In this document: positions 1-64,000 of the stretch, in pieces
How the letters are laid out: every line of letters begins with the position of its first letter
How positions within the stretch are numbered: the stretch's first letter is position 1
From: Rhodopirellula sp.
Lineage (GTDB): Bacteria; Planctomycetota; Planctomycetia; Pirellulales; Pirellulaceae
Length of the DNA: 64,000 nucleotides
Direction of reading: 5' to 3'
NCBI GenBank assembly: GCA_002689655.1
Contig: NZHC01000070.1
Span: forward strand, 69,272 to 133,271
Translations under genes and position numbers: made by a program
The notes under the pieces: model-generated
The model's input: only the letters and a program-made list of their open reading frames with translations
What the model was told of the DNA's origin: nothing
The model's database searches: none

Positions 1-294
1 CATTGAGTGGCGATAGCGATCCCGTGTGCTTTCAATCTGCTTGGCAGCAGCAACTTCCTGATCTCGGGTCAAGAGTGGGATTTGCCCCATTTGCATGAGA
101 TACATGCGAACAGGATCCTCGGTTGGATCTGCGGTGGAGTCATGACGACGTCGATCTCGGTCATTGTTGGGTCGTTGGTCCTCGTCATGAGCCTCAGCAA
201 AGTGCTGGCCCATCACACGCGCACGTCTTGAATTAGACTCATCAGCATCGAATGCATCGTCTTGCAAGCTGCGTCGGCTAAACTTCTTTGCCAT
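1..294 (-). CDS. rpoD: RNA polymerase primary sigma factor (sigma-70 family), N-terminal part, cut by window edge
   Basis: Reading the minus strand from the ATG at 294 gives 98 residues that remain open to base 1, so only the N-terminus is present. It begins MAKKFSRRSLQDDAFD, continues through a charged, disordered stretch, and then shows the sigma region 1.2 signature DPVRMYLMQMGQIPLLTRD followed by QEVAAAKQIE. This signature is diagnostic of group 1/2 sigma-70 factors, which direct core RNA polymerase to promoters. Regions 2 to 4 lie outside the window, so the primary versus alternative role cannot be decided. The region 1.1-like N-terminus is short (about 60 residues), as in other non-proteobacterial primary sigma factors. 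The family call is firm; the symbol is an inference. Confidence 0.85.
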   Translation of the reverse strand, partial: MAKKFSRRSLQDDAFDADESNSRRARVMGQHFAEAHDEDQRPNNDRDRRRHDSTADPTEDPVRMYLMQMGQIPLLTRDQEVAAAKQIESTRDRYRHSM

Positions 295-775
295 CGTCGG
301 TTCCTCTAAACCCGTTTCGTATCGGTCGGACAGGTGTTGGGGAGACCAAGCAGGCATAGTGCCGCAACTCTCTGAGGGGGAGGTATAAATCATGGCAAAC
401 TGTTGTGTGCGAATAAGTTGCGTGAAAAGTGACCCGAAATTTCATCCCCCCGGACGTTGCTTTTGCACCTCAGCCAAGCGTTGCGAAAAGTCAACAGCTG
501 TGGATTCGATGAATCGCTCGCAGAGTCACGACGGGCGTCGTTTTCTGCTTCGGTGTCCAACACTAGGTCACTTTGCGTGCTCTACCCGCTTTGTCCCCAT
601 GGATTTACACTTATCTTTCGATTTGGCGGGTCGGTACGTATCGTTCACGCGTCCTCAAACAACCTCTATTCAGTCCTTTCGCGTGCGATCATTGCTTTGT
701 TTTGATGCGCAACAGGGCGGAAGGGTTCCATTTCCCAGGTTTCGTCACCGAAGAAACTGATGAGTTTATTCCGCT
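295..775. other. Intergenic region between divergent sigma factor and glnE genes
   Basis: These 481 bases separate two divergent genes and must hold both promoters. The overlapping plus-strand open frames here (roughly 390-760) have no recognisable protein character and compete with one another, so I regard them as spurious. No tRNA, convincing terminator or repeat was seen. The glnE start has no clear Shine-Dalgarno sequence. Confidence 0.5.
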
Positions 776-3700
776 ATGGAAGCTGATCCTCCTTACACCG
801 ACGATGGTGCCCTGAACTGGCTCGATTTGACTCGATTCAGCGATCCAGAGCAGGTGAAAAGCGACCTCCGAGCCATCTGGAACTCCGGAGCCCCTCCTGA
901 ACTGCTGCACAGCCTGCGTTTAGGTCTGACCGCTCATCTTGATCAACTCGATGACTCGGACGAAATAATCCGCCATCTGAGCCGGTTTATCGACTCCAGC
1001 TCGGATCCTGTCTCGTTGCTGGCGTTATTCGAACGGGACTCCGAAGCCTTACCAGCATTACTGCAAGTTTTTGCAACGAGCAAAACCCTCGCAAATCGCT
1101 TGATTTCGGATCCGGAAACCTTCGATCTGATCCGAGCCAGTGACGGCAAAGCGGCATCTCCTGAGATGCTGATCGACCAATTGCTGACTGAACTGCGGGA
1201 TCTGGAGCAGCCAAATCGAGCAGCTCTGGTGATTCGCCGCTTTTCCTCCAAAGAAATACTTCGGATCGCCTATGGCGAATTTGTCCGTGGTGCGACACCT
1301 GAAAGAGTAGGCCGTCAAATTGCCGGTGTGATCGATGCCGTCATCGAAGCAGGACTCAACTTCACTCTGCAGCGACTTGCCGAACGTCGCGGCATGCCGC
1401 AACGCCCCGATGGGACGACACCGGAGCTCACCGTCATTGGTCTGGGACATCTCGGTGGCGAAGAGATGGGTTACGGATCATCAATCAAGCTCGTCTTTCT
1501 CTATGATTCAATCGATAACCAAAATGTCTGGCATCGGGATTTTTACAATACAGTTGTCAACGAGCTGCTGACGCTGCTGCGAGGCAACGAATCTCGCAGT
1601 GATGGAATGGATATTGATCTGCGTGAAGGACCTCGTTACGAAGTCGGAGTGCACATTTGCAGTTTCCGTGAAGCTTTACGGATCTACGAAACTGCTGGAC
1701 GAACCTGGCAACGACTGAGCTTTGTAAAAGCTCGAGTAGTCGCTGGCTCTCAAAAACTAGGCAAGGCATTCCTCAGTCGCCTTGAACCATGGATTTATCG
1801 TCGTTTCATGAGCCGCGTCGAAATTGCCGAAATCCGCACTCTCAGGAATAAGCTCGAAAAGTCACTCCTCAAGGACTCAGACGCACGCGAAGACATTGGG
1901 CGGAGCCCTGGCGGTCGTGATGATCTCGAACTGACAGTTGAGTTTTTACAGCTGTTGCACGGTGGCAATCTTGGCAGCGTACGCTGTCGCAACACGTACG
2001 ACGCAATCTTTTCGCTCGAGCAAGCTGGCTGTCTGACTCATCAGGAAGCGACGCTGCTGTCGGAAAACTATGCCCGACTTTGCCGGCTTCAGCACCAACT
2101 ATCGGTCATGTTCGATCAATCCAGCAGTCTCCTTCCCAGTGAAACGGCAGCTCGCAAACGCCTCGCCTGGCAACTCGGTATTCGTGCAGCCAATGGAACA
2201 GGCGGCGACATCGAACGTTTCGAGACTCTTTTGAACGACACGTTCGACAAGAACTGTCGCATGATCAATCATCTGATGCTGGATGCTCCTGGAGATGGTG
2301 ATTCGGTCGCATCCGAAACCGAACTATTACTTGATCCCAACCCTGACCCAGCGATGGTAGAAAAAACACTTTCGAGACATGGCTTAGTGAACCCGCAGCA
2401 CGCCATGGAAAATCTGGCGGCCCTAAGTACGGAATCTGTACCATTCCTGTCGCCGCATCGCTGCCGTCACTTCCTCACGTCCATTGCCCCCGCTTTGCTC
2501 ACTGAAGTTTCACGCACTCCTGACCCCGACGCAACACTCGCATCGCTTGTGGAAGTCACCGACTCGCTGGGAGCAAAAGCAACACTTTGGGAGTTATTAG
2601 GCAGCAGCCGTCCAACGATGGAATTAATGGTGCGACTTTGTGCGACAACCCCCTACCTCAGTGGCATTCTCACCAACAACCCCGGCATGATCGATGAACT
2701 CATTGACTCACTGTTGATGAATCGTATGCCTTCGGCACAACGCCTCGATGCACATTCCATCGCCGTCTGTCGAGGTGCCAACGATATTGAACGCATTCTC
2801 TGGACATTCAAAAATAGCGCTCACTTGAATATTGGCGTACGCGACATACTCGGAAAAGACACGCTTGAGGCGACTCACCAGTCCATTGGTGATACCGCTG
2901 AGTCCTGCGTCCGTCGCATGATCGAGCATGAACAAGAGTCTCTTGCCAATCAATATGGCGACCCGTGTGACGAGGAAGGTAACCCTGCCGAACTCATTAC
3001 GCTTGGTCTGGGAAAACTTGGTGGACGTGAACCGAATTACCACAGTGACTTGGATGCCATTTTTCTTTATTCGTCAACTGGAGAGACAAAACGCCGTATT
3101 GGTGGGCATCGCGCAACGCTGACCAACCAACAATTCTTTAACCAATTGACCCAACGAGTCATCGCGAGAATCAACCAACCCGGCCCCGATGGGCGACTCT
3201 ACGAACTTGATTCACGCTTGCGTGATACCGCAGAAGAAGGTGTCTTGGCCATGAGGCTCGAGGATTTCTGGTTGCGTTTCCGAGAAAACACAGCACCGTT
3301 ATGGCAGCGTCTTGCACTCTGCAAAGCCCGATCCATTTCTGGATCACGCGACTTGCGAGCCAAGGCAGACGAGACCATTGCAGAGCTCATTCGCAGCACC
3401 AAATGGAAACCAGAGATGGCAATTGAAATTCGGGAAATGCGAGAACGAATGCAACAAACTGCGACTCAGGCCAACATGAAGCGTGGCGAAGGCGGTACAG
3501 TCGACATCGAATTTGTTTCCCAAATGCTCACCTTGCGGCATGCCCACGAATCACCTCAGATTCTCCAAGCGGGTACGACCTGCACACTGCTGGCTCTTGC
3601 CGATGCGGGACACCTCAGCGATCAGGAGTCGATGACCCTCGTCACTGGATACCGGACTCTCCGCAGAATCGAAGCAAATCTGAGACTTATGAACACTACC

Positions 3701-3856
3701 GCAAGACACGAATTACCCGATGATTCGCACCTGATGAAAAATCTAGCGTTCCTGATGCATGAGACAGATCCCGAGATGATCGTCGCTCAGTGTGGTCAAA
3801 CACGACACAATAATCGCAAGGTTTTCAATCAGATTTTTGATCGTGCAAGTAGCTAA
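776..3856 (+). CDS. glnE: Glutamine synthetase adenylyltransferase (GlnE-type) with degenerate N-terminal catalytic domain
   Basis: The 1026-residue protein has the two-domain GlnE architecture: two nucleotidyltransferase domains, each followed by a helical region, somewhat longer than the roughly 950 residues of enteric GlnE. GlnE controls glutamine synthetase by adenylylation (C-terminal domain) and deadenylylation (N-terminal domain) in response to PII and glutamine. The C-terminal motif at about residues 743-763 is intact (GLGKLGGREP, then HSDLDAIFLY, with the two metal-binding Asp). The equivalent N-terminal motif at about 222-244 reads GLGHLGGEEMGYGSSIKLVF, so the Asp-x-Asp pair is replaced by Ser and Lys. 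The domain fold looks preserved, but metal-dependent deadenylylation there looks unlikely. The gene ends 61 bases before the sulfatase. The ATG at 776 is the first in frame. Confidence 0.88.
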   Translation: MEADPPYTDDGALNWLDLTRFSDPEQVKSDLRAIWNSGAPPELLHSLRLGLTAHLDQLDDSDEIIRHLSRFIDSSSDPVSLLALFERDSEALPALLQVFATSKTLANRLISDPETFDLIRASDGKAASPEMLIDQLLTELRDLEQPNRAALVIRRFSSKEILRIAYGEFVRGATPERVGRQIAGVIDAVIEAGLNFTLQRLAERRGMPQRPDGTTPELTVIGLGHLGGEEMGYGSSIKLVFLYDSIDNQNVWHRDFYNTVVNELLTLLRGNESRSDGMDIDLREGPRYEVGVHICSFREALRIYETAGRTWQRLSFVKARVVAGSQKLGKAFLSRLEPWIYRRFMSRVEIAEIRTLRNKLEKSLLKDSDAREDIGRSPGGRDDLELTVEFLQLLHGGNLGSVRCRNTYDAIFSLEQAGCLTHQEATLLSENYARLCRLQHQLSVMFDQSSSLLPSETAARKRLAWQLGIRAANGTGGDIERFETLLNDTFDKNCRMINHLMLDAPGDGDSVASETELLLDPNPDPAMVEKTLSRHGLVNPQHAMENLAALSTESVPFLSPHRCRHFLTSIAPALLTEVSRTPDPDATLASLVEVTDSLGAKATLWELLGSSRPTMELMVRLCATTPYLSGILTNNPGMIDELIDSLLMNRMPSAQRLDAHSIAVCRGANDIERILWTFKNSAHLNIGVRDILGKDTLEATHQSIGDTAESCVRRMIEHEQESLANQYGDPCDEEGNPAELITLGLGKLGGREPNYHSDLDAIFLYSSTGETKRRIGGHRATLTNQQFFNQLTQRVIARINQPGPDGRLYELDSRLRDTAEEGVLAMRLEDFWLRFRENTAPLWQRLALCKARSISGSRDLRAKADETIAELIRSTKWKPEMAIEIREMRERMQQTATQANMKRGEGGTVDIEFVSQMLTLRHAHESPQILQAGTTCTLLALADAGHLSDQESMTLVTGYRTLRRIEANLRLMNTTARHELPDDSHLMKNLAFLMHETDPEMIVAQCGQTRHNNRKVFNQIFDRASS

Positions 3857-3917
3857 TATAGGTATTGATCGCACTCTGACCGTACGTTGCATTCTACCCG
3901 GCACCGACACTTACCAA

Positions 3918-5399
3918 ATGACATTCATGGCTCTGCTTCAACGACTACCCGTAATCTGTCTATTCTTGCTGGCCAGCGCGTGTCCCGACTGGGGGTTGGC
4001 CGCCAATAGAACGGCGGCCCAAGCCAAATCACCCAACATTGTGATGATTCTGGTTGATGACATGGGCTACGGTGATGCCCAGTGCTACAACGGTGAGTCC
4101 AAGATCCCAACACCCAATATCAACCAGCTGGCTCGTGAGGGTATGCGTTTCACTGATGCACATGCTGCCGGACCGCTGTGTCACATGTCCCGCTATGGTT
4201 TGATGACAGGGCGTTTCCCTTTCCGCACTGACGTTTCGCTGTGGCGCGAGCACCCCTTAATCGAAGCTAACCAAACAACCATTGCCAGCCTGCTTGCGAA
4301 CAACGCTTACCAAACAGCGATGGTTGGTAAATGGCATCTTGGCTTTGAAGAGAATGGTTATGACGAGCCATTGCCTGGTGGGCCGGTTGACCGTGGATTC
4401 CACTCTTTCTTTGGCATCCGCGCCTCCACTGACATCCCTCCCTACTTCTACATTCGAGGCAACCGCGCCGTCTCGCCGCCAACTGAAAATATCGAGGCAA
4501 GAAACACCAAAGGTTGGAGCAAGATCCAGGGCGAATTCTGGAGAGCCGGGGGCATTGCTCCCGGTATGGAACTCAAGGATGTACTTCCCCGCTTTACAGA
4601 TGAAGCCATTGATGTGATCAAAAGACACGAAAACAAGTCCGCTGAACAACCGCTTTTCCTCTACTTGGCATACCCAGCTCCCCACACGCCTTGGCTACCA
4701 GCGAAACAATTTCGTGGTAAAAGCGGTGCAGGCATTTACGGTGAATTCACCCTGATGGTCGATCACATGATCGGACGTGTCCTGAAAGCACTGAAGCAAG
4801 CCGACATGGCTGAGGACACTCTTGTGATCTTTTCCTCGGACAATGGTCCCGTCTGGTATGAAGAAGACGTCGAACGCTTCGACCATGACAGCTCAGGTGG
4901 ACTGAGAGGCATGAAAGCTGACGCATGGGAATGCGGACATCGCATGCCGTTCATTGTGCGTTGGCCGGGCAAGGTGAAGCCCGGCACAGTGAACGATCGC
5001 CTGATCTGCTTCACCGATCTCTTGGCGACATTTGGTGAACTGGTCGGCACAGAACTGTCGACAGACGCTGGGCCAGATAGCTTCAGTTTCTACAAGACGC
5101 TCCTGGGTCAATCCGAGCCGGATCGACCCACACTCGTGATCAAGAGCGGTAGTGGTGCCATGACCGCTCGCCAAGGTCCATGGAAACTGATCACGCAACT
5201 CGGGTCCGGCGGTTTTTCAAAACCGAGTCGCATCAAAACAACAAAAGGCGGCCCCGCAGGACAGTTGTACAATCTTGATGACGATCTCGGAGAACTCAAC
5301 AACTTGTATGACCAGAAGCCGGATGTCGTAGCCAGAATTTCCACTGAGCTGAAACGCATCCAAGAAAACGGCTCGAGCCGCCTGCCAAACATCCAATAG
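3918..5399 (+). CDS. Secreted formylglycine-dependent sulfatase (family S1)
   Basis: An arylsulfatase-type hydrolase of 493 residues that should cleave sulfate esters outside the cytoplasm. The N-terminus is a hydrophobic signal segment (residues about 6-23) ending LLASAC, so a lipoprotein anchor is possible. The metal-site motif LVDDMGYGDA (about residues 46-55) and the late FSSDNGPVWYEE (about 304-315) match the family. The modification site is C88 in LCHMSRYGLMTGR: Cys and Arg of the C-x-P/A-x-R signature are present, but the third position is Met. The frame is open further upstream into glnE. The ATG at 3918 is preferred because it places the signal peptide at the N-terminus and avoids that overlap. 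Sulfatases are abundant in marine planctomycetes that eat sulfated polysaccharides; the substrate is unknown. Confidence 0.88.
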   Translation: MTFMALLQRLPVICLFLLASACPDWGLAANRTAAQAKSPNIVMILVDDMGYGDAQCYNGESKIPTPNINQLAREGMRFTDAHAAGPLCHMSRYGLMTGRFPFRTDVSLWREHPLIEANQTTIASLLANNAYQTAMVGKWHLGFEENGYDEPLPGGPVDRGFHSFFGIRASTDIPPYFYIRGNRAVSPPTENIEARNTKGWSKIQGEFWRAGGIAPGMELKDVLPRFTDEAIDVIKRHENKSAEQPLFLYLAYPAPHTPWLPAKQFRGKSGAGIYGEFTLMVDHMIGRVLKALKQADMAEDTLVIFSSDNGPVWYEEDVERFDHDSSGGLRGMKADAWECGHRMPFIVRWPGKVKPGTVNDRLICFTDLLATFGELVGTELSTDAGPDSFSFYKTLLGQSEPDRPTLVIKSGSGAMTARQGPWKLITQLGSGGFSKPSRIKTTKGGPAGQLYNLDDDLGELNNLYDQKPDVVARISTELKRIQENGSSRLPNIQ

Positions 5400-5417
5400 C
5401 CAATATTTAAGAGCGAC

Positions 5418-5431
5418 TAGGCGTTCGCCTA
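5418..5431. terminator. Candidate bidirectional hairpin between convergent genes
   Basis: TAGGCG and CGCCTA form a perfect six-base inverted repeat around a two-base loop (effectively a tetraloop) between the ends of the sulfatase and DUF1080 genes, which converge. There is no T-run, so Rho-independent termination is uncertain. It could instead be a short palindromic repeat element. Confidence 0.25.
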
Positions 5432-5542
5432 CGGCATCGCTAACGGAACGACTGAACAGAGCTGATGTCCCAAACAGCACAACGGCTCTTCAGGACCAGC
5501 ATTCACCACGATCAGTTCCGACGGACCGAACAAGACAGTCGA

Positions 5543-6229
5543 TTACTTGACCTTCTCGCCATCCGTGAGTTCGCGAATACGCACTTTCTTCCACGATACG
5601 CTGAACGGTCCAGTTCCCGACTTGATCGAGTGGACCTGCAATCCAATGAATCCTGACGCGTCGCGATCATCTTCAAAGTCTGCAACGGGGACACCATTCA
5701 CAAAACTGCGAATTCGACTGCCTTGCGCGACGACGCGAAACGCATTCCATTTGCCAGCTTTATAAATAGCCTGTTTCTCGGCAGCTTTGACAGTGGAATC
5801 AAGCCACCGAGTTCGCCGCCCCTCATCCCAAAAATTACCCGCACAACCATTTTCACGATTGGTTTTGGAAGTGATCTCACATTGATATCCATACACTTCT
5901 CCTTTTTCTCGCATGCGGTTTGGCTTTGACTCCTGAGGGGTTTCTTGTGCGTACTGATGACTTCTTATCTGCACCCCCGAATTCAACTCAGGGTCGCACC
6001 GCACCTCGAACTCCAAAACAAAATCCGAGTACGGCCCCCGTGTCAGAAAAGTGTTCTTTCCGGGGCCAGTCGTTCCAGTTATCACACCATCCTCGATTAC
6101 GTAACTTGCCCCACCACCAACTTTATTCCAGTCCTTCAACGTGCTGCTCTTCGACAACTCCACCCAGTCACCCGCTGTGACCGTAAGCGAACCAAACGTG
6201 ATCAATAACGCACTAAAAACGAGTCTCAT
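5543..6229 (-). CDS. Secreted DUF1080 (3-keto-disaccharide hydrolase-type) protein
   Basis: The 228-residue product starts with a signal peptide (MRLVFSALLITFGSLTVTAG) followed by one DUF1080 concanavalin-like domain. Diagnostic stretches are WVELSKSSTLKDWNKVGGG, FVLEFEVRCDPELNSGVQIR and the C-terminal FIGLQVHS. DUF1080 proteins are beta-sandwich proteins, some shown to hydrolyse 3-keto-glycosides, and are very abundant in planctomycetes. The size is that of a single-domain member with no catalytic or cytochrome module attached. It converges on the sulfatase gene. Export to the periplasm or outside and a role in glycan breakdown are inferred; the substrate cannot be read from the sequence. 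Confidence 0.85.
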   Translation of the reverse strand: MRLVFSALLITFGSLTVTAGDWVELSKSSTLKDWNKVGGGASYVIEDGVITGTTGPGKNTFLTRGPYSDFVLEFEVRCDPELNSGVQIRSHQYAQETPQESKPNRMREKGEVYGYQCEITSKTNRENGCAGNFWDEGRRTRWLDSTVKAAEKQAIYKAGKWNAFRVVAQGSRIRSFVNGVPVADFEDDRDASGFIGLQVHSIKSGTGPFSVSWKKVRIRELTDGEKVK

Positions 6230-6400
6230 TTTGGACCTCAGAATAAAGGAAGACGAAGACGACTATCCTACTAAATTTCGCGGCTTGCATCAGTCATGCC
6301 TGTGCGAAACAAACCGACAAACCAATTTCCGCTCAGAAGAGGAATCACACACATACCAGCAACCAGCCTCAAGTGAGCGTTGACCAGAAATCGCCCCGAG

Positions 6401-6823
6401 TCACTCCTCGGCAATCCCCCGCAAACTCAGAGGCATCCGGTACCGTACCCACGCAGGAAAAACCACGCGAGCTATTTCCGGGCGCCCGATCGACGCCTTG
6501 ATACGATTCGAAAACAGCTTGTTATCAGGGATGACTTGATCAAAATCATCCCAGGGAATGAAAAGCGGTGGGTGCCCAAAACGGAAGGGAAACGCGATCG
6601 AAATCTGCAAACCTTCATCAGTACAACAGAACGATAATACGGAATGATAATTCACAGGCCCAATGCGAGCTGTCCGCATCCATGCCCGCTCACCTGCCAC
6701 CCGATGCTCTAACCGATAGTCAGCCGCAAGACGAGTCCATCCACTTACACTTGCCAAAATCCAGCATAAGAGGGCGGCGGCAAGCGGGACCAAGAGAAGA
6801 TAAAAAAGTGAACCATCGTTCAT
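6401..6823 (-). CDS. Small membrane-anchored hypothetical protein
   Basis: The 140-residue product has one strongly hydrophobic N-terminal segment (about residues 6-26, YLLLVPLAAALLCWILASVSG). A soluble part follows that includes a beta-rich stretch around ISIAFPFRFGHPPLFIPWDDF, reminiscent of small PH-like or membrane-associated beta domains. I do not recognise a named family. It lies 120 bases downstream of the PIN/TRAM gene on the same strand and could be co-transcribed with it. The length, composition and absence of a competing frame support a real gene; the function is unknown. Confidence 0.6.
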   Translation of the reverse strand: MNDGSLFYLLLVPLAAALLCWILASVSGWTRLAADYRLEHRVAGERAWMRTARIGPVNYHSVLSFCCTDEGLQISIAFPFRFGHPPLFIPWDDFDQVIPDNKLFSNRIKASIGRPEIARVVFPAWVRYRMPLSLRGIAEE

Positions 6824-6943
6824 TTTGCAAGTACCATTCCACCATGCGGCGCGAAGTATCCGTTACGACTTACGCAACCAACTCGGCACCGCGAATGAGC
6901 ACTGGCCACGTTGGTAGTGCCAGAGCCACTGATAACAATGCCA

Positions 6944-7957
6944 CTAAGTCTCGAACTTCGTGAAGATCATCTTTCCGGCATTGGTCTGAAGAGTACTTGT
7001 GACCCGCACCTCTAACTCATCACCAATCCGATCCCGAGCTCCCTCGATCACTACCATCGTACCATCATCAAGATATCCGACCCCCTGCTCTGGCCCTTCC
7101 CCTGCCTTGATCACCTTCAGCCTGAAGATCTCATCCGGGAGGAAAACCGGGCGTAATGAATTACTGATCTCATTCAGATTAATCACGGCAACATTGTGTA
7201 ACTTTGCAACCTTATTCAGATTGAAATCACCTGTTACCACCTTTCCCTCCAAATGCTTTGCCAGCAGGACCAACTTGAGATCGACTGTCTGACCTGCGAG
7301 TTCTGGCAACTCACGATCAAAAATCATGAGATCTACATTCTCGTCCGCACGCATTCGATTCAGCACATCCAATCCTCGGCGACCACGGATGCGACGCAAC
7401 TTGTCTCCGCTATCAGCAATCGCTTGCAATTCGCTCAAGGCGAACCGCGGCATGATTAACTGATTGTCAAAAACCCCTGTTGATACGAGATCAGCAATTC
7501 GTCCATCAATCACCACGCTTGTATCAAGAACCAGCGGTTTGAAACCTTTCACCTCACGCACAAACTCCACATACGGAATCAGAAAACGGAAGTCATCTTT
7601 GGTTTGCAGCAACACACTCGTACAGATGTAACACAAAACCAATGCGATCACTAACTGAACCGTCAACGGAGTAACATTGAAAGTCTGTTGCAGAAGCGGA
7701 CCCAACGCGATAGAGAACACATATGTAAGAAGAACACCAACAAGAACACCAAAGTAGATCGATGTGATAGTGTCAATACGTTTTCGTGGTGCATAAATGT
7801 CACCAATGACGACAACCAACGCCAGCGACATGACACCCGTGAAAACCAACCAAGGCGTTGCCTCATTGGAATTCGCTGCATTCAGCGATGCATTAATAAT
7901 AGCTGAAACGCCCCCTGCACAAAGCAGAAAAACGCATCGAAGAATGATGAGATCCAT
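6944..7957 (-). CDS. PIN/TRAM-domain membrane protein (YacL-like)
   Basis: The 337-residue product has about four transmembrane helices in its first 115 residues. A PIN ribonuclease-like domain follows from about residue 140: LVLDTSVVIDGRIADL carries the first acidic residue, and MIFDRELPEL and VVTGDFNLNKVAKL the later ones. A TRAM RNA-binding domain occupies about residues 275-337 (ending GDELEVRVTSTLQTNAGKMIF). This is the architecture of Bacillus YacL and its relatives, integral membrane proteins with a predicted cytoplasmic RNase activity of unclear target. The acidic PIN residues appear present, so nuclease activity is possible. The ATG at 7957 directly precedes the first helix. Confidence 0.88.
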   Translation of the reverse strand: MDLIILRCVFLLCAGGVSAIINASLNAANSNEATPWLVFTGVMSLALVVVIGDIYAPRKRIDTITSIYFGVLVGVLLTYVFSIALGPLLQQTFNVTPLTVQLVIALVLCYICTSVLLQTKDDFRFLIPYVEFVREVKGFKPLVLDTSVVIDGRIADLVSTGVFDNQLIMPRFALSELQAIADSGDKLRRIRGRRGLDVLNRMRADENVDLMIFDRELPELAGQTVDLKLVLLAKHLEGKVVTGDFNLNKVAKLHNVAVINLNEISNSLRPVFLPDEIFRLKVIKAGEGPEQGVGYLDDGTMVVIEGARDRIGDELEVRVTSTLQTNAGKMIFTKFET

Positions 7958-8342
7958 CGTCGTAAACGCCCCGAACTATCTGAGAAAATGATAACCAGCC
8001 ACCAAACGGTTGCCCAACGGCGGATAAACGGCTCGCCTTCAATCCAATTTAGGTTAGTGCCGCACTCGACTCCATAGGTGTGCCTCGGTTTACTGTCCCT
8101 ACCTCCAACAGGCTACAAACAGCCGCCCCACCTAGACTGCCAAGGCAACCCAAGCCACCCATAGAGCGACCTAAAGGCAGCCAAAGGCCCGTTAGCGGTC
8201 CCGAGATTTGGCACGCAAACAACCTGTCAAACCGGAAATATAAACAAATGATCATACAGGCCGTGGGAATGCTTGTGCTACGACCGATCATCTTTTCCGC
8301 CGTCAACGGACGACTGCCCCTGCCAACGGCAACATTGCCGAT
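7958..8342. other. Intergenic region downstream of the oxidase operon
   Basis: These 385 bases lie between the end of the subunit IV gene and the start of the PIN/TRAM gene. A CGGCAA-CA-TTGCCG palindrome (8327-8340) follows the subunit IV stop codon immediately and may end or stabilise the operon transcript, though it has no T-run. Open frames of 85-88 codons exist on both strands (8049-8306 minus, 8080-8346 plus) but neither resembles a known protein. Confidence 0.4.
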
Positions 8343-8747
8343 CTAAGGAGCCCCATCCACGGTCGTGATCGTCGGCTCTGCGACAGCCGGTGCAAGTTCT
8401 TCCACTCTGGGTTCAAAGGAATGCGATGTCATCATCGAATCACCCAAGGTGAACATCACAAACAGCCCGACGAACACGAACGACCCAATGAAAATAATCG
8501 CATTGAATGGTTTGTCCGCAAGCATATGCATGAAGAATGCCATCACTAACACCGCCTTGACCGTCGCGATGAACATGACCGTCGCGACCTCGAAAGCCCC
8601 AAAGTCAAAACTAGCTTGGGCCACCGTAATGACAGTGAGAAACGTCAATGCGAAGAAAACCGCCAGTAAGGTTTGCACCGACATGGGGTGCGCGAAATCG
8701 TGACCATCAGCGGAATGGTCATCTTCGGAGTGAGCGTGGGCAGACAT
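8343..8747 (-). CDS. Cytochrome c oxidase subunit IV (prokaryotic, caa3/CyoD-like)
   Basis: The 134-residue protein starts with a His/Asp-rich segment (HAHSEDDHSADGHDFAHP) and then has three transmembrane helices: about residues 27-48, 55-76 (VATVMFIATVKAVLVMAFFMHM) and 84-103. That is the layout of the small fourth subunit of bacterial haem-copper oxidases, and the VKAVLVMAFFMH motif is typical. It is the last gene of the respiratory operon, starting 37 bases after the subunit III stop. It assists oxidase assembly or stability in the cytoplasmic membrane and has no cofactor. Confidence 0.85.
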   Translation of the reverse strand: MSAHAHSEDDHSADGHDFAHPMSVQTLLAVFFALTFLTVITVAQASFDFGAFEVATVMFIATVKAVLVMAFFMHMLADKPFNAIIFIGSFVFVGLFVMFTLGDSMMTSHSFEPRVEELAPAVAEPTITTVDGAP

Positions 8748-8784
8748 TTTTCGTACCAGGTTTTGTTCTTTGAACGGGTTTCAG

Positions 8785-9975
8785 TTACCGAATCAGGTAA
8801 AGCAGTGGGAATAAGTAAATCCAGATCAAATCGACTAGGTGCCAATACAGCCCCACGTAGTCGACTGGACCAAAATACTGGCGATTGAAGTCCTGCCGCA
8901 CAGCACGAACCAGCAGCCAGACCAAGACGCCAATTCCCGCAAGGATGTGAATGGCATGAATCCCGGTCATGCAGTAATAAATACTGAAGAAGACGCCCGC
9001 GGTTGTTGGAGTCATGACATCCACCTCGGTGGTGGTAATGGCTCCGAGGATTTCACCGTCCCCTGTCACTGTTGACGTACCCGCCGCTGCCGTCTGCTGC
9101 TCGAGTGCATTCTGGCTGCTAACGACCCCAACGTTCGCCGGATCTTTCGCAAGAATCTTCAGCACGGTCTCGTCAACAGCTACCATTGCACCAGAAGCAG
9201 CAATCGCCGGTGCTGCCTCAGCAGCCATCGTCTTCTCCGCCTGTTCCATCACGGGGGCAGTTGCTAAGCCGTTGGGATCCGCGTGAACATCAATATGATC
9301 CGCAGATTCCTCACCACTCTCCAAAACCGTCCCTAATCCGACCCCGACGAAGAAACACAAGCAAACCACAGAAAGTGGTTTTGCTATCGCAAACTGGAAT
9401 TTGTTCCCGCTTACGGCGCTGACCACAAGCCAGATGAGCACTCCGGCCAATGCCAATGCGAACGGGGCACAGATGTAAGCCAAGTATGGCGGATGTTCTG
9501 TTGGGTGCGGATTGCTCGGGTCATAGAAAAACAAACCGGCTGGAAGTAGCCCCATCCCGAACTTGTGCGAATACTCAATCGCTTTGACCCCGAGGAAGAT
9601 CATGGCACACGAGAGTGTCGCAGCCAATGTCCCGACTAGCCCCTTGTGTTGCTCCAATTGCGAGCACCTGACAGCCCACGCCATGGTCAGCGAACTGAAT
9701 AGCAGAACACCGGTGTTGATGGCACCAAGTTTGGTATTGAGGAACTGACTACAGCCCTCGAACACTTCCGGACGCAGTGCCCTGAATATGGCATATGCAC
9801 AAAACATCCCACTGAAGAACAACACCTCCGTCACAAGAAACAGCCAGATCCCCAGCTTACCGCTGTCGAACTGCTGCTCTGGAGTGTCAAAATGGTGTGC
9901 CAAAAATGGCGGGTGGTCATGGTCATGACCATGCTCGTCGTGCCCAACCTCAGGGCTGGCTTCGATGGTTGACAT
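8785..9975 (-). CDS. ctaE: Cytochrome c oxidase subunit III with a large internal insertion
   Basis: The 396-residue product contains the subunit III core in two pieces. The N-terminal piece has GKLGIWLFLVTEVLFFSGMF near residue 40 and further helices to about 137. The C-terminal piece from about 323 has FFSIYYCMTGIHAIHILAG and YWHLVDLIWIYLFPLLYL. Between them lie about 180 extra residues with two additional predicted helices (about 165-185 and 200-215) and a long Ala/Thr/Glu-rich loop. Typical bacterial subunit III is about 190-280 residues. The N-terminus is His/Asp-rich (GHDEHGHDHDH). I chose the ATG at 9975; an upstream in-frame ATG at 10023 would add 16 unremarkable residues. It is 64 bases from the subunit I gene. 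Confidence 0.9.
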   Translation of the reverse strand: MSTIEASPEVGHDEHGHDHDHPPFLAHHFDTPEQQFDSGKLGIWLFLVTEVLFFSGMFCAYAIFRALRPEVFEGCSQFLNTKLGAINTGVLLFSSLTMAWAVRCSQLEQHKGLVGTLAATLSCAMIFLGVKAIEYSHKFGMGLLPAGLFFYDPSNPHPTEHPPYLAYICAPFALALAGVLIWLVVSAVSGNKFQFAIAKPLSVVCLCFFVGVGLGTVLESGEESADHIDVHADPNGLATAPVMEQAEKTMAAEAAPAIAASGAMVAVDETVLKILAKDPANVGVVSSQNALEQQTAAAGTSTVTGDGEILGAITTTEVDVMTPTTAGVFFSIYYCMTGIHAIHILAGIGVLVWLLVRAVRQDFNRQYFGPVDYVGLYWHLVDLIWIYLFPLLYLIR

Positions 9976-10039
9976 GTTCGTTGGAAAATAAAAGGGAAGT
10001 GATGATGGACAGACTTCAGGCAAGCCGGAAACCCGTCAG

Positions 10040-11788
10040 CTATTTCGAATCGTCAGCGTGCACTGGCTCGGCCTCAGGTTGCTCCTCGGGAACAATCTCT
10101 CTCGCTGGCTCAACCTTCACGTATCTCTCGTCCTCAGCATCCCACTCGAGATCACTGAAATCATAAGGATCACCAACCGAGGGTGCACGCTCAAAATTGT
10201 AGAAAGGAGGTGGGCTCGTGCACTCCCACTCCAGAGTCGCTCCACCCCAAGGGTTCGCAGGTGCTCGCTTACCGCTTTTGAGTGATCGCAGTAGCACGAC
10301 CAAAGCAACCAGCAGTCCAAATCCTAGCAGCATGGAACCCCACGTGCTCATCTGGTGGAGCGCGGCAAACTCTGGATCGTATGTTGCATAGCGGCGTGGC
10401 ATTCCGCGACTGCCTAAAATGAACTGAGGCAAGAACGTCAAATTGAACCCTGCGAACACCAGCAGTGCCGACAACCGTCCGCCGGCCTCGCTGTACATTT
10501 TGCCAAACATCTTTGGCCACCAATGAAAGACGCCTCCAAGAAACGCGACCAGCGTGCCGCCTACCATCACGTAGTGAAAGTGAGCCACGACAAAATACGT
10601 ATCATGCAGGTGCATATCTGTCGCGAGTGTCCCCAAGTGCAGTCCCGTAAGCCCGCCAATCGTGAACAGGAATATGAACGACAGAGCGTAACACATCGGA
10701 GTCGTCAGGCTGATTGAACCCTTGTACATCGTTGCCAACCAATTGAAAACCTTGATGGCAGATGGAACAGAAACAGTGAACGTCAAGGCACTGAAGATGA
10801 TCGTTGTGAGCGAACTCATCCCCGCCGTGAACATGTGATGTCCCCACACGAGGAAGCCCAATAACGCGATAGCAATCGAGGAATACGCAATGAAGCGATA
10901 TCCAAAAATTCTCTTATGGCTATGCACGCTGATCAAGTCGCTGATGATGCCGAATGCTGGCAAAATCATGATATAAACGGCAGGGTGACTATAAAACCAG
11001 AAGAAGTGCTGGAAAGTCACAGGGTCGCCGTTGTACTCCGGATCAAAGATACCAATGTGCATCGTCCGCTCTGCGATCAAGAGCAACAGCGTGATTCCCA
11101 GAACGGGTGTTGCAAGTACCTGAATGATGCTCGTCGCATACGTCGCCCAAAGAAACAGAGGCATTCGGAACCAAGTCATCCCCGGTGGCCGCATCGTGTT
11201 GATCGTCACGATAAAATTCAAGCCCGTGAAGATCGAACTGAACCCCAAAATAAACGCTCCGGAGGTTGCCAAAATCACTGAGCTGTCAGTCGTCGTGCTG
11301 TAGGGCGTGTAGAACGTCCATCCAGTGTCTAAACCGCTCGCGCACAAAGCCGATACGAAGAACAAGGCCCCAAACACCCACAGGTAAAAACTGCAGAGGT
11401 TCAATCGCGGGAACGCGACATCCTTCGCACCAAGCATCACTGGCACCAAAAAGTTGCCCAACGCCGCGGGCACGCTAGGAATGATGAAAAGGAACACCAT
11501 GATTGCACCGTGGAGCGTGAACACCTGGTTGTACCAATTGTTCGCCTCCTCGCCTTTGAAAATCATCCCGTCGGGCTGAAACAGGTGCAGGCGAATCATC
11601 AGGGCGAGTAATCCGGCGACTCCAAAAGCCACCGTCACGCCGATGAGGTACATGACCCCGATTCGCTTGTGATCAAGCGTAAAAAGCCAACTGAGAATAC
11701 CCTTTGAGTTCGTTAGGTAGTTCTCACTCGGCGTTGGATAACCAGGGTCTTTCACTTGCGAACCTGATGGTAATGATCCAGCTGACAT
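10040..11788 (-). CDS. ctaD: Cytochrome c oxidase subunit I
   Basis: This 582-residue haem-copper oxidase catalytic subunit binds haem a and the haem a3-CuB oxygen-reduction centre in the cytoplasmic membrane. Visible signatures are [12 protein letters not shown] at the N-terminus, [12 protein letters not shown] (low-spin haem His), [17 protein letters not shown] (CuB His and the His-Tyr region), [10 protein letters not shown] (the CuB His-His pair) and [15 protein letters not shown] (the haem a3 and haem a His). The pattern is that of an A-type oxidase. It lies between subunits II and III in the operon. The acidic C-terminal tail of about 40 residues is ordinary. Confidence 0.96.
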
Positions 11789-11881
11789 ATCTAAAACCTC
11801 TTCAGTCGAAACGCATCACGCGTACTTCGTATCAGTCTCCAGTCGCCCCGGCAGCCGGAACGACCAGTGTATCTTTCAAAA

Positions 11882-13030
11882 TCATTCTTCTGTGGTCTCT
11901 TCTGCCTTTGGCACTTCCGCCGCGGCTTTCGGACCGTAGTCCGAAACTGTCTTTAGGTAGGCGATTATCGAAGCAATATCGTCATCGGAAAGCTGTCCCT
12001 GATAGCTGGGCATCACAGGCTGGTAACCTTTGACGACCTGTTTTTTCGGGTACAAAATCGAATTCCTGATATAGTCTTCATCAGCTCGGACCGTCGTATC
12101 ATCAGATAGCAGACGCTCGTTGCCATACGACTCTTTGAAAGAAGGTCCGACGCGTTTGGAACCGTCGAGGGAATGACAACCAGCACATCCTCTCTGGTTG
12201 TAGAGTTTCTCACCCCACGCTTCCGGAGTTTGATCTGAGGGTCTCTTGCTTACCTTCTCGATCCAAGCATTAAGATCTTCAACCGTGCTGTGCACTACAA
12301 CTGCGGTCTGCATGACCGAATGATTTTTCCCGCAATATTCAGTGCAGTACAGATCAAAGAATCGGTATCCATCCGGTGTGAATTGCCACTCATCGTAATC
12401 CCATACACCTCCACCGTTCATTTCAAACTGCCGTTTGGCTTTTTCAAGCTCTTCCGCAGAAACTTTTTCGCTGGCTACGTCTGCTTCGAACCACATATAG
12501 TTGTAACGTCCAGGCACGACGTCCTTCTTGGCGCGGAATGCAGGCACAAAGACACTGTGAATGACGTCGCTGGACCGCATGGACAACTTGGTTGGCTCAT
12601 TCACCAGAATGTGCAATTCCGGATTCATGATCCCCTCACCGTAGTCCATCGTCCAACCCCACTTGAATGCCTTCAACCCGATGTTGTTGGCACCCTCGGG
12701 AACGGTCCGTTGATTCAGATAGCTCCTCGCGCCTATCACGAACATCGCTACCAGAAAGAAGGACGGCAGAATCGACCAAGCTAGTTCGAGAGGCGTGTTG
12801 TGAGCCGTGTTGCTCTCGGCCTTCTGGCCCTTCGGCTTGGAGTATTTCCAGCAGAAGTAAAACAAACAGCCCGCAATGGGGATAAAGAACAACACACAAA
12901 TCCACGTAATGAGAAAGAAAAGCCAATCATTCTCAGCAGCGAAAGTCGATGCCTGCTCGGGAAACCAAGTGAACTTCGAGGCGAATTGATCACCAAGCAG
13001 GTAAGGAATGTTGTTCATTGTTGCAAACAT
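11882..13030 (-). CDS. ctaC: Cytochrome c oxidase subunit II with C-terminal cytochrome c domain (caa3 type)
   Basis: The 382-residue protein has two N-terminal transmembrane helices (about 38-62 and 85-105). A cupredoxin domain follows with the CuA ligands: SDVIHSVFVPAF supplies the first His, and CTEYCGKNHSVM the two Cys, His and Met. A fused cytochrome c domain has the haem motif CAGCHSL at about 280-286 and a Met ligand candidate in YQPVMPSYQGQLSDDD. A fused haem domain makes this a caa3-type oxidase that takes electrons directly from alternative complex III or its cytochrome. ATGs at 13030 and 13018 are both possible starts. The gene lies 51 bases after the SCO gene. Confidence 0.95.
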   Translation of the reverse strand: MFATMNNIPYLLGDQFASKFTWFPEQASTFAAENDWLFFLITWICVLFFIPIAGCLFYFCWKYSKPKGQKAESNTAHNTPLELAWSILPSFFLVAMFVIGARSYLNQRTVPEGANNIGLKAFKWGWTMDYGEGIMNPELHILVNEPTKLSMRSSDVIHSVFVPAFRAKKDVVPGRYNYMWFEADVASEKVSAEELEKAKRQFEMNGGGVWDYDEWQFTPDGYRFFDLYCTEYCGKNHSVMQTAVVVHSTVEDLNAWIEKVSKRPSDQTPEAWGEKLYNQRGCAGCHSLDGSKRVGPSFKESYGNERLLSDDTTVRADEDYIRNSILYPKKQVVKGYQPVMPSYQGQLSDDDIASIIAYLKTVSDYGPKAAAEVPKAEETTEE

Positions 13031-13081
13031 TGCGATTAAAAATCAGTAATAAAAATGGGTGGTCTGCCGACGTTCGGAAAC

Positions 13082-14068
13082 TCAATCCGTTCCGACCGCC
13101 TGTTCTGTTTCATCGGGATCGCTCGCTATCTTCTTTCGCTCAGGGGATGACCTCCGCCCAAGCCAGTAGGGAGCGAGACACGCAATCATCAAGCCTACAG
13201 TACCCGCCCCTGCAAGCCGCATGATCCGCCAAGCCTGAGGTACATAACTGTTGCTGTCAGGGTCGTAACTGAAGCACCACAAGAGCACCTGATCGACAGG
13301 CGTGCCGATCGACCCCTCTCCTGCCTCGACCAATGCTTTTCTCATGTCATCTGGCGGAAAGTCCACCGTCAGCGAGTACCGTGTGATGACACCGGTGGGC
13401 GAGACAAATGCGAGCATTGCGGGGTGGTAGTACTCCCCACTCTTGGAATCGTACGTATACCTGAATCCCAAATTGTCCGCCAAACGCGTGATGATCGACT
13501 GATCCGCCGTACAAAAGGCCCAGCCTTCGCTCACTGAAGGTTGGGTTCGCCGCAGCATGTCGACATATTTAGCCTTCGTCTTAGCAGCGGTCTCGGGCGT
13601 CTCCTTCGGATTGATGCTCACCGTTAAGATCTCAAAGTCCCGACCGATCTGTAAATCGAGCTTGGCAAGTGACTTCGTGAGCTGGTCCAACTGCACGCTG
13701 CAGAGCATTGGACAATCACTGTAATTCAATGTAATGAGGGTCGGTTTGCTCCCATCGATGAAGTACCCGGTCTCAACGCGTCCCCCCCGAGAATCCCTCA
13801 TCGGCAAGTCAAGTTGAATCTGCCCGCCGAGCTTTTGTTCGATGGTCACCTCCCGCACTTCCCGAGGAATGCCGGTATTCAAAACAACGTCAGACCCGCC
13901 GCGGACGTCTCCTTGCGCACACGCGCAGTTCCTACCTTCAGCCCCCGTGAAACACAGAATGACTGGAAGCAAGTACACAAGCAGAAATTGCTTGGCTCCT
14001 TCGTTCGTGGCCTCAGGTTTCGTCACTGCCGCCCTTTTCAACTGTTTCGGACTCGGAAATGATGACAC
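13082..14068 (-). CDS. SCO1/SenC-family copper chaperone for oxidase CuA assembly
   Basis: The 328-residue thioredoxin-fold protein has the SCO copper motif CPMLC at about residues 118-122 (within NYSDCPMLCSVQLDQ) and the distal His in EYYHPAMLAF. SCO proteins deliver copper to the CuA site of subunit II, encoded 51 bases downstream. An N-terminal hydrophobic segment (FLLVYLLPVILCFTGAEG) exports it, and a C-terminal helix (AGAGTVGLMIACLAPYWLG) should anchor it, so the copper domain faces the periplasm. The ATG at 14068 overlaps the preceding gene by 56 bases. An in-frame GTG at 14026, preceded by AAGGGCGG, would reduce the overlap to 14 and is a credible alternative start. Confidence 0.9.
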   Translation of the reverse strand: MSSFPSPKQLKRAAVTKPEATNEGAKQFLLVYLLPVILCFTGAEGRNCACAQGDVRGGSDVVLNTGIPREVREVTIEQKLGGQIQLDLPMRDSRGGRVETGYFIDGSKPTLITLNYSDCPMLCSVQLDQLTKSLAKLDLQIGRDFEILTVSINPKETPETAAKTKAKYVDMLRRTQPSVSEGWAFCTADQSIITRLADNLGFRYTYDSKSGEYYHPAMLAFVSPTGVITRYSLTVDFPPDDMRKALVEAGEGSIGTPVDQVLLWCFSYDPDSNSYVPQAWRIMRLAGAGTVGLMIACLAPYWLGRRSSPERKKIASDPDETEQAVGTD

Positions 14069-14327
14069 TCATCGCATTTTCGATGGGAATCGTGAGATTA
14101 CCCGTCGCCGCATTCACCCCTTGGGGTTCGGTGATCTCAGCGATTTGGCTGTTTAAAGCGCTATTTTCGCGTGTATAGCTACCCATCTCTGAAGTGCGAG
14201 CCTGCTGAAGGTCATCCAAGTAGTAGTACAGTACCTGAACCGCTAAAGCAGTCACTGCCGTCACCACTATGGATGCAATTCCGACAATGAAAATTCGTTT
14301 GACATTGAGATCGTCGTAGGCAGCCAT
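14013..14327 (-). CDS. Small single-helix membrane protein in the alternative complex III/oxidase operon
   Basis: The 104-residue protein has one N-terminal transmembrane helix (about residues 11-33, RIFIVGIASIVVTAVTALAV). A polar, mostly periplasmic stretch follows, with a short coiled-coil-like segment (YYYLDDLQQARTSEMGSYT). It lies between ActF and SCO and overlaps the SCO start, so it is probably translated with them. I do not recognise a named family. Position and topology suggest an accessory or assembly subunit of the respiratory complexes, which is inference only. The clean gene spacing supports it being real. Confidence 0.65.
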   Translation of the reverse strand: MAAYDDLNVKRIFIVGIASIVVTAVTALAVQVLYYYLDDLQQARTSEMGSYTRENSALNSQIAEITEPQGVNAATGNLTIPIENAMSVIISESETVEKGGSDET

Positions 14328-14412
14328 GGCGAACCATCATAATGCGAGGTGTCTGTTTTCTTAATCGATTAATACCGCTGGCCGCGTGACTGACGCCCTT
14401 GGCCCATTTCTT

Positions 14413-15672
14413 CTAAATATTCTCAAACGCGATTGATTCACCCAATCTTGGGTCACGAACCGCAACAACCTTGTTCTGCCTAGCGAGTCCTAAGCACAGC
14501 CCTGACAACAGCGCCACCATCCCTACAACGCATAAGATGCTCGCAAGCACACCCATCACACCACCAGCAGTTCCCTCTTCGACCGTGGGCATGATCATGA
14601 AGTAGACATCCACGTAGTGCATGATGAGCAAATAGGCCCCCCAAGCACAAACAAGCCCTGGTTTGCGACGTACATGTCGGCTCATCGTTCCGGCGAAAGG
14701 CAACATCCAGTGAAAGAAAATCAGCAGCAAAGCGACCGTGCCCCAATTTCCAATCTGCCTCACGTAGAACCACTCAGTTTCTTCCGGAATGTTTCCGTAC
14801 CAGATCAGCAAATACTGGCTGAAAGAGATATAGGTCCAGAAAAACACAAATCCGAAAATCAGCTTTCCAAGGTCGTGGTAATGCTCAACGGTGACCTCGT
14901 CCCTCATGGCACCTTGCTTTTGCAACACATAACTGGCAACCGCCAGAAGACAGTGGGCTCCCAGGATGCTTCCTGCGAAGAGGTAAACGCCAAACATCGT
15001 CGAGAACCACATGGGAGCAAGACTCATCACCCAGTCAAAAGCTGCAAAGGTAGTGGTCAATGAAAACAACATCACGGCAGGACCGCTCCAGTACTGCATT
15101 TTGTCCGTGATTGCCTTGTCGCCTGTCTGGTCCTGGCGGACACTGTTCTTAAAGAAGAACAAAGCAAGTGATGTCCACACTGCGAAATACCCGATGGTTC
15201 GAACCGTAAACCAACTCTCGTTCAACCAACGCAGTTTCTCCTCCCAGACATCGCCGGGAAGTCCATGTTCGACTGCGTACTCTGGGTTGTCCCAACGATA
15301 AAGCGTGCCTTCACCCATCCAAAGCGAAGTCAGAACGGGTATGAAAAGGATGCCCATCGGGATGACCATCACCATTGCCAGCTCAGCGATTCGCCGAACA
15401 ACGATACTCCATCCAGCGCGGACAAGATGCTGAATCAAAACGAAGAACAAACACCCCAGAACGATCGTCATGCAGTAAACCGCTGCCGTCAGATAAACCG
15501 ACATTCCGAAATTATTGCCATAATCTCCAATGCCACTTGCTAGCCACCAACCAAGCAACATGAGAACGAAACCACCGACACAAAGCGGTAATCGCAATGC
15601 AGCCAGCGAGGCAGGCAGCATGAACGCGGGGTCATCAGAAGATTTGGGGGCAAGTGCTTTATGTTCGGACAT
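14413..15672 (-). CDS. actF: Alternative complex III membrane subunit ActF
   Basis: The 419-residue integral membrane protein has about ten predicted helices and matches the quinol:cytochrome c oxidoreductase subunit ActF, a shorter relative of the NrfD-like ActC. Recognisable stretches are WFTVRTIGYFAVWTSLALFF, TTTFAAFDWVMSLAPMWFST, FWTYISFSQYLLIWYGNIP and MHYVDVYFMIMPTV. ActF and ActC form the quinol-binding membrane core of the complex. It lies 64 bases after the ActD-ActE fusion gene. Length and motifs are normal for the family. Confidence 0.92.
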   Translation of the reverse strand: MSEHKALAPKSSDDPAFMLPASLAALRLPLCVGGFVLMLLGWWLASGIGDYGNNFGMSVYLTAAVYCMTIVLGCLFFVLIQHLVRAGWSIVVRRIAELAMVMVIPMGILFIPVLTSLWMGEGTLYRWDNPEYAVEHGLPGDVWEEKLRWLNESWFTVRTIGYFAVWTSLALFFFKNSVRQDQTGDKAITDKMQYWSGPAVMLFSLTTTFAAFDWVMSLAPMWFSTMFGVYLFAGSILGAHCLLAVASYVLQKQGAMRDEVTVEHYHDLGKLIFGFVFFWTYISFSQYLLIWYGNIPEETEWFYVRQIGNWGTVALLLIFFHWMLPFAGTMSRHVRRKPGLVCAWGAYLLIMHYVDVYFMIMPTVEEGTAGGVMGVLASILCVVGMVALLSGLCLGLARQNKVVAVRDPRLGESIAFENI

Positions 15673-15736
15673 CTGAGTCGTATCGTAATTGGTCGATTAG
15701 TTATTGATTGAATCGAGTTTCGTCCACATCCGTCAT

Positions 15737-17377
15737 TCAGGTAGAAGCTTTGGCCGTATCAGCCTCTTGTACATCAGCCTCTTGTACATCAGCCTCTCGT
15801 GCATCAGCCTCTTGTGCATCAGCCTCCTCCAGAACTGCCTTTTCATCAGCCTGGGCCTTTTCCTTAGCTGCCTTTGCAGCAGCATCGGCCTTATCCTTCA
15901 GTGCTTTCTTGGCCTCAATCTGTTCCTTGAGAATCTTTGCTCGCTCAGAATCATCAAGATTCTTGAACTGTTCAATTGAAGCATTCTGGCTGAGCTGAAG
16001 TGCTCTCACATAGGCAACGATCGCCCAACGATCCCGTGTCTTGATCTGGCCAGCGTAACCGGGCATTTTCCGAATGCCATTACTGATCGTGCTGAACAGT
16101 TTCCCATCGGGATACTTGTTGGCGTAAAGGGTTTCCTGATGCAGCGAGGACGGCTGGATCCAGTCAGGTGAGATAATTTTCTGCGCACGCACGTTAACCA
16201 AGCCGTTACCCGAGCCATTCATGCCATGACAGACGGAGCAGTAAATACCAAAGTTCTTGCGACCATCAGCAAGCACTTTCTCGTTTAACACGAGCGGATT
16301 CGAGTCGAGCCATGGGGTCGGCTCGACCACACTGGGCTCCGCTGTGGCGTCTGGAACCTCATCAGCCTCGGACTTGTCCGAATCACCATCACCTACCGTT
16401 ACAGGTTTTTTTTCTGGCTCAATCTCCGTGCTCGTTTTACCTGCACCCTCAGTCTCGTTTTCCGCTGCAGATTCAGTCTCGCCTTGGAAGTATGGATTGA
16501 AACGCCTTACTAGCCGCTCCGCTCTGGGACGATCAATTGCAGTAAGAGCCTCCATATCGATCCCAGTCATGTAATTCAGGTCCGCCTGCTCCTCACCTCT
16601 GGCGACCGTACCTGGCACATCAGGGCGCATGGCACGACCATCACGAAACAGCGTGGAGTACTGCTGTGCGTCTTTTGCTGGTGAAAAGTCCATGTCATAG
16701 AAAACGTGGAATCTTGGCTGACTGCTGTGACTGACCCGCATTTTCAACACGACCAGCAGCGGGATGACAGACAAACCGACGACTAATCCCCACATCATGA
16801 AGAACGGTTTTGGCACCTTATCTGATGAATCATCATCGACCACTGTTTGTACGTAATCTGTGTCGGTGTCACCCAGAAGTTTTTCGACACCACCACGATC
16901 AAATTGATCGTCTTTGGAGTCAATATAAAGAAAGAAACGGTCGTCTGTGACACGATCAAAGCGTGGATCAGTGAAGACAGGGTTGCTGAATTTCGGCAAT
17001 CCATTCAGGGCCCACATACCGAAGAAAGCGCCAAAGGAGGCGAACAGCACAGTCAATTCGAAGGCGACTGGCATGAACGCTGGCAAAGACAGAAACGGCT
17101 TGCCCGAGATAATGTATGGATAATCAATCGAGTTCATCCATATCTGCATCACCAAGGCGGTTGCAGTTCCGGTCAACCCAGCACCGAGCACGATCCACGG
17201 CAAGACAGTGGGTTTAATCCCCAAGGCCTTATCGATTCCGTGAACAGGGAACGGAGTGAATGCATCGGTTTTTTCATACCCAGCATCGCGGACCCGTCGA
17301 CATGCACTAAGCAATGTGTCAACCGAGGTGTACTCGGCGACGACTCCGTGAACTTTCTTTTCGTTATTCTCTGACAT
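15737..17377 (-). CDS. Fused ActD (DUF3341) and ActE (monohaem cytochrome c) of alternative complex III
   Basis: The 546-residue protein joins two subunits that are separate in Rhodothermus. Residues about 1-180 are the ActD/DUF3341 domain (HGVVAEYTSVDTLLSACRRV, two helices, then YPYIISGKPFLSLPAFMPVA and FELTVLFASFGAF). A third helix (FFMMWGLVVGLSVIPLLVVL) then leads into an ActE-like section containing RAMRPDVPGTVARGE and a cytochrome c domain. Its one haem site is YCSVCHGMNGSGNG, with a Met ligand candidate in RKMPGYAGQI. An acidic linker of about 60 residues precedes the haem domain. The C-terminus is a charged Lys/Ala/Glu tail ending in pentapeptide repeats. The ATG at 17377 fits the family; the frame continues 22 codons upstream without support. 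Confidence 0.9.
   Translation of the reverse strand: MSENNEKKVHGVVAEYTSVDTLLSACRRVRDAGYEKTDAFTPFPVHGIDKALGIKPTVLPWIVLGAGLTGTATALVMQIWMNSIDYPYIISGKPFLSLPAFMPVAFELTVLFASFGAFFGMWALNGLPKFSNPVFTDPRFDRVTDDRFFLYIDSKDDQFDRGGVEKLLGDTDTDYVQTVVDDDSSDKVPKPFFMMWGLVVGLSVIPLLVVLKMRVSHSSQPRFHVFYDMDFSPAKDAQQYSTLFRDGRAMRPDVPGTVARGEEQADLNYMTGIDMEALTAIDRPRAERLVRRFNPYFQGETESAAENETEGAGKTSTEIEPEKKPVTVGDGDSDKSEADEVPDATAEPSVVEPTPWLDSNPLVLNEKVLADGRKNFGIYCSVCHGMNGSGNGLVNVRAQKIISPDWIQPSSLHQETLYANKYPDGKLFSTISNGIRKMPGYAGQIKTRDRWAIVAYVRALQLSQNASIEQFKNLDDSERAKILKEQIEAKKALKDKADAAAKAAKEKAQADEKAVLEEADAQEADAREADVQEADVQEADTAKAST
15758..15827. repeat. 15-bp in-frame tandem repeat in the 3' end of the ActDE gene
   Basis: Four full copies and one partial copy of ATCAGCCTCTTGTAC-like units occur head to tail (15758-15772, 15773-15787, 15788-15802, 15803-15817, then 10 bases). 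On the coding strand they give the pentapeptide EADVQ, EADAR or EADAQ. The unit is a multiple of three, so copy-number change would keep the frame. Confidence 0.9.
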
Positions 17378-17464
17378 CAATTCACAGTTGTAAAAAGTCT
17401 GACCTACGTCAGTGGTTTCCTGATCCGAGCGAACCCGGAACAACTCTTTCCTCTGTACCCGTAT

Positions 17465-18871
17465 CTAGTGCTCGCCATCGTTTGAAACGTGGTACTGCTT
17501 CGCCAATGTCGCCTTTGTTTCCGCCATGTTGATGACTGGCATCAAGCGACAGAACAACAAGAACAAAGTGAAGAACAGACCAAACGAACCAATCAACATC
17601 GACCAATCAACCCAGGTGGGCGAGAAGTACGCCCATGCACTCGGCAGATAATCTCTCGACAAACTTGTCACCACGATCACAAATCGCTCGAACCACATCC
17701 CGATGTTCACGAAGATGCAGACCAGAACGATCATCCACGGCGTGGTTCGAAGCTTCTTGAACCAGAACAACTGGGGGCTGATCACGTTGCAGGTGACCAT
17801 GGTCCAGTAAGCCCACCAATATGGCCCGAAAGCACGATTAGTGAACGCAAATTTTTCTTCTTGCACCTGACCATACCAAGCGATGAAGAACTCCGTTCCG
17901 TAGGCCAACCCGACAATCGACCCGGTCGCGAGAATAATCTTGCACATGTTGTCCAAGTGCCGGATCGTGATCAGGTTCTCAAGCCCGAGCATTTTGCGAG
18001 CTGGAATCATCAGCGTTAACACCATCGCAAAACCGCTGAAGATCGCCCCAGCAACGAAGTACGGTGGGAAAATGGTTGTGTGCCACCCTGGAACCTGCGA
18101 GACCGCGAAGTCAAACGACACGATCGTATGCACCGAAAGCACCAGCGGCGCCGCAAACGCTGCCAGCAAAGCATAAGCTTTTTCGTAACGCATCCAATGT
18201 CGTGAAGAACCCGACCACCCGAGCGAAAGTACGCCGTACGCCATTCGTCGCCATTTATTGACCGATCGATCGCGAAAGGTTGCAAGATCAGGCACCATTC
18301 CCATGTACCAGAACAGCAGAGACACGGTTCCATAAGTACTGACCGCGAATACGTCCCAAAGAAGCGGACTGCGGAACTGAGGCCACATCCACAAATTCAA
18401 ACTGGGATAAGGTGCCAACCAGAAAGCCAGCCACGCGCGCCCCACATGGATTCCCGGAAATGTTCCCGCGCAAACCACCGCAAAGATCGTCATCGCCTCA
18501 GCAGCACGGTTGATGCTCGTACGCCATTCCTGCCTGAACAGGAACAGAATCGCACTAATCAAAGTTCCTGCGTGGCCGATACCGACCCAGAAAACAAAGT
18601 TGACAATCGGCCAACCCCAGAAAACCGGTGAGCGATTACCCCATACGCCCACACCCGTGTAGATCAGGTACAGGATACAGATCCCCAACCACTGCAGAAG
18701 CGCAAAGGAGATCAGAAAACCGATCACCCAGCTCGTGCTTGGCTTGCGTTCAGCTACCTGACACACCGCCTCGGTGATGTCATGGTAGGTCGTATCACCG
18801 AGCACCAAGGGTGCCCGTTCGCCGGGTTGCTCGACCGTGTTATCCAGTCCGTTTGGAATGGCAAGTGACAT
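17465..18871 (-). CDS. actC: Alternative complex III membrane subunit ActC (NrfD/PsrC-like)
   Basis: The 468-residue protein has about ten transmembrane helices and belongs to the NrfD/polysulfide-reductase membrane subunit family, as ActC does. Characteristic segments are [52 protein letters not shown]-like [16 protein letters not shown], and [16 protein letters not shown]. With ActF it forms the quinol oxidation and proposed proton-translocating core; it carries no haem. It starts 85 bases after the ActB stop. The size matches the family. Confidence 0.94.
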
Positions 18872-18956
18872 GGACTTTTTACTTCGTAGTTGACAAAAAC
18901 ATTTTGAATCAATCGAGTGAAAACCACGTGGCCTTCACGAACTCTTTAACGCACTT

Positions 18957-21900
18957 CTACTCTTTTGCGGCAGCATCATGATCGTGATCATCGTGCCCCT
19001 CGTGATCATCATGCCCCTCGTGATCATCATGCCCCTCGTGATCATCATGCCCCTCGTGATCATCATGCCCCTCGTGGCTGTCATGATGCTCACCATGGCC
19101 ATGGCTGTGTGGCGGTTCCATATTCAGCAGTTCATCGACCTGCTTTTTAGTCATCAGACGTCGATGTGGATTTGTAACCCTCGCAAGGTACTGGGTCCGC
19201 GTCTTCAGGTTCAACTGACCCAACATCCCGTAACTTCGGTCATCTTCCCGCTTCTTGGATACGGCGGACTCGGGATCGGAAATATCGCCAAATTCTATCG
19301 CCCGCGTTGGACACGCTGACTGACAAGCGGTGACAACATCACCATCGGCGACATCCCGCCCTTCTTTGATCGCGTTAATTTTGGCGCCCTCAACCCGCTG
19401 GATGCAGTAGGTGCACTTTTCCATCACACCACGCCCGCGAACCGTTACCTCAGGATTCATGACGAGAGCCTGCAGTTTGCGATTAGCTGACTCAATGTGG
19501 TTCGGATAGGCATCGATACCGTACCCAGTACCGATATCTTCGTTGTAGTTGAAGTAATTGAAACGCCTGACCTTGAACGGACAGTTATTGGCACAATAGC
19601 GAGTACCGATACAACGGTTGTAGGCCATCGCGTTGATGCCCTCCTCGGTATGCACCGTGGCAGCCACAGGACAAACCTGTTCACAAGGGGCCGTTTCACA
19701 ATGCATGCAGGCAACGGGCTCTTGAACGATATCTGCGTGTGTCTCGTCGCCCTGGAAGTACCGATCAAGACGCAACCAGTGCATCTCACGGCTATTCATG
19801 ACTTGCTCGCGACCCACGATTGGCACGTTGTTCTCGCTTTGGCAAGCAACGACGCAGGCACTGCAACCAATGCACTTTCCAAGATCAACGGACATCCCCC
19901 ACTGAGGAACAGTGACCCCGTTCTTCTTGTCCTCTTGCTCCAACTGCGTCAACGGCTCTACCCAAGGCGACCCATTACCATCGGGCCCTACCTTTGGAAC
20001 ATGCGGCCCTTGCACTTCGGCAAACTCAGAAACCCTCTTGTAGAGTTCGGCGGTGCCTTCGCGCACCAAAGTAAAACTCCGCTCCTCAGTCTCCTCTCGC
20101 CCACGCTCATCAATCGCCCAGTGGTCCTGAGTCGTTGCAAGCACATAATCTGTGTATCGGGGGCGTCCCTCCACGCCGTAAGCGACCATAACGCCTTCGT
20201 CACGCCGAATCGCTGACACGTCAAAACCGACGACATCAACCCCCTTATCAGGATCACCACCAACCATCCCAACTCGCTCACGACCGTAACCGAGAGTCAC
20301 AGTAATGACACCTGGTGCGCAACCCGGCATTTCGTAAACAGGCAGTTCAACCTTCTCATCACCAATCCTGAGAGCGACCATTTGCCCGTGTCGAAGCACC
20401 CGTCCGCCACCGGCCGAACTGTCCGTGGCATCTCCGTCGAGGCTGATCCCGCGTGCTGTCGCAGGACTCATCACAGCGGCATTGTCCCACGCCAACTTAG
20501 TCAATGCCTGCGGCATTTCCTGAAGCCAGCCATTATTGGCAAACCGACCGTCGTAAAGCCCATCAGCCGGATTGAAGATTACCTCGATTTGATTCTTATC
20601 AACCGTGGAGGCGGCAACAGGGGCACCGTCTTCTGCTTCACCGGGCTCGCCCGCCAACTCGAGAGCACCGCCCTGACTTCTCAGATCCTCTTTAAAGCCG
20701 TCATGCAGCAGGCCTCGCCACTCGCGGTCACTCAGGTCACTGCCGCCCGCTTGATCAGCAGTGCGACGCACGATGGCACCTCCGTCGGTCACTTTTTCAC
20801 CGAGCATCATAGCAAGCAGCTCAATTGCAGAACGGCCTCCGAGCAACGGAAGAATCTGAGGCTGACAGACGCCGTAATACCCGTCGTCGTTCACACAGTC
20901 TCCCCAGGACTCCAACTGGTGCGACAGAGGAAGCGACCAATCACAAATCGCCCCGGTTTCATCATCGTATTCACCAAGATAAATCGAAGTCGCACCTTCG
21001 ATTTCACCCAAGCTCGCAAGAGCAGCAGACAGATCCACGCCACCGGGCGCCGTGTAGACAGGATTGTCACCAAGGATCAACAAGTTCTTGACTTGGCCAC
21101 CATTGATTTTCTCGACCAACCCAGAGAGCGAGTCGCCCGTACTCAACCCATCATCAACTCGCGTTGTAAATTTCTGCAATTTCCCAAACGAGCCGAGCTT
21201 CTGATTCACCTGAACGCCAGCCTGAATGGCCTCGGCCCCCAGATGATCTCCGACCACCACCACGGCCTTGTTACCCGCGGCTGCAATATCATGCGATAGC
21301 ACATCCAAGAATCTTTCAAGGCGATCCTCAGCGGAAATCTCATCAAATGCCTCTGGCTCTGCCTCATGCTCATGAGCTTCGCCAGCAGCCAACTTGTCCA
21401 CCCGTCGCCCGAGCTCAGCGAGAAACTTGGGGATCTCACTGGGACGCAGAGCGAGACGCGAATCAGCAGCAGCACCGGTGGACGTGAAACCACCCTCAAC
21501 CACATAAAGACGATTCATTCCATCCTTATTTGGCCCCGGGTCACGGCGTTTCCCGAACCCGACGGCATTGGACAACATATTCCGGTCCGTACCCAGGATA
21601 TCGGCCTGCAGTGCAACGATCACCTCGGCCTGTTCAAGATCCAGTGTCTGCCGAGCTTGCTTTCCAAAAGCTGCTTTTGTTGCCCGCCCCATGACATCAC
21701 CTGCCACCCCGTCGTATTGACAGACGGTCGCCTTGGGCAAACGCTCCTTCAGGGCTTTAACCATACGCACCAGCGAAGGAGAGCTCGTCGGAGCCATCAA
21801 CAGAGCAAAACCGGCACCATCACCGGAAGCCTCCACAACCGACCTGGCAACCGGATCAAACTCAGACCAATCAACTTCAAACCTGCGGCCATTGTGTTCC

Positions 21901-22421
21901 GCGAGCCTGCTTTTCTGCAACAAAAACCCTTCATCACCACGGGCACGATCTGGATCATAGAGCTGCAACACCGAGGCCTGAACGTAGGCATCTGTCCCAG
22001 CACCACTGGGATGCGACGTGTTAGGCTCAACCTTCAAAGGACGTCCATCAACGCAAGTCACGAGCAGATTGTACGCGCGTCCTGCGAGCTCAAAGTTGGT
22101 TGCCCGCTGGTAATTCTCACCAGGCACACGCCCCTCTGGCCTAATCACAAAAGGCTCAATGGTCTCCTTTGGATAGCGGCACCCAGCAGCGCCCGCAACC
22201 GCAAGAGAAGCCCCCATCAATTGCATCCAGCGACGGCGAGAAACACCCTCCGGAAATTCGGAGGCAGCAACTGGAAACTCACGGTCCAAGTATTCGTTGA
22301 ACTCTGCCTCGCCTCGCAGCTCAGTGATGCTACGCCAGTAGTTAGCCTTGGAAGAACCACCTCCAGCAGATGAGCTGGTGAGATTCTCGGTGGCAGATGA
22401 GTCCGATTCGTTGGAGATCAT
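18957..22421 (-). CDS. actB: Alternative complex III iron-sulfur subunit ActB with His/Asp-rich C-terminal tail
   Basis: The 1154-residue protein is the B1-B2 fusion form of ActB. Residues 61-81 carry a twin-arginine export signal (SRRRWMQLMG, then a Cys at 81 preceded by AVAGAAG). A large domain related to molybdopterin oxidoreductases follows; in this family it is known not to hold the cofactor. A ferredoxin-like region at about residues 848-1038 has four Cys clusters: CIGCSACVVACQ, CMHCETAPCEQVCP, CIGTRYCANNCPFK, and CTYCIQRV with CQSACPTRAI. These should hold three 4Fe-4S and one 3Fe-4S cluster. The last 40 residues are a GHDDHE-type repeat, an addition not needed for the family fold. It acts on the periplasmic face, passing electrons from quinol to the haem subunits. 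Confidence 0.95.
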   Translation of the reverse strand: MISNESDSSATENLTSSSAGGGSSKANYWRSITELRGEAEFNEYLDREFPVAASEFPEGVSRRRWMQLMGASLAVAGAAGCRYPKETIEPFVIRPEGRVPGENYQRATNFELAGRAYNLLVTCVDGRPLKVEPNTSHPSGAGTDAYVQASVLQLYDPDRARGDEGFLLQKSRLAEHNGRRFEVDWSEFDPVARSVVEASGDGAGFALLMAPTSSPSLVRMVKALKERLPKATVCQYDGVAGDVMGRATKAAFGKQARQTLDLEQAEVIVALQADILGTDRNMLSNAVGFGKRRDPGPNKDGMNRLYVVEGGFTSTGAAADSRLALRPSEIPKFLAELGRRVDKLAAGEAHEHEAEPEAFDEISAEDRLERFLDVLSHDIAAAGNKAVVVVGDHLGAEAIQAGVQVNQKLGSFGKLQKFTTRVDDGLSTGDSLSGLVEKINGGQVKNLLILGDNPVYTAPGGVDLSAALASLGEIEGATSIYLGEYDDETGAICDWSLPLSHQLESWGDCVNDDGYYGVCQPQILPLLGGRSAIELLAMMLGEKVTDGGAIVRRTADQAGGSDLSDREWRGLLHDGFKEDLRSQGGALELAGEPGEAEDGAPVAASTVDKNQIEVIFNPADGLYDGRFANNGWLQEMPQALTKLAWDNAAVMSPATARGISLDGDATDSSAGGGRVLRHGQMVALRIGDEKVELPVYEMPGCAPGVITVTLGYGRERVGMVGGDPDKGVDVVGFDVSAIRRDEGVMVAYGVEGRPRYTDYVLATTQDHWAIDERGREETEERSFTLVREGTAELYKRVSEFAEVQGPHVPKVGPDGNGSPWVEPLTQLEQEDKKNGVTVPQWGMSVDLGKCIGCSACVVACQSENNVPIVGREQVMNSREMHWLRLDRYFQGDETHADIVQEPVACMHCETAPCEQVCPVAATVHTEEGINAMAYNRCIGTRYCANNCPFKVRRFNYFNYNEDIGTGYGIDAYPNHIESANRKLQALVMNPEVTVRGRGVMEKCTYCIQRVEGAKINAIKEGRDVADGDVVTACQSACPTRAIEFGDISDPESAVSKKREDDRSYGMLGQLNLKTRTQYLARVTNPHRRLMTKKQVDELLNMEPPHSHGHGEHHDSHEGHDDHEGHDDHEGHDDHEGHDDHEGHDDHDHDAAAKE
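18993..19082. repeat. 18-bp in-frame tandem repeat in the 3' end of actB
   Basis: Five 18-base units beginning (A/G)TGCCCCTCGTGATCATC lie head to tail. The middle three are identical, the first differs at one base and the last is diverged. On the coding strand they specify the hexapeptide GHDDHE. Identity at this level suggests recent expansion. Confidence 0.92.
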
Positions 22422-22476
22422 ATCAGGATGATTTTCGAAGGGTCGTATATGGTTTGTTTGCAGAACGCGGCCATGT

Positions 22477-23193
22477 CTAGCGGTGACAGACAGCGCAGTT
22501 CACGAGCGGATTGATATTACTTTCACCAATGTGCTTCTCAGCCCAGTCCGCTTGCTCACCCAAAGGATTGCCATCCACGTCGAGTTCATTCGGATCCCAC
22601 TCCCAGTCGAGCTTGGTGACACGATTCACTGGCCGCAGATGCTCATTCGGCTCGCGATGACAACTGATGCACCAAGCCATGGATAATTGCTTTGCTTGGT
22701 AAACCGTCTCCATTTGATCGATCCGACCGTGACAGGTCACACAACTGACGCCGGAATTCACGTGGGCAGCATGGTTGAAGTAGACAAACGACGGCAGGTT
22801 ATGAACACGCGTCCACGCAACACTCCGCCCCAGATTCCAGCTCTCACGAATCGGCCCCAGCTTCACGCTGGTCGGATGAATCGCAGCCAACGCAGTCACA
22901 CCGTCCTTACCTTTCGGGCTGTGACAATTGATGCAGGTCGCAGTCGGCGGCACTGCTGCGTGGGCGGCATCGAAAACCGTGTTGTGGCAATAACGACAAT
23001 CCAGCTTCAGTTGTCCAGCGTGGATCGCGTGGCTGAAGGGGACTGGCTGCGTCGGCTCGTAGCCGACGTTCAAGGTCACAGGGTCGGTAATCAACCCGCC
23101 CATGGCACCTGCAAAGACAACGCCCGCAGCCGTTGCTACCGCAAAAATACCGAGGAGTGGATTGACCCAACGAGGAAACAAAAACCGTTGCAT
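22477..23193 (-). CDS. actA: Alternative complex III pentahaem cytochrome c subunit ActA
   Basis: The 238-residue protein has one N-terminal helix (about residues 11-31, NPLLGIFAVATAAGVVFAGA) that acts as membrane anchor. It has five CxxCH haem motifs at residues 66-70 (CRYCH), 87-91 (CINCH), 151-155 (CVTCH), 175-179 (CISCH) and 233-237 (CAVCH). Five haems on one anchored subunit is the signature of ActA. It is the first gene of the operon, 55 bases before actB, and passes electrons from the ActB clusters towards the monohaem ActE part or the oxidase. The fifth haem motif sits at the extreme C-terminus. Confidence 0.95.
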   Translation of the reverse strand: MQRFLFPRWVNPLLGIFAVATAAGVVFAGAMGGLITDPVTLNVGYEPTQPVPFSHAIHAGQLKLDCRYCHNTVFDAAHAAVPPTATCINCHSPKGKDGVTALAAIHPTSVKLGPIRESWNLGRSVAWTRVHNLPSFVYFNHAAHVNSGVSCVTCHGRIDQMETVYQAKQLSMAWCISCHREPNEHLRPVNRVTKLDWEWDPNELDVDGNPLGEQADWAEKHIGESNINPLVNCAVCHR

Positions 23194-23580
23194 GATTTAT
23201 TTGGCCGGCGATCAAGTCGCAGCCCAGTTCCACACTTAAAGATGAGGGAAGATATGGCACAGGTGCCGTGTCGTACACAGTATGGGGACAGCCCCCACGA
23301 GCTGGCAATGGCAGCGAGGAATCGAGCGACATTGTGTCGCATAAATCGGCCGACTTTCTCCCATTTGCGACATTGTGCCGCACAAGCCGACGGGAAAAAC
23401 AGCCCGCACCAACCACTCGAAGCGCCCATTCCACCAGAGTCAGGGTGGGGTGTTATCGACCAGCCAACAGCCAAACCATCAGGCTAAATCTCTCTTCCTG
23501 CAACACAGAACGCCCCAATGCCAGCCACATTCACGCAAGCGGGGACATTTGGGCAAGAGCAACATGCGAACCTAGGTCGC
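23194..23580. promoter_or_regulatory. Upstream region of the actA-ctaF respiratory operon with paired inverted repeats
   Basis: This 387-base region precedes an operon of about 15 kb and must hold its main promoter. It has two almost identical 15-base inverted repeats, GCGACATTGTGTCGC at 23326-23340 and GCGACATTGTGCCGC at 23367-23381, with centres 41 bases apart (about four helical turns). That layout fits a dimeric regulator bound twice on one face of the DNA. Open frames across the region are shadows of one another. No -35/-10 pair could be assigned with confidence. Confidence 0.5.
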
Positions 23581-24624
23581 CTACCACCAGGCACCGTCAG
23601 TGGTAACAGGTTCCACAGGGCACCTCATCGAGGACAACGCGGATGCCAATTCGCTAACAGCCCAGTCTAAATCGTCAATTTCAAGGCGATACTCAGGCCA
23701 ACGCCATCCGGAGGGCCACATCTGGTGCGGTGCTGGCCATCGTGTTTTATCAGTCGTCGACTGCATTCGCGCGACCAAGCGTGGGACGCTGACAGAACCT
23801 GTCTCCGGCGATGTTAACTGGGGCAAACACGGCAAGAAAGCCGAGACCCAAGGCCCCTCGCTCGCCTTCACGCCGCAAATGACACTATCAATCTGCCCCA
23901 TGCCCTCCTCAGCCTCAGCACCGGCCGCTTGATCAGCACCGGCCGCTTGATCAGATCCGGCCGCTTGATCAGATCCGGCCGCTTGGGGCGTCTTAAAACG
24001 CTCGTGGCTCACGCGTGCAGGCGCATTCCCGACAACCTTCATGCGTTCCGCAAATGGCTTGGCGGCGAAGATCGAAACCCCAAACTGAGAGGCCAAGCGG
24101 GCGCAGAGTTCTTCGCGAATAGTTTGATCCCCCCCCACCAAAGCTAAAGAAGGTGTACCCTGGTCGATATGTTTGGCGAGACGTTCTAAGGTCCAGCCGA
24201 ATCGTGGATCTCTATAATGAGCGGCAACGTCACAGGCCGGCTGCAACACAAATTGACGTGCCGTATAGCGTGGGTGTGGAACAATCAAACCGGTCCCCCC
24301 CCCAACCAATTCGCCATGAAGCACAACATCCAAGTCGATCGCGCGGGCACCCCAACGCTGCCGCCGCTGTCGTCCCAAATCCGTCTCGATAACTTGCAGG
24401 CAATCTAAGATTGCTCTCGCAGAGGCTTCCGTGTCGAACGCCGCAACAGCATTCAAGAATGGCTCTTGCCCGCTAGGGCCGCCAATGGGAGGTGTTTCAA
24501 ACAGACGACTGGCCTGCAATCCATTGACCATCGACAAGCTAGCCACGGCTTTTGCAGCCTCCGCAATTAGAGCGTGCCGATCGCCTAGGTTGCTGCCGAA
24601 ACTGATCAAACACTGAGACTTCAC
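23581..24624 (-). CDS. folK: Folate biosynthesis pyrophosphokinase FolK with a long repeat-containing C-terminal extension
   Basis: Residues 1 to about 160 form a complete HPPK domain that pyrophosphorylates 6-hydroxymethyl-7,8-dihydropterin. ISFGSNLGDR lies at the N-terminus, LFETPPIGGPSGQEPFLNAV carries the substrate-binding stretch, and RWGARAIDLDVVLHG (90-104) is the catalytic Asp motif. The protein is 347 residues, about twice the usual 160-180. The extension starts with SLALVGGDQTIREELCARLA (159-178), which resembles the front of a P-loop kinase but lacks GKS/T. It then has AAGSDQ hexapeptide repeats (about 214-236) and a C-terminal part with PRLVARMQST and EYRLEIDDLDWAVSELASAL. FolK fused to a deoxynucleoside kinase is known in Bacteroidetes, so a decayed kinase-like module is one possibility. 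The gene lies 387 bases upstream of actA. Confidence 0.88.
   Translation of the reverse strand: MKSQCLISFGSNLGDRHALIAEAAKAVASLSMVNGLQASRLFETPPIGGPSGQEPFLNAVAAFDTEASARAILDCLQVIETDLGRQRRQRWGARAIDLDVVLHGELVGGGTGLIVPHPRYTARQFVLQPACDVAAHYRDPRFGWTLERLAKHIDQGTPSLALVGGDQTIREELCARLASQFGVSIFAAKPFAERMKVVGNAPARVSHERFKTPQAAGSDQAAGSDQAAGADQAAGAEAEEGMGQIDSVICGVKASEGPWVSAFLPCLPQLTSPETGSVSVPRLVARMQSTTDKTRWPAPHQMWPSGWRWPEYRLEIDDLDWAVSELASALSSMRCPVEPVTTDGAWW
23923..23988. repeat. 18-bp in-frame tandem repeat inside folK
   Basis: Three full 18-base units (GGCCGCTTGATCAGNNCC; 23923, 23941, 23959) and a partial fourth lie head to tail within the folK extension and encode the hexapeptide repeat AAGSDQ/AAGADQ. Units two and three are identical. 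Confidence 0.9.
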
Positions 24625-24986
24625 GATGCTGCCTATTCACCTACGTTTACGAAACCGCGGCCGTCCATGACTGGGCTCAATAACACCAAAGCATAAACGA
24701 TACGACGGGAAAATCTTGGACCGATACGAATTCCTGTGGCGGAAGAGGGTGATTTACTACCTCGCCTACATCGAAGGACTGCCTACCACCTATCTCCTAC
24801 GCTAGCTTACGCAGCCGATTGAACGCCGAACACAGTCAAAACATGGACTCGATGGCTGGTTTTATCGTTGCGGGTGATCGACGAGGTGTGCGTTGACCAC
24901 GTTTTGTGCGAGAATAAGGCTTGCAGTCCCTTCTTGAACTTCCTCAAACAGTCGACGATTTCGTTGCTTGCTAGAACAGCCCCGCT
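24625..24986. other. Intergenic region between divergent folK and CPBP protease genes
   Basis: These 362 bases lie between divergent genes and must carry both promoters. A TTGACC hexamer at 24893-24898 is a possible -35 element for the protease gene, but no good -10 follows at the right distance. No repeat, hairpin or plausible small gene was seen. Confidence 0.4.
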
Positions 24987-25658
24987 ATGCACTCAGAAGA
25001 TCAAGAAAAAGCTGAGCAGACCCCCGACCAGGTATTTTTGTCCGCTGCTTTGTTTGAGCTCGCCCTCGCTGCTCTGGCACTTTTCCTAGGCTGGGTAATT
25101 GGTCCGTCAGCACGAGAAACAATTCCCGAGCTTTCAATTGACGAACTTTGGCCCATCTTGATCAGCATCTTAATTGGCTGCGTCGCAGCTGCCCCGATTC
25201 TTCTGTTCGTCGAAATCATCCGTCGCATCCCTTGGGAGCCGATTCGCGAACTGGAGCGTCTGACGGATGACGGAATGCTCCGCAGTCTGCTGCAACTTCG
25301 CCCACTCGAACTGATCATGGTCAGTCTGTGCGCTGGAATTGGCGAGGAACTCCTCTTTCGAGGTTGGCTGATGTACTGGCTCGCCAATCTGATTGGACTT
25401 GCGGAATTTTCCGGCGGCGCCACTTCTTCACTAGCGATGGGGATCGCATTGGTCACATCATCGTTAGTGTTCGGCTTTTTTCACCCCATCACAAAACTTT
25501 ACATAATACTGGCTGCCTTGATGGGCCTGTACTTTGGAGGCTTATTGCTCTACACGGGAAATCTCTTAGTTCCGATTGCCGCACACGCAACCTACGATGC
25601 AGTACAACTGATTCTTACTGCACGTAACGAGCAACGCGAAGTGCCCCAAGCTGCGTAG
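24987..25658 (+). CDS. CPBP-family intramembrane metalloprotease
   Basis: The 223-residue membrane protein has about six helices and the CPBP (Rce1/Abi-like) motifs. These are GIGEELLFRG at about residues 115-124 with the catalytic Glu pair and Arg, FGFFHPITKLY with the first zinc His, and IAAHATYDAV near the C-terminus with the second His. These proteins are intramembrane endopeptidases; in bacteria they act in bacteriocin self-immunity, protein processing or unknown roles. The N-terminal 13 residues are polar. The gene stands alone, divergent from folK, and nothing nearby suggests a substrate. A second CPBP gene lies at the right edge of the window. Confidence 0.88.
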   Translation: MHSEDQEKAEQTPDQVFLSAALFELALAALALFLGWVIGPSARETIPELSIDELWPILISILIGCVAAAPILLFVEIIRRIPWEPIRELERLTDDGMLRSLLQLRPLELIMVSLCAGIGEELLFRGWLMYWLANLIGLAEFSGGATSSLAMGIALVTSSLVFGFFHPITKLYIILAALMGLYFGGLLLYTGNLLVPIAAHATYDAVQLILTARNEQREVPQAA

Positions 25659-25996
25659 GATGCCGAACGCTCCCCGACACCGAACTATTCACATCTCACA
25701 TCCCACAAAGCTGGTGCCAAGACAGCACAACTGCGACAATACGAACATGTGCGGCATCTGGCGATACAATTTCAAGTATCATGAAAGGATGAGCTACAGA
25801 GCGATTCAGCAACTCAACGCTTCGGCATTCCATCACGCTCACAGCAAGCCAATTCGGCAAAGACCATTTCCTGTCCGCCTCCAAAAATTTCATCTCAGGT
25901 CTAGCGATGCTGCGCATGCATTTGCCAACTGTCATGACCCGCGTTTACGCCAGACCGCAACCTGTGAGTAGAGTCACCAGCATCACTCACCCGCAG
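25659..25996. other. Intergenic region upstream of the first PSD1 gene
   Basis: 338 bases without a supportable gene. The open frame at 25660-25971 overlaps the downstream gene's extended frame and has no protein-like character. The region presumably holds the promoter for the PSD1-DUF1501 pair, but no clear elements were identified. Confidence 0.4.
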
Positions 25997-28414
25997 ATGT
26001 ACCGCGGATACCGATTTGGCTTGCAGTTTTTCTTCATAGCAAGCCTCATTGCACTTCAGTCGTACTCAACGGTTTTAGCGGTCAGCGACACGGACAAGCT
26101 CCGTTTTTTTGAAACCAAAGTACGACCGCTGCTAGTCGCTGAGTGCTTTGAGTGTCATTCAGCTGACAAAGCCGAGGGAGGGCTAAGACTCGACAATGCC
26201 ACAACTATCCGAGCAGGAGGTGACAGTGGTGCAGCCGTTGTACCTGGCAAACCGACACAAAGCCTGTTGGTAAAAGCGATTCGATACGAAGATCTTGAGA
26301 TGCCCCCCAAAGCTCCTTTGACGGAATCGCAACAGGACACGCTGGTCAAATGGATTCGCGACGGCGCGATTTGGCCTGCGGGAAACCATTCAAGGCCCGC
26401 TGTAAAAACAGAAACCGAAAAATCATGGTGGGCAGCGCAGCCCTTGACACCCGGCACCGTGCCGTCTGAGTTTGGAGAAAACAGATCCCGTCATCCCATA
26501 GATCGTTATATAGACAAATCCCTCAACGCGGTTGGCTTGACGCGTGCAGAAACAGCAGACCGCCGGCATTTAATCCGGCGGCTATCATTGGACTTATTGG
26601 GACTACCTCCCACCCCTGAACAAATCGAAAAATTCGTTGAGGACCCGCATCCCGATGCCTACAACAGACTCATTAGTCGCTTGTTCGCCTCACCAGCTTA
26701 CGGTGAGCGAATGGCGCGACGTTGGCTCGATCTTGTTCGCTTTGCGGAGTCTGACGGATGGCGTGCTGATGCGTTTCGGCCACAAGCATGGCGTTATCGA
26801 CAATTCGTAACCGATGCCTTCAACGAAGGCATGACCTATGACCAATTTGTCGCCTTACAACTTGCTGGGGATGAGATAGCACCCCATGACAAAACGGCAT
26901 TAGCGGCGGTTGGCTTACTGCGACTCGGGATCTACGAATTCAACCAACGTGACGCCGAGGGTCAATGGCAGAACATTGTGGACGAGATCACAGATGTGAC
27001 AGCTGACATTTTCATGGCTACAGGACTGGCATGCGCAAAGTGCCATGATCACAAATTTGATCCCATTCCACGCAGTGATTACTTTCGCTTCCGTAGCGTC
27101 TTCGAACCCATGCTGTTTGTCGATCAGAAACCTCAAGGCGAGCTGGAGGTGGGTGCACACGAAAAAGTTCAAAAACTCCTGCATGAACTCGCCGAGGTGG
27201 AAGCCGGTGACATCCAGGCGCTTGCTGACGGTGCTGTCGACCGATTCCCCCTCAATGTGCAGGATATGTTCCGGAAGCCGGCAAGCGAACGAACGACCTA
27301 CGAACACCAAATCGCCTATCTCGTTCAACGGCAGGTGATGGATGAAGGAATCACGACTGCGAAAGTCACGAAAGCGATCGGGAAAGAACGGAACGAAAAA
27401 CGTGAAAAGATCCTGAAGCAACTATCAGACCTCAACGCCAACCCCTATGAAGTCGCTGAACTGATCACCGTCGCTGACGCTGATGGCATGATTCGACCGA
27501 CGCGTTTACCGGGACGTACCAAGGGCAATTCTTTTCAACCTGGTGCCCCGTCCGTTCTTGGTGGACAGTCTTTCTCCGAACAACGGGATTCGGCTACAAA
27601 AACAAGCGGACGACGAACTGCCTTAGCGGCATGGATCACGTCTCCAGAAAACCCGATCTCAGCCAGAGTGTTAGTGAATCGAATTTGGCAATACCACTTT
27701 GGAACAGGGCTGGTGGAAAGCCCCAACGATTTCGGACTACTTGGCCTTCCCCCCTCGCATCCCGAACTACTTGATTATCTGGCAAAATCACTCATCGACT
27801 CGAACTGGAACATCCAGCAGTTACAACGGGAAATAGTTAGCAGCAAGACGTATCAGCAAGCGACGCAACACGCTCAATACACCAAGGCTCTGGAAATCGA
27901 TCCCGAAAACCGACTGCACTGGCATCGCACAATCCAACGACTGGATGCTGAGCAATATCGCGATGCACTTCTAGTCGCCATGGGAGCGTTGCAAATGCAG
28001 TACGGCGGCCCAAGCGTCGCAGGCACTCCAGCACGAAGATCGATTTATCTGCAACGCAAACGAAACTCATCCGATGAAATGCTGAATGCTCTCGACGCAC
28101 CCAGCGGTTTGGTTGGGACAGCCAAACGGGATGTCACGACCACAGCTCCCCAAGCACTGATGATGATGAACAGCCCACGTGTTGTTAACGCGGCAAAAAG
28201 TTTTGCAAATAATGTCCGAGGTCAAGTTGCTCATATCGAAAAAGCAAAACGTGGATCCGCGTTTGTGAATCAGGCAGTCGAGATCATCAGCGGGATGCCC
28301 GCGAACCAGCAAACCATTGACCTCCTTGCACCTCTGGCTGCCCGCGGACAGGAAGGCGAAACAGATGTCTGTCACATTCTGATCAACAGCAACTCCTTTC
28401 TGTTCATTGAATAA
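25997..28414 (+). CDS. PSCyt1-DUF1549-DUF1553 (PSD1) secreted protein
   Basis: This 805-residue planctomycete-type protein has a signal peptide (MYRGYRFGLQFFFIASLIAL, cleavage near LAVS). The PSCyt1 domain carries the haem motif CFECHSADKAEGGLRLDN at about residues 50-67. The DUF1549 domain (RHLIRRLSLDLLGLPPTPEQ to about residue 350) contains a second motif, CAKCHDHKFDPIPRSDYF. The DUF1553 domain fills the C-terminus (RVLVNRIWQYHFGTGLVESP, TTTAPQALMMMNSPRV, ending SNSFLFIE). The frame is open another 30 codons upstream (to 25907); I chose 25997 because it puts the signal peptide at the start. It is followed 84 bases later by a DUF1501 gene, the usual partner. The biochemical role of this pair is not established; substrate oxidation coupled to c-type haem is often suggested. 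Confidence 0.92.
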   Translation: MYRGYRFGLQFFFIASLIALQSYSTVLAVSDTDKLRFFETKVRPLLVAECFECHSADKAEGGLRLDNATTIRAGGDSGAAVVPGKPTQSLLVKAIRYEDLEMPPKAPLTESQQDTLVKWIRDGAIWPAGNHSRPAVKTETEKSWWAAQPLTPGTVPSEFGENRSRHPIDRYIDKSLNAVGLTRAETADRRHLIRRLSLDLLGLPPTPEQIEKFVEDPHPDAYNRLISRLFASPAYGERMARRWLDLVRFAESDGWRADAFRPQAWRYRQFVTDAFNEGMTYDQFVALQLAGDEIAPHDKTALAAVGLLRLGIYEFNQRDAEGQWQNIVDEITDVTADIFMATGLACAKCHDHKFDPIPRSDYFRFRSVFEPMLFVDQKPQGELEVGAHEKVQKLLHELAEVEAGDIQALADGAVDRFPLNVQDMFRKPASERTTYEHQIAYLVQRQVMDEGITTAKVTKAIGKERNEKREKILKQLSDLNANPYEVAELITVADADGMIRPTRLPGRTKGNSFQPGAPSVLGGQSFSEQRDSATKTSGRRTALAAWITSPENPISARVLVNRIWQYHFGTGLVESPNDFGLLGLPPSHPELLDYLAKSLIDSNWNIQQLQREIVSSKTYQQATQHAQYTKALEIDPENRLHWHRTIQRLDAEQYRDALLVAMGALQMQYGGPSVAGTPARRSIYLQRKRNSSDEMLNALDAPSGLVGTAKRDVTTTAPQALMMMNSPRVVNAAKSFANNVRGQVAHIEKAKRGSAFVNQAVEIISGMPANQQTIDLLAPLAARGQEGETDVCHILINSNSFLFIE

Positions 28415-28498
28415 ATCACGACCAGATTCTCCACACACCGGCATTAACAAATGCACCACCCACCCTCAAAACTATGCCAAAATGCTAACGTGCCGCAC

Positions 28499-29902
28499 AT
28501 GCAGCCCGTGGTAAATCGTCGACAGATGCTATCGCAGACGGGTGCAGGTTTCGGTGCGGTGGCATTGAACGGGATACTAGCACAAGCAGAAACGCTCAAG
28601 ACAGGGTTAGCGACACAAGGCTGCCACCATCCTGCAACTGCCAAGAGTGTCATCTTTCTCTTCATGGAAGGTGGGCCCAGTCAACTGGATACATTTGATC
28701 GAAAACCATTACTCAATGAATTGGCGGGACAGCCCCTGCCTGCATCGTTTCGCGAACCGATCACAGCCATGGGTGAAAAGGGATCACCGCTTCTGGAATG
28801 CAAACGCAAGTGGAACCGTTACGGTGAAAGCGGCTTGGAAATCAGTGACTGGTTTCCACACGTTGCGCAACATGCCGACGAATTAGCGATTTTGCGATCG
28901 TGCTACGGTGAAGGAATCAACCATTCCGGCGGATGCAACCTGATGAACACAGGCAGCATCATTGCAGGACGCCCCTCATTGGGTTCATGGGTTACCTATG
29001 GCTTGGGGAGCGAAACAGAAGAGCTACCTGCTTTTGTGGTCATGAAAGATCAAAAGAAACCCGGCACCAATGGAGTCCGAAGCTGGGGGCCAGGTTTTCT
29101 GCCATCAACCTTTCAAGGAACGCCTGTCGGCGATGGCCCCACCGACGAAGCAATCGCCAACCTGATATTACCAGCAGGGATCGACGAATCAAGACAACGC
29201 CAAAAGTTGGACTTGATTCGAAAAATCAATGAGATGCATGCTGCACGCCTGCCTAATGTTTCGACTCTCGATGCCCGCATACGCTCGTATGAACTTGCCT
29301 ACCGCATGCAAAGTGCCGCCCCGGAAGCGGTGGACCTGAAACGCGAAACTGCCGCAACTCGTGAGCTGTACGGTTTGAATGACAAGCCAACAGCAAACTT
29401 TGGAGAGATTTGCCTGCTTGCACGACGCATGGTCGAACGAGGCGTTCGTTTCATCCAACTATTCAGCGGGACCGGTAGTGGATGGGACGCGCACTCAGGC
29501 ATTGAATCCAACCATACCAAGTACTGCGGCAGCGTCGACAAGCCGATTGCCGGACTGTTGACCGACCTGCGACGGCGTGGACTACTTGATCAAACCCTCG
29601 TCGTCTGGGGCGGTGAGTTTGGACGCACGCCCATGAGTGAAAAAGGAACCGGCCGAGACCACAATCCCACAGGATTTACAATGTGGATGGCGGGTGGCGG
29701 TGTCAACGGTGGCCAAGTCATCGGAGCCACTGATGAACTTGGACTCTACGCTACAGAAAACCGCGCCCATGTGCATGACATCCATGCCAGTATTCTGCAC
29801 TTACTCGGACTTGATCGCCTTGAGCTTTCCTACAACCACCAAGGCCGACTCGAACGACCGACGGTCAACGAAGGAAAAATGATTCGGCAGCTTATCAGCT
29901 AA
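28499..29902 (+). CDS. DUF1501 protein with Tat signal
   Basis: This 467-residue member of DUF1501, a family related to alkaline-phosphatase/sulfatase folds, is exported by the twin-arginine route (NRRQMLSQTGAGFGAVAL at residues 6-23). Family motifs are SVIFLFMEGGPSQLDTFDRK, LRSCYGEGINHSGGCNLMNT, VVWGGEFGRTPMSEKGTGRD and HNPTGFTMWMAGGGVNGGQ. It pairs with the PSD1 gene 84 bases upstream, the standard planctomycete arrangement, implying a joint extracytoplasmic function. The ATG at 28451 would add 16 residues before the Tat motif and cannot be excluded. Confidence 0.92.
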   Translation: MQPVVNRRQMLSQTGAGFGAVALNGILAQAETLKTGLATQGCHHPATAKSVIFLFMEGGPSQLDTFDRKPLLNELAGQPLPASFREPITAMGEKGSPLLECKRKWNRYGESGLEISDWFPHVAQHADELAILRSCYGEGINHSGGCNLMNTGSIIAGRPSLGSWVTYGLGSETEELPAFVVMKDQKKPGTNGVRSWGPGFLPSTFQGTPVGDGPTDEAIANLILPAGIDESRQRQKLDLIRKINEMHAARLPNVSTLDARIRSYELAYRMQSAAPEAVDLKRETAATRELYGLNDKPTANFGEICLLARRMVERGVRFIQLFSGTGSGWDAHSGIESNHTKYCGSVDKPIAGLLTDLRRRGLLDQTLVVWGGEFGRTPMSEKGTGRDHNPTGFTMWMAGGGVNGGQVIGATDELGLYATENRAHVHDIHASILHLLGLDRLELSYNHQGRLERPTVNEGKMIRQLIS

Positions 29903-30110
29903 CCTGATTCGACATACCCCCACGCACAAATCAATTCTTTAATTCCGCGTATGGGTCGACAAAAAGCTGAATTCCAGTGGCACAACACAACTCACGATGT
30001 AACCGACATGCGGGTTGATCAGGGGCAGAGAAGGGCTCCTGCGACTTCGACCGAAATCTTCGTTGACGCAGTAGCCCGCTTTCCTAGAAACCGCTTCAAT
30101 TTTCTTCAAA

Positions 30111-31136
30111 TCAAAGTGAAGTTGGCTGCACTACTTTCGCAGTTGCCCGCGGCAACTCATCGCCTCGGTCGACTTGAGTCAACCTTGGTGTTTGCATGAC
30201 TCGGAATCCTGTGCCAGAAACCGGCAACGGCTCGACGGCGGCCGCAGGATCAACAGAGCCTTCTTTCAATGGCTTGTTGTTTGGCAACTGCGGTGCTGGC
30301 GGCTCTGGCACCAAATCTGCCGGAGCAAGACGCGAAGGCATTGGCACCTGCTCACCATTCGGGGCAGCAGAACAGGACTGAGTTCCCAAGTACTGGCCAA
30401 GCAAATCCCGCGATGCGGCAAAACCTCTCGCGTACTGAATGGCTCCCAATGTCCCATTGCTGACTACGCCATCATAATTGATGATCAAATCCTGCAACTC
30501 AGATGCCGGAAGACCGTAGTCGACATTTTCGATGATGCGTTGCGGACCAAGATAGTTCAGCCAAACATCACCATCCTCACGTAAGGAAAGTGTCCGCGCC
30601 AATGTTTCGGCTGCCATACGAAGACGCTCCGGTAGCGGCATTTCCAAGCGAGGCCGACTCGATCTGACAACGCCATCATAGAAGGGCTGGCTGGCAACCT
30701 CGACATCCGGGTAGATCACATGTGGGTATTGATAGCTGGTTATTTCCGGGTAAACAAAACCCGGATAGGAGGGAACCGCAATGACCGGGTATGCCGGTGC
30801 AGCAGCAACTGCATAGGGATACGGGACCGGAAGTGGAAAAAAGCGAGCAACCGGCGGCAACGGACGAGAACTCCGGTAAAAACCAACGTTGATTGCTGCG
30901 TAAGGAACTCGTACCCGAGTCCCGCGATGAAAAGGTAGAACATTTACTGAAACGAAGGGGGCTCGCACTCGAACACCACCCGCAGGACGGACAACCAACA
31001 CTTGCGCTTCTGCGTTATTGAAAAGAAAAGCAGACTCGACGGAGAACCAAGAAACCAATAACAACATCGCCCAAGCGACAGGACTTCTCACCCACCCCGG
31101 TGCAACGGCCAGCATCCATTTCGAAATCAGTTTCAT
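30111..31136 (-). CDS. Secreted Pro/Val/Tyr-rich hypothetical protein
   Basis: The 341-residue protein has an N-terminal signal or anchor (about residues 20-45, VAWAMLLLVSWFSVESAFLF). A low-complexity segment rich in Pro, Val, Arg and Tyr follows (VVRPAGGVRVRAPFVSVNV, RPLPPVARFFPLPVPYPYAV). A more structured middle starts near PLPERLRMAAETLARTLSL and includes DGDVWLNYLGPQRIIENVDY, and the tail is Pro-rich. I recognise the style from planctomycete secretomes but no named family. It could be a cell-envelope or surface protein. Four 14-base direct repeats lie about 60 bases upstream of its start. Confidence 0.7.
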   Translation of the reverse strand: MKLISKWMLAVAPGWVRSPVAWAMLLLVSWFSVESAFLFNNAEAQVLVVRPAGGVRVRAPFVSVNVLPFHRGTRVRVPYAAINVGFYRSSRPLPPVARFFPLPVPYPYAVAAAPAYPVIAVPSYPGFVYPEITSYQYPHVIYPDVEVASQPFYDGVVRSSRPRLEMPLPERLRMAAETLARTLSLREDGDVWLNYLGPQRIIENVDYGLPASELQDLIINYDGVVSNGTLGAIQYARGFAASRDLLGQYLGTQSCSAAPNGEQVPMPSRLAPADLVPEPPAPQLPNNKPLKEGSVDPAAAVEPLPVSGTGFRVMQTPRLTQVDRGDELPRATAKVVQPTSL

Positions 31137-31197
31137 TGCATTGTCCTAAGTCTCACTGCGACACATCTATTACGGCTCATGTGCAGCCATTCACACT

Positions 31198-31253
31198 CGA
31201 CTCAGCGCCAACGACTCAGCATTAACGACTCAGCATTAACGACTCAGCGTTCA
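31198..31253. repeat. Four 14-bp direct repeats upstream of the Pro/Val-rich protein gene
   Basis: Units starting CGACTCAGC occur at 31198, 31212, 31226 and 31240. Units two and three (CGACTCAGCATTAA) are identical; the outer two differ only in their last five bases. They lie 62 bases upstream of the minus-strand start at 31136, between that gene and the end of the WD40 gene, so a regulatory role is possible. Confidence 0.85.
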
Positions 31254-31371
31254 AAGCCCAGCACGTCCTCGAACCGGCACAGCGTTTCCACACCAGAAAT
31301 CTATCCCACAGATTCAAGTGTACCTTCCCCGCATCATCTGTGGGGGCCGAATATCCAGGCCCACGTCTGCA

Positions 31372-34300
31372 TCACTCGAGTTCGTGCACCAATTTACCGT
31401 CTTTCACGGTCCAGAACCGAACCTTTCCACTTTGGCCCGCAGAAACCAGACTTGTCCCATCCGGCGTGACACTTAGCGTGTAAAGAAAGTCTCCCGATGC
31501 ATTGAAAGATCTCAAAGACTTTCCATTCGAACTGTCGTAAAGCCTGACTTGTCCATCAGCACAAGCCAACGCCACTTGATTAGTAGCTTCGATAAAGACG
31601 ACCGATGTAATCTCTTTCGAGAAACCAGAAATGGTCCGACGCTGCTCACCAGTCTCAACATTCCATACTTTGACGGTTTGGTCGGCACTCGCTGAAGCGA
31701 TTGTTTGCCCATCGTCTTGCCAAGCGATGGACAAGACATGATGGGTATGGCCTTCGAGCGAACGAATCAGTTCACCTCTTCGCAGATCGAGCAATCGTAT
31801 GGTTTTATCTGCAGCCGAGGAGGCCAAGATTCGACCATCTGGAGAGAAAGATAATCCCAACACGGTATCGCTATGCAGATCGCCAAAATCCCGTACCGGC
31901 CTCCCCGTGTGCACATCAAAGACGACAACCTGACCCGATCGACTCGGTGGTCCGCTTCCAACAGCAAGTGATTTTCCATCTGGGCTGAAATCCAACGCAG
32001 TGACTCGATCGCTAACCACAGTCGGATCATCGACAGCACCAATGGTCCGCTCCAGCACCCAGTTCGATTCAATCGACCAAGACACTGGCGCTGACTCCAA
32101 GTTGAATCCGATCACCATGCTTCCATCAGTAACCACTTGCAACGGTTTCCTATTTGCCGACACAAACTCAGCGACTGCTCGTCCATCGCTTAAACGATAA
32201 ACATCAACACTTCCGTCATTCCTTGCGGCGACAACTACGTCATCCGGACCGATCGTCAAATCACACACAGCATTCCCTGCCGCTGCAACCCCTGATTCCA
32301 ACGATGCCAATCGCTGATCCAACAGTTCTTTGCGAGTGGTTTCTGCTTGAATCACCACCTGATGATTGGGAATAGCATCAGCAGCACGCTTCTGGGCCGC
32401 GGTTGCGGTGCTCAATGCCTGCTTACGTTTTGCGACATCTGCTTCACTTTTTTGCTTGGCATTTTCGGTATCTGTGGCAGCTTTCTTTTGTGCATCCAGT
32501 TCTTTCGCTGATTTTTGATTTATCGTTTCAGCATCAGCGAGCATCTTCTTCGACTGATCAATCTTCGCCTGTTCAGCAGCAGCCTCATCACTTGCTTTTT
32601 TCAAAGTGGCATTCGTCTCGTCGATCATTTTCTGGATGGCGTCTGACTTGGACTTCGCGGCCACCTTGATTTTTTCGGCTTGCTCTGCAGCCGCAGTCGC
32701 CTTTGCTGCTTCTTCCAAAGCTTTTTTGAACTCTGCTTTCTGGGCCTCAAGCTGCTTACTGACTTGATCGACCATCGACTTCTTACTTACCAAAGTCACA
32801 GAGGTTGCTTCGATGATTTTTCTTGCTGACTCAGAATCGGTGCCCGCTTTTGCAATTTTCGCTTCCGTTGCTGCGACAACCGCCACCGCCTCAACTCGCT
32901 TCTTCTCACCTTCGGCCAAAGCAGCGACTGCTTTCTGATGCTCGTCTTTCACCTTTTTTAGAGCAGCATCCTCGTTTTCCAACGTTTTCTTCAATGCTTC
33001 TGTCCGCGCATTCAAACGAGTCAGGGCACCTTTTTGCCGTTCTGAATCACGTTTTGCAGACGCAATCGTTAGTGAGTCAGCACGGCTTTCACGAACTTTA
33101 AAAAGACTTTTTCCATCAAGCGGATTCCACACCTGTATGACACCATCAGATCCGCCCGTCACTATTTTTGACTGATCACCACTGAGTTCGATGGAATCCA
33201 CGGGGGCACCATGCTCCATCTTACGAAGCACGTTATTATCGGCAACATTCACCAGGGAGACAGATCCATTCCCTGATGCAATGGCAACGGCAAGAGCAGG
33301 CTTGGTCAACAGAGCCATTGCCGTCACGTCGGTCAAACCTCCCAAGCTTTCCTGCTGCATCTCCAGACCTGCAGAATCTGCTTTCATACGCAAAAGCTGG
33401 GGATGACCCTCTGGACTGATCCAGGCAACCAGAGTTCCATCACGTGACCAGGCCAGTTCCTTAATCGGACCTCCGGCATCGTATTCAAATCTTCTCTTTG
33501 CCCCGTTGACATCCCACTTTGTGACATTCCCCATCTCGTCCACTGACAACAGGGAATCTAGTGATTCTGACCAGACCATATCTACAACCCGCTCCGTGTT
33601 ACCCTTGAGCGTGCTTTTGAGTTGCTTTTCCCGCAAACTCCAAATTTCAATATCACCGATGGCATTTACTAAAGCCGCAAGATCCTTTGATGGATGAATT
33701 GCCAACCAACCAACAGCATTGGCGAATGGTATCTCATCGATCCCGACCTCTTGCGAACTTCGCCGCCAAAGCCTCACCGTCCGAAAACCACCAGTAGCAA
33801 TAAAATCTGCTTGTGGCGAGACCGCAACTGACTGAATCAAATCAACATCCGTGACCTCGCCTACGGTTAAGGAAGGATCCACCAATCGACCACTGATTTC
33901 ATGAGTCGCTGTGTCCACAACGATCACACGATTGCCTCTGCCGACGACTGCAAAGTTACCATCGGGGGAAACCTGCAAGGAGTAAACCGTACGAATGGAC
34001 TCAGGGATTGGCTGCCATTGAATGGACTCAGCGACTTTTGCTTTCCCCGCTTTCGCTCCTTGATCGATCCAGAGCTTCAACAGGCCCAGTTGCTCGGGAC
34101 TCAACGACTTTGCACCGACACCATTATCCTCTGGCGGCATCAGTGGCTCGTCTCCGCCAACCGCTCGCGTGAACAGCAAACTTTCCGCGGATTTGCCTGC
34201 AACCAATGCAGTGCCCGTATCACCACCTTTAACAATGGTTTCCAGCGTTTCCATGACCAGGCCTCCTTCCGCTTCTTTCGCGTGATGACAGGCAAGGCAA

Positions 34301-34491
34301 TTCTGTTTCAGCAATGGCAAAATTTCGGAACTGTAATCAACGGGCGTATCACGCTCGATTTGCGCAACCTGCAACGGGGGCTCCAACGCATTGGTCTCTG
34401 CGATGTACGCTACACTGAGCACCATTGCTGAAAGGAGCAAGGTGGGCTGCATATAGAAATATCGGTCGGCCACAGAAATGAATCGGATCAT
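31372..34491 (-). CDS. Cytochrome c (PSCyt1)-WD40-coiled-coil-WD40 protein
   Basis: The 1039-residue exported protein has four parts. A signal segment (about 14-35) precedes a PSCyt1 haem domain with CLACHHAKEAEGGLVMET at about residues 65-82. WD40 repeats fill about 160-468 (for example IVTGGSDGVIQVWNPLDG). A highly charged Ala/Lys/Glu segment at about 470-730 (QLEAQKAEFKKALEEAAKAT, KQKSEADVAKRKQALSTAT) should form a long coiled coil. More WD40 repeats follow to the end (LASSAADKTIRLLDLRRGEL, IASASADQTVKVWNVETG). Its ATG overlaps the stop of the preceding gene (ATGA), so it is translationally coupled. It is the last gene of a four-gene operon. A scaffold role with an electron-transfer site is plausible, but the function is unknown. 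Confidence 0.88.
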   Translation of the reverse strand: MIRFISVADRYFYMQPTLLLSAMVLSVAYIAETNALEPPLQVAQIERDTPVDYSSEILPLLKQNCLACHHAKEAEGGLVMETLETIVKGGDTGTALVAGKSAESLLFTRAVGGDEPLMPPEDNGVGAKSLSPEQLGLLKLWIDQGAKAGKAKVAESIQWQPIPESIRTVYSLQVSPDGNFAVVGRGNRVIVVDTATHEISGRLVDPSLTVGEVTDVDLIQSVAVSPQADFIATGGFRTVRLWRRSSQEVGIDEIPFANAVGWLAIHPSKDLAALVNAIGDIEIWSLREKQLKSTLKGNTERVVDMVWSESLDSLLSVDEMGNVTKWDVNGAKRRFEYDAGGPIKELAWSRDGTLVAWISPEGHPQLLRMKADSAGLEMQQESLGGLTDVTAMALLTKPALAVAIASGNGSVSLVNVADNNVLRKMEHGAPVDSIELSGDQSKIVTGGSDGVIQVWNPLDGKSLFKVRESRADSLTIASAKRDSERQKGALTRLNARTEALKKTLENEDAALKKVKDEHQKAVAALAEGEKKRVEAVAVVAATEAKIAKAGTDSESARKIIEATSVTLVSKKSMVDQVSKQLEAQKAEFKKALEEAAKATAAAEQAEKIKVAAKSKSDAIQKMIDETNATLKKASDEAAAEQAKIDQSKKMLADAETINQKSAKELDAQKKAATDTENAKQKSEADVAKRKQALSTATAAQKRAADAIPNHQVVIQAETTRKELLDQRLASLESGVAAAGNAVCDLTIGPDDVVVAARNDGSVDVYRLSDGRAVAEFVSANRKPLQVVTDGSMVIGFNLESAPVSWSIESNWVLERTIGAVDDPTVVSDRVTALDFSPDGKSLAVGSGPPSRSGQVVVFDVHTGRPVRDFGDLHSDTVLGLSFSPDGRILASSAADKTIRLLDLRRGELIRSLEGHTHHVLSIAWQDDGQTIASASADQTVKVWNVETGEQRRTISGFSKEITSVVFIEATNQVALACADGQVRLYDSSNGKSLRSFNASGDFLYTLSVTPDGTSLVSAGQSGKVRFWTVKDGKLVHELE

Positions 34492-36674
34492 GGATCAACG
34501 ACCTGAATGGTCAGATTTGGGGAGGGAATATAAACAGTCAATTGCTGTTCTTTTGCCTCGGCTTTAGCGGCTTCAACTTTCTTGTCAGCAGCCACGATTG
34601 CCGCCTTGATCGATTCCAGTTGGGCAGCCTGAGCCGGATCATCATGAAGGGTTTGAAGTTGTTTGCGATATGCCTGAGCTCGTTCGAGCGCTTGAGCGTT
34701 TGGCTTTAATTTCAGTTTAGTTTCCACCTGCAGCCAGAGCGAATAAGTTCCTGACAAAGCTTTATCAGAAACACTGACTTTCAATGCCCCCTCATTCTTA
34801 TCCTTTGCCACCGTAACGTCGGCAATCGTTACTCCAGGCGGTAAATTCCGAGCTCGCAGCACACATGGCTCCGAACCACCTTCACGACGAACGATGGATA
34901 CAGGAATGCTCAGAGTTTCCTTTTTTTTAATTTCAGCTACCTTTGCATCGCCGCTTCGAATGGTGATCGGAGCTAGATCACGATCAGAAACATGGAACGA
35001 CAGCCCCGCGCTTATTCGCGACTGAACAAAATCTCGCCCAGCGCCCCGACCCCAGACCTGGGTTACTGGAGTGGCTGTTACCCTCATCATTCCATCATCA
35101 CTCGAACCGATCACCACCGCGGTGAAATCAGCTGCCTTGGCGTCCTCTGAAGCCTCAAGAGTGATCTGTGTCTCATGCTGGTTCGCCGCCATCACAACTT
35201 CGGTCGCTGTCACGCCGGTCGGCAGACCTTTCAAGGTAACTTTGATCGGCCCACGCCAGCCATCACGTCGTGCCGCAATCACATGAATTGCCTCGGTTCC
35301 TCCCCGAAACAACTTGGAACCGAACCCACGACACTGCTTTGCATCTTTATTCGGAAACGCTGTAAAGGCCACAAGATCAAACCGAGGTACTGGCTTACCA
35401 ATATTAAGTTGAAATGCTTGCCGTTTCGACAACATTCTCCCCACATCCATGTCATGCACCAGCAGACGATAATCCGCATCATGAGTCGCAGTCCATAAGA
35501 CGACAGGATCCTTCGTTAACAGACTCAGCGGTTCACTTCCCAGCTTGAAACTATCATCTGCCTGTGCAACTGGATGATACTTCGGCTCAGCATTCTGTTG
35601 CGGTTCAATCCGCTGCACGAACAACTTGGCATCCGATGGCTGGCCCGCACGACCGGAGACTATCTCAACAGAAATCTTCTGCCCCTTCTTTGCGCCGAGC
35701 TGGAATACTTGGCCACTTTGATCAGCAGGAAACCACCATGCGTTTTTGGACGGCATCTCCACTTTTTGAATCGCATTGGGCTGCCCTGCATCCGTCAAGC
35801 TCACCTCGTCACTTCCAAGCGTAATCGCAGAGGGCATCACATGAGCCGGAAGCCTTCCTGAAACTTTTTCAATTTCAACCAAACCGCTTTCAAAACCGAG
35901 CACAACCGGTGCAGATTCCATGTCCTCGGGCCCAACAGCAACCACCAATTGGTAGGGGTACTCACTGCCGCCACGGTATAAAAAGTCGTGCACCATGACG
36001 GAGTACTTTCCTGCCGGCAACTTGGCGAGATTGATTGTCGGATCCAAGTCATCGGACCCGCGGGCGACGGCTAATGAACGCCCACTAGAATCAAGCACCT
36101 TAAGCAGGCCAATCATTCGAGAATCAACTCGCCCCGCAAGCAAACGGAGACGAACATCAGCAGTTTCGCTTAATTCAAAACGAAACCAGTCTCGCTGCTC
36201 AGCGGTGCAAGACGCATTCACAAATTGCCCGACCGGCAATTCGGTAGGGGCCTGCGGACTGTGACTGATTGCTGACACCAATTGATTGGCCGCCGAAGTC
36301 ACAATAAAAATTCGCGGGTTCGAGAGCCCGTGTCGCCCAGAAACCCGGACTTCGTAAGCCCCTGACGGAACTGACGGGTCTACCCGGACACGAAATTTTC
36401 CAGAAAGCCCAACCGGCGAATCCGAAAACGGCAAAGCAGCAACGGTGCGTTGTTTAGCCGTGATACCTGGATGAGAAAAAACAAGGGCATCTGCCTCATT
36501 CAAACGATCTCCTGCGACGACATCCAAATCAAACTCTGTTCCCTGCTGGCCCCCCGTCCGCGATAGCGCACGCAGCTCACAGACATGAAACTGCGCACGT
36601 ATTGGCCCAGCAAAAACAGCGGTAAATGCGACTATACAGAAAAAGCTGAAGCATCGCTTTCGTTGACCGTTAAT
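34488..36674 (-). CDS. Secreted PPC-domain protein, probable ATT start codon
   Basis: The ATG/GTG/TTG-limited frame starts at a TTG (36527), but the same frame is open to 36677. Read from ATT at 36674 it gives MNGQRKRCFSFFCIVAFTAV followed by FAGPIRAQ, a textbook signal peptide. RALSRTGGQQGTEFDLDVVA follows, the usual start of planctomycete proteins of this kind. No ATG, GTG, TTG or CTG codon occurs before the hydrophobic core, and an in-frame TGA lies just upstream. GAGGTGA (36678-36684) is a perfect seven-base Shine-Dalgarno match at normal distance. The 728-residue product has a pre-peptidase C-terminal (PPC) domain (about 150-250; FVNASCTAEQRDWFRFELSE) and later immunoglobulin-like stretches (GWRGPIKVTLKGLPTGVTAT), ending in a Lys/Ala/Glu segment. 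It lies 8 bases after the PSD1 gene and overlaps the WD40 gene by ATGA. Confidence 0.82.
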   Translation of the reverse strand: MNGQRKRCFSFFCIVAFTAVFAGPIRAQFHVCELRALSRTGGQQGTEFDLDVVAGDRLNEADALVFSHPGITAKQRTVAALPFSDSPVGLSGKFRVRVDPSVPSGAYEVRVSGRHGLSNPRIFIVTSAANQLVSAISHSPQAPTELPVGQFVNASCTAEQRDWFRFELSETADVRLRLLAGRVDSRMIGLLKVLDSSGRSLAVARGSDDLDPTINLAKLPAGKYSVMVHDFLYRGGSEYPYQLVVAVGPEDMESAPVVLGFESGLVEIEKVSGRLPAHVMPSAITLGSDEVSLTDAGQPNAIQKVEMPSKNAWWFPADQSGQVFQLGAKKGQKISVEIVSGRAGQPSDAKLFVQRIEPQQNAEPKYHPVAQADDSFKLGSEPLSLLTKDPVVLWTATHDADYRLLVHDMDVGRMLSKRQAFQLNIGKPVPRFDLVAFTAFPNKDAKQCRGFGSKLFRGGTEAIHVIAARRDGWRGPIKVTLKGLPTGVTATEVVMAANQHETQITLEASEDAKAADFTAVVIGSSDDGMMRVTATPVTQVWGRGAGRDFVQSRISAGLSFHVSDRDLAPITIRSGDAKVAEIKKKETLSIPVSIVRREGGSEPCVLRARNLPPGVTIADVTVAKDKNEGALKVSVSDKALSGTYSLWLQVETKLKLKPNAQALERAQAYRKQLQTLHDDPAQAAQLESIKAAIVAADKKVEAAKAEAKEQQLTVYIPSPNLTIQVVDP

Positions 36675-36677
36675 CGC

Positions 36678-36684
36678 TCACCTC
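36678..36684 (-). promoter_or_regulatory. Strong Shine-Dalgarno sequence that decides an ATT start
   Basis: GAGGTGA on the minus strand matches seven consecutive bases of the anti-Shine-Dalgarno complement and overlaps the TGA stop of the PSD1 gene. It ends 3 bases before the ATT codon at 36674, so the GAGG core lies six bases away, which is near optimal. It has no ATG, GTG or TTG to serve at any sensible distance in this frame. Confidence 0.75.
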
Positions 36685-39352
36685 AGTGATTAAACAGGAA
36701 CTCTTTTGAGTTAATCAGAGACCACAGTACATCTTCGAACGCTTCACGTTGGTTCTCCTTTGCAGCAACGTAAGTGAGAGTTGCTTTCAATTCCCGATCA
36801 TCAGGATCGCGACTGAACGCAATCGAATACAACTCCCGTATTTTATCTTCGTCGGAGCGTTTGGTATCTGCTGCCAAGCGTGCCGCCCGACCCTGATCCC
36901 CAGCTAATTTGCTTTGTATTTCCTCGGAATTCAACAAGTGCAAACTCTGCGAAAGATTGGCTTCCTGAGATCTTTCACACTCGCATGCGGTCGTCGACTC
37001 AGGCCTCCCAAACACGGTCAAAAAATAGGAAGAGAAACCAGTATCAGGTAGAGCAACAGCCCGAATGCCTGCCGGCATACCAGCGAATTTTGTTGGACTG
37101 AGCGTCAATCGATCGATGGAATCAAGCAAAACCTCGGCTTGCAGACGCTTCGGATAGTAGCGTGAGTAACTGCGTTTATCACCAATATTCTCAGGTGATG
37201 CGTCACTGGCAGACTGATAACATCTCGACGTCACGATTAAGCGGCTCAACGCTTTGAGGTCATAGCCGGACTCAATGAACGAGTTTGCCAACCCATCAAG
37301 AAGTTCCGGGTTGGAGGGAGGATTGGTGACTCGCAAATCATCTTCAGGTTCAACCAACCCACGCCCCATGAAGTGCTTCCAGTAACGGTTAGCCAGAGCC
37401 CTCGCAAAGAAGGGATTGCTTGGATCGGTCATCCAGTCAGCAAAATGCGTTCGAGGATCATCCTGTGCCCCGATCGCAACCTCCTGTGCGTCCAAACCTG
37501 CCGGTTTCAAAGTCTGTCCGGTTTTTGGGTGTCTTGCAGATGCCCCCCCAAGCTTCGCAAAAACAAGAGGCTCCAGCGGATCACGCCCAGTCTTTTTCGA
37601 GACCGTTGTAAAGAATGCTGACAACTGAGCGTAGTCAGCCTGACTCCATTTTTCGTAAGGATGGTGATGGCATCGGGCACACTGGATCCGCTGACCCAGA
37701 AACAACTGGGCAGCATCCTCAATTCGCTGATTTGTATCAGTAACTTGCTGATACCATACCACTGGAGGGTGACTCGCTGCGCTACCTGAAGCGGTGATGA
37801 TCTCGCGGACAAACTGGTCATACGGCTTGTTCTCCGTAATGCCTTCCTTAATCCACTGGTGGAAAGCAACATTCGCGAATCGCAAGGCTCCTCCTGTCCG
37901 CCGATTACGCAAAATCGTGTTCCATTTCCCTGCAAAGAATTCAGCGTGATCTTCGCTTGCCAAAAGGCGATCGATCACCTGCTCACGCTTATTGGGTGAT
38001 GTATCCTTCTGGAACTCAACAATCTCGAGCGCATTCGGTGCTCGCCCGGCAAGATCCAGCGTCACACGACGCAAAAAAGTAGCATCATCACAAACCGGGG
38101 AGAGGCCAATTCCCAAAGAATGCAATTTGGCGAACACATGACGGTCAACAGGATTTTCTGGATGCTCAGGAAATGCATCTTCAGTGATGGTTGAACCAGA
38201 CACGGGGATATCAGCGCGGAAGACGGTAACATGTCCTTGGTAGCGTGCCATGACGGCAACATCTCCCACAAGATCTTTCAGATGAACGAGCCCCTTTTCA
38301 TTGCAATCAGCCATTTCAGAGTCATTCGATTCGTAAACCGCGGCTCGCGTCACGTCCTCAACTCTGCCATCTGAATAGGTTGCCATTACAGACAACTGCT
38401 GACTGGATTCAGCACTCAACCGCCGATGCTCTGGCATGACCTCAATGGAAACGACCTGAGGTTCATCATCACTTCCGTAAGGCATCCCCTGAGATATCCA
38501 ACGCGACAAGATTCGATATTCATGACTGTCGAGGTCAAGGCGTTTACCACCACCATGCGGCGAAGTATTTACCGATTTCTGGAGCAACAAACTTTGATCG
38601 GGCGAAGCGGGTGAGAGCCTGCGACCGCGTGACTCTCGAACCAAATGCTCATAGTCTTCTCTGGGCTCGAAACCAAGCAACGAAAGTTTGAATCCATTCT
38701 GCCCGGCAAGTTTGCCATGGCAGCCTCCACCGTTGCAGCCCAGTTTCGTGAAGATAGGCACTACGCGTCCAGGGAAGCTGATCGCAGCTTCATTGCCCGT
38801 ATTCTCAACACGAACCTGCAAATCAACGGACATCCCATTAGCATGCTCGGCTGTGATCGTAGCCTCTCCATCCTGAAGTGGAATGAGCATCCCATCGCTC
38901 ACGCGAACGACAGCAGGATGGTCCACACGATAAGTCACTTGGTGAGTCACATCGCTGCACAATTGACCGGGCAACTGCATCGAAACCACGAGCTGCAACC
39001 GAGCATCCAGACCTGACAGGGTAAACCCATGTTTTGATTTGACGTTATCAAATCGTAGTGTGGGCATGACAGGCGAATCCACCACCGCACTTGATTCTCG
39101 CAGTTCAGCCTCCGCATCAGCCGCCCAAACTTTGGTCAGCCCGGCACCGGACAAACCGAGTGTCAGAAAGAATGCCCCAAGGAGGCTAATTCGCCGCATT
39201 GCCCCAGAGTGTCGCCTGGTCCAATCTCTAAAAAAACGACGACGCATGACTGGAAGCACCAGCTGCTTTCGTGACTTCACATTCATCGTGAAAACTATGT
39301 CCATCGAACGCTCGCTTTTAAAAATAGAACACAGCAGTTTTCCGAAACTCAC
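36683..39352 (-). CDS. PSD1 protein (BIG2-like, CNGGGCH site, DUF1549-DUF1553)
   Basis: The frame encodes up to 889 residues. A signal peptide candidate starts at the Met at residue 52 (MRRISLLGAFFLTLGLSGAG). Bacterial Ig-like domains follow (LIPLQDGEATITAEHANGMS and RLSAESSQQLSVMATYSDGR). Between them is a haem-like site CNGGGCHGKLAGQNGF near residues 210-225, with C-x4-CH spacing. The DUF1549 domain (DATFLRRVTLDLAGRAPNAL) carries CARCHHHPYEKWSQADY, and DUF1553 ends SLINSKEFLFNH. The GTG at 39352 overlaps the DUF1501 stop by one base (TAGTG), but the signal peptide favours one of the later ATGs (residues 17, 23, 36 or 52), so the exact start is uncertain. Confidence 0.88.
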   Translation of the reverse strand: MSFGKLLCSIFKSERSMDIVFTMNVKSRKQLVLPVMRRRFFRDWTRRHSGAMRRISLLGAFFLTLGLSGAGLTKVWAADAEAELRESSAVVDSPVMPTLRFDNVKSKHGFTLSGLDARLQLVVSMQLPGQLCSDVTHQVTYRVDHPAVVRVSDGMLIPLQDGEATITAEHANGMSVDLQVRVENTGNEAAISFPGRVVPIFTKLGCNGGGCHGKLAGQNGFKLSLLGFEPREDYEHLVRESRGRRLSPASPDQSLLLQKSVNTSPHGGGKRLDLDSHEYRILSRWISQGMPYGSDDEPQVVSIEVMPEHRRLSAESSQQLSVMATYSDGRVEDVTRAAVYESNDSEMADCNEKGLVHLKDLVGDVAVMARYQGHVTVFRADIPVSGSTITEDAFPEHPENPVDRHVFAKLHSLGIGLSPVCDDATFLRRVTLDLAGRAPNALEIVEFQKDTSPNKREQVIDRLLASEDHAEFFAGKWNTILRNRRTGGALRFANVAFHQWIKEGITENKPYDQFVREIITASGSAASHPPVVWYQQVTDTNQRIEDAAQLFLGQRIQCARCHHHPYEKWSQADYAQLSAFFTTVSKKTGRDPLEPLVFAKLGGASARHPKTGQTLKPAGLDAQEVAIGAQDDPRTHFADWMTDPSNPFFARALANRYWKHFMGRGLVEPEDDLRVTNPPSNPELLDGLANSFIESGYDLKALSRLIVTSRCYQSASDASPENIGDKRSYSRYYPKRLQAEVLLDSIDRLTLSPTKFAGMPAGIRAVALPDTGFSSYFLTVFGRPESTTACECERSQEANLSQSLHLLNSEEIQSKLAGDQGRAARLAADTKRSDEDKIRELYSIAFSRDPDDRELKATLTYVAAKENQREAFEDVLWSLINSKEFLFNH

Positions 39353-40695
39353 TAGATCAACTCACGAATCGGTTCATGGTCAACAAGATACTGAGGACGC
39401 CCAGTTGGATCTGGAATGGTAACCGTCGCGGTATCAATTCCGAGGTTATGGTAGAGCGTCGCCATCACCTCCTGCATATGCACCGGCCGCTCGGCAGCCT
39501 CTTCCCCCAGCCGATTCGTAGCCCCGATCGCCTGGCCCGTTCGCATGCCTCCACCGGCTAAGTAGGCGCAACTGACTTTATTCCAATGATCGCGACCTGC
39601 TTTATCGTTGATTTTCGGTGTGCGACCAAACTCGCCCCAAACCACGATGGTCACATCATCGAGCATCCCACGCTGCTCAAGGTCATCGATTAAAGCGCTA
39701 AGACATTGATCCAATTTTCCACCATGATCCCGAACCAGATCAAAGTTGGCGCTGTGACTATCCCAGCGACCGTAACTCAAACTTACAACCCGAACACCCG
39801 CCTCGATCAGCCGCCTAGCCATCAACAGCTGCTCGTTGCAGGTGGGCGCTCCGTCGTATTGATATTGATAGGGCTTCCCATCTCCGTAGCGTTCAACAGT
39901 TTTCGGATCCTCTTTACTCAGGTCCAACGCATCCAGCAGCTTGCTACTGGTAAGCACATCAAGAGCTCTCTGCCCGAACACATCCATACCAGCCATGGCA
40001 CCGGAGATGTCAATGTCTCGACGCATTGAGTCGAGACTACTGAGCAGGTTACGACGATCATTCAAACGCTCGATGGTGATCCCATTGAGCGTCATATTTT
40101 TCATGCCTGGCCCGTCAGGCTTGAAAGGAGTGTATGCTGCGCCCAAGAATCCCGGATGCCCAGAATCAGACCAGGGCACATGCTTTGTTGGCTTCGCGAG
40201 CCCGATATTGGGAGGCACCGAAGCATCAACAGGGCCAAACAGTTTTGAGACAGCTGACCCAATCGCCGGACGTCCACCGATACTTTTCAAGTCTTTGTTA
40301 TTCCAGCCGGTCAGGCACTGAAAGGCGTCATGACCACCAGCGCAACCAACGACACTACGGATCACCGCCGCCTGATCCATTCTTGCTGCCAACTGCGGGA
40401 AGACTTCACAAATCTCAATCCCCGGCACATTTGTCTTGATCGGCTTGAACTCGCCTCGTACTTCCGAGGGAGCGTCAGTCTTGATTTCCCACATATCCTG
40501 ATGTGGAGGGCCGCCACCCAGAAATATGTTGATCACCGCTTTATGGGAACTGCCCTTACCTGAGGCAGCTTCAGCTCGCATCAGGTCAGCCAAAGTGAAT
40601 CCACCGGCACCGAATGACAAGCCTCCAATTTTCATGAAACCGCGACGCGAGATACCATCACAGCAACGGCTATTTGGGCCAAGAATCGACAACAT
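39352..40695 (-). CDS. DUF1501 protein with Tat signal, first gene of a four-gene operon
   Basis: The 447-residue protein starts with a twin-arginine signal (SRRGFMKIGGLSFGAGGFTL at about residues 16-35). It shows the DUF1501 motifs AVINIFLGGGPPHQDMWEIK, GGHDAFQCLTGWNNKDLKSI, TIVVWGEFGRTPKINDKAGR and RDHWNKVSCAYLAGGGMR. It leads the tightly packed operon DUF1501 - PSD1 - PPC protein - cytochrome c/WD40 protein, where each junction overlaps or is within 8 bases. That spacing implies one transcript and a stoichiometric extracytoplasmic complex or pathway. The catalytic activity of DUF1501 is not established. Confidence 0.92.
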   Translation of the reverse strand: MLSILGPNSRCCDGISRRGFMKIGGLSFGAGGFTLADLMRAEAASGKGSSHKAVINIFLGGGPPHQDMWEIKTDAPSEVRGEFKPIKTNVPGIEICEVFPQLAARMDQAAVIRSVVGCAGGHDAFQCLTGWNNKDLKSIGGRPAIGSAVSKLFGPVDASVPPNIGLAKPTKHVPWSDSGHPGFLGAAYTPFKPDGPGMKNMTLNGITIERLNDRRNLLSSLDSMRRDIDISGAMAGMDVFGQRALDVLTSSKLLDALDLSKEDPKTVERYGDGKPYQYQYDGAPTCNEQLLMARRLIEAGVRVVSLSYGRWDSHSANFDLVRDHGGKLDQCLSALIDDLEQRGMLDDVTIVVWGEFGRTPKINDKAGRDHWNKVSCAYLAGGGMRTGQAIGATNRLGEEAAERPVHMQEVMATLYHNLGIDTATVTIPDPTGRPQYLVDHEPIRELI

Positions 40696-40952
40696 GAGCA
40701 GTGACGCCTAGTTGGAGTTCGAAAGGGTGAGGGAGAGTCAAACGACTGCATAAGGTGGGCGAAAACGCCGCTTGCTATCCGGCAAAGCTGCGTAATCCAG
40801 CCGTACAGTATAGCCTCGAAACACATTATTTGGCAAGCTTTGCTGGGCATGGGCCGCAGAAACGACTCGTGTAGCCAAGATAGTATCCCGCTCTGTCCCG
40901 GCCAATAAACATGCAAATCAGCTAGCTTTTGACGAAAAGCCCCAATACAGTC

Positions 40953-41978
40953 ATGAAATCGTTTTCAAACACCGTGCAGTTGGACGAAATGATCACCCGC
41001 CCCTGCGATCAGGTGATAGAGGCTCTTCGCATCTGCCCGGGTCGCATCACGGTTCTTGGTGCTGGGGGGAAAATGGGTTTTCATCTGTGCCGCATGCTGC
41101 AACGAGCGCTCGAAGAAATCGGGCGTGAAGACCAGCTACTCGCGGTGTCTCGATTTTCTACCGCCGGGGCAGAACGACCTTTTCAACAAGCGGGAATTGC
41201 CACCCACACCGCGGATCTGAGCCAAGAGTCACAGGTTCGCTCCATCCCCGTAACGCCCCAAGTATTTTTTCTTGCCGGAGTCAAGTTCGGAACGGCAAAC
41301 AAGCCGGAATTACTCAGGAAAATGAATACGGAAATGCCCAAGTTGATTGCTGGACATTTTTGCAAATCTGCGATCGTAGCCATGTCAACTGGCTGTGTTT
41401 ATTCGTTTACCAATCAAGCCAGCGGTGGTTCAAGAGAGAGCGACCCGACTGACCCGCCTGGGGAATACGCACAATCATGTCTTGACCGCGAAACTGCCTT
41501 TGTGAACGGATCGTTATCGCATCGCACGAAATGCTGCCTCATCCGCCTGAATTACTCGATCGACCTGCGATATGGAGTATTGATGGATATCGCACAGCAA
41601 GTGTGGCACAATCGCCCCGTCAATATCGAAACCGGTTATGTCAATGTGATCTGGCAGGGCGATGCCATCAAGCAAATCATTCAGGCAGCAACCCTGACCG
41701 AAGCACCACCTCAAATTATAAATATCACAGGTTCAGAGATGCTCAGGGTACGTGACATCGCAACCGAATTTGGCAGACGCCTCAACCGCCATCCAAAATT
41801 TTCAGGTCACGAATCAAGTCACTGCTGGCTTAGCAACAATGCAAAAGCGAGTGAAGTTTTTGGACAACCTACCACCAGCATTGAACAAATGATGGATTGG
41901 ACATCCACCTGGCTCACATCCGGCGGACCAACATTAAACAAACCGACTCACTTCCAAACTCGGGACGGGCACTACTAG
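40953..41978 (+). CDS. NAD-dependent epimerase/dehydratase-type SDR lacking the active-site Lys
   Basis: The 341-residue extended-SDR-like protein has a Rossmann motif VLGAGGKMGFHLCRML (about residues 34-49), MSTGCVYSF at the Ser/Thr position and a late substrate-binding half. The usual catalytic Tyr-x-x-x-Lys reads YAQSC (Tyr172, Cys176), so the Lys is absent. The frame opens at a TTG at 40929; the ATG at 40953 is preferred. It is followed after two bases by a DHDPS-family gene, so the two are surely co-transcribed and probably act in one pathway on a sugar acid or keto acid. Whether it is a true dehydrogenase/epimerase or a binding protein cannot be told. Confidence 0.78.
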   Translation: MKSFSNTVQLDEMITRPCDQVIEALRICPGRITVLGAGGKMGFHLCRMLQRALEEIGREDQLLAVSRFSTAGAERPFQQAGIATHTADLSQESQVRSIPVTPQVFFLAGVKFGTANKPELLRKMNTEMPKLIAGHFCKSAIVAMSTGCVYSFTNQASGGSRESDPTDPPGEYAQSCLDRETAFVNGSLSHRTKCCLIRLNYSIDLRYGVLMDIAQQVWHNRPVNIETGYVNVIWQGDAIKQIIQAATLTEAPPQIINITGSEMLRVRDIATEFGRRLNRHPKFSGHESSHCWLSNNAKASEVFGQPTTSIEQMMDWTSTWLTSGGPTLNKPTHFQTRDGHY

Positions 41979-41980
41979 CG

Positions 41981-43015
41981 ATGGACTCTTCATTGCAGAC
42001 ACAACTCGGGGAAGGCACCGTAATCCCGGCGAGCCCACTCGCCTTGACAAAGGATCGCGAATGGTCATCCATGCACCAACGTGCGCTCACACGATATTAC
42101 TATGACTCAGGTGCCGGAGGTATCGCGGTGGGAGTCCACACGACTCAATTCGCAATCCGCGATCATAAACTCTACGAGCCTGTTCTCTCCTGTGTTGCCG
42201 AAACAATCAGCCAGCGTCAGAAAACCAACCCACGAACATTCCTTCAAATCGCTGGTGTTTGCGGAGATACCCGGCAGGCATCTGAAGAGGCCCATTTTGC
42301 CAAGTCGATCGGATATCATGCAGGCCTTCTCACCACCAACATGATCCGGGAAAAATCTGAAAGTGAGATACTGGCACACTGCCGCATTATCGCCGAGATC
42401 ATTCCCATTTTCGGTTTCTATCTTCATCCCGCTGCTGGTGGTCGATTGTACTCGCACCAATTCTGGCTGGACTTCTGTCAAATCCCAAACGTTGTCGCCA
42501 TCAAAATTGCCGCTTTCAATCGTTACCAAACACTGGACGTTGTGAGAGCCGTCATTGCGTCTGGCCGTGATGACATTGCGTTATACACAGGCAATGACGA
42601 CAACATTATCAACGATCTGTTGACGCCTTTTCATTTTGGGGGCCAGCGAAGATGGATTGTAGGCGGATTACTTGGACAATGGGCGGTTTGGACGCAACAA
42701 GCCGCTGCCATGCTTGAGCAAATAAAACAGGTAAGACACCAACATACGATTCCCACCCAATGGCTCACCGCAAATGCTTCATTGACCGATGCCAACGCGG
42801 CAATTTTTGACGCCGCCCATGGCTTCTCTGGTTGTGTCCCCGGTGTCAACGAGATGCTGAGACGCGTGGGACTACTGCCATCCAACCTTTGCCTCAACCC
42901 TGCAGAAACCTTATCACCGGGCCAAGCATCGGAACTGGATAGGGTCACAGCTGACCAAAAGACTGACGATCAATTCATTGCCCACCATCTTGATGGCTGG
43001 CTAACTGAAGGCTAG
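41981..43015 (+). CDS. Dihydrodipicolinate synthase/N-acetylneuraminate lyase family aldolase
   Basis: The 344-residue TIM-barrel protein shows the Schiff-base Lys in PNVVAIKIAAFNRY (about residues 164-177), the Tyr in FGFYLHPAAGG (about 141-151) and YYYDSGAGGIAVGVHTTQF in the N-terminal region where this family has its glycine motif. These class I aldolases condense or cleave pyruvate-type adducts. The protein is longer than biosynthetic DapA (about 290), and the company of an SDR suggests catabolism of a sugar acid rather than lysine synthesis. The ATG at 41981 lies two bases after the SDR stop and avoids a long overlap. The substrate is unknown. Confidence 0.82.
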   Translation: MDSSLQTQLGEGTVIPASPLALTKDREWSSMHQRALTRYYYDSGAGGIAVGVHTTQFAIRDHKLYEPVLSCVAETISQRQKTNPRTFLQIAGVCGDTRQASEEAHFAKSIGYHAGLLTTNMIREKSESEILAHCRIIAEIIPIFGFYLHPAAGGRLYSHQFWLDFCQIPNVVAIKIAAFNRYQTLDVVRAVIASGRDDIALYTGNDDNIINDLLTPFHFGGQRRWIVGGLLGQWAVWTQQAAAMLEQIKQVRHQHTIPTQWLTANASLTDANAAIFDAAHGFSGCVPGVNEMLRRVGLLPSNLCLNPAETLSPGQASELDRVTADQKTDDQFIAHHLDGWLTEG

Positions 43016-43472
43016 GCAACACAGCATCACCCGCTGCGTCCTACGTCCAGCCTCAACGACAGAGCACTTCAGCACGCACCTTACAACTCGACTACCAATA
43101 CCGGGTGACTACCTCGCGACGCGAGACACCTCAAAGTCAATTGCTGTTAGCAGGCACAAAAACACCCCGACGAACATCAGCAAGATGCCACGTACTAAAT
43201 GTAATTCGCATAAAACGTTCTTCCTATTTCACCATCTCAAAAAGAACAGCGATGGTCGGCTAGATTTTCATTACCCAACAAAATGACATCAGGGCAGCAA
43301 TAGGCAGGGAACCTGACCTTCGGCAGACCGTTCAGGGATTTACTGTCAATCGCTCGGAATCACAATCCAGAAGGATCGTTACCGCATCTCGCCAACTGCC
43401 GCAGCAACGCTAGAATGCCCGCTTGCCAGCAAACTACTGTCAACTGTCCGCCACCCCAGCATAATTTCAATC
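43016..43472. other. Intergenic region upstream of the methyltransferase gene
   Basis: 457 bases without a supportable gene. A CTCGC-GAC-GCGAG hairpin (43112-43124) lies about 100 bases after the aldolase stop but has no T-run. The minus-strand open frame at 43379-43708 is a shadow of the methyltransferase gene. Confidence 0.35.
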
Positions 43473-44201
43473 ATGACAGACGCAGCCGACCCTTTCTTTG
43501 ACGCGTATAACCGAGATGACATCGCATATGGTGAAACCCCCGCACCCGGTGTACAGTCGATCATTGACCTGAGTGCACCCAAGGAACCTAGACAACTCAA
43601 TGCCCTCGATTTGGGTGCAGGGGCGGGTCGGGATTCGATCGCGTTGGCCAAGTCAGGATACGCAGTGACTTCCGTTGATCTCAGTGAAATGGGGTTGGAA
43701 CGCATCAATCAACGCGCCGTTGCGGCCGGCGTTGGGGAACGGGTGAATACACAGGCGGCAGACGTTCGTGAGTTCGATTTCGAACCCAGCAAATACGACG
43801 CAATCATCGCAACAACGGTCCTTGATCACATTCCAGCGACAGATGCTGTGATTGTCTGGAAAAAGATTCTTGACAGTCTCACACAGACCGGTCTACTCGC
43901 CGTCGAGGTTCATAGCTCCGAGGACCCAGGTTCTGACCTGCCACCGGGGTGCGATTCCACGGCTCCGAAGAGTGAAACCACGGGTGCTGTCGTTAACTAT
44001 TTTTCGCCCAACCAACTTGCCCAATGGGCGACTGAAAATTCGGCGAACCTCCGCATTCTCAGGTACGAGGAAAGACTTGAATGGGATTACACCCACGGTC
44101 CTGAACACATGCATGGCAAAGTATCGTTGCTGGCGATACGGAAGGGAAATTCCCCTGAGTGGTACGGACAGCCACGGCTGTTTCCGCGACGTGATCCATA
44201 A
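43473..44201 (+). CDS. Class I SAM-dependent methyltransferase (TehB/UbiE-like)
   Basis: The 242-residue soluble protein has the SAM-binding motif I LNALDLGAGAGRDSIALAKS (about residues 42-61), motif II VTSVDLSEMGLERINQRA and a motif IV-like YDAIIATTVLDHIPA. The N-terminus DPFFDAYNRDDIAYGETPAP resembles TehB-type tellurite or thiopurine methyltransferase-like enzymes, which also start with a short cap. The substrate is undetermined. It converges on the minus-strand DHDPS-family gene and has no obvious operon partner. Confidence 0.82.
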   Translation: MTDAADPFFDAYNRDDIAYGETPAPGVQSIIDLSAPKEPRQLNALDLGAGAGRDSIALAKSGYAVTSVDLSEMGLERINQRAVAAGVGERVNTQAADVREFDFEPSKYDAIIATTVLDHIPATDAVIVWKKILDSLTQTGLLAVEVHSSEDPGSDLPPGCDSTAPKSETTGAVVNYFSPNQLAQWATENSANLRILRYEERLEWDYTHGPEHMHGKVSLLAIRKGNSPEWYGQPRLFPRRDP

Positions 44202-44285
44202 GAAAAACGTCCCAGGTTTCGGGACACCGACTGATCCGCATGACAGCAGCAGATTTTGCCGACAACCGAGAGCGTGTGGTGACTT

Positions 44286-45299
44286 TCACGACTGGAGCAT
44301 TTCCTGCAAAGTTGCGTGACAAGGTCCGTCGCCCAGCAAGTCAAGGCTTTGACACAAACGATCACGATCGCTGCGGCGGGGCAATTGACGCAAGGCCTGC
44401 AACACACGACCAACCTGCTCCGACGAAACTTGGCCGCAAATGGGATGCCCCAACCCCATGATGTACTTGGCTCGCTGTAGGTCGGCAAAGTAGCGAGGAT
44501 CATCCTGCATCGATTCAAACATCTCAGTCACAGCCAGTTGAGCTAACTGCACCTCCGTCCAATCCTGCCGAGCAGCAGCGTCGAGGATGTGCTGATATTG
44601 GTAAATGGCAAAGGACATGGGCCCACTGGTGATCCCGCAACGCTGATTGCCAGCATTGGCTCCATCTTGCAGCGCTCGCGCGAGATGAGGATCCCAACCT
44701 TGCACGATCCGCAGATGCTCCAAACCTGCCGCTTCTAAAAATGTCAGAGTGCTATCTTCGTAGGAAGCTTCGGTCACCTTGACAGCTACGATCGCTTCAC
44801 CGCCGGGTCCATCTACCAAACGCTGAACAACTTGAGCGGTTAGTGGTACGCCGCTGACGTCTGAAATTGAATACAGCCCAACAGGCAACTGCAACTCACT
44901 CGCTAGTTTTATGAGCGGCTGAAGCTGTTCAACGATGTCGTGATCCGAACAAGCGGGGTCAAGATTTGATCCTGGCCGCAGGAACCCAACCGCATAATCA
45001 AGCTGCTTTAGCAATTGCAACAACTCAACGTTGATTTCTACCCCATCCTCTGGACGCAGCAAGCCCATTCGAGGTAGTGTTGGCGGAGCAACGTTTGCTG
45101 CGACGTCAAAAAACTCGCGCAGTTCCTCGACAGTACGCAAATGCCCTTGGCCTGTTGAAGCCGCAATCAAAACGGACTCTGCACCCGCAGAACTGAGCTT
45201 CTGCAAAAACTGCTGCAGACGCTCATGATCCAACTCACGTCGGGGCAGGTATCCATGGGTGGGGTCAAAGCAGGCGACAGTGGCGGAAGGATAAATCAA
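44286..45299 (-). CDS. Second DHDPS-family aldolase, TTG start
   Basis: The 337-residue class I aldolase relative carries AESVLIAASTGQGHLRTVEE (the family's substrate-loop region, about 40-59), QLPVGLYSISDVSGVPLT with the active-site Tyr, EAIVAVKVTEASYEDS with the Schiff-base Lys, and a C-terminal helical part. It begins with TTG at 45299; a stop codon lies two codons upstream and the nearby ATG at 45306 is out of frame. GAGAAA a few bases upstream may serve as ribosome-binding site. It lies 21 bases downstream of the DASS transporter gene, implying an operon that takes up an acid and cleaves it or a derivative. Confidence 0.82.
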   Translation of the reverse strand: MIYPSATVACFDPTHGYLPRRELDHERLQQFLQKLSSAGAESVLIAASTGQGHLRTVEELREFFDVAANVAPPTLPRMGLLRPEDGVEINVELLQLLKQLDYAVGFLRPGSNLDPACSDHDIVEQLQPLIKLASELQLPVGLYSISDVSGVPLTAQVVQRLVDGPGGEAIVAVKVTEASYEDSTLTFLEAAGLEHLRIVQGWDPHLARALQDGANAGNQRCGITSGPMSFAIYQYQHILDAAARQDWTEVQLAQLAVTEMFESMQDDPRYFADLQRAKYIMGLGHPICGQVSSEQVGRVLQALRQLPRRSDRDRLCQSLDLLGDGPCHATLQEMLQS

Positions 45300-45320
45300 A
45301 ATTCATTTCTCGCAATGAAA

Positions 45321-46685
45321 TCAACCAAAAAACAGCCAGCAGGCCACAGTTACGACAACAACTCCGAATAGATTCAGCACTAACCCCTGACGCATCATAT
45401 CCTTGACCGTCAAGGCACCATTCCCAAAGACAATCGCATTGGGTGGAGTAGCGACTGGCAACATGAATGCAAAACTCGCACTGATAGTGGCAGGTATCAT
45501 AATCAGCCGGGGATCAATCGCTGTCACGATCGCCGTCGCAGCAAGGATAGGCAACAATAAGGTGGCTGTTGCTGTATTGCTGGTGACTTCTGTCAGAAAA
45601 GTAACAGCCAAACAAACCACCCCGATCATAAGAATCAACGGCAAGGCGGAGATCCCACTTAGCGCTTCGCCCAACTGCTGACTCAATCCGGATTCGATGC
45701 ACGCTTTGGCAATGGCGATGCCTCCTGCGAACAAAAGCAGAACACCCCACGGAATCTTTACGGCGTTCTCCCACGTCAACAATGCTTTCCCTTTACCATT
45801 GGGAATGACATGCATAACGACCACGGCCAGCATTGCAACTGAAGCGTCACTGGCTCCCGGTACCCATTGCGACCAGCCACCGTACGGTTCTTTTCGAGTG
45901 ATCCAAAGCAGGGCAGTGATTGCAAACACGATCAGAGTTGCCCGTTCTTCATAACGCCAATCCCCCACAACAGGCATTTCCAGACTTGCATCCGATTTCA
46001 GGCCTCGGGTCAGCCAAACACCCATTAACGGCAACATGACTGCGGCAATGGGCGCCGCCCAAATCATCCATTGTGTGAATGACGGTTCGCCGCCAAATGT
46101 CTCACTGTACACCGACATGAACACAAGATTCGGTGGCGTACCAATCGGCGTCACAATTCCACCAACGCTGGCGGAATAGGCAATGCCTAGCAGTAGCGCG
46201 ACTTTTAGATTTCGATCAGTACTTTTTTCAACGACAGCAGCAACGATAGGTAAAAGCATCAGGACCGTTGCTGCGTTGGAGATCCACATACTTAAAAAGG
46301 CAGAAGCCGCCATGAAACCAAACACAAGCCGTCGACTGCTGGCACCGCCACCAAAAAGCCCAACCATTTCCAAAGCCAACCGCCGATGGGTGCCACTTTG
46401 CTCCATCGCCATCGACAACATGAAGCCACCCATCATCAGAAGCACCAGCGGATGACCAACACAGGAGCCAAGTTGCTCGGGAGTTAGAACACCGCCAATT
46501 GGAAAAACGGCAAGAGGGATCAAAGAAGTTGCCGGAATTGGGATGGGCTCGAAAACCCACCAAATGGCACACAAAACAACCACCGCCGCCGTCAAAGCAA
46601 TTTCACGGGAACACCCCAGCAGCAAGGTTGCAAAGCCCACCCCGAGCGCCGCAAGCAAACCGACCGGCAAAATGACGTACTTCAT
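45321..46685 (-). CDS. DASS/SLC13-family sodium-coupled anion transporter
   Basis: The 454-residue membrane protein has about eleven helices and the family's paired signature loops. These are MWISNAATVLMLLPI (about residues 130-145) with GGIVTPIGTPPNLVFM, and TEVTSNTATATLLLPILAAT with VATPPNAIVFGNG in the second half. SNAATV and SNTATA are the two SNT sodium/substrate motifs. DASS proteins import dicarboxylates, citrate or sulfate with sodium. Linkage to a DHDPS-family gene suggests an organic acid. The frame extends to a TTG at 46730; the ATG at 46685 fits the family start better. Confidence 0.88.
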   Translation of the reverse strand: MKYVILPVGLLAALGVGFATLLLGCSREIALTAAVVVLCAIWWVFEPIPIPATSLIPLAVFPIGGVLTPEQLGSCVGHPLVLLMMGGFMLSMAMEQSGTHRRLALEMVGLFGGGASSRRLVFGFMAASAFLSMWISNAATVLMLLPIVAAVVEKSTDRNLKVALLLGIAYSASVGGIVTPIGTPPNLVFMSVYSETFGGEPSFTQWMIWAAPIAAVMLPLMGVWLTRGLKSDASLEMPVVGDWRYEERATLIVFAITALLWITRKEPYGGWSQWVPGASDASVAMLAVVVMHVIPNGKGKALLTWENAVKIPWGVLLLFAGGIAIAKACIESGLSQQLGEALSGISALPLILMIGVVCLAVTFLTEVTSNTATATLLLPILAATAIVTAIDPRLIMIPATISASFAFMLPVATPPNAIVFGNGALTVKDMMRQGLVLNLFGVVVVTVACWLFFG

Positions 46686-46924
46686 CAATTTCAAGCAACT
46701 CAGAAGAGGTAATGGGAGCCAATGACTCAAGATCTTAACCGAACCCAGCTCGCCAAGCGCGAGGTATCAAGCTGAAAACAGCGCGGTTCGAACTCCATTC
46801 ACACCACATTTGCCTATGAAATCTCGAATATCGATGAAAGAAATTTCACCTGTGCACCAAATCAATGAAACAGAAACATCTCTAGACGCAAGGCGAGAAA
46901 GCTTCGTTGTATCGAGGAGAAGCC

Positions 46925-47053
46925 ATGAACGGTCGACCAACAAAACATCTCATTGCAAGCAGCATGAAAATGCTAGCTGAAGATGTAAGGCAAGACACTA
47001 GACTGCGCAAAGGAACAAGGACAATAAGAATGCACAGCAAGTTTCGGCAATGA
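46925..47053 (+). CDS. Short upstream ORF with strong ribosome-binding site, coupled to the DUF202 gene
   Basis: A 42-residue basic product (MNGRPTKHLIASSMKMLAED at the start) is preceded by GAGGAGA at 46914-46920, four bases before the ATG. Its TGA overlaps the ATG of the DUF202 frame (ATGA at 47050-47053), a typical translational coupling. It may be a real leader peptide. Alternatively it is the original N-terminus of the DUF202 gene, separated by a second frameshift. No family recognised. Confidence 0.4.
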   Translation: MNGRPTKHLIASSMKMLAEDVRQDTRLRKGTRTIRMHSKFRQ

Positions 47054-47279
47054 TGCGTACAGACCTTGCCAAAGAACGCACCTTATTGGCATATGGACGC
47101 ACTTCACGGATGTTCATATCGACCGGTGTGACCTTGGTAAAATTCTTTCCTCTGTCCTATGAAGTATAGGTAGCAGTTTGGGTGGAACCGGTATCTTCAT
47201 TGGCCTTTTGGGGATCAAGCGTTTCAACGCAATGCAGCACCGGCTTCGACAACAGCATGAGCAAACCTCTGATGCTTGA
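47050..47279 (+). pseudogene. DUF202 membrane protein gene, broken by a single-base frameshift
   Basis: From the ATG at 47050 the first frame reads RTDLAKERTLLAYGRTSRMF and then ISTGVTLVKFFPLSYE before a TAG at 47167. The next frame, open from 47166, continues IGSSLGGTGIFIGLLGIKRF and ends at a TGA at 47277-47279. Joined, these give one complete DUF202 domain: the LAxERTxLAxxRT motif, a helix ending VKFF, then the GxxLxxxGxxxxxxGxxRF second helix. Restoring one base between about 47158 and 47166 mends the frame. DUF202 proteins are small two- or three-helix membrane proteins of unknown function. Each half is under 60 codons. It may be a pseudogene, a sequencing error or programmed frameshifting. 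Confidence 0.75.
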
Positions 47280-47355
47280 TTCCAGCTTCCTATGGCATCA
47301 CTAGATCAGGCATTGGTTTCCTGAGTTCCCGCGTCCCCAAGAAATCGCCGCGACC

Positions 47356-48240
47356 TCATTGGTTTTCACTGCCGCCATAGGGTCGGGTGCTGATCACACC
47401 CTCTGACGGGCTACTTGCCGTCCCGTATAATTTTTTCGGAATTCGTCCGGCCAAGTATGCATCCCTGCCTGCGAGTGTGGCGTACTTCATTGCCCTCGCC
47501 ATGCGTACAGGATCTCTGGCATGAGCAATCGCCGTATTCAAAAGAACACCGTCAGCCCCCAATTCGAAAGCCTCGCTTACATCACTGGCGGTCCCGACAC
47601 CTGCATCAACAATGACGGGATAATCCGGATCGCCGTCTTTTAAATACTCGAGGATGATCCGCAAATTATTCTTATTCAACAATCCCTGCCCGCTTCCAAT
47701 GGGACTTCCCGCGGGCATGACGCTGGCTGCCCCAACCTCCTTCAAACGCTTTGCTGTCACGGGGCAGTCGCTGGTGTAACACAAAACTTTAAAACCATCA
47801 GCGGCAAGTTCTTGGCACGCTTCGACAGTTTGAACAGGATCAGGCAGCAACGTCTTGCTGTCGCCAAGGACTTCAAGTTTGACCCAGTCGGCACCAGGAT
47901 TACCAAGCGTTTTCAGGATTTCTCGCCCGAGTCGTGCAGCTCTTATCGCATCAGTCGCAGTGAAACAACCTGCGGTATTGGGCAGTAACGTGCACCGATC
48001 AAGATCAAGAAAATCGAGGATATTTTGCCCCGATCGATCGTAAAGACGCTCGCGTCTGACTGCCACAGTCACGCAATCCGAACCGGATGCGTCCAATGAA
48101 TCTCGCATCTGAGTCATCGTGTCATACCTTCCGGTACCCACGATCATCCTGCTTTGCAGGGTGTGCCCACCGACAACCAACGGTGAATCATCTGAGGGTG
48201 CCCTGTCGAGAGAAGAATTAACTGTCGTGGTCACAGACAC
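47356..48240 (-). CDS. thiG: Thiazole synthase ThiG
   Basis: The 294-residue TIM-barrel enzyme makes the thiazole phosphate of thiamine from deoxyxylulose phosphate, dehydroglycine and ThiS-thiocarboxylate. [16 protein letters not shown] marks the N-terminal strand, [18 protein letters not shown] carries the Schiff-base Lys, and [18 protein letters not shown] plus [20 protein letters not shown] and [15 protein letters not shown] are the conserved phosphate-binding loops. About 25 extra N-terminal residues precede the core. It is 113 bases downstream of thiS. No TPP riboswitch was seen upstream of either gene. Confidence 0.95.
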
Positions 48241-48353
48241 TGCGCTACTTTCGCGTCGTTATGTTGATAAACAGACAGGCTGAAAGAGAAAAGAAGACGC
48301 CGAGCCGCAGCAACATTTACCATACCTGCAACCAGCCAGAACCAACAAGCAAC

Positions 48354-48557
48354 TCATCCACCACCCACTAATGTCACCAACTCAACCTGATCGCCATCCT
48401 GAATGGGTTGAGTGGTGTAATCTTCTCGCGGAACCACTTCCGCATTCACCTCAACAGCCAAATAGTTAGGCGGCACATCAACCCTGTCGAGCATATGCTC
48501 AACAGTCATTGAATCATCCAGCTCTACCGATCGGCCGTTGACGGTGATTTTTATCAT
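48354..48557 (-). CDS. thiS: Sulfur carrier protein ThiS
   Basis: The 67-residue ubiquitin-fold protein begins IKITVNGRSVELDDSMTVEH and ends in GG, as required for thiocarboxylate formation (VELVTLVGGG; one extra Gly precedes the C-terminal pair). It donates sulfur to ThiG, encoded just downstream. It starts 14 bases after the TIM-barrel isomerase gene, so all three are probably one transcript. Size is normal. Confidence 0.93.
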   Translation of the reverse strand: MIKITVNGRSVELDDSMTVEHMLDRVDVPPNYLAVEVNAEVVPREDYTTQPIQDGDQVELVTLVGGG

Positions 48558-48571
48558 GCTTTGAATGTCTC

Positions 48572-49573
48572 TCAGCTTCCTTCATCGAAGGCTGCATCAA
48601 AGGCACGGTTGCTTGGCGAGAAATCCAGTTTCTTGGTGAATTCGCAAGCTTCCTTCGCACCAAACTCACGCTCCATCCCACTATCTTCCCACTCAATGGA
48701 CAGTGGCCCCTCGTAGCCGATGTCATTCAAAGCGCGAATGATCTCTTCAAAGTTGACACCACCACGCCCTGGGCTTCGGAAATCCCAACCTCTGCGATAA
48801 TCGCCAAAGTTCAAATGACTAGCATTGATGCCACTTTTACCGTCCAACGTAACGATCGCATCCTTGACGTGCACATGGTAAATACGGTCGGCAAATGTCC
48901 GAATGAATTGAACAGGATCAATACCCTGCCAAATCAGGTGACTCGGATCAAAGTTGAACCCAAACTCCGGTCGATGCTCAAGTACTTCCAACGCACGTTG
49001 GGCAGTGTAGATGTCGAACGCAATCTCTGTCGGATGTACTTCCAACGCAAAGCGAACACCACACTCACCAAATACATCAAGGATCGGATTGAATCTCTCC
49101 GCAAGCAGGTCAAAACCCGCGTCAATCATCGATGGCGGCACGGGCGGGAACGAATACAGAAGATGCCAGATGCTACTGCCGGTAAAGCCGTTGACAACTT
49201 CGACTCCAAACTTCTGAGCGGCTCGAGCTGTATTTTTCAACTCCTCAATCGCCCGCTCATTCACGGCCGCGGGATCCCCATCACCCCAAATGTAGGGTGG
49301 TAAGATCGCCTCATGACGCTCATCGATGTTGTCCAAAACTGCCTGGCCAACAAGGTGTGCACTAATCGCATGGCATTGCAGCCCAGCATCATCCAATAAT
49401 TTCCGTTGATTATCACAATAATCATCCTCCGCCAGTGCTCGATCAACCTCAAAATGATCACCCCAACAGGCGAGCTCAATGCCGTCGTAACCGAACTCGC
49501 TGGTCATGCGAGCCATTTTTTCGATTGGAAGGTCAGCCCACTGACCGGTAAAGAGAGTGACGGGTCGAGCCAT
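48572..49573 (-). CDS. Xylose isomerase-like TIM-barrel (sugar phosphate isomerase/epimerase) protein
   Basis: The 333-residue protein of the AP endonuclease 2/xylose isomerase-like family shows [20 protein letters not shown] near the N-terminus, [15 protein letters not shown] with the first metal ligand Glu, [20 protein letters not shown] and [12 protein letters not shown] with the His/Asp ligands, and [20 protein letters not shown] with the last Glu. The metal site appears complete. Such enzymes isomerise or epimerise sugars and cyclitols. It heads a minus-strand group with thiS and thiG, an odd pairing; co-transcription may be incidental. Confidence 0.88.
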
Positions 49574-50198
49574 GGGGGTTCTCCGCTGTCATGCAAAAAG
49601 AAGGGATGTAAAACGCACTGAATCCGGATTATTGTGCGCCACCACCCCGCCTATCTGCAACATGCCAACGTTTTGCCGCACCCACCAAACCTCGCTAGGC
49701 CCTGATAACCAGCCCGATCTGCAAATGGATTTCCATTCCCCCCCCACCTCTTTTCTTCCTACACGACACAGTTCAGCACCATTCCAGGCAGATTTAATCT
49801 CCGAAAACGCCGTGTTCTGGGGATAAAACGCAAACCTAAACCACCATAAAAACATCGACTTCCACGGCAATGCCGGGGCTAGTTTTTCGTACAAACCAGT
49901 TTTGGATCCGGATTATTTAAGATACTGATCAAAAAGCAAAAATACTCCTGCCCCGTTTCTCGGCCGCATGCCCGAACGCCTTTCTAATCACCCTCCATCC
50001 ACAGCGTTTTCATCATCACCCCATCCATCAGTGGAGTAGCCCTCTTGATAAAACGACGCAGGCAGGCAAAACATTGGATCCGCAACGAGCCAGCAGGAAC
50101 TCAGTCAAACGCATCAGATCACTTCGACATTCAACACAAACCCATGCTGATGTAATCAACCGATGCTGATGTAATAAGCGGCCATACGGTGTCCATTT
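49574..50198. other. Intergenic region upstream of the isomerase-thiS-thiG group
   Basis: 625 bases with competing open frames on both strands and no convincing gene. A 13-base direct repeat ATGCTGATGTAAT occurs at 50144-50156 and 50163-50175, just past the 3' end of the next minus-strand gene. A short CCACGGCAATGCCGGGG-type inverted stretch lies near 49862. No riboswitch-like conserved core was seen. Confidence 0.4.
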
Positions 50199-51059
50199 TT
50201 ACGCTTGCGGCACGGAGCCGTCACAAAGAGCCCGAAACCTGCGTTCACGCTGTTCTTGAAGCGAAATTCGGGCGACGAGTTGCGTATCTTTTGCAGACAG
50301 TTCAGCTAACCAGATCTGAATCCGTCGAATCAAATCGGCTGCTTGCAACGAGAGCCAATCCTCCGCACCAACACCAGCTTCCCCCGTCGTGGGCTGCCCA
50401 TCAAGATCGCGACAGTGTTCGATCTGGCAACTGCGAGCAGTCGGTCCATTATCGATTTCCAGACTACTACTATCCTCGTTTTTCGCACCTACCGACCCCC
50501 TTGATGCAAGGGCTGCAGATTCTGCATCCACTATGCCGGCATCCTGCCTGAACCCAGCGTCTTCGAACACACCCACGTCGTATGCAATCGAAGTCTCATA
50601 CAGATCAGATCGATGTTCTTCACTTAACCTGATTCCTGATTGGGTGTGACTCCGCAAAGTGTCGCTGCGCAACAGACTCGCAAATGAGGGACACCTCCTT
50701 GGTGCAACGCGGCCATCTCGGGCTGCATTAGATTCATCCTTCTGCGAACGTGGACAATGCTTGGGTAGGGAACCGTGAGCCCCATCGATACGCTGTTCTG
50801 CCGTTGGATTATGAGCTGCGCAATCCATATTTCCCGACGCACGCCTTCTTTGCTCCCCATCTGTGGTACGTGCCACAAAATCGAGGTTTTGCTGATCTGT
50901 GGCTCCCTCAAGGTTCGCACCAAACATTTCTTGTAGAAATTCGGTACGCAGTAAGCGTACGGACCCGAACCTACGTCGGGGCCTTGCGAGCCTCGATTGC
51001 GAAGTGTCCTTCATGGAAGAAGGATTCGGCACCATGCTTGTGATCGGAAAAACTCGCAA
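50199..51059 (-). CDS. Hypothetical protein with C-terminal coiled coil
   Basis: The longest frame has 286 residues. The first 220 are polar, low in hydrophobics and poorly structured. The last 55 (AEDWLSLQAADLIRRIQIWL, then AELSAKDTQLVARISLQEQ and RERRFR) form a clear amphipathic helix or coiled coil, which is the main evidence that it is coding. No membrane segment or signal peptide is seen. Internal Met residues could be the true start. No family recognised and no operon partner. Confidence 0.5.
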   Translation of the reverse strand: MRVFPITSMVPNPSSMKDTSQSRLARPRRRFGSVRLLRTEFLQEMFGANLEGATDQQNLDFVARTTDGEQRRRASGNMDCAAHNPTAEQRIDGAHGSLPKHCPRSQKDESNAARDGRVAPRRCPSFASLLRSDTLRSHTQSGIRLSEEHRSDLYETSIAYDVGVFEDAGFRQDAGIVDAESAALASRGSVGAKNEDSSSLEIDNGPTARSCQIEHCRDLDGQPTTGEAGVGAEDWLSLQAADLIRRIQIWLAELSAKDTQLVARISLQEQRERRFRALCDGSVPQA

Positions 51060-51270
51060 AAACGGTCAAAAAAGGGGGCGCTTGAGTATTTTGTGGATCG
51101 ACACCCATCATGTTCCCACTGCATTTCTAGGATCCCACCGGTTAAGATAATGTCGGGTGATGTAGCGGTCGCAACACATTAAACGCTGGTACGACCTGCG
51201 GCATCTGTGCATTACAGCTCATCCCACTCAGCACTCTGGTTCCGTCCTTTCTAAAATTTCGATAACTCTA

Positions 51271-52419
51271 ATGCATCTAAGACAACACACTCGACTGCAT
51301 TCACGCCTGCTATTGGCACTCGTTATTTGCGTGCTCTCAGCCGTAATCCTTAACTCACACCGAACACATGCGCAGGAACGAGTTGCTTCGAAAACAATCG
51401 ACGTCGATCAAGCGATCAACAGAGGAATTGAGTTTCTTCGCAGTCGTGGCCAAACAGACACTGGCGCTTTCAGCCCTGAGACAGGTGCCGCAGTGACTGC
51501 GTTGTGTGTCCGCGCTCTTCTGGAACATCGTCCGGAAGCCAAGAGCGACCCAGTCGTCGTAAAAGCTCTGAAATTCCTTGACTCAAAGATCCAAGGTGAT
51601 GGTGGTATTTATGCAGATGGCTCACGCTATCGCAACTATGAAACCTCCGTCGCGGTTGGTGCGTTATTGAAAGCGAATCAGGATGGTCAATACGACAGTG
51701 CATTAAAACGTGCTGAGGCTTTCTTGAAGCAGATACAGTGGGACGAAGGGGAGGGGATTGAGTCTTCCGACACTGCTTACGGCGGAGCCGGGTATGGAAA
51801 GCACGAGAGACCTGATCTTTCGAACACGACTTTCCTGATTGATGCTCTCAGGGAACTTGGTAACAAAAGCGACGATGAAGCGATACAAAAAGCTCTCAAG
51901 TTTGTGGTTCGCACCCAAAACCTGAAAGGGGAAGGTAACGACACAAAACACGCAGATGCGATCGATGATGGTGGCTTTTACTACACCCCGGCTGCGGGCG
52001 GACAAAGTCAAGCCGGAGATGATGGCTCGGGTGGACTCCGAAGCTATGGCTCAATGACCTACGCTGGTTTAAAGAGCATGATTTACGCAGGGCTTTCCGC
52101 CGATGACCCGCGTGTCCAAGCGGCCATGGCATTCATTAGGAAAAACTATTCCCTGAAAGACAATCCGGGAATGGGAAAAGCCGGATTGTTCTACTATTAC
52201 CACACATTTGCAAAAGCTCTGGATGCTGCGAATGTAGAGATCATCGATGACGCCGACGGCACACCGCACTCTTGGAGAAAAGAGTTGACGCAACAGATTC
52301 TTCAGATGCAGCAGTCCGACGGGTCATGGGTGAACGGTGAGAATGATCGCTGGATGGAAGGCGATCGCCAACTGGTGACTGCCTACGCTCTGCTGGCATT
52401 GGCATTCTGCCGTTCGTAA
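51271..52419 (+). CDS. Secreted prenyltransferase/squalene-cyclase repeat protein
   Basis: The 382-residue protein has a signal peptide (LLLALVICVLSAVILNS, about residues 12-29, cleaved after THAQ). Alpha/alpha-barrel repeats follow of the kind found in prenyltransferases, squalene cyclases and complement-like proteins: AINRGIEFLRSRGQTDTGAF, RYRNYETSVAVGALLKA, SYGSMTYAGLKSMIYAGLS, QQSDGSWVNGENDRW. Planctomycetes carry many exported members. The catalytic DxDD motif of cyclases is not apparent, so it is more likely a structural or binding protein. It stands alone on the plus strand. Confidence 0.8.
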   Translation: MHLRQHTRLHSRLLLALVICVLSAVILNSHRTHAQERVASKTIDVDQAINRGIEFLRSRGQTDTGAFSPETGAAVTALCVRALLEHRPEAKSDPVVVKALKFLDSKIQGDGGIYADGSRYRNYETSVAVGALLKANQDGQYDSALKRAEAFLKQIQWDEGEGIESSDTAYGGAGYGKHERPDLSNTTFLIDALRELGNKSDDEAIQKALKFVVRTQNLKGEGNDTKHADAIDDGGFYYTPAAGGQSQAGDDGSGGLRSYGSMTYAGLKSMIYAGLSADDPRVQAAMAFIRKNYSLKDNPGMGKAGLFYYYHTFAKALDAANVEIIDDADGTPHSWRKELTQQILQMQQSDGSWVNGENDRWMEGDRQLVTAYALLALAFCRS

Positions 52420-52634
52420 AGCACGAAAAAGAATCTTGTGTAGCCAATCCCGAGCGATTTTACGCTCGCGGGCTCCGTCGCCATGCTGAATAACCGCATC
52501 AAAGCTGGTCGACGCTGCCAAGCTTTTCTTCCGTAAGCACGCGTCTCCCTCACAAATGTTTGATATCTTATGATTCTGGATGCTGGTGTCCGGCCGCATC
52601 GAACACGAATCACTTTCACCTATCAGGCATTTTC

Positions 52635-53891
52635 ATGTACCGAACCGCTTTCACGCTCTGTGTGACATGCGTCGTATTTGCGAACGCATTCCGCATCAGC
52701 AACGCTCAGGAAAACGAGGCGTCAGCAAAGGGGGCTGACGCTCAGACTCCTTGGATCACGTCTCTTTCCCGACTCGGAGAGTCAAGCTCCTGCGTTGCAA
52801 GTACCGGCGATGGCTTGCTACTGCGAGAAGCCACCGTGTACAAATTCGAAGCGGCGACCCCGCACCAGATGACGCCAATCTATTCGCATCCCGCAGCGGT
52901 CTGGCAAGTGGTAAGCAGTGGCGACGCCAGCAAAATTGCAAGCGTAGATTACCGCGGTAATCTCGGCATTTATGACACGGGCAATCAACCGGTCGCTTCA
53001 ACAGGCGTATCATGGCAAACAGGTCCGGATGCCAAATTAACGATTCATGAAAAAGCGTTCGAACGCTGGTGCCAAGCCTTAGTTATCACACCCGACGACA
53101 AATCCCTCATCGCTGGTAATGAAGCCGGTAAAATATTTGTTTGGGATATTGCAGCGGGAAAGGTCTCTAAAACAGCGGAGCTCGACGGACACGCCATTAC
53201 TGGCTTAGCGGTCTCACCTGAATCCTCGCAACTTGCTGCCAGTGACGGGGCCGGACATGTCCACCTTTTTTCCTGGCCGAAACTGGAACCTCAGGGAAAA
53301 ATCAAGTTCAGCGATGAAACAATTTGGTGCGTTGCATACGTGGCCCCCGGCACGCTGCTAGCCGGAAGCAGTGACCGAAATCTTTATCAAGCTGAAGCCA
53401 AGGCCGAGAGCAAAGCGGAAAGTAATGGAAAAGGAAGTGACTGGATTACGCAAATCGCCATCTCTCCTTCAGGACGCGTTGCCGTCGCAGAAGTCGGAGG
53501 CAAAGTCCACTTTCCCCAAGCCACTGCTGAAGCTGGAAACGCAAACGCTACCAGATACACAATCGGTAATGATGCGATGAAGGCGACCAGCGGTGTATGG
53601 GCATTGCTGTGGAATACCGCTCGCCAAGGCGATGAGCAAGTCTTGGTAGGCACGCGAAAAAATGGTGTTCTCGTTGCTGGTCGATCTTGGAAATGGACAG
53701 AGCCTGCTAAGGAGGAAGCACTGGCACCCGCATCAACGGAAGCAGAAGAGACAAAGCCTGAGAAAGAAGTCAAAAAGGAAGAGCCAGAGGAAAAGGCGAA
53801 GAAGCCTGAACTCCAAGAGGCTGAGCCAGCGAAACCAGCACCCGAAAAACCAGTGGCTGAAAAACCTGCGGAAACCGAGAAAAAAGAATGA
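52635..53891 (+). CDS. Exported WD40-like repeat protein with charged Pro/Glu/Lys tail
   Basis: The 418-residue protein has a signal peptide (MYRTAFTLCVTCVVFANAFR, cleavage after SNAQ). Degenerate WD40 repeats follow, best seen in LVITPDDKSLIAGNEAGKIF with VWDIAAG, and GLAVSPESSQLAASDGAGHV. The C-terminal 65 residues are almost entirely Glu, Lys, Pro and Ala and are probably disordered. The frame is open upstream to 52560, but the ATG at 52635 gives the signal peptide. Its stop overlaps the start of the RicT/PSP1 gene (ATGA), so the two are translationally coupled although one product is exported and the other cytoplasmic. Confidence 0.78.
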   Translation: MYRTAFTLCVTCVVFANAFRISNAQENEASAKGADAQTPWITSLSRLGESSSCVASTGDGLLLREATVYKFEAATPHQMTPIYSHPAAVWQVVSSGDASKIASVDYRGNLGIYDTGNQPVASTGVSWQTGPDAKLTIHEKAFERWCQALVITPDDKSLIAGNEAGKIFVWDIAAGKVSKTAELDGHAITGLAVSPESSQLAASDGAGHVHLFSWPKLEPQGKIKFSDETIWCVAYVAPGTLLAGSSDRNLYQAEAKAESKAESNGKGSDWITQIAISPSGRVAVAEVGGKVHFPQATAEAGNANATRYTIGNDAMKATSGVWALLWNTARQGDEQVLVGTRKNGVLVAGRSWKWTEPAKEEALAPASTEAEETKPEKEVKKEEPEEKAKKPELQEAEPAKPAPEKPVAEKPAETEKKE

Positions 53892-54799
53892 GTGACCCGG
53901 GGTTCGCCTCCGAGAGCAGCAGAGATGCCTCTCACGAGCCGCAATACGTTGTTCGCTTTGGGGCATTACGCACCCTTGGCGTGATGAACTCCCGCCAAAG
54001 TTATCGGTATGGGGACGAGGTTGTCGCACGTACCAACCGGGGAACCGAGATCGGAACGGTGCTATGCGAGGCCACACCGGTGGCTTTCGAAGCCATGGAG
54101 GAACCGACCAAGGGACGAATCATACGGCGTATGAGTCAGGATGATCGTACCCAACAGCAACGAATGGAATCGGGAGCAGCGAAAGACATGGCTGTTTGCC
54201 AACGCTGCGTCGATGCTTTGAAGCTGTCGATGGAGTTGGTAGATACGGAGCGTTTACTCGGTGGTGAACGTTTCATCGTCTATTTCCTCGCGGATGGCCG
54301 AATCGATTTCCGACAACTGGTTCGGGATCTCGCCAAGGAGTTTCAAACTCGGATCGAGATGCGACAGATCGGGGTACGTGATGAGGCGAAACTGCTGGCT
54401 GACTATGGAGATTGCGGGCAGCCAATTTGTTGCGCCAACTTCCTCAGCAAGATGCCGCCTGTCTCGATGAAAATGGCCAAATTGCAGAAAGCAACCCTAG
54501 ACCCCTCAAAAATATCGGGTCGTTGTGGTCGGCTGAAATGCTGCTTACGTTACGAGTATGATACGTATGAAGAACTTGCCAATGAGCTACCTTCTCCGGG
54601 CACCCATGTGTTAACCCGAGAGGGCAATGTGAAGGTAGTAGCTCAAGACCTGCTCGCAGGTCAATTGACAGTCAAGACGGAAGACAATCGCCGGATCATC
54701 ATTTCCAGCGAGGATGTGCTGCAAGTTGTTTCTCAGCAACACGCTACAGCAAAGCAGAAAAGTGAACAGAAGAACAAGTCGGGATCGCGCAAGGAATGA
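53888..54799 (+). CDS. PSP1/RicT (YaaT)-family protein
   Basis: The 303-residue cytoplasmic protein of the PSP1 C-terminal domain family shows YGDEVVARTNRGTEIGTVLC in the N-terminal part, EFQTRIEMRQIGVRDEAKLL in the middle, and the hallmark Cys-rich run (DYGDCGQPICCANFLSKMPP then GRCGRLKCCLRYEYDTYEEL). In Bacillus, RicT (YaaT) forms the Fe-S-containing Y-complex with YlbF and YmcA that affects RNase Y-dependent mRNA maturation. The Cys residues needed for cluster binding are present. A charged C-terminal tail is unremarkable. The start overlaps the previous gene by four bases. Confidence 0.9.
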   Translation: MSDPGFASESSRDASHEPQYVVRFGALRTLGVMNSRQSYRYGDEVVARTNRGTEIGTVLCEATPVAFEAMEEPTKGRIIRRMSQDDRTQQQRMESGAAKDMAVCQRCVDALKLSMELVDTERLLGGERFIVYFLADGRIDFRQLVRDLAKEFQTRIEMRQIGVRDEAKLLADYGDCGQPICCANFLSKMPPVSMKMAKLQKATLDPSKISGRCGRLKCCLRYEYDTYEELANELPSPGTHVLTREGNVKVVAQDLLAGQLTVKTEDNRRIIISSEDVLQVVSQQHATAKQKSEQKNKSGSRKE

Positions 54800-54868
54800 T
54801 TAACTCGCATTGAAATGCGAAGCTTGCTCTACCGCTTGCACCACATACGCCGAAAGTAAAAAGAGAAA

Positions 54869-55282
54869 ATGAATTCTTCATTGCAAGCGATGCGAGATTT
54901 ACTGGCCGAAGACCAACGCTATAAACTGGATGCTTACCAGTTCATTCGTGAGTCGCTTCAATATGCGCACGAGCATATGATCGGTGAGTTAGCGGAGGAT
55001 GCATCTGGCGAAAAAACTGGTCCGCGACACGTTACCGGCCAGCAGCTTTGTGAAGCATGCCGCCTCTATGGCATTGAGCAGTACGGTTACTTGACGAAAA
55101 TGGTCCTTGGCAACTGGGGAATCAAGAGTACAAGTGACTTCGGCGATCTGGTTTACAACCTGATTCGAATCGAGCAAATGCGCAAGAGTGAATCCGATCA
55201 AAGAGAGGACTTTGATGATGTCTACGATTTTGCAGACGCCTTCGAGCCTGAATTTGAACTCACCGTCAAAGATGAAGACTGA
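54869..55282 (+). CDS. Minf_1886-family conserved small protein
   Basis: The 137-residue protein carries the conserved stretches RYKLDAYQFIRESLQYAHEH, HVTGQQLCEACRLYGIEQYG and LTKMVLGNWGIKSTSDFGDL with VYNLI, typical of a small family in Planctomycetes, Verrucomicrobia and relatives. An acidic C-terminal tail follows. Its function is not known; it often sits near translation or PSP1-type genes. It follows the RicT gene by 69 bases on the same strand, so co-transcription is likely. Confidence 0.85.
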   Translation: MNSSLQAMRDLLAEDQRYKLDAYQFIRESLQYAHEHMIGELAEDASGEKTGPRHVTGQQLCEACRLYGIEQYGYLTKMVLGNWGIKSTSDFGDLVYNLIRIEQMRKSESDQREDFDDVYDFADAFEPEFELTVKDED

Positions 55283-56174
55283 AATGACACATCGAGAACC
55301 GACGAGCAATGAATACAGCAGGCTTTCATCCTGTCACCCAAAACTCCGTCACTGCAGAAGCTTGGCCCTGACCTGCCTGCTTGGGCTAAGTTGGCTGTCG
55401 CCGACCAACCTCTGTGCCGCTCAAGATCAGCCTGACACCAAAACGCAGGCAGAGGTCAAAGGAGATCCCCCGGTACAAAAACGGGCTGAACGCCCGCGAC
55501 CGGTGGAGGATTCTCGCAGAAGCTATCTTGGGCGTGTTCTGGCCAAACCGATGTCACATCTCGGCGCGCCTTGGCTGATCCGCCCGGAGCGTGAAGAAGA
55601 GGAACGGGCCTCAGAATCGTTCAAGCAGCTCAAGCTCGTAAAAGGCATGAACGTCTGTGACTTGGGATGTGGAAATGGCTACTGGACGCTTCCCATGGCA
55701 CGGGATGTGGGCGAAGACGGCACGGTCTATGCAGTCGACATCCAACGTGAGATGCTCCAAAAGCTCAGACAAAGATCCAGCAAGTACAAACTCAACAATA
55801 TCGAGCCCGTGCTCGGCAAAGTCGACGACCCCAATCTACCACCCAACAAGGTGGACCTTGTCTTGATGGTGGACGTCTACCACGAGTTTTCCCATCCGGA
55901 ATCGATGCTTTGGGGAATCCGTCGCTCCCTGACTTCGAAAGGTGTTGTGGCGTTGCTTGAATACCGAGAAGAGGATCCAGGCGTCCCCATCAAGCCGCTT
56001 CACAAGATGTCAAAACGCCAAATCATGAAGGAATATGGTGCAAACGGATTCAAACTGGTCAGGGAATACAACAAACTACCGTGGCAGCACTTGATGTTCT
56101 TTGCCAGAGATGACAGCCCCCTGGAAAAAATTGAACCGGTACCGGCACAACAGGTGCTCAAGGATCTGGAGTAG
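55272..56174 (+). CDS. Class I SAM-dependent methyltransferase with N-terminal export signal
   Basis: The frame gives 300 residues from ATG 55272 (or 296 from 55284, which follows the previous stop by one base). Residues about 21-45 look like a signal peptide (KLRHCRSLALTCLLGLSWLS, cleavage near CAAQDQ). A full methyltransferase domain follows: MNVCDLGCGNGYWTLPMARD (motif I), VYAVDIQREMLQKLRQRSSK, and VDLVLMVDVYHEFSHPESML. The SAM-binding residues are intact. Such signal-bearing methyltransferases recur in planctomycetes and proteobacteria and their location and substrate are unexplained. It overlaps the Minf_1886 gene or abuts it. Confidence 0.8.
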   Translation: MKTEMTHREPTSNEYSRLSSCHPKLRHCRSLALTCLLGLSWLSPTNLCAAQDQPDTKTQAEVKGDPPVQKRAERPRPVEDSRRSYLGRVLAKPMSHLGAPWLIRPEREEEERASESFKQLKLVKGMNVCDLGCGNGYWTLPMARDVGEDGTVYAVDIQREMLQKLRQRSSKYKLNNIEPVLGKVDDPNLPPNKVDLVLMVDVYHEFSHPESMLWGIRRSLTSKGVVALLEYREEDPGVPIKPLHKMSKRQIMKEYGANGFKLVREYNKLPWQHLMFFARDDSPLEKIEPVPAQQVLKDLE

Positions 56175-56451
56175 AATCTGAAAGTCACGATGACAGGCAG
56201 GGAAAATGCCCTACCCGCCATCACCAGATCACGCTGCAATCCAAGTCGTGGGAATGGTCAAAATACAACACAAGCCCATTCACTCGCTGACTAACCATGC
56301 CACTGGCTACCAGATAAACCACTGTTTTTGTGATCACTTATGACACCAATCAAACATCACCGTCAGTAGGCTGCGAAAGCGGAAACAACCGACGCACGAA
56401 GAAGCACGCAAACGCTCAGCACAACAAAAAAATCGACTGAAGGAAGAATAC

Positions 56452-57873
56452 ATGTTCATAAAGATCCGCCTCAGCATCATGATGTTTCTCCAGTTTTTTG
56501 TCTGGGGATCTTGGTATGTTTCGCTGTATGGCTTCCTGAACGAAGCGGGCATGACCGAGATTGGTAAGGGCGGTTCCTTCGACGCTGCTGCATATACCGT
56601 CGCGCCAATTGCGGCGATCTTCGCACCACTGACACTCGGACTTATCTGCGATCGCCTGATGAACACGGAACGTGTGCTGGCAATACTCAACATCGTCGGT
56701 GCCTGCCTGCTGTGGCTCACGCCCACTCTTGCCAGTGCGGGTGCCCCGGACACCTACCTAAGCCAATTTACGCAACCGATGATTCTGTGCCTGCTGGCTT
56801 ACATGCTTTGTTTCATGCCGACGCTTGGACTGACGGCAAGTCTTTCGTTCAAACACCTTGCCAACAGTGAAAAGGACTTTCCAGCTGTACGCGTACTCGG
56901 AACGATCGGCTGGATTGTAGGCAACTGGGCCATGTGGGGTTGCCGTCTCTTCACTGGCGAGGACGAAACGATTAGCAAGGCGACAAGCGACCTTGCGGCA
57001 GCAAAAGCAGCAGCTGGAACTGACGAAACTGCGATCAACGCGGCACAACAAGCTTTCGACACAGTGATGAGCACGATCACCTACTCTGACAATTCATCCC
57101 ACATTTTCCACGCTGCAGCAATCGCGTCTGCAATTTTAGGTGTGTATTGTTTGACACTTCCCAAAACCGCACCCCCGGCGAAAGGCGAGCCCATTTCACT
57201 CGCCAAGGTTTTTGGTGTCGATGCATGGGCCCTGCTGAAAGACAAAGCATTCTTCGTTTTCGCAATTGCTTCCTTCTTGGTATGCATCCCCCTAGCCGGG
57301 TACTACGCCAAAGGATATGGCTTTGTTGATGCCATGGGCGTGCAGCTGTTTGGTTCCACCACAGGTGCCATGAGTACCGGCCAAATGAGCGAAATTTTCT
57401 TCATGCTGATCATGCCATTCTGCTTTGCCCGTCTGGGCGTCAAGAAAATGCTAATCATTGGCATGTTGGCATGGACCGTTCGCTACGGACTGTGGGGCTT
57501 TGCTTTTGGTCAAGAGGGCCCACTGATGACGGCTCCGATCTTCATTGGCATCCTGTTGCATGGCATTTGCTATGACTTCTTCTTTGTGACCGGAATGATC
57601 TACACCGACAAGAAGGCCCAGCCCGAGGTGCGAGGCCAAGCTCAATCGCTGATTGTAATGCTGACTCAAGGACTTGGACTTGGAATCGGTGCTCAGGCAT
57701 TCGGCTGGTGGATGGGACGGTGCAAAACAGGCGAGGTGGTTGACTGGTCCCAGCTTTGGTACGCACCGGCGTTGTTTGCCTTGGGAGTGATGTTGGCGTT
57801 CGCAGTGTTGTTCTGGGATCGCTGCGGCAGTTCCTCGAATGACTCCGATGCAAACACATCAGAGGCCGCGTAG
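56452..57873 (+). CDS. Nucleoside:H+ symporter-type MFS permease (NupG/XapB-like)
   Basis: The 473-residue membrane protein has about 12 helices. The N-terminus RLSIMMFLQFFVWGSWYVSL is characteristic of the NHS subfamily. LGLICDRLMNTERVLAILN, AVRVLGTIGWIVGNW, and in the second half LGVKKMLIIGMLAWTVRYGL and GICYDFFFVTGMIYTDKKAQ with EVRGQAQSL also match. These import nucleosides or related compounds with protons. A loop of about 45 residues after helix 5 (ISKATSDLAAAKAAAG, Ala-rich) is longer than in enteric NupG. AAGGAAG eight bases before the ATG is a good ribosome-binding site. Confidence 0.88.
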   Translation: MFIKIRLSIMMFLQFFVWGSWYVSLYGFLNEAGMTEIGKGGSFDAAAYTVAPIAAIFAPLTLGLICDRLMNTERVLAILNIVGACLLWLTPTLASAGAPDTYLSQFTQPMILCLLAYMLCFMPTLGLTASLSFKHLANSEKDFPAVRVLGTIGWIVGNWAMWGCRLFTGEDETISKATSDLAAAKAAAGTDETAINAAQQAFDTVMSTITYSDNSSHIFHAAAIASAILGVYCLTLPKTAPPAKGEPISLAKVFGVDAWALLKDKAFFVFAIASFLVCIPLAGYYAKGYGFVDAMGVQLFGSTTGAMSTGQMSEIFFMLIMPFCFARLGVKKMLIIGMLAWTVRYGLWGFAFGQEGPLMTAPIFIGILLHGICYDFFFVTGMIYTDKKAQPEVRGQAQSLIVMLTQGLGLGIGAQAFGWWMGRCKTGEVVDWSQLWYAPALFALGVMLAFAVLFWDRCGSSSNDSDANTSEAA

Positions 57874-57897
57874 AGAAAGCGAATGCGTAATCAGGGC

Positions 57898-59178
57898 TCA
57901 TCGCTTTAACCCACCACCGTATGCAACCATCGCCTCGGTGGGGGTATTGTCCGCAAGCAACTGACGGAGTTCTTTGGGAGCGTTCAGCGCTTTCGTTAAT
58001 GCTGACCATTCTTCCATTGCCGCAAGGATTGCTGAACTACCCATGGAATCGAAGAAAGAATGCCATGGTGCGTTTGAGTCAAAACCAAGCCCGCCTTGCA
58101 TCGCGAGATCAAACAAATCATAGGTATCGACTACGCCTGAACGTAGAGCCAAGGCAGCCTCGATCCACATCGGTATCGTCATGATTTCTATAAGTTGCCG
58201 ATCGCTAAATTCAATTTCCTTACGGCAGTACCGCTCTCTGAACTCAATTGTCCGAGGTGACAATTCCAAATCACGTTTGCCATCCTGATAATCATACATA
58301 CCCTTTGAAACGGCTCTGCCAAACCGCTTATTCTTGATCAAGGCGACCAACAATGGTGCGGGATCAATTCGGTCCGGGAACGCCTGCCAAAAGGCACGCC
58401 CGGCATCAAACATCGTGGGGGTACCAATCCAGTCGATTAATTCCAACGGTGACATTGGCATTCCATAGGCCAACGCTGCTTCCTCGATTCGTTTTGCGGA
58501 AACACCTCGACAAAGCAATAACATCGCTTCGTTCAGATAGGGTGAAAGCAAGCGATTCACAACAAAAGCGGGACCATCTCCAACCACCAAGGGCTCTTTT
58601 CCAAGACGCTGAACATGGCCTACGCACGCCTCTGTCGTTGCTAGATGCGTTTCATCTCCCGCAATCAATTCAACAGCAGGTCGCTCACCGACGGGCATAA
58701 AAAAGTGCATGCCACTGAACCGCCCTCGATGCCGTAAAGACTCGGCAATACGTCCGATAGATAAGGTCGAAGTATTTGTACACAGCAGTGCATCCTCACC
58801 AAAAACCTGCTCAACCTCAGCGAAGAACGCTTGCTTGACCTCTAGTTTTTCTGCAATGGATTCAATCACAAGCGTTCGCTGGCAAGGTGCCTGTGACTCA
58901 CGGTTACAAAATTCGATCGCCGACATCGAGTCACTGATTTTTCGAATGCTGGAAACATCCCACTCGTCATCACTGAAACGAACTTGCTGAACGGCTCGAC
59001 CGATGGCATCCTCATCCTGATCGGCCAGCCAAACAGGGATTCCCGCATCAAGATGCGCCTGCAAGATCGCAGAACCAACAACACCAGCACCAATCAGGTA
59101 AACACCAACAACTGGAGCATTGCCAGTGATATCGTTCCCCGCATCCTGCAAGGACACTTTGGTCTTCTCAATGTTCAC
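57898..59178 (-). CDS. 3-hydroxyacyl-CoA dehydrogenase
   Basis: The 426-residue protein has the NAD-binding motif VYLIGAGVVGSAILQAHLDA (about residues 27-46) and the catalytic region TLVIESIAEKLEVKQAFFAE. LCTNTSTLSIGRIAE and GRFSGMHFFMPVGERPAVEL carry the conserved His-Phe-Phe/Pro segment. The C-terminal domain includes GDGPAFVVNRLLSPYLNEAM and GMPMSPLELIDWIGTPT, and a second C-terminal dimerisation region is present. No enoyl-CoA hydratase domain is fused, so it is the dehydrogenase half of a FadB-type system. It converges on the MFS gene and stands alone here; a role in beta-oxidation is inferred. Confidence 0.88.
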   Translation of the reverse strand: MNIEKTKVSLQDAGNDITGNAPVVGVYLIGAGVVGSAILQAHLDAGIPVWLADQDEDAIGRAVQQVRFSDDEWDVSSIRKISDSMSAIEFCNRESQAPCQRTLVIESIAEKLEVKQAFFAEVEQVFGEDALLCTNTSTLSIGRIAESLRHRGRFSGMHFFMPVGERPAVELIAGDETHLATTEACVGHVQRLGKEPLVVGDGPAFVVNRLLSPYLNEAMLLLCRGVSAKRIEEAALAYGMPMSPLELIDWIGTPTMFDAGRAFWQAFPDRIDPAPLLVALIKNKRFGRAVSKGMYDYQDGKRDLELSPRTIEFRERYCRKEIEFSDRQLIEIMTIPMWIEAALALRSGVVDTYDLFDLAMQGGLGFDSNAPWHSFFDSMGSSAILAAMEEWSALTKALNAPKELRQLLADNTPTEAMVAYGGGLKR

Positions 59179-60666
59179 GGTGGATCAAATCGGCGATCAA
59201 AAGGAAATAAACAATGCGACGTCAAAGCAAACGCGGACAACGAAGCAAGCAGCTCACAGGATTTGCCAAAAGCGCATTTTCAAATGCGACAAAATGAACA
59301 ACTGGCCGTTACAAGCCCCCAGGGCAACTGCAACAAAAAACACATTAACTTCACGCGGCGACAATGGCTACCTCATTTCCTCAGGAACATTCGCTGTGCC
59401 TAGCCTTTCTAAACGAGTTGTGAACAAAGACTACACATCCACAATGAGGTGTACGAATCTGCCCGGACTACCACGGCTTTGCATGCAACACCCACGGTGC
59501 GACGTCATGGTCTTTTAGAACATGATTTTCCAGTTCTTTCTGCAATCAACTTCTCCGTGACGGGCCATGATTTTCCGCGGTTTTGCCGATGTGAAAAACC
59601 AAGGCTATCGTCCCTGTCGATCAACCGGTGATCCGCCTTCAGAGCACGAAAAGCTGTAGAGCGAGGATCCAAACCATTTTGATGCAGCAAGATCACTCGA
59701 GCGACATCAACCACCTGCGTACAAATCCGCGTTAGTTTGGATCACTTTGCTGATGAAGCCATGCATCAATCGAGCGTTTGAAAACCACAGGAAGCGTGCC
59801 TGGCTCTGGCCTCAAGGCTGACATACTCAAAGCAGTCATCAATCTCCAATTGCAAGCCAGCCTACGATGTTCGAATTGCATGATTTCCATGAATAACAAA
59901 AAAGCCCAATCGAGATTATTCTCCAAGGGAAGTTTACATGAGTCGTAAAAAGAGGTCGCAGTTATCGGACAATCAGCATTTTAAGCAAAGCAAACGAGAA
60001 GAATATCGGAATATCGGTGCACTCAATACCGAAAGAAACACCTCAACAACCGATCACTGCCGAAGGTTTCTGCAAAATCCTGCCAACCAATAAAATCAAT
60101 CTACTGAGTGAAGACCTGCACATTTGCCAGTAACTCCAATGGCTGTTGCCCATACCGCATGGCGAGTTCCTCGATCAAACTCTGAACTGCAACTCGCAAC
60201 TCCAACGACTGCTTTTGCATACCACGCCTTCAAGCACTTGTGACCTCGGGATTAACAATGCCAGATTTCCCCAACCCCGACAGCAACAATTTTCCCGACG
60301 CCGAAAACCGCTAATGAAAATGAGAATGATCTAATTGCAGCAAGAGGGTGTCAAAGCAGGAAACGGCTTCATCACGTCGCCGCGAATCCAGCGATACAAA
60401 CAACAGATCACAAAAGGCAGGAACCGACAGCAAGTGGGAACGTTTTTCACAAGCAACAGACTCCACGATGCTACAAAACACCAGTTGATTGCCCGCGAAA
60501 CTGCGGCAGAATCTGCGTGTCTCTGCTGGTAACAGGTAACCTATTAGCATGGTCAGCTTTAATGCAGAATCACACTGACTTCCTGGCATAACAGGCGCAG
60601 AGCAGATGACGAAAAACCGCTAAACTGCGGACCGTAATAAACGTTCCTCCAGAGCCACGATTCGCA
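59179..60666. other. Gene-poor 1.5-kb region
   Basis: This is the longest stretch without a recognisable gene. Two short minus-strand frames (59732-59926, 64 codons; 59505-59714, 69 codons, GTG start) follow each other closely but match nothing known. A plus-strand 51-codon frame with a good ribosome-binding site (59938) is listed separately. No tRNA, hairpin with T-run or mobile-element end was seen. It may be decayed coding sequence or hold regulatory RNA. Confidence 0.5.
59938..60093 (+). CDS. Possible 51-residue basic protein
   Basis: AAGGGAAG lies six bases upstream of an ATG that opens a 51-codon frame. The product begins MSRKKRSQLSDNQHFKQSKR, is strongly basic at its start and contains no hydrophobic segment. 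It may be a small nucleic-acid-binding protein or a chance frame; only the ribosome-binding site and basic composition support it. Confidence 0.3.
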   Translation: MSRKKRSQLSDNQHFKQSKREEYRNIGALNTERNTSTTDHCRRFLQNPANQ

Positions 60667-61914
60667 GTGAATAAGATCAGAACCATCTGCTTCGAGGATG
60701 CGGAAGTTGACCATCTGCGACCCATCACGCTGGCTCGTCCAGCCTATGCAGTCACCAGCGCAAGCTTCCGACTCTTGGACTGGCTGAAACGCATCCCCGG
60801 CACACTGCATGGCCATGTGCGGCCCCATCTCCGGCAAATTCAGGACTTGGACTACGGGATTCAGGAATTCACTGGTCCACTGGATCGAAATTTGGGTCTC
60901 CTGTTGGTGAATGCGCGCATCGCCCCAACTGCAGACTTGGACCTGCGTCTGCAGGAGTGGACCAAGTCGGAATCATCGAAAGTTGCACTCGACCCCGGTA
61001 CGACTGCCGTAATCGTCGCTTTCATCTCAGCCTCAGACCTGGAGCGTCTACCGACTGACAAACTGGGTGATCTGCTTGCATTCGCATCGCAATTACCGCC
61101 TGCGTTGCTGGATCTTGACATCTTCCGATGGCCGCATGATGTCATCCAGCATCATTTGAAAGAAATGCCAACCGCGATGAATTGGCGTTTGAGTCACGAG
61201 GACTACACCGAAAAGCTAGATGGTGTTTTCACTCAGGGTGATGTTCAGATCGGAGACTACCCCGTCGTGGACACGTCTGCGGGCCCGGTTCTGCTTAACA
61301 AGAATGTTCAAGTCGGGCCATTTTGCTACCTGTCAGGCCCCGTTTTCGTTGGAACCGGCACGCGAGTCATTGAACACGCCGCGTTGAAGGATGGAGTATC
61401 CCTTGGTCATACGGTCAAAATTGGCGGGGAAGTTGAAGCATCGATCATCGAACCTTACACCAACAAACAGCATCATGGTTTTCTGGGACACAGCTATCTG
61501 GGAAGTTGGATTAATCTCGGTGCCGGAACTTGCAACAGCGACCTGAAAAACACGTATGGAAAAATCAACATTCATTACGGAACAGCAAAGATTGCTACGG
61601 ACATGCAATTTCTTGGCTGCTTCATGGGTGACTACTCCAAAACGGCAATTAATACGAGCATCTTTACGGGTAAAGTAATCGGTGTTTGCAGCATGATGTA
61701 TGGGTTCGTAACATCGAATGTACCCAGTTATGTGAACTACGCCCGACTATTTGGTCAAACGTCGTTACTACCCGCAGATGTCATGATCAATACTCAAAAA
61801 CGAATGTTTGCGAGGCGAAAAGTGGAACAGCGTGAATGTGACAGACAATTGATACAAGACATGTATAACTTGAGTCGCGAAGAGCGTGAATCAGCGGACC
61901 AGGACATTCTTTAA
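60667..61914 (+). CDS. GlmU-like putative sugar nucleotidyltransferase (left-handed beta-helix protein)
   Basis: The 415-residue protein resembles the alternative bacterial GlmU family. The N-terminal half (TICFEDAEVDHLRPITLARP) follows the pattern of that group rather than the GxGxRM loop of true GlmU. The C-terminal half from about residue 195 is a left-handed beta-helix of hexapeptide repeats (VQVGPFCYLSGPVFVGTGTR, then LGHSYLGSWINLGAGTCNSD) with a GlmU-like acyltransferase end. It may act in nucleotide-sugar or cell-wall precursor synthesis. The GTG at 60667 is the start. It lies 22 bases before argC, so the two share a transcript. Confidence 0.82.
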   Translation: MNKIRTICFEDAEVDHLRPITLARPAYAVTSASFRLLDWLKRIPGTLHGHVRPHLRQIQDLDYGIQEFTGPLDRNLGLLLVNARIAPTADLDLRLQEWTKSESSKVALDPGTTAVIVAFISASDLERLPTDKLGDLLAFASQLPPALLDLDIFRWPHDVIQHHLKEMPTAMNWRLSHEDYTEKLDGVFTQGDVQIGDYPVVDTSAGPVLLNKNVQVGPFCYLSGPVFVGTGTRVIEHAALKDGVSLGHTVKIGGEVEASIIEPYTNKQHHGFLGHSYLGSWINLGAGTCNSDLKNTYGKINIHYGTAKIATDMQFLGCFMGDYSKTAINTSIFTGKVIGVCSMMYGFVTSNVPSYVNYARLFGQTSLLPADVMINTQKRMFARRKVEQRECDRQLIQDMYNLSREERESADQDIL

Positions 61915-61936
61915 TTGACAAGTTCTTAGATAGACC

Positions 61937-62950
61937 ATGAAAAACATTAGAGTCGGAATCATCGGGGCAACAGGCTACACCGCTTTGGAAGTCGCCCGAT
62001 TGCTGCAAGGTCACGGCAACGCGAGTGTTGTCACAGCAACCAGTCGCGCTCACGCTGGCGAAGCATTATCGACGGTTCATCCATCACTTTCCGGACGTTG
62101 TGATGTGACGATCGAAACGTTCTCGGCAGAACGTTTCGCCGAGAAATGTGACATCGCGATGTGCTGCCTGCCGCACGGTGCATCTGCAGAAACAGTTCAG
62201 CAATTGGTCCAGCATGGAGTCCGTGTGATCGACTTCAGTGCTGACTTCCGACTTTCAGATGTCGACGTTTACCAACATTGGTATGAGGTGCAACATCCGT
62301 GGCCGGAACGAGTGGGCTCAACAGCTTACGGAATGCCCGAATTCTTCGCAGATGAAATACGCACCGCAGACATCGTCGCCAATCCGGGCTGCTATCCGAC
62401 TTCAGCCATCCTTCCTCTCGCGCCTCTATTGGAAGCGGGCCTGATCGATTCGGACGACATCATCATCGACAGCAAGAGTGGTGTCAGCGGCGCGGGACGT
62501 AGCGCAAAGGTTGCGACACTGTACTGCGAAACGAACGAGGCGATCAGTGCCTACGCAGTCGGCTGCCATCGCCACCAGCCCGAAATTGACGACATCGTTC
62601 AGCGAGTTTCAGGTAAGTCCATCCAATGCCTGTTCACTCCTCACTTGACCCCGATGGACCGTGGAATTCTGTCAACAATCTATGTCCGGCCGACATCCGA
62701 CAATTTTGAAGAGATCATGCAATGCTGGCAGGAGAAATTTAAGGATTCGGCGTTCATTCACCCTGTATCCCACCTGCCTTCAACGAAGCATATCGCAGGA
62801 ACGAATCATGTCCAAATGACAGCTCGAGCATCCGGTGCTCGCGTGATTCTCATATGCGCGATCGACAACCTTGCGAAAGGTGCCAGCGGCGCGGCAATAC
62901 AAAACATGAATGTCATGTTCGATTTGGAGCAGACAACGGGCCTTGTTTAG
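61937..62950 (+). CDS. argC: N-acetyl-gamma-glutamyl-phosphate reductase ArgC
   Basis: This 337-residue enzyme of arginine synthesis reduces N-acetylglutamyl phosphate to the semialdehyde with NADPH. The Rossmann motif is VGIIGATGYTALEVARLLQG, the active-site Cys lies in IVANPGCYPTSAILPLAP (about residues 149-166), and the His and acidic motifs appear in SGVSGAGRSAK and VGCHRHQPEI. The size is typical. The start lies 22 bases after the GlmU-like gene. No other arg gene is nearby. Confidence 0.96.
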   Translation: MKNIRVGIIGATGYTALEVARLLQGHGNASVVTATSRAHAGEALSTVHPSLSGRCDVTIETFSAERFAEKCDIAMCCLPHGASAETVQQLVQHGVRVIDFSADFRLSDVDVYQHWYEVQHPWPERVGSTAYGMPEFFADEIRTADIVANPGCYPTSAILPLAPLLEAGLIDSDDIIIDSKSGVSGAGRSAKVATLYCETNEAISAYAVGCHRHQPEIDDIVQRVSGKSIQCLFTPHLTPMDRGILSTIYVRPTSDNFEEIMQCWQEKFKDSAFIHPVSHLPSTKHIAGTNHVQMTARASGARVILICAIDNLAKGASGAAIQNMNVMFDLEQTTGLV

Positions 62951-63074
62951 TCAGTTTCACCCGTTTTCTTTGTGGAACAGCTCATAAATCCCGCAAATGA
63001 ACGGGCGACGATCATCGCTCGGAGGTTTACACTGTATTGGAGTTTCGATCCAAGACGCATCACGCAGGGTAGCC

Positions 63075-64000
63075 ATGGATTTTCCCGAGAGCGAGTCTGC
63101 CATTCGCAAGCCCAAGCGAGAGGACAATGCGCAAGAAGACGATTTGGTGAGATCGGCAAACGAACCAACGACCGAGCCACAGCCGCTGCTTGCAAGCTCC
63201 GCCAGACAGACAGACGTCGTCACTGAGACTTTCACCCCAAAGCCGTTACCAACCGCCCCCAAAGAACGTTGGTGGACCAGCCTTGTGGTGATCGTCGCCT
63301 CACTTCTAGTTTTCATTGCTGCCACCTTTGTGATGACGCTGGTAGCGGCTATTTATGTGCATGGTAGTCTTTCTGGCAGTTTTTTGACGAATCCAGACAG
63401 TCTCCGTCGAGTGACGCAATCTCCCGTGGGCTTACTCTTAATCATTGTGACACCACAGATTGCTTTAGTCACACCTTGCCTGATCGCAGCTTACCTGTCC
63501 CCACAACCCATGCGACAAAGACTCGCCTTGGTCAAAGGACATTGGCCAGTATGGGCTTGGATTACAGCAGCTTTGGCCACCCCACTGATCGGCATCATAT
63601 CGGGAATCATCATCGGACTGTTTCTGAACGAGAGTGCTGCACTGCAGGAGATGGCAGAGATATTCAGACAGCAAAGCCAAGCTGGATTTACAGCTCAACT
63701 GGTACTAATGATTGCAGTGACTCCGGCCTTGTGCGAGGAGTTACTGTTTCGGGGTTATGTCCAAAGTCGACTGACGCGAGTTTTCCCACCAGTTCTTGGT
63801 ATCCTTTTTTCATCCATTGTGTTTGCAGCTTTTCACATGGACCCAGTGCATGTCATTGCAGTTGTTCCTTTGGGACTGTTTCTTGGTTGGTTGACATGGC
63901 AGAGCGGATCGCTTTTCCCTGCGATACTTGCGCATTTCGCAAATAATCTTGTCAGCGTGTTGGGCATCATCATCGCACCCACTGGCGACACGAATACGTT
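63075..64000 (+). CDS. CPBP-family intramembrane metalloprotease, cut by window edge
   Basis: The frame from ATG 63075 stays open to the end of the window (308 residues). A polar N-terminus of about 70 residues (MDFPESESAIRKPKREDNAQ onward) precedes several helices. The catalytic motif is LCEELLFRGYVQSRL with the Glu pair at residues 221-222; later come FAAFHMDPVHVIAVV with a zinc His and ILAHFANNLVSVLG with another. This is the second CPBP protease in the window and is longer than the one at 24987. The long charged N-terminal extension is not part of the usual core. The C-terminus is missing. Confidence 0.88.
   Translation, partial: MDFPESESAIRKPKREDNAQEDDLVRSANEPTTEPQPLLASSARQTDVVTETFTPKPLPTAPKERWWTSLVVIVASLLVFIAATFVMTLVAAIYVHGSLSGSFLTNPDSLRRVTQSPVGLLLIIVTPQIALVTPCLIAAYLSPQPMRQRLALVKGHWPVWAWITAALATPLIGIISGIIIGLFLNESAALQEMAEIFRQQSQAGFTAQLVLMIAVTPALCEELLFRGYVQSRLTRVFPPVLGILFSSIVFAAFHMDPVHVIAVVPLGLFLGWLTWQSGSLFPAILAHFANNLVSVLGIIIAPTGDTNT

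Follow-up and report, generated by a model that had tools for sequence, protein, structure and literature searches.

The window, by which we mean the whole 64,000-nucleotide stretch of Rhodopirellula sp. DNA analysed here, encodes a GlnE-family protein that may have outlived its substrate: we hold it about evenly balanced that the N-terminal half of this protein is dead and that its C-terminal transferase modifies a target that is not type I glutamine synthetase (GSI) and that probably belongs to the PII circuit. GlnE was the founding member of the protein AMP-transferases, with GSI as its textbook substrate. As set out in the consulted part of PMC12409994, the E. coli enzyme modifies the type I synthetase, its C-terminal domain adding AMP and its N-terminal domain removing it.

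Under our preferred explanation, GSI would have been lost in the ancestor of a GSI-less Pirellulaceae clade, in which glutamine would be made by a type II synthetase and, in some members, also by type III. With no adenylylated GSI left to reset, the catalytic residues of the N-terminal de-adenylylase site would have decayed, and the N-terminal domain would have persisted as a pseudo-enzyme, still folded and under tight constraint. The C-terminal nucleotidyltransferase, its metal-binding triad kept, would most probably still transfer nucleotide to a non-GSI target, itself probably part of the PII nitrogen-signalling circuit. A clade that lacks GSI and keeps GlnE under strong selection would be a natural experiment, pointing either to a second GlnE target that was never looked for and possibly predates the loss of GSI, or to a non-catalytic role in PII signalling. 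If this is true, a classical regulatory enzyme has outlasted the one substrate it is known to have, in a clade of many genera.

The glnE gene and its N-terminal site

776 to 3856, + strand: glnE-family gene, an open reading frame of 1026 aa with two nucleotidyltransferase halves
1433 to 1508, + strand: degenerate N-terminal nucleotidyltransferase motif GHLGGEEMGYGSSIKLVFLYD, read directly and aligning with E. coli residues 160-180
1469 to 1471, + strand: Gly232, aligned to E. coli Asn169
1481 to 1489, + strand: Ser236-Ile237-Lys238, aligned to D173-x-D175 (codons 1481-1483 for Ser236 and 1487-1489 for Lys238)
1616 to 1618, + strand: Asp281, the sole retained N-terminal carboxylate, aligned to E. 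coli D223

Family membership is supported by tandem Pfam matches, PF03710 (277.9 bits, cut-off 24) and PF08335 (GlnD_UR_UTase; 93.1 bits, over its curated cut-off) each covering two stretches, and the NCBIfam model of the bifunctional enzyme, NF008292, barely exceeds its cut-off (495.1 bits against 487). In these matches, as in its two homologous nucleotidyltransferase halves, the protein resembles E. coli GlnE. PF03710 matched the glnE gene alone in the window genome, in which no second GlnE copy was found, and named relatives, at 83-95% identity, are labelled Rhodopirellula, Rubripirellula, Planctomycetaceae or Planctomycetota. An AlphaFold2 model built from 14 sequences had a mean pLDDT of 67.1 and a pTM of 0.50, with the C-terminal nucleotidyltransferase modelled poorly; its N-terminal half superposes on that of E. 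coli (1V4A; Z 35.8, rmsd 2.9, 414 of 429 residues aligned), and the predicted N-terminal fold is thus retained.

Residues were matched in a MAFFT alignment of 149 GlnE rows (order and phylum combined, covering part of the 135 genomes of the family in which GlnE was matched) that included E. coli K-12 GlnE. An earlier note on this DNA had read Ser and Lys in place of the N-terminal Asp pair and an intact pair at the C-terminal site, and the alignment bears it out: S236 and K238 stand against D758 and D760, the latter joined by D812. Where a bifunctional GlnE has the triad D173/D175/D223, the window protein has S236, K238 and D281, so that two of three carboxylates are lost, and Gly232 replaces Asn169. 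The part of PMC4454073 that we consulted describes an Asp triad in the fold and gives Asn169 as essential for AMP removal and dispensable for transfer; the assignment of E. coli D223 and D752 as the third carboxylates is our own reading from the conserved motif. Because two of the three carboxylates and the Asn169 equivalent are gone, the N-terminal site has very probably lost its de-adenylylase activity.

The earlier note had also raised whether this loss was lineage-wide, and within the genus it is. None of the 22 genomes has an N-terminal DDD triad (SKD in 8, PKD in 7, PRD and SQD in 2 each, and PTD, PQD and PND in 1 each), which rules out a sequencing accident at S236 and K238. Loss throughout the class was considered and rejected, as five class members of family f17, together with G043, keep DDD (two class rows, L254 and L255, of G254 and G255 type, are partial and not fully readable). 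Outside the class DDD is present in 29 of 29 rows. As judged from the aligned rows, loss of the triad is confined to Pirellulales, and mostly to one family.

Glutamine synthetases and the fate of the triad

The window genome is 99.95% complete and contains a single PF00120 match. This protein scores 52.9 bits against the type I model TIGR00653 (cut-off 429) and 418.4 bits against GlnII, short of that model's 500-bit cut-off; the scored stretch, 333 aa long, is truncated where the locus ends. The solved chains nearest to it are glutamine synthetases of eukaryotic length (344-423 aa). By these comparisons the lone synthetase match is type II. A GSI elsewhere in the window genome was rejected, since PF00120 matches the type II gene alone and a GSIII_N profile search gave no match.

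The same holds for the genus, in which no GSI scored over the TIGR00653 cut-off in any of 22 genomes, that of the window included, and in which a same-genome GSI with a Tyr397-type site, the expected partner of a bifunctional GlnE, was accordingly found in 0 of 22. The searches covered two sets of Pirellulales genomes, with 54 of 80 over the cut-off in the first (0 of 8 genus members) and 36 of 80 genomes in the second (0 of 14). GSI was likewise absent by this profile from G003, a closed, single-contig, 100% complete member of the genus, and from the single-contig genomes G165, G182, G190 and G208, whereas control genomes gave a match in 14 of 14 and a score over the cut-off in 13. In three genomes from outside the class (G083, G136 and G149), which count against our preferred explanation, DDD is present although no GSI reached the cut-off; their assemblies consist of 250-360 contigs.

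Across 116 Pirellulales genomes, the triad survives in 46 of the 49 whose GSI tyrosine site is normal (YDL or YDM), in 3 of the 15 whose site is altered, and in none of the 52 without a GSI over the cut-off (Fisher p 6e-25, kinship ignored). The 52 include four g129 genomes with far-diverged GSI-like frames of 86-131 bits (cut-off 429). Excluded from the 116 were G261 (RD-) and G277 (YR-), with a third-position gap, no GSI and no Asp pair; G024, with the N-terminal half missing; and G171, which has DDD and whose GSI is a fragment lying at the end of a contig. A tree from which the motif columns were left out implies at least 8 triad changes, 7 site changes and 2 changes in GSI presence. Independent pairs numbered 4 in the same direction, 0 opposite and 2 without difference (p 0.125, n = 6), and on a 71-row tree 3, 0 and 2 (p 0.25). 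The link is thus mechanistically sensible and consistent, but with so few independent events it is not significant and not statistically proven. Six genomes depart from it: G022, G159 and G207 lack the triad though their GSI site looks normal, and G160, G255 and G180 have the triad though theirs is altered. Two of these, G160 and G255, are sister to the GSI-less clade, and because they combine a GSI bearing Phe at the site with an intact triad, they suggest that the GSI tyrosine site was lost first, and GSI and the de-adenylylase thereafter.

Several states occur within one genus, g142: normal GSI with DDD (G276 and G287), altered GSI with EED (G235), GSI broken by one TAA in the frame match with AET (G296), and neither GSI nor GlnE found (G177 and G260).

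The C-terminal site, selection and alternative readings

3014 to 3067, + strand: C-terminal nucleotidyltransferase motif GKLGGREPNYHSDLDAIF, Asp pair D758/D760 intact, Asn754 in place of E. coli Gly697 (direct reading and alignment)
3209 to 3211, + strand: Asp812, the third C-terminal carboxylate, aligned to E. coli D752
3275 to 3307, + strand: Arg834 and Gln844, aligned to E. coli Tyr774 and Glu783 (alignment and residue conservation)
3479 to 3505, + strand: C-terminal motif K902...G906-G907..D910, retained (alignment and residue conservation)

The C-terminal motif of the window protein reads NYHSDLDAIF, with D758 and D760 at the positions of E. coli D701 and D703, so that with D812 for D752 the whole triad of a bifunctional GlnE is present and aligned as in E. 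coli. In the genus the Asp pair occurs in 22 of 22 genomes and the full triad in 20 of 22; among the 52 GSI-less genomes 42 keep the pair and 10 have lost it. In the main GSI-less clade, all 43 rows retain D703, K846, G850, G851 and D854, and 42 of them retain D701. Tyr774 and Glu783 are nearly universal in GlnE where the genome has a normal GSI: among the 44 readable reference rows from Pirellulales, 43 have Tyr774 and all 44 have Glu783. Outside the class both are present in 29 of 29 rows, and both are lost in all 43 rows of the GSI-less clade. This loss could reflect either a change of substrate or a site without activity; since the two residues may be needed for catalysis, the C-terminal site may be inactive. 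Asn at the Gly697 position, a mark of the removing domain according to the part of PMC4454073 consulted, is found in 41 of 44 readable Pirellulales reference rows and 42 of 43 clade rows. The rule that distinguishes the two domains in E. coli therefore fails here, and some AMP-removing activity of the C-terminal domain of Pirellulales GlnE is possible.

The residues invariant in 71 reference GlnE sequences were followed through the 43 clade rows, counting as lost any residue kept in under half of them. In the N-terminal domain 17 of 33 were lost and 8 kept, in the C-terminal domain 4 of 17 were lost and 7 kept, and in the middle region all 10 were kept. Selection was measured between the window protein (L003) and five unsaturated relatives, two further pairs being saturated, and gave a whole-gene dN/dS of 0.037-0.057, with 0.019-0.035 for the N-terminal and 0.017-0.052 for the C-terminal nucleotidyltransferase domain. 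GlnE is under strong purifying selection, the N-terminal domain included; by dN/dS this very probably dead domain is constrained no less than the other parts and shows no drift, and it may have a structural or sensor role.

Class members L249-L253 and L256 show the reverse kind of departure, with Asp-x-Glu (DIE) in the C-terminal motif and an intact N-terminal motif.

The conservation of the N-terminal domain can also be read to mean that both sites are inactive and that GlnE is a scaffold or sensor binding PII or glutamine, an alternative that we take seriously and regard as rather unlikely. The loss of the otherwise universal Y774 and E783 in the entire clade favors it, as do the sister lineages that have lost C-terminal Asp residues (g157 with DQG or DQS; g129 with DTH, DNK or DSK) and whose frames of ∼1000 aa nonetheless remain open. 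However, the near-complete retention of D701, D703, K846, G850, G851 and D854 is hard to explain without catalysis, and the lineages without the C-terminal Asp residues have a higher dN/dS (0.086-0.141 in three pairs).

It is improbable that GlnE now adenylylates the type II synthetase, whether for good or with a different enzyme taking the AMP off again. Type II is the sole synthetase found in the window genome, but it is also present in GlnE-less genomes and in those with a normal GSI and GlnE. A visibly adapted type II target was rejected because a comparison of 9 with 26 sequences found no clade-specific conserved tyrosine, although an ancestral tyrosine could serve.

Nor do we give much credence to slow decay, in which GlnE would be a functionless relict heading for loss. 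The g142 series, running from normal GSI with DDD to neither GSI nor GlnE, looks like such a course; in the window clade, however, the frame is intact over many genera, and its dN/dS is comparable to that of the pair G160-G255 (0.045) and lower than that of G200-G268 (0.076), a pair with normal GSI. GSI-less relatives without detectable GlnE (G177, G184, G219, G236, G245 and G260) do count against our preferred explanation; such absence, or the loss of the C-terminal Asp pair in 10 of 52 genomes, is what one would expect had the main job gone.

That the protein adenylylates GSI in one direction, with another enzyme resetting it, would fit a lost N-terminal site and a kept C-terminal triad but is very improbable, as all 22 genus genomes, closed G003 among them, lack a detectable GSI. 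The earlier note had suggested that the protein may adenylylate and not deadenylylate glutamine synthetase, implying another reset route or a sensor role for the N-terminal domain: the missing deadenylylation very probably stands, the substrate does not, and as no GSI was found in the window genome or in the other 21, a separate reset route is not needed. A GlnE-family protein that departs from the bifunctional enzyme in two defining respects, its N-terminal site and its substrate, probably has a different job.

The PII circuit and comparison with known systems

The signaling partners of a bifunctional GlnE are present in the window genome, which has three PII genes and a GlnD (531.3 bits against a cut-off of 519.4). 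Of 80 genomes, 79 gave a GlnD match by TIGR01693 (71 over the cut-off) and all 80 a PII match, and both proteins persist in the GSI-less genomes searched. GlnE was not detected in 11 of the 80 (G177, G184, G204, G211, G219, G229, G236, G245, G248, G260 and G293). These have 1-4 PII genes (mean 2.3), compared with 3-6 (mean 4.3, n = 39) in GSI-less genomes with GlnE, and no more than two PII genes were counted in 7 of the 11 but in 0 of 69 GlnE-bearing genomes, these being raw counts uncorrected for kinship and completeness. Eight of the 11 encode ammonium transporters; in G236 and G219 no PII gene adjoins them. Because GlnE-less genomes have fewer PII genes, the counts hint that GlnE is still part of the PII circuit without GSI. 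Tentatively, then, and with somewhat less than even confidence, we picture the window protein as a one-way AMP-transferase that acquired a new target in the PII circuit after the loss of GSI, its de-adenylylase half being kept as a signaling pseudo-enzyme.

The three PII genes of the window genome are L111 (1498-1833), L112 (1480-1827) and L113 (1501-1800). One adjoins glnD and has the T-loop Tyr, which we take to be Tyr51; another lies in the amtB region with Phe replacing that residue (YRGHEF); and the third is an orphan with an odd T-loop (YQETEY) and a short C-terminus.

Compared with E. coli GlnE, the window protein lacks the equivalents of D173, D175, N169, Y774 and E783, and no GSI substrate was found in its genome. 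Like Streptomyces coelicolor, its host also has a type II synthetase; unlike the window protein, however, Streptomyces GlnE is described in the consulted part of PMC11356632 as modifying the resident type I GlnA even though type II is present. A precedent for other protein targets of the nucleotidyltransferase fold is the AMP-transferase domain of DrrA/SidM, which shares the fold and has a non-synthetase target (PMC4454073, in the part consulted). The window model matches it (6yx5) at Z 22.1 with 8% identity, but DrrA/SidM is a single-domain Legionella effector without close sequence relation to the window protein. The titles and abstract openings matched in searches of open-licence papers do not describe a GlnE without GSI or with an inactive N-terminal half, which does not imply that none has been published.

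Gene neighborhood was rejected as a functional clue: rpoD diverges upstream of glnE in 4 of 8 regions and an IlvD/Edd dehydratase follows it in 4 of 8, and no mechanism follows from either. The dehydratase lies directly 3' of glnE in GSI-less genomes of other genera, and not in the window.

L291 3220-4992, L292 7988-9712, L293 3357-5120 and L294 8383-10230: IlvD/Edd-type dehydratase (Pfam check on two)

In the window, positions 1-393 (- strand) presumably hold the start of an rpoD-like gene that diverges from glnE and runs off the window, and glnE is followed by a sulfatase gene (PF00884) at 3945-5399 (+ strand).
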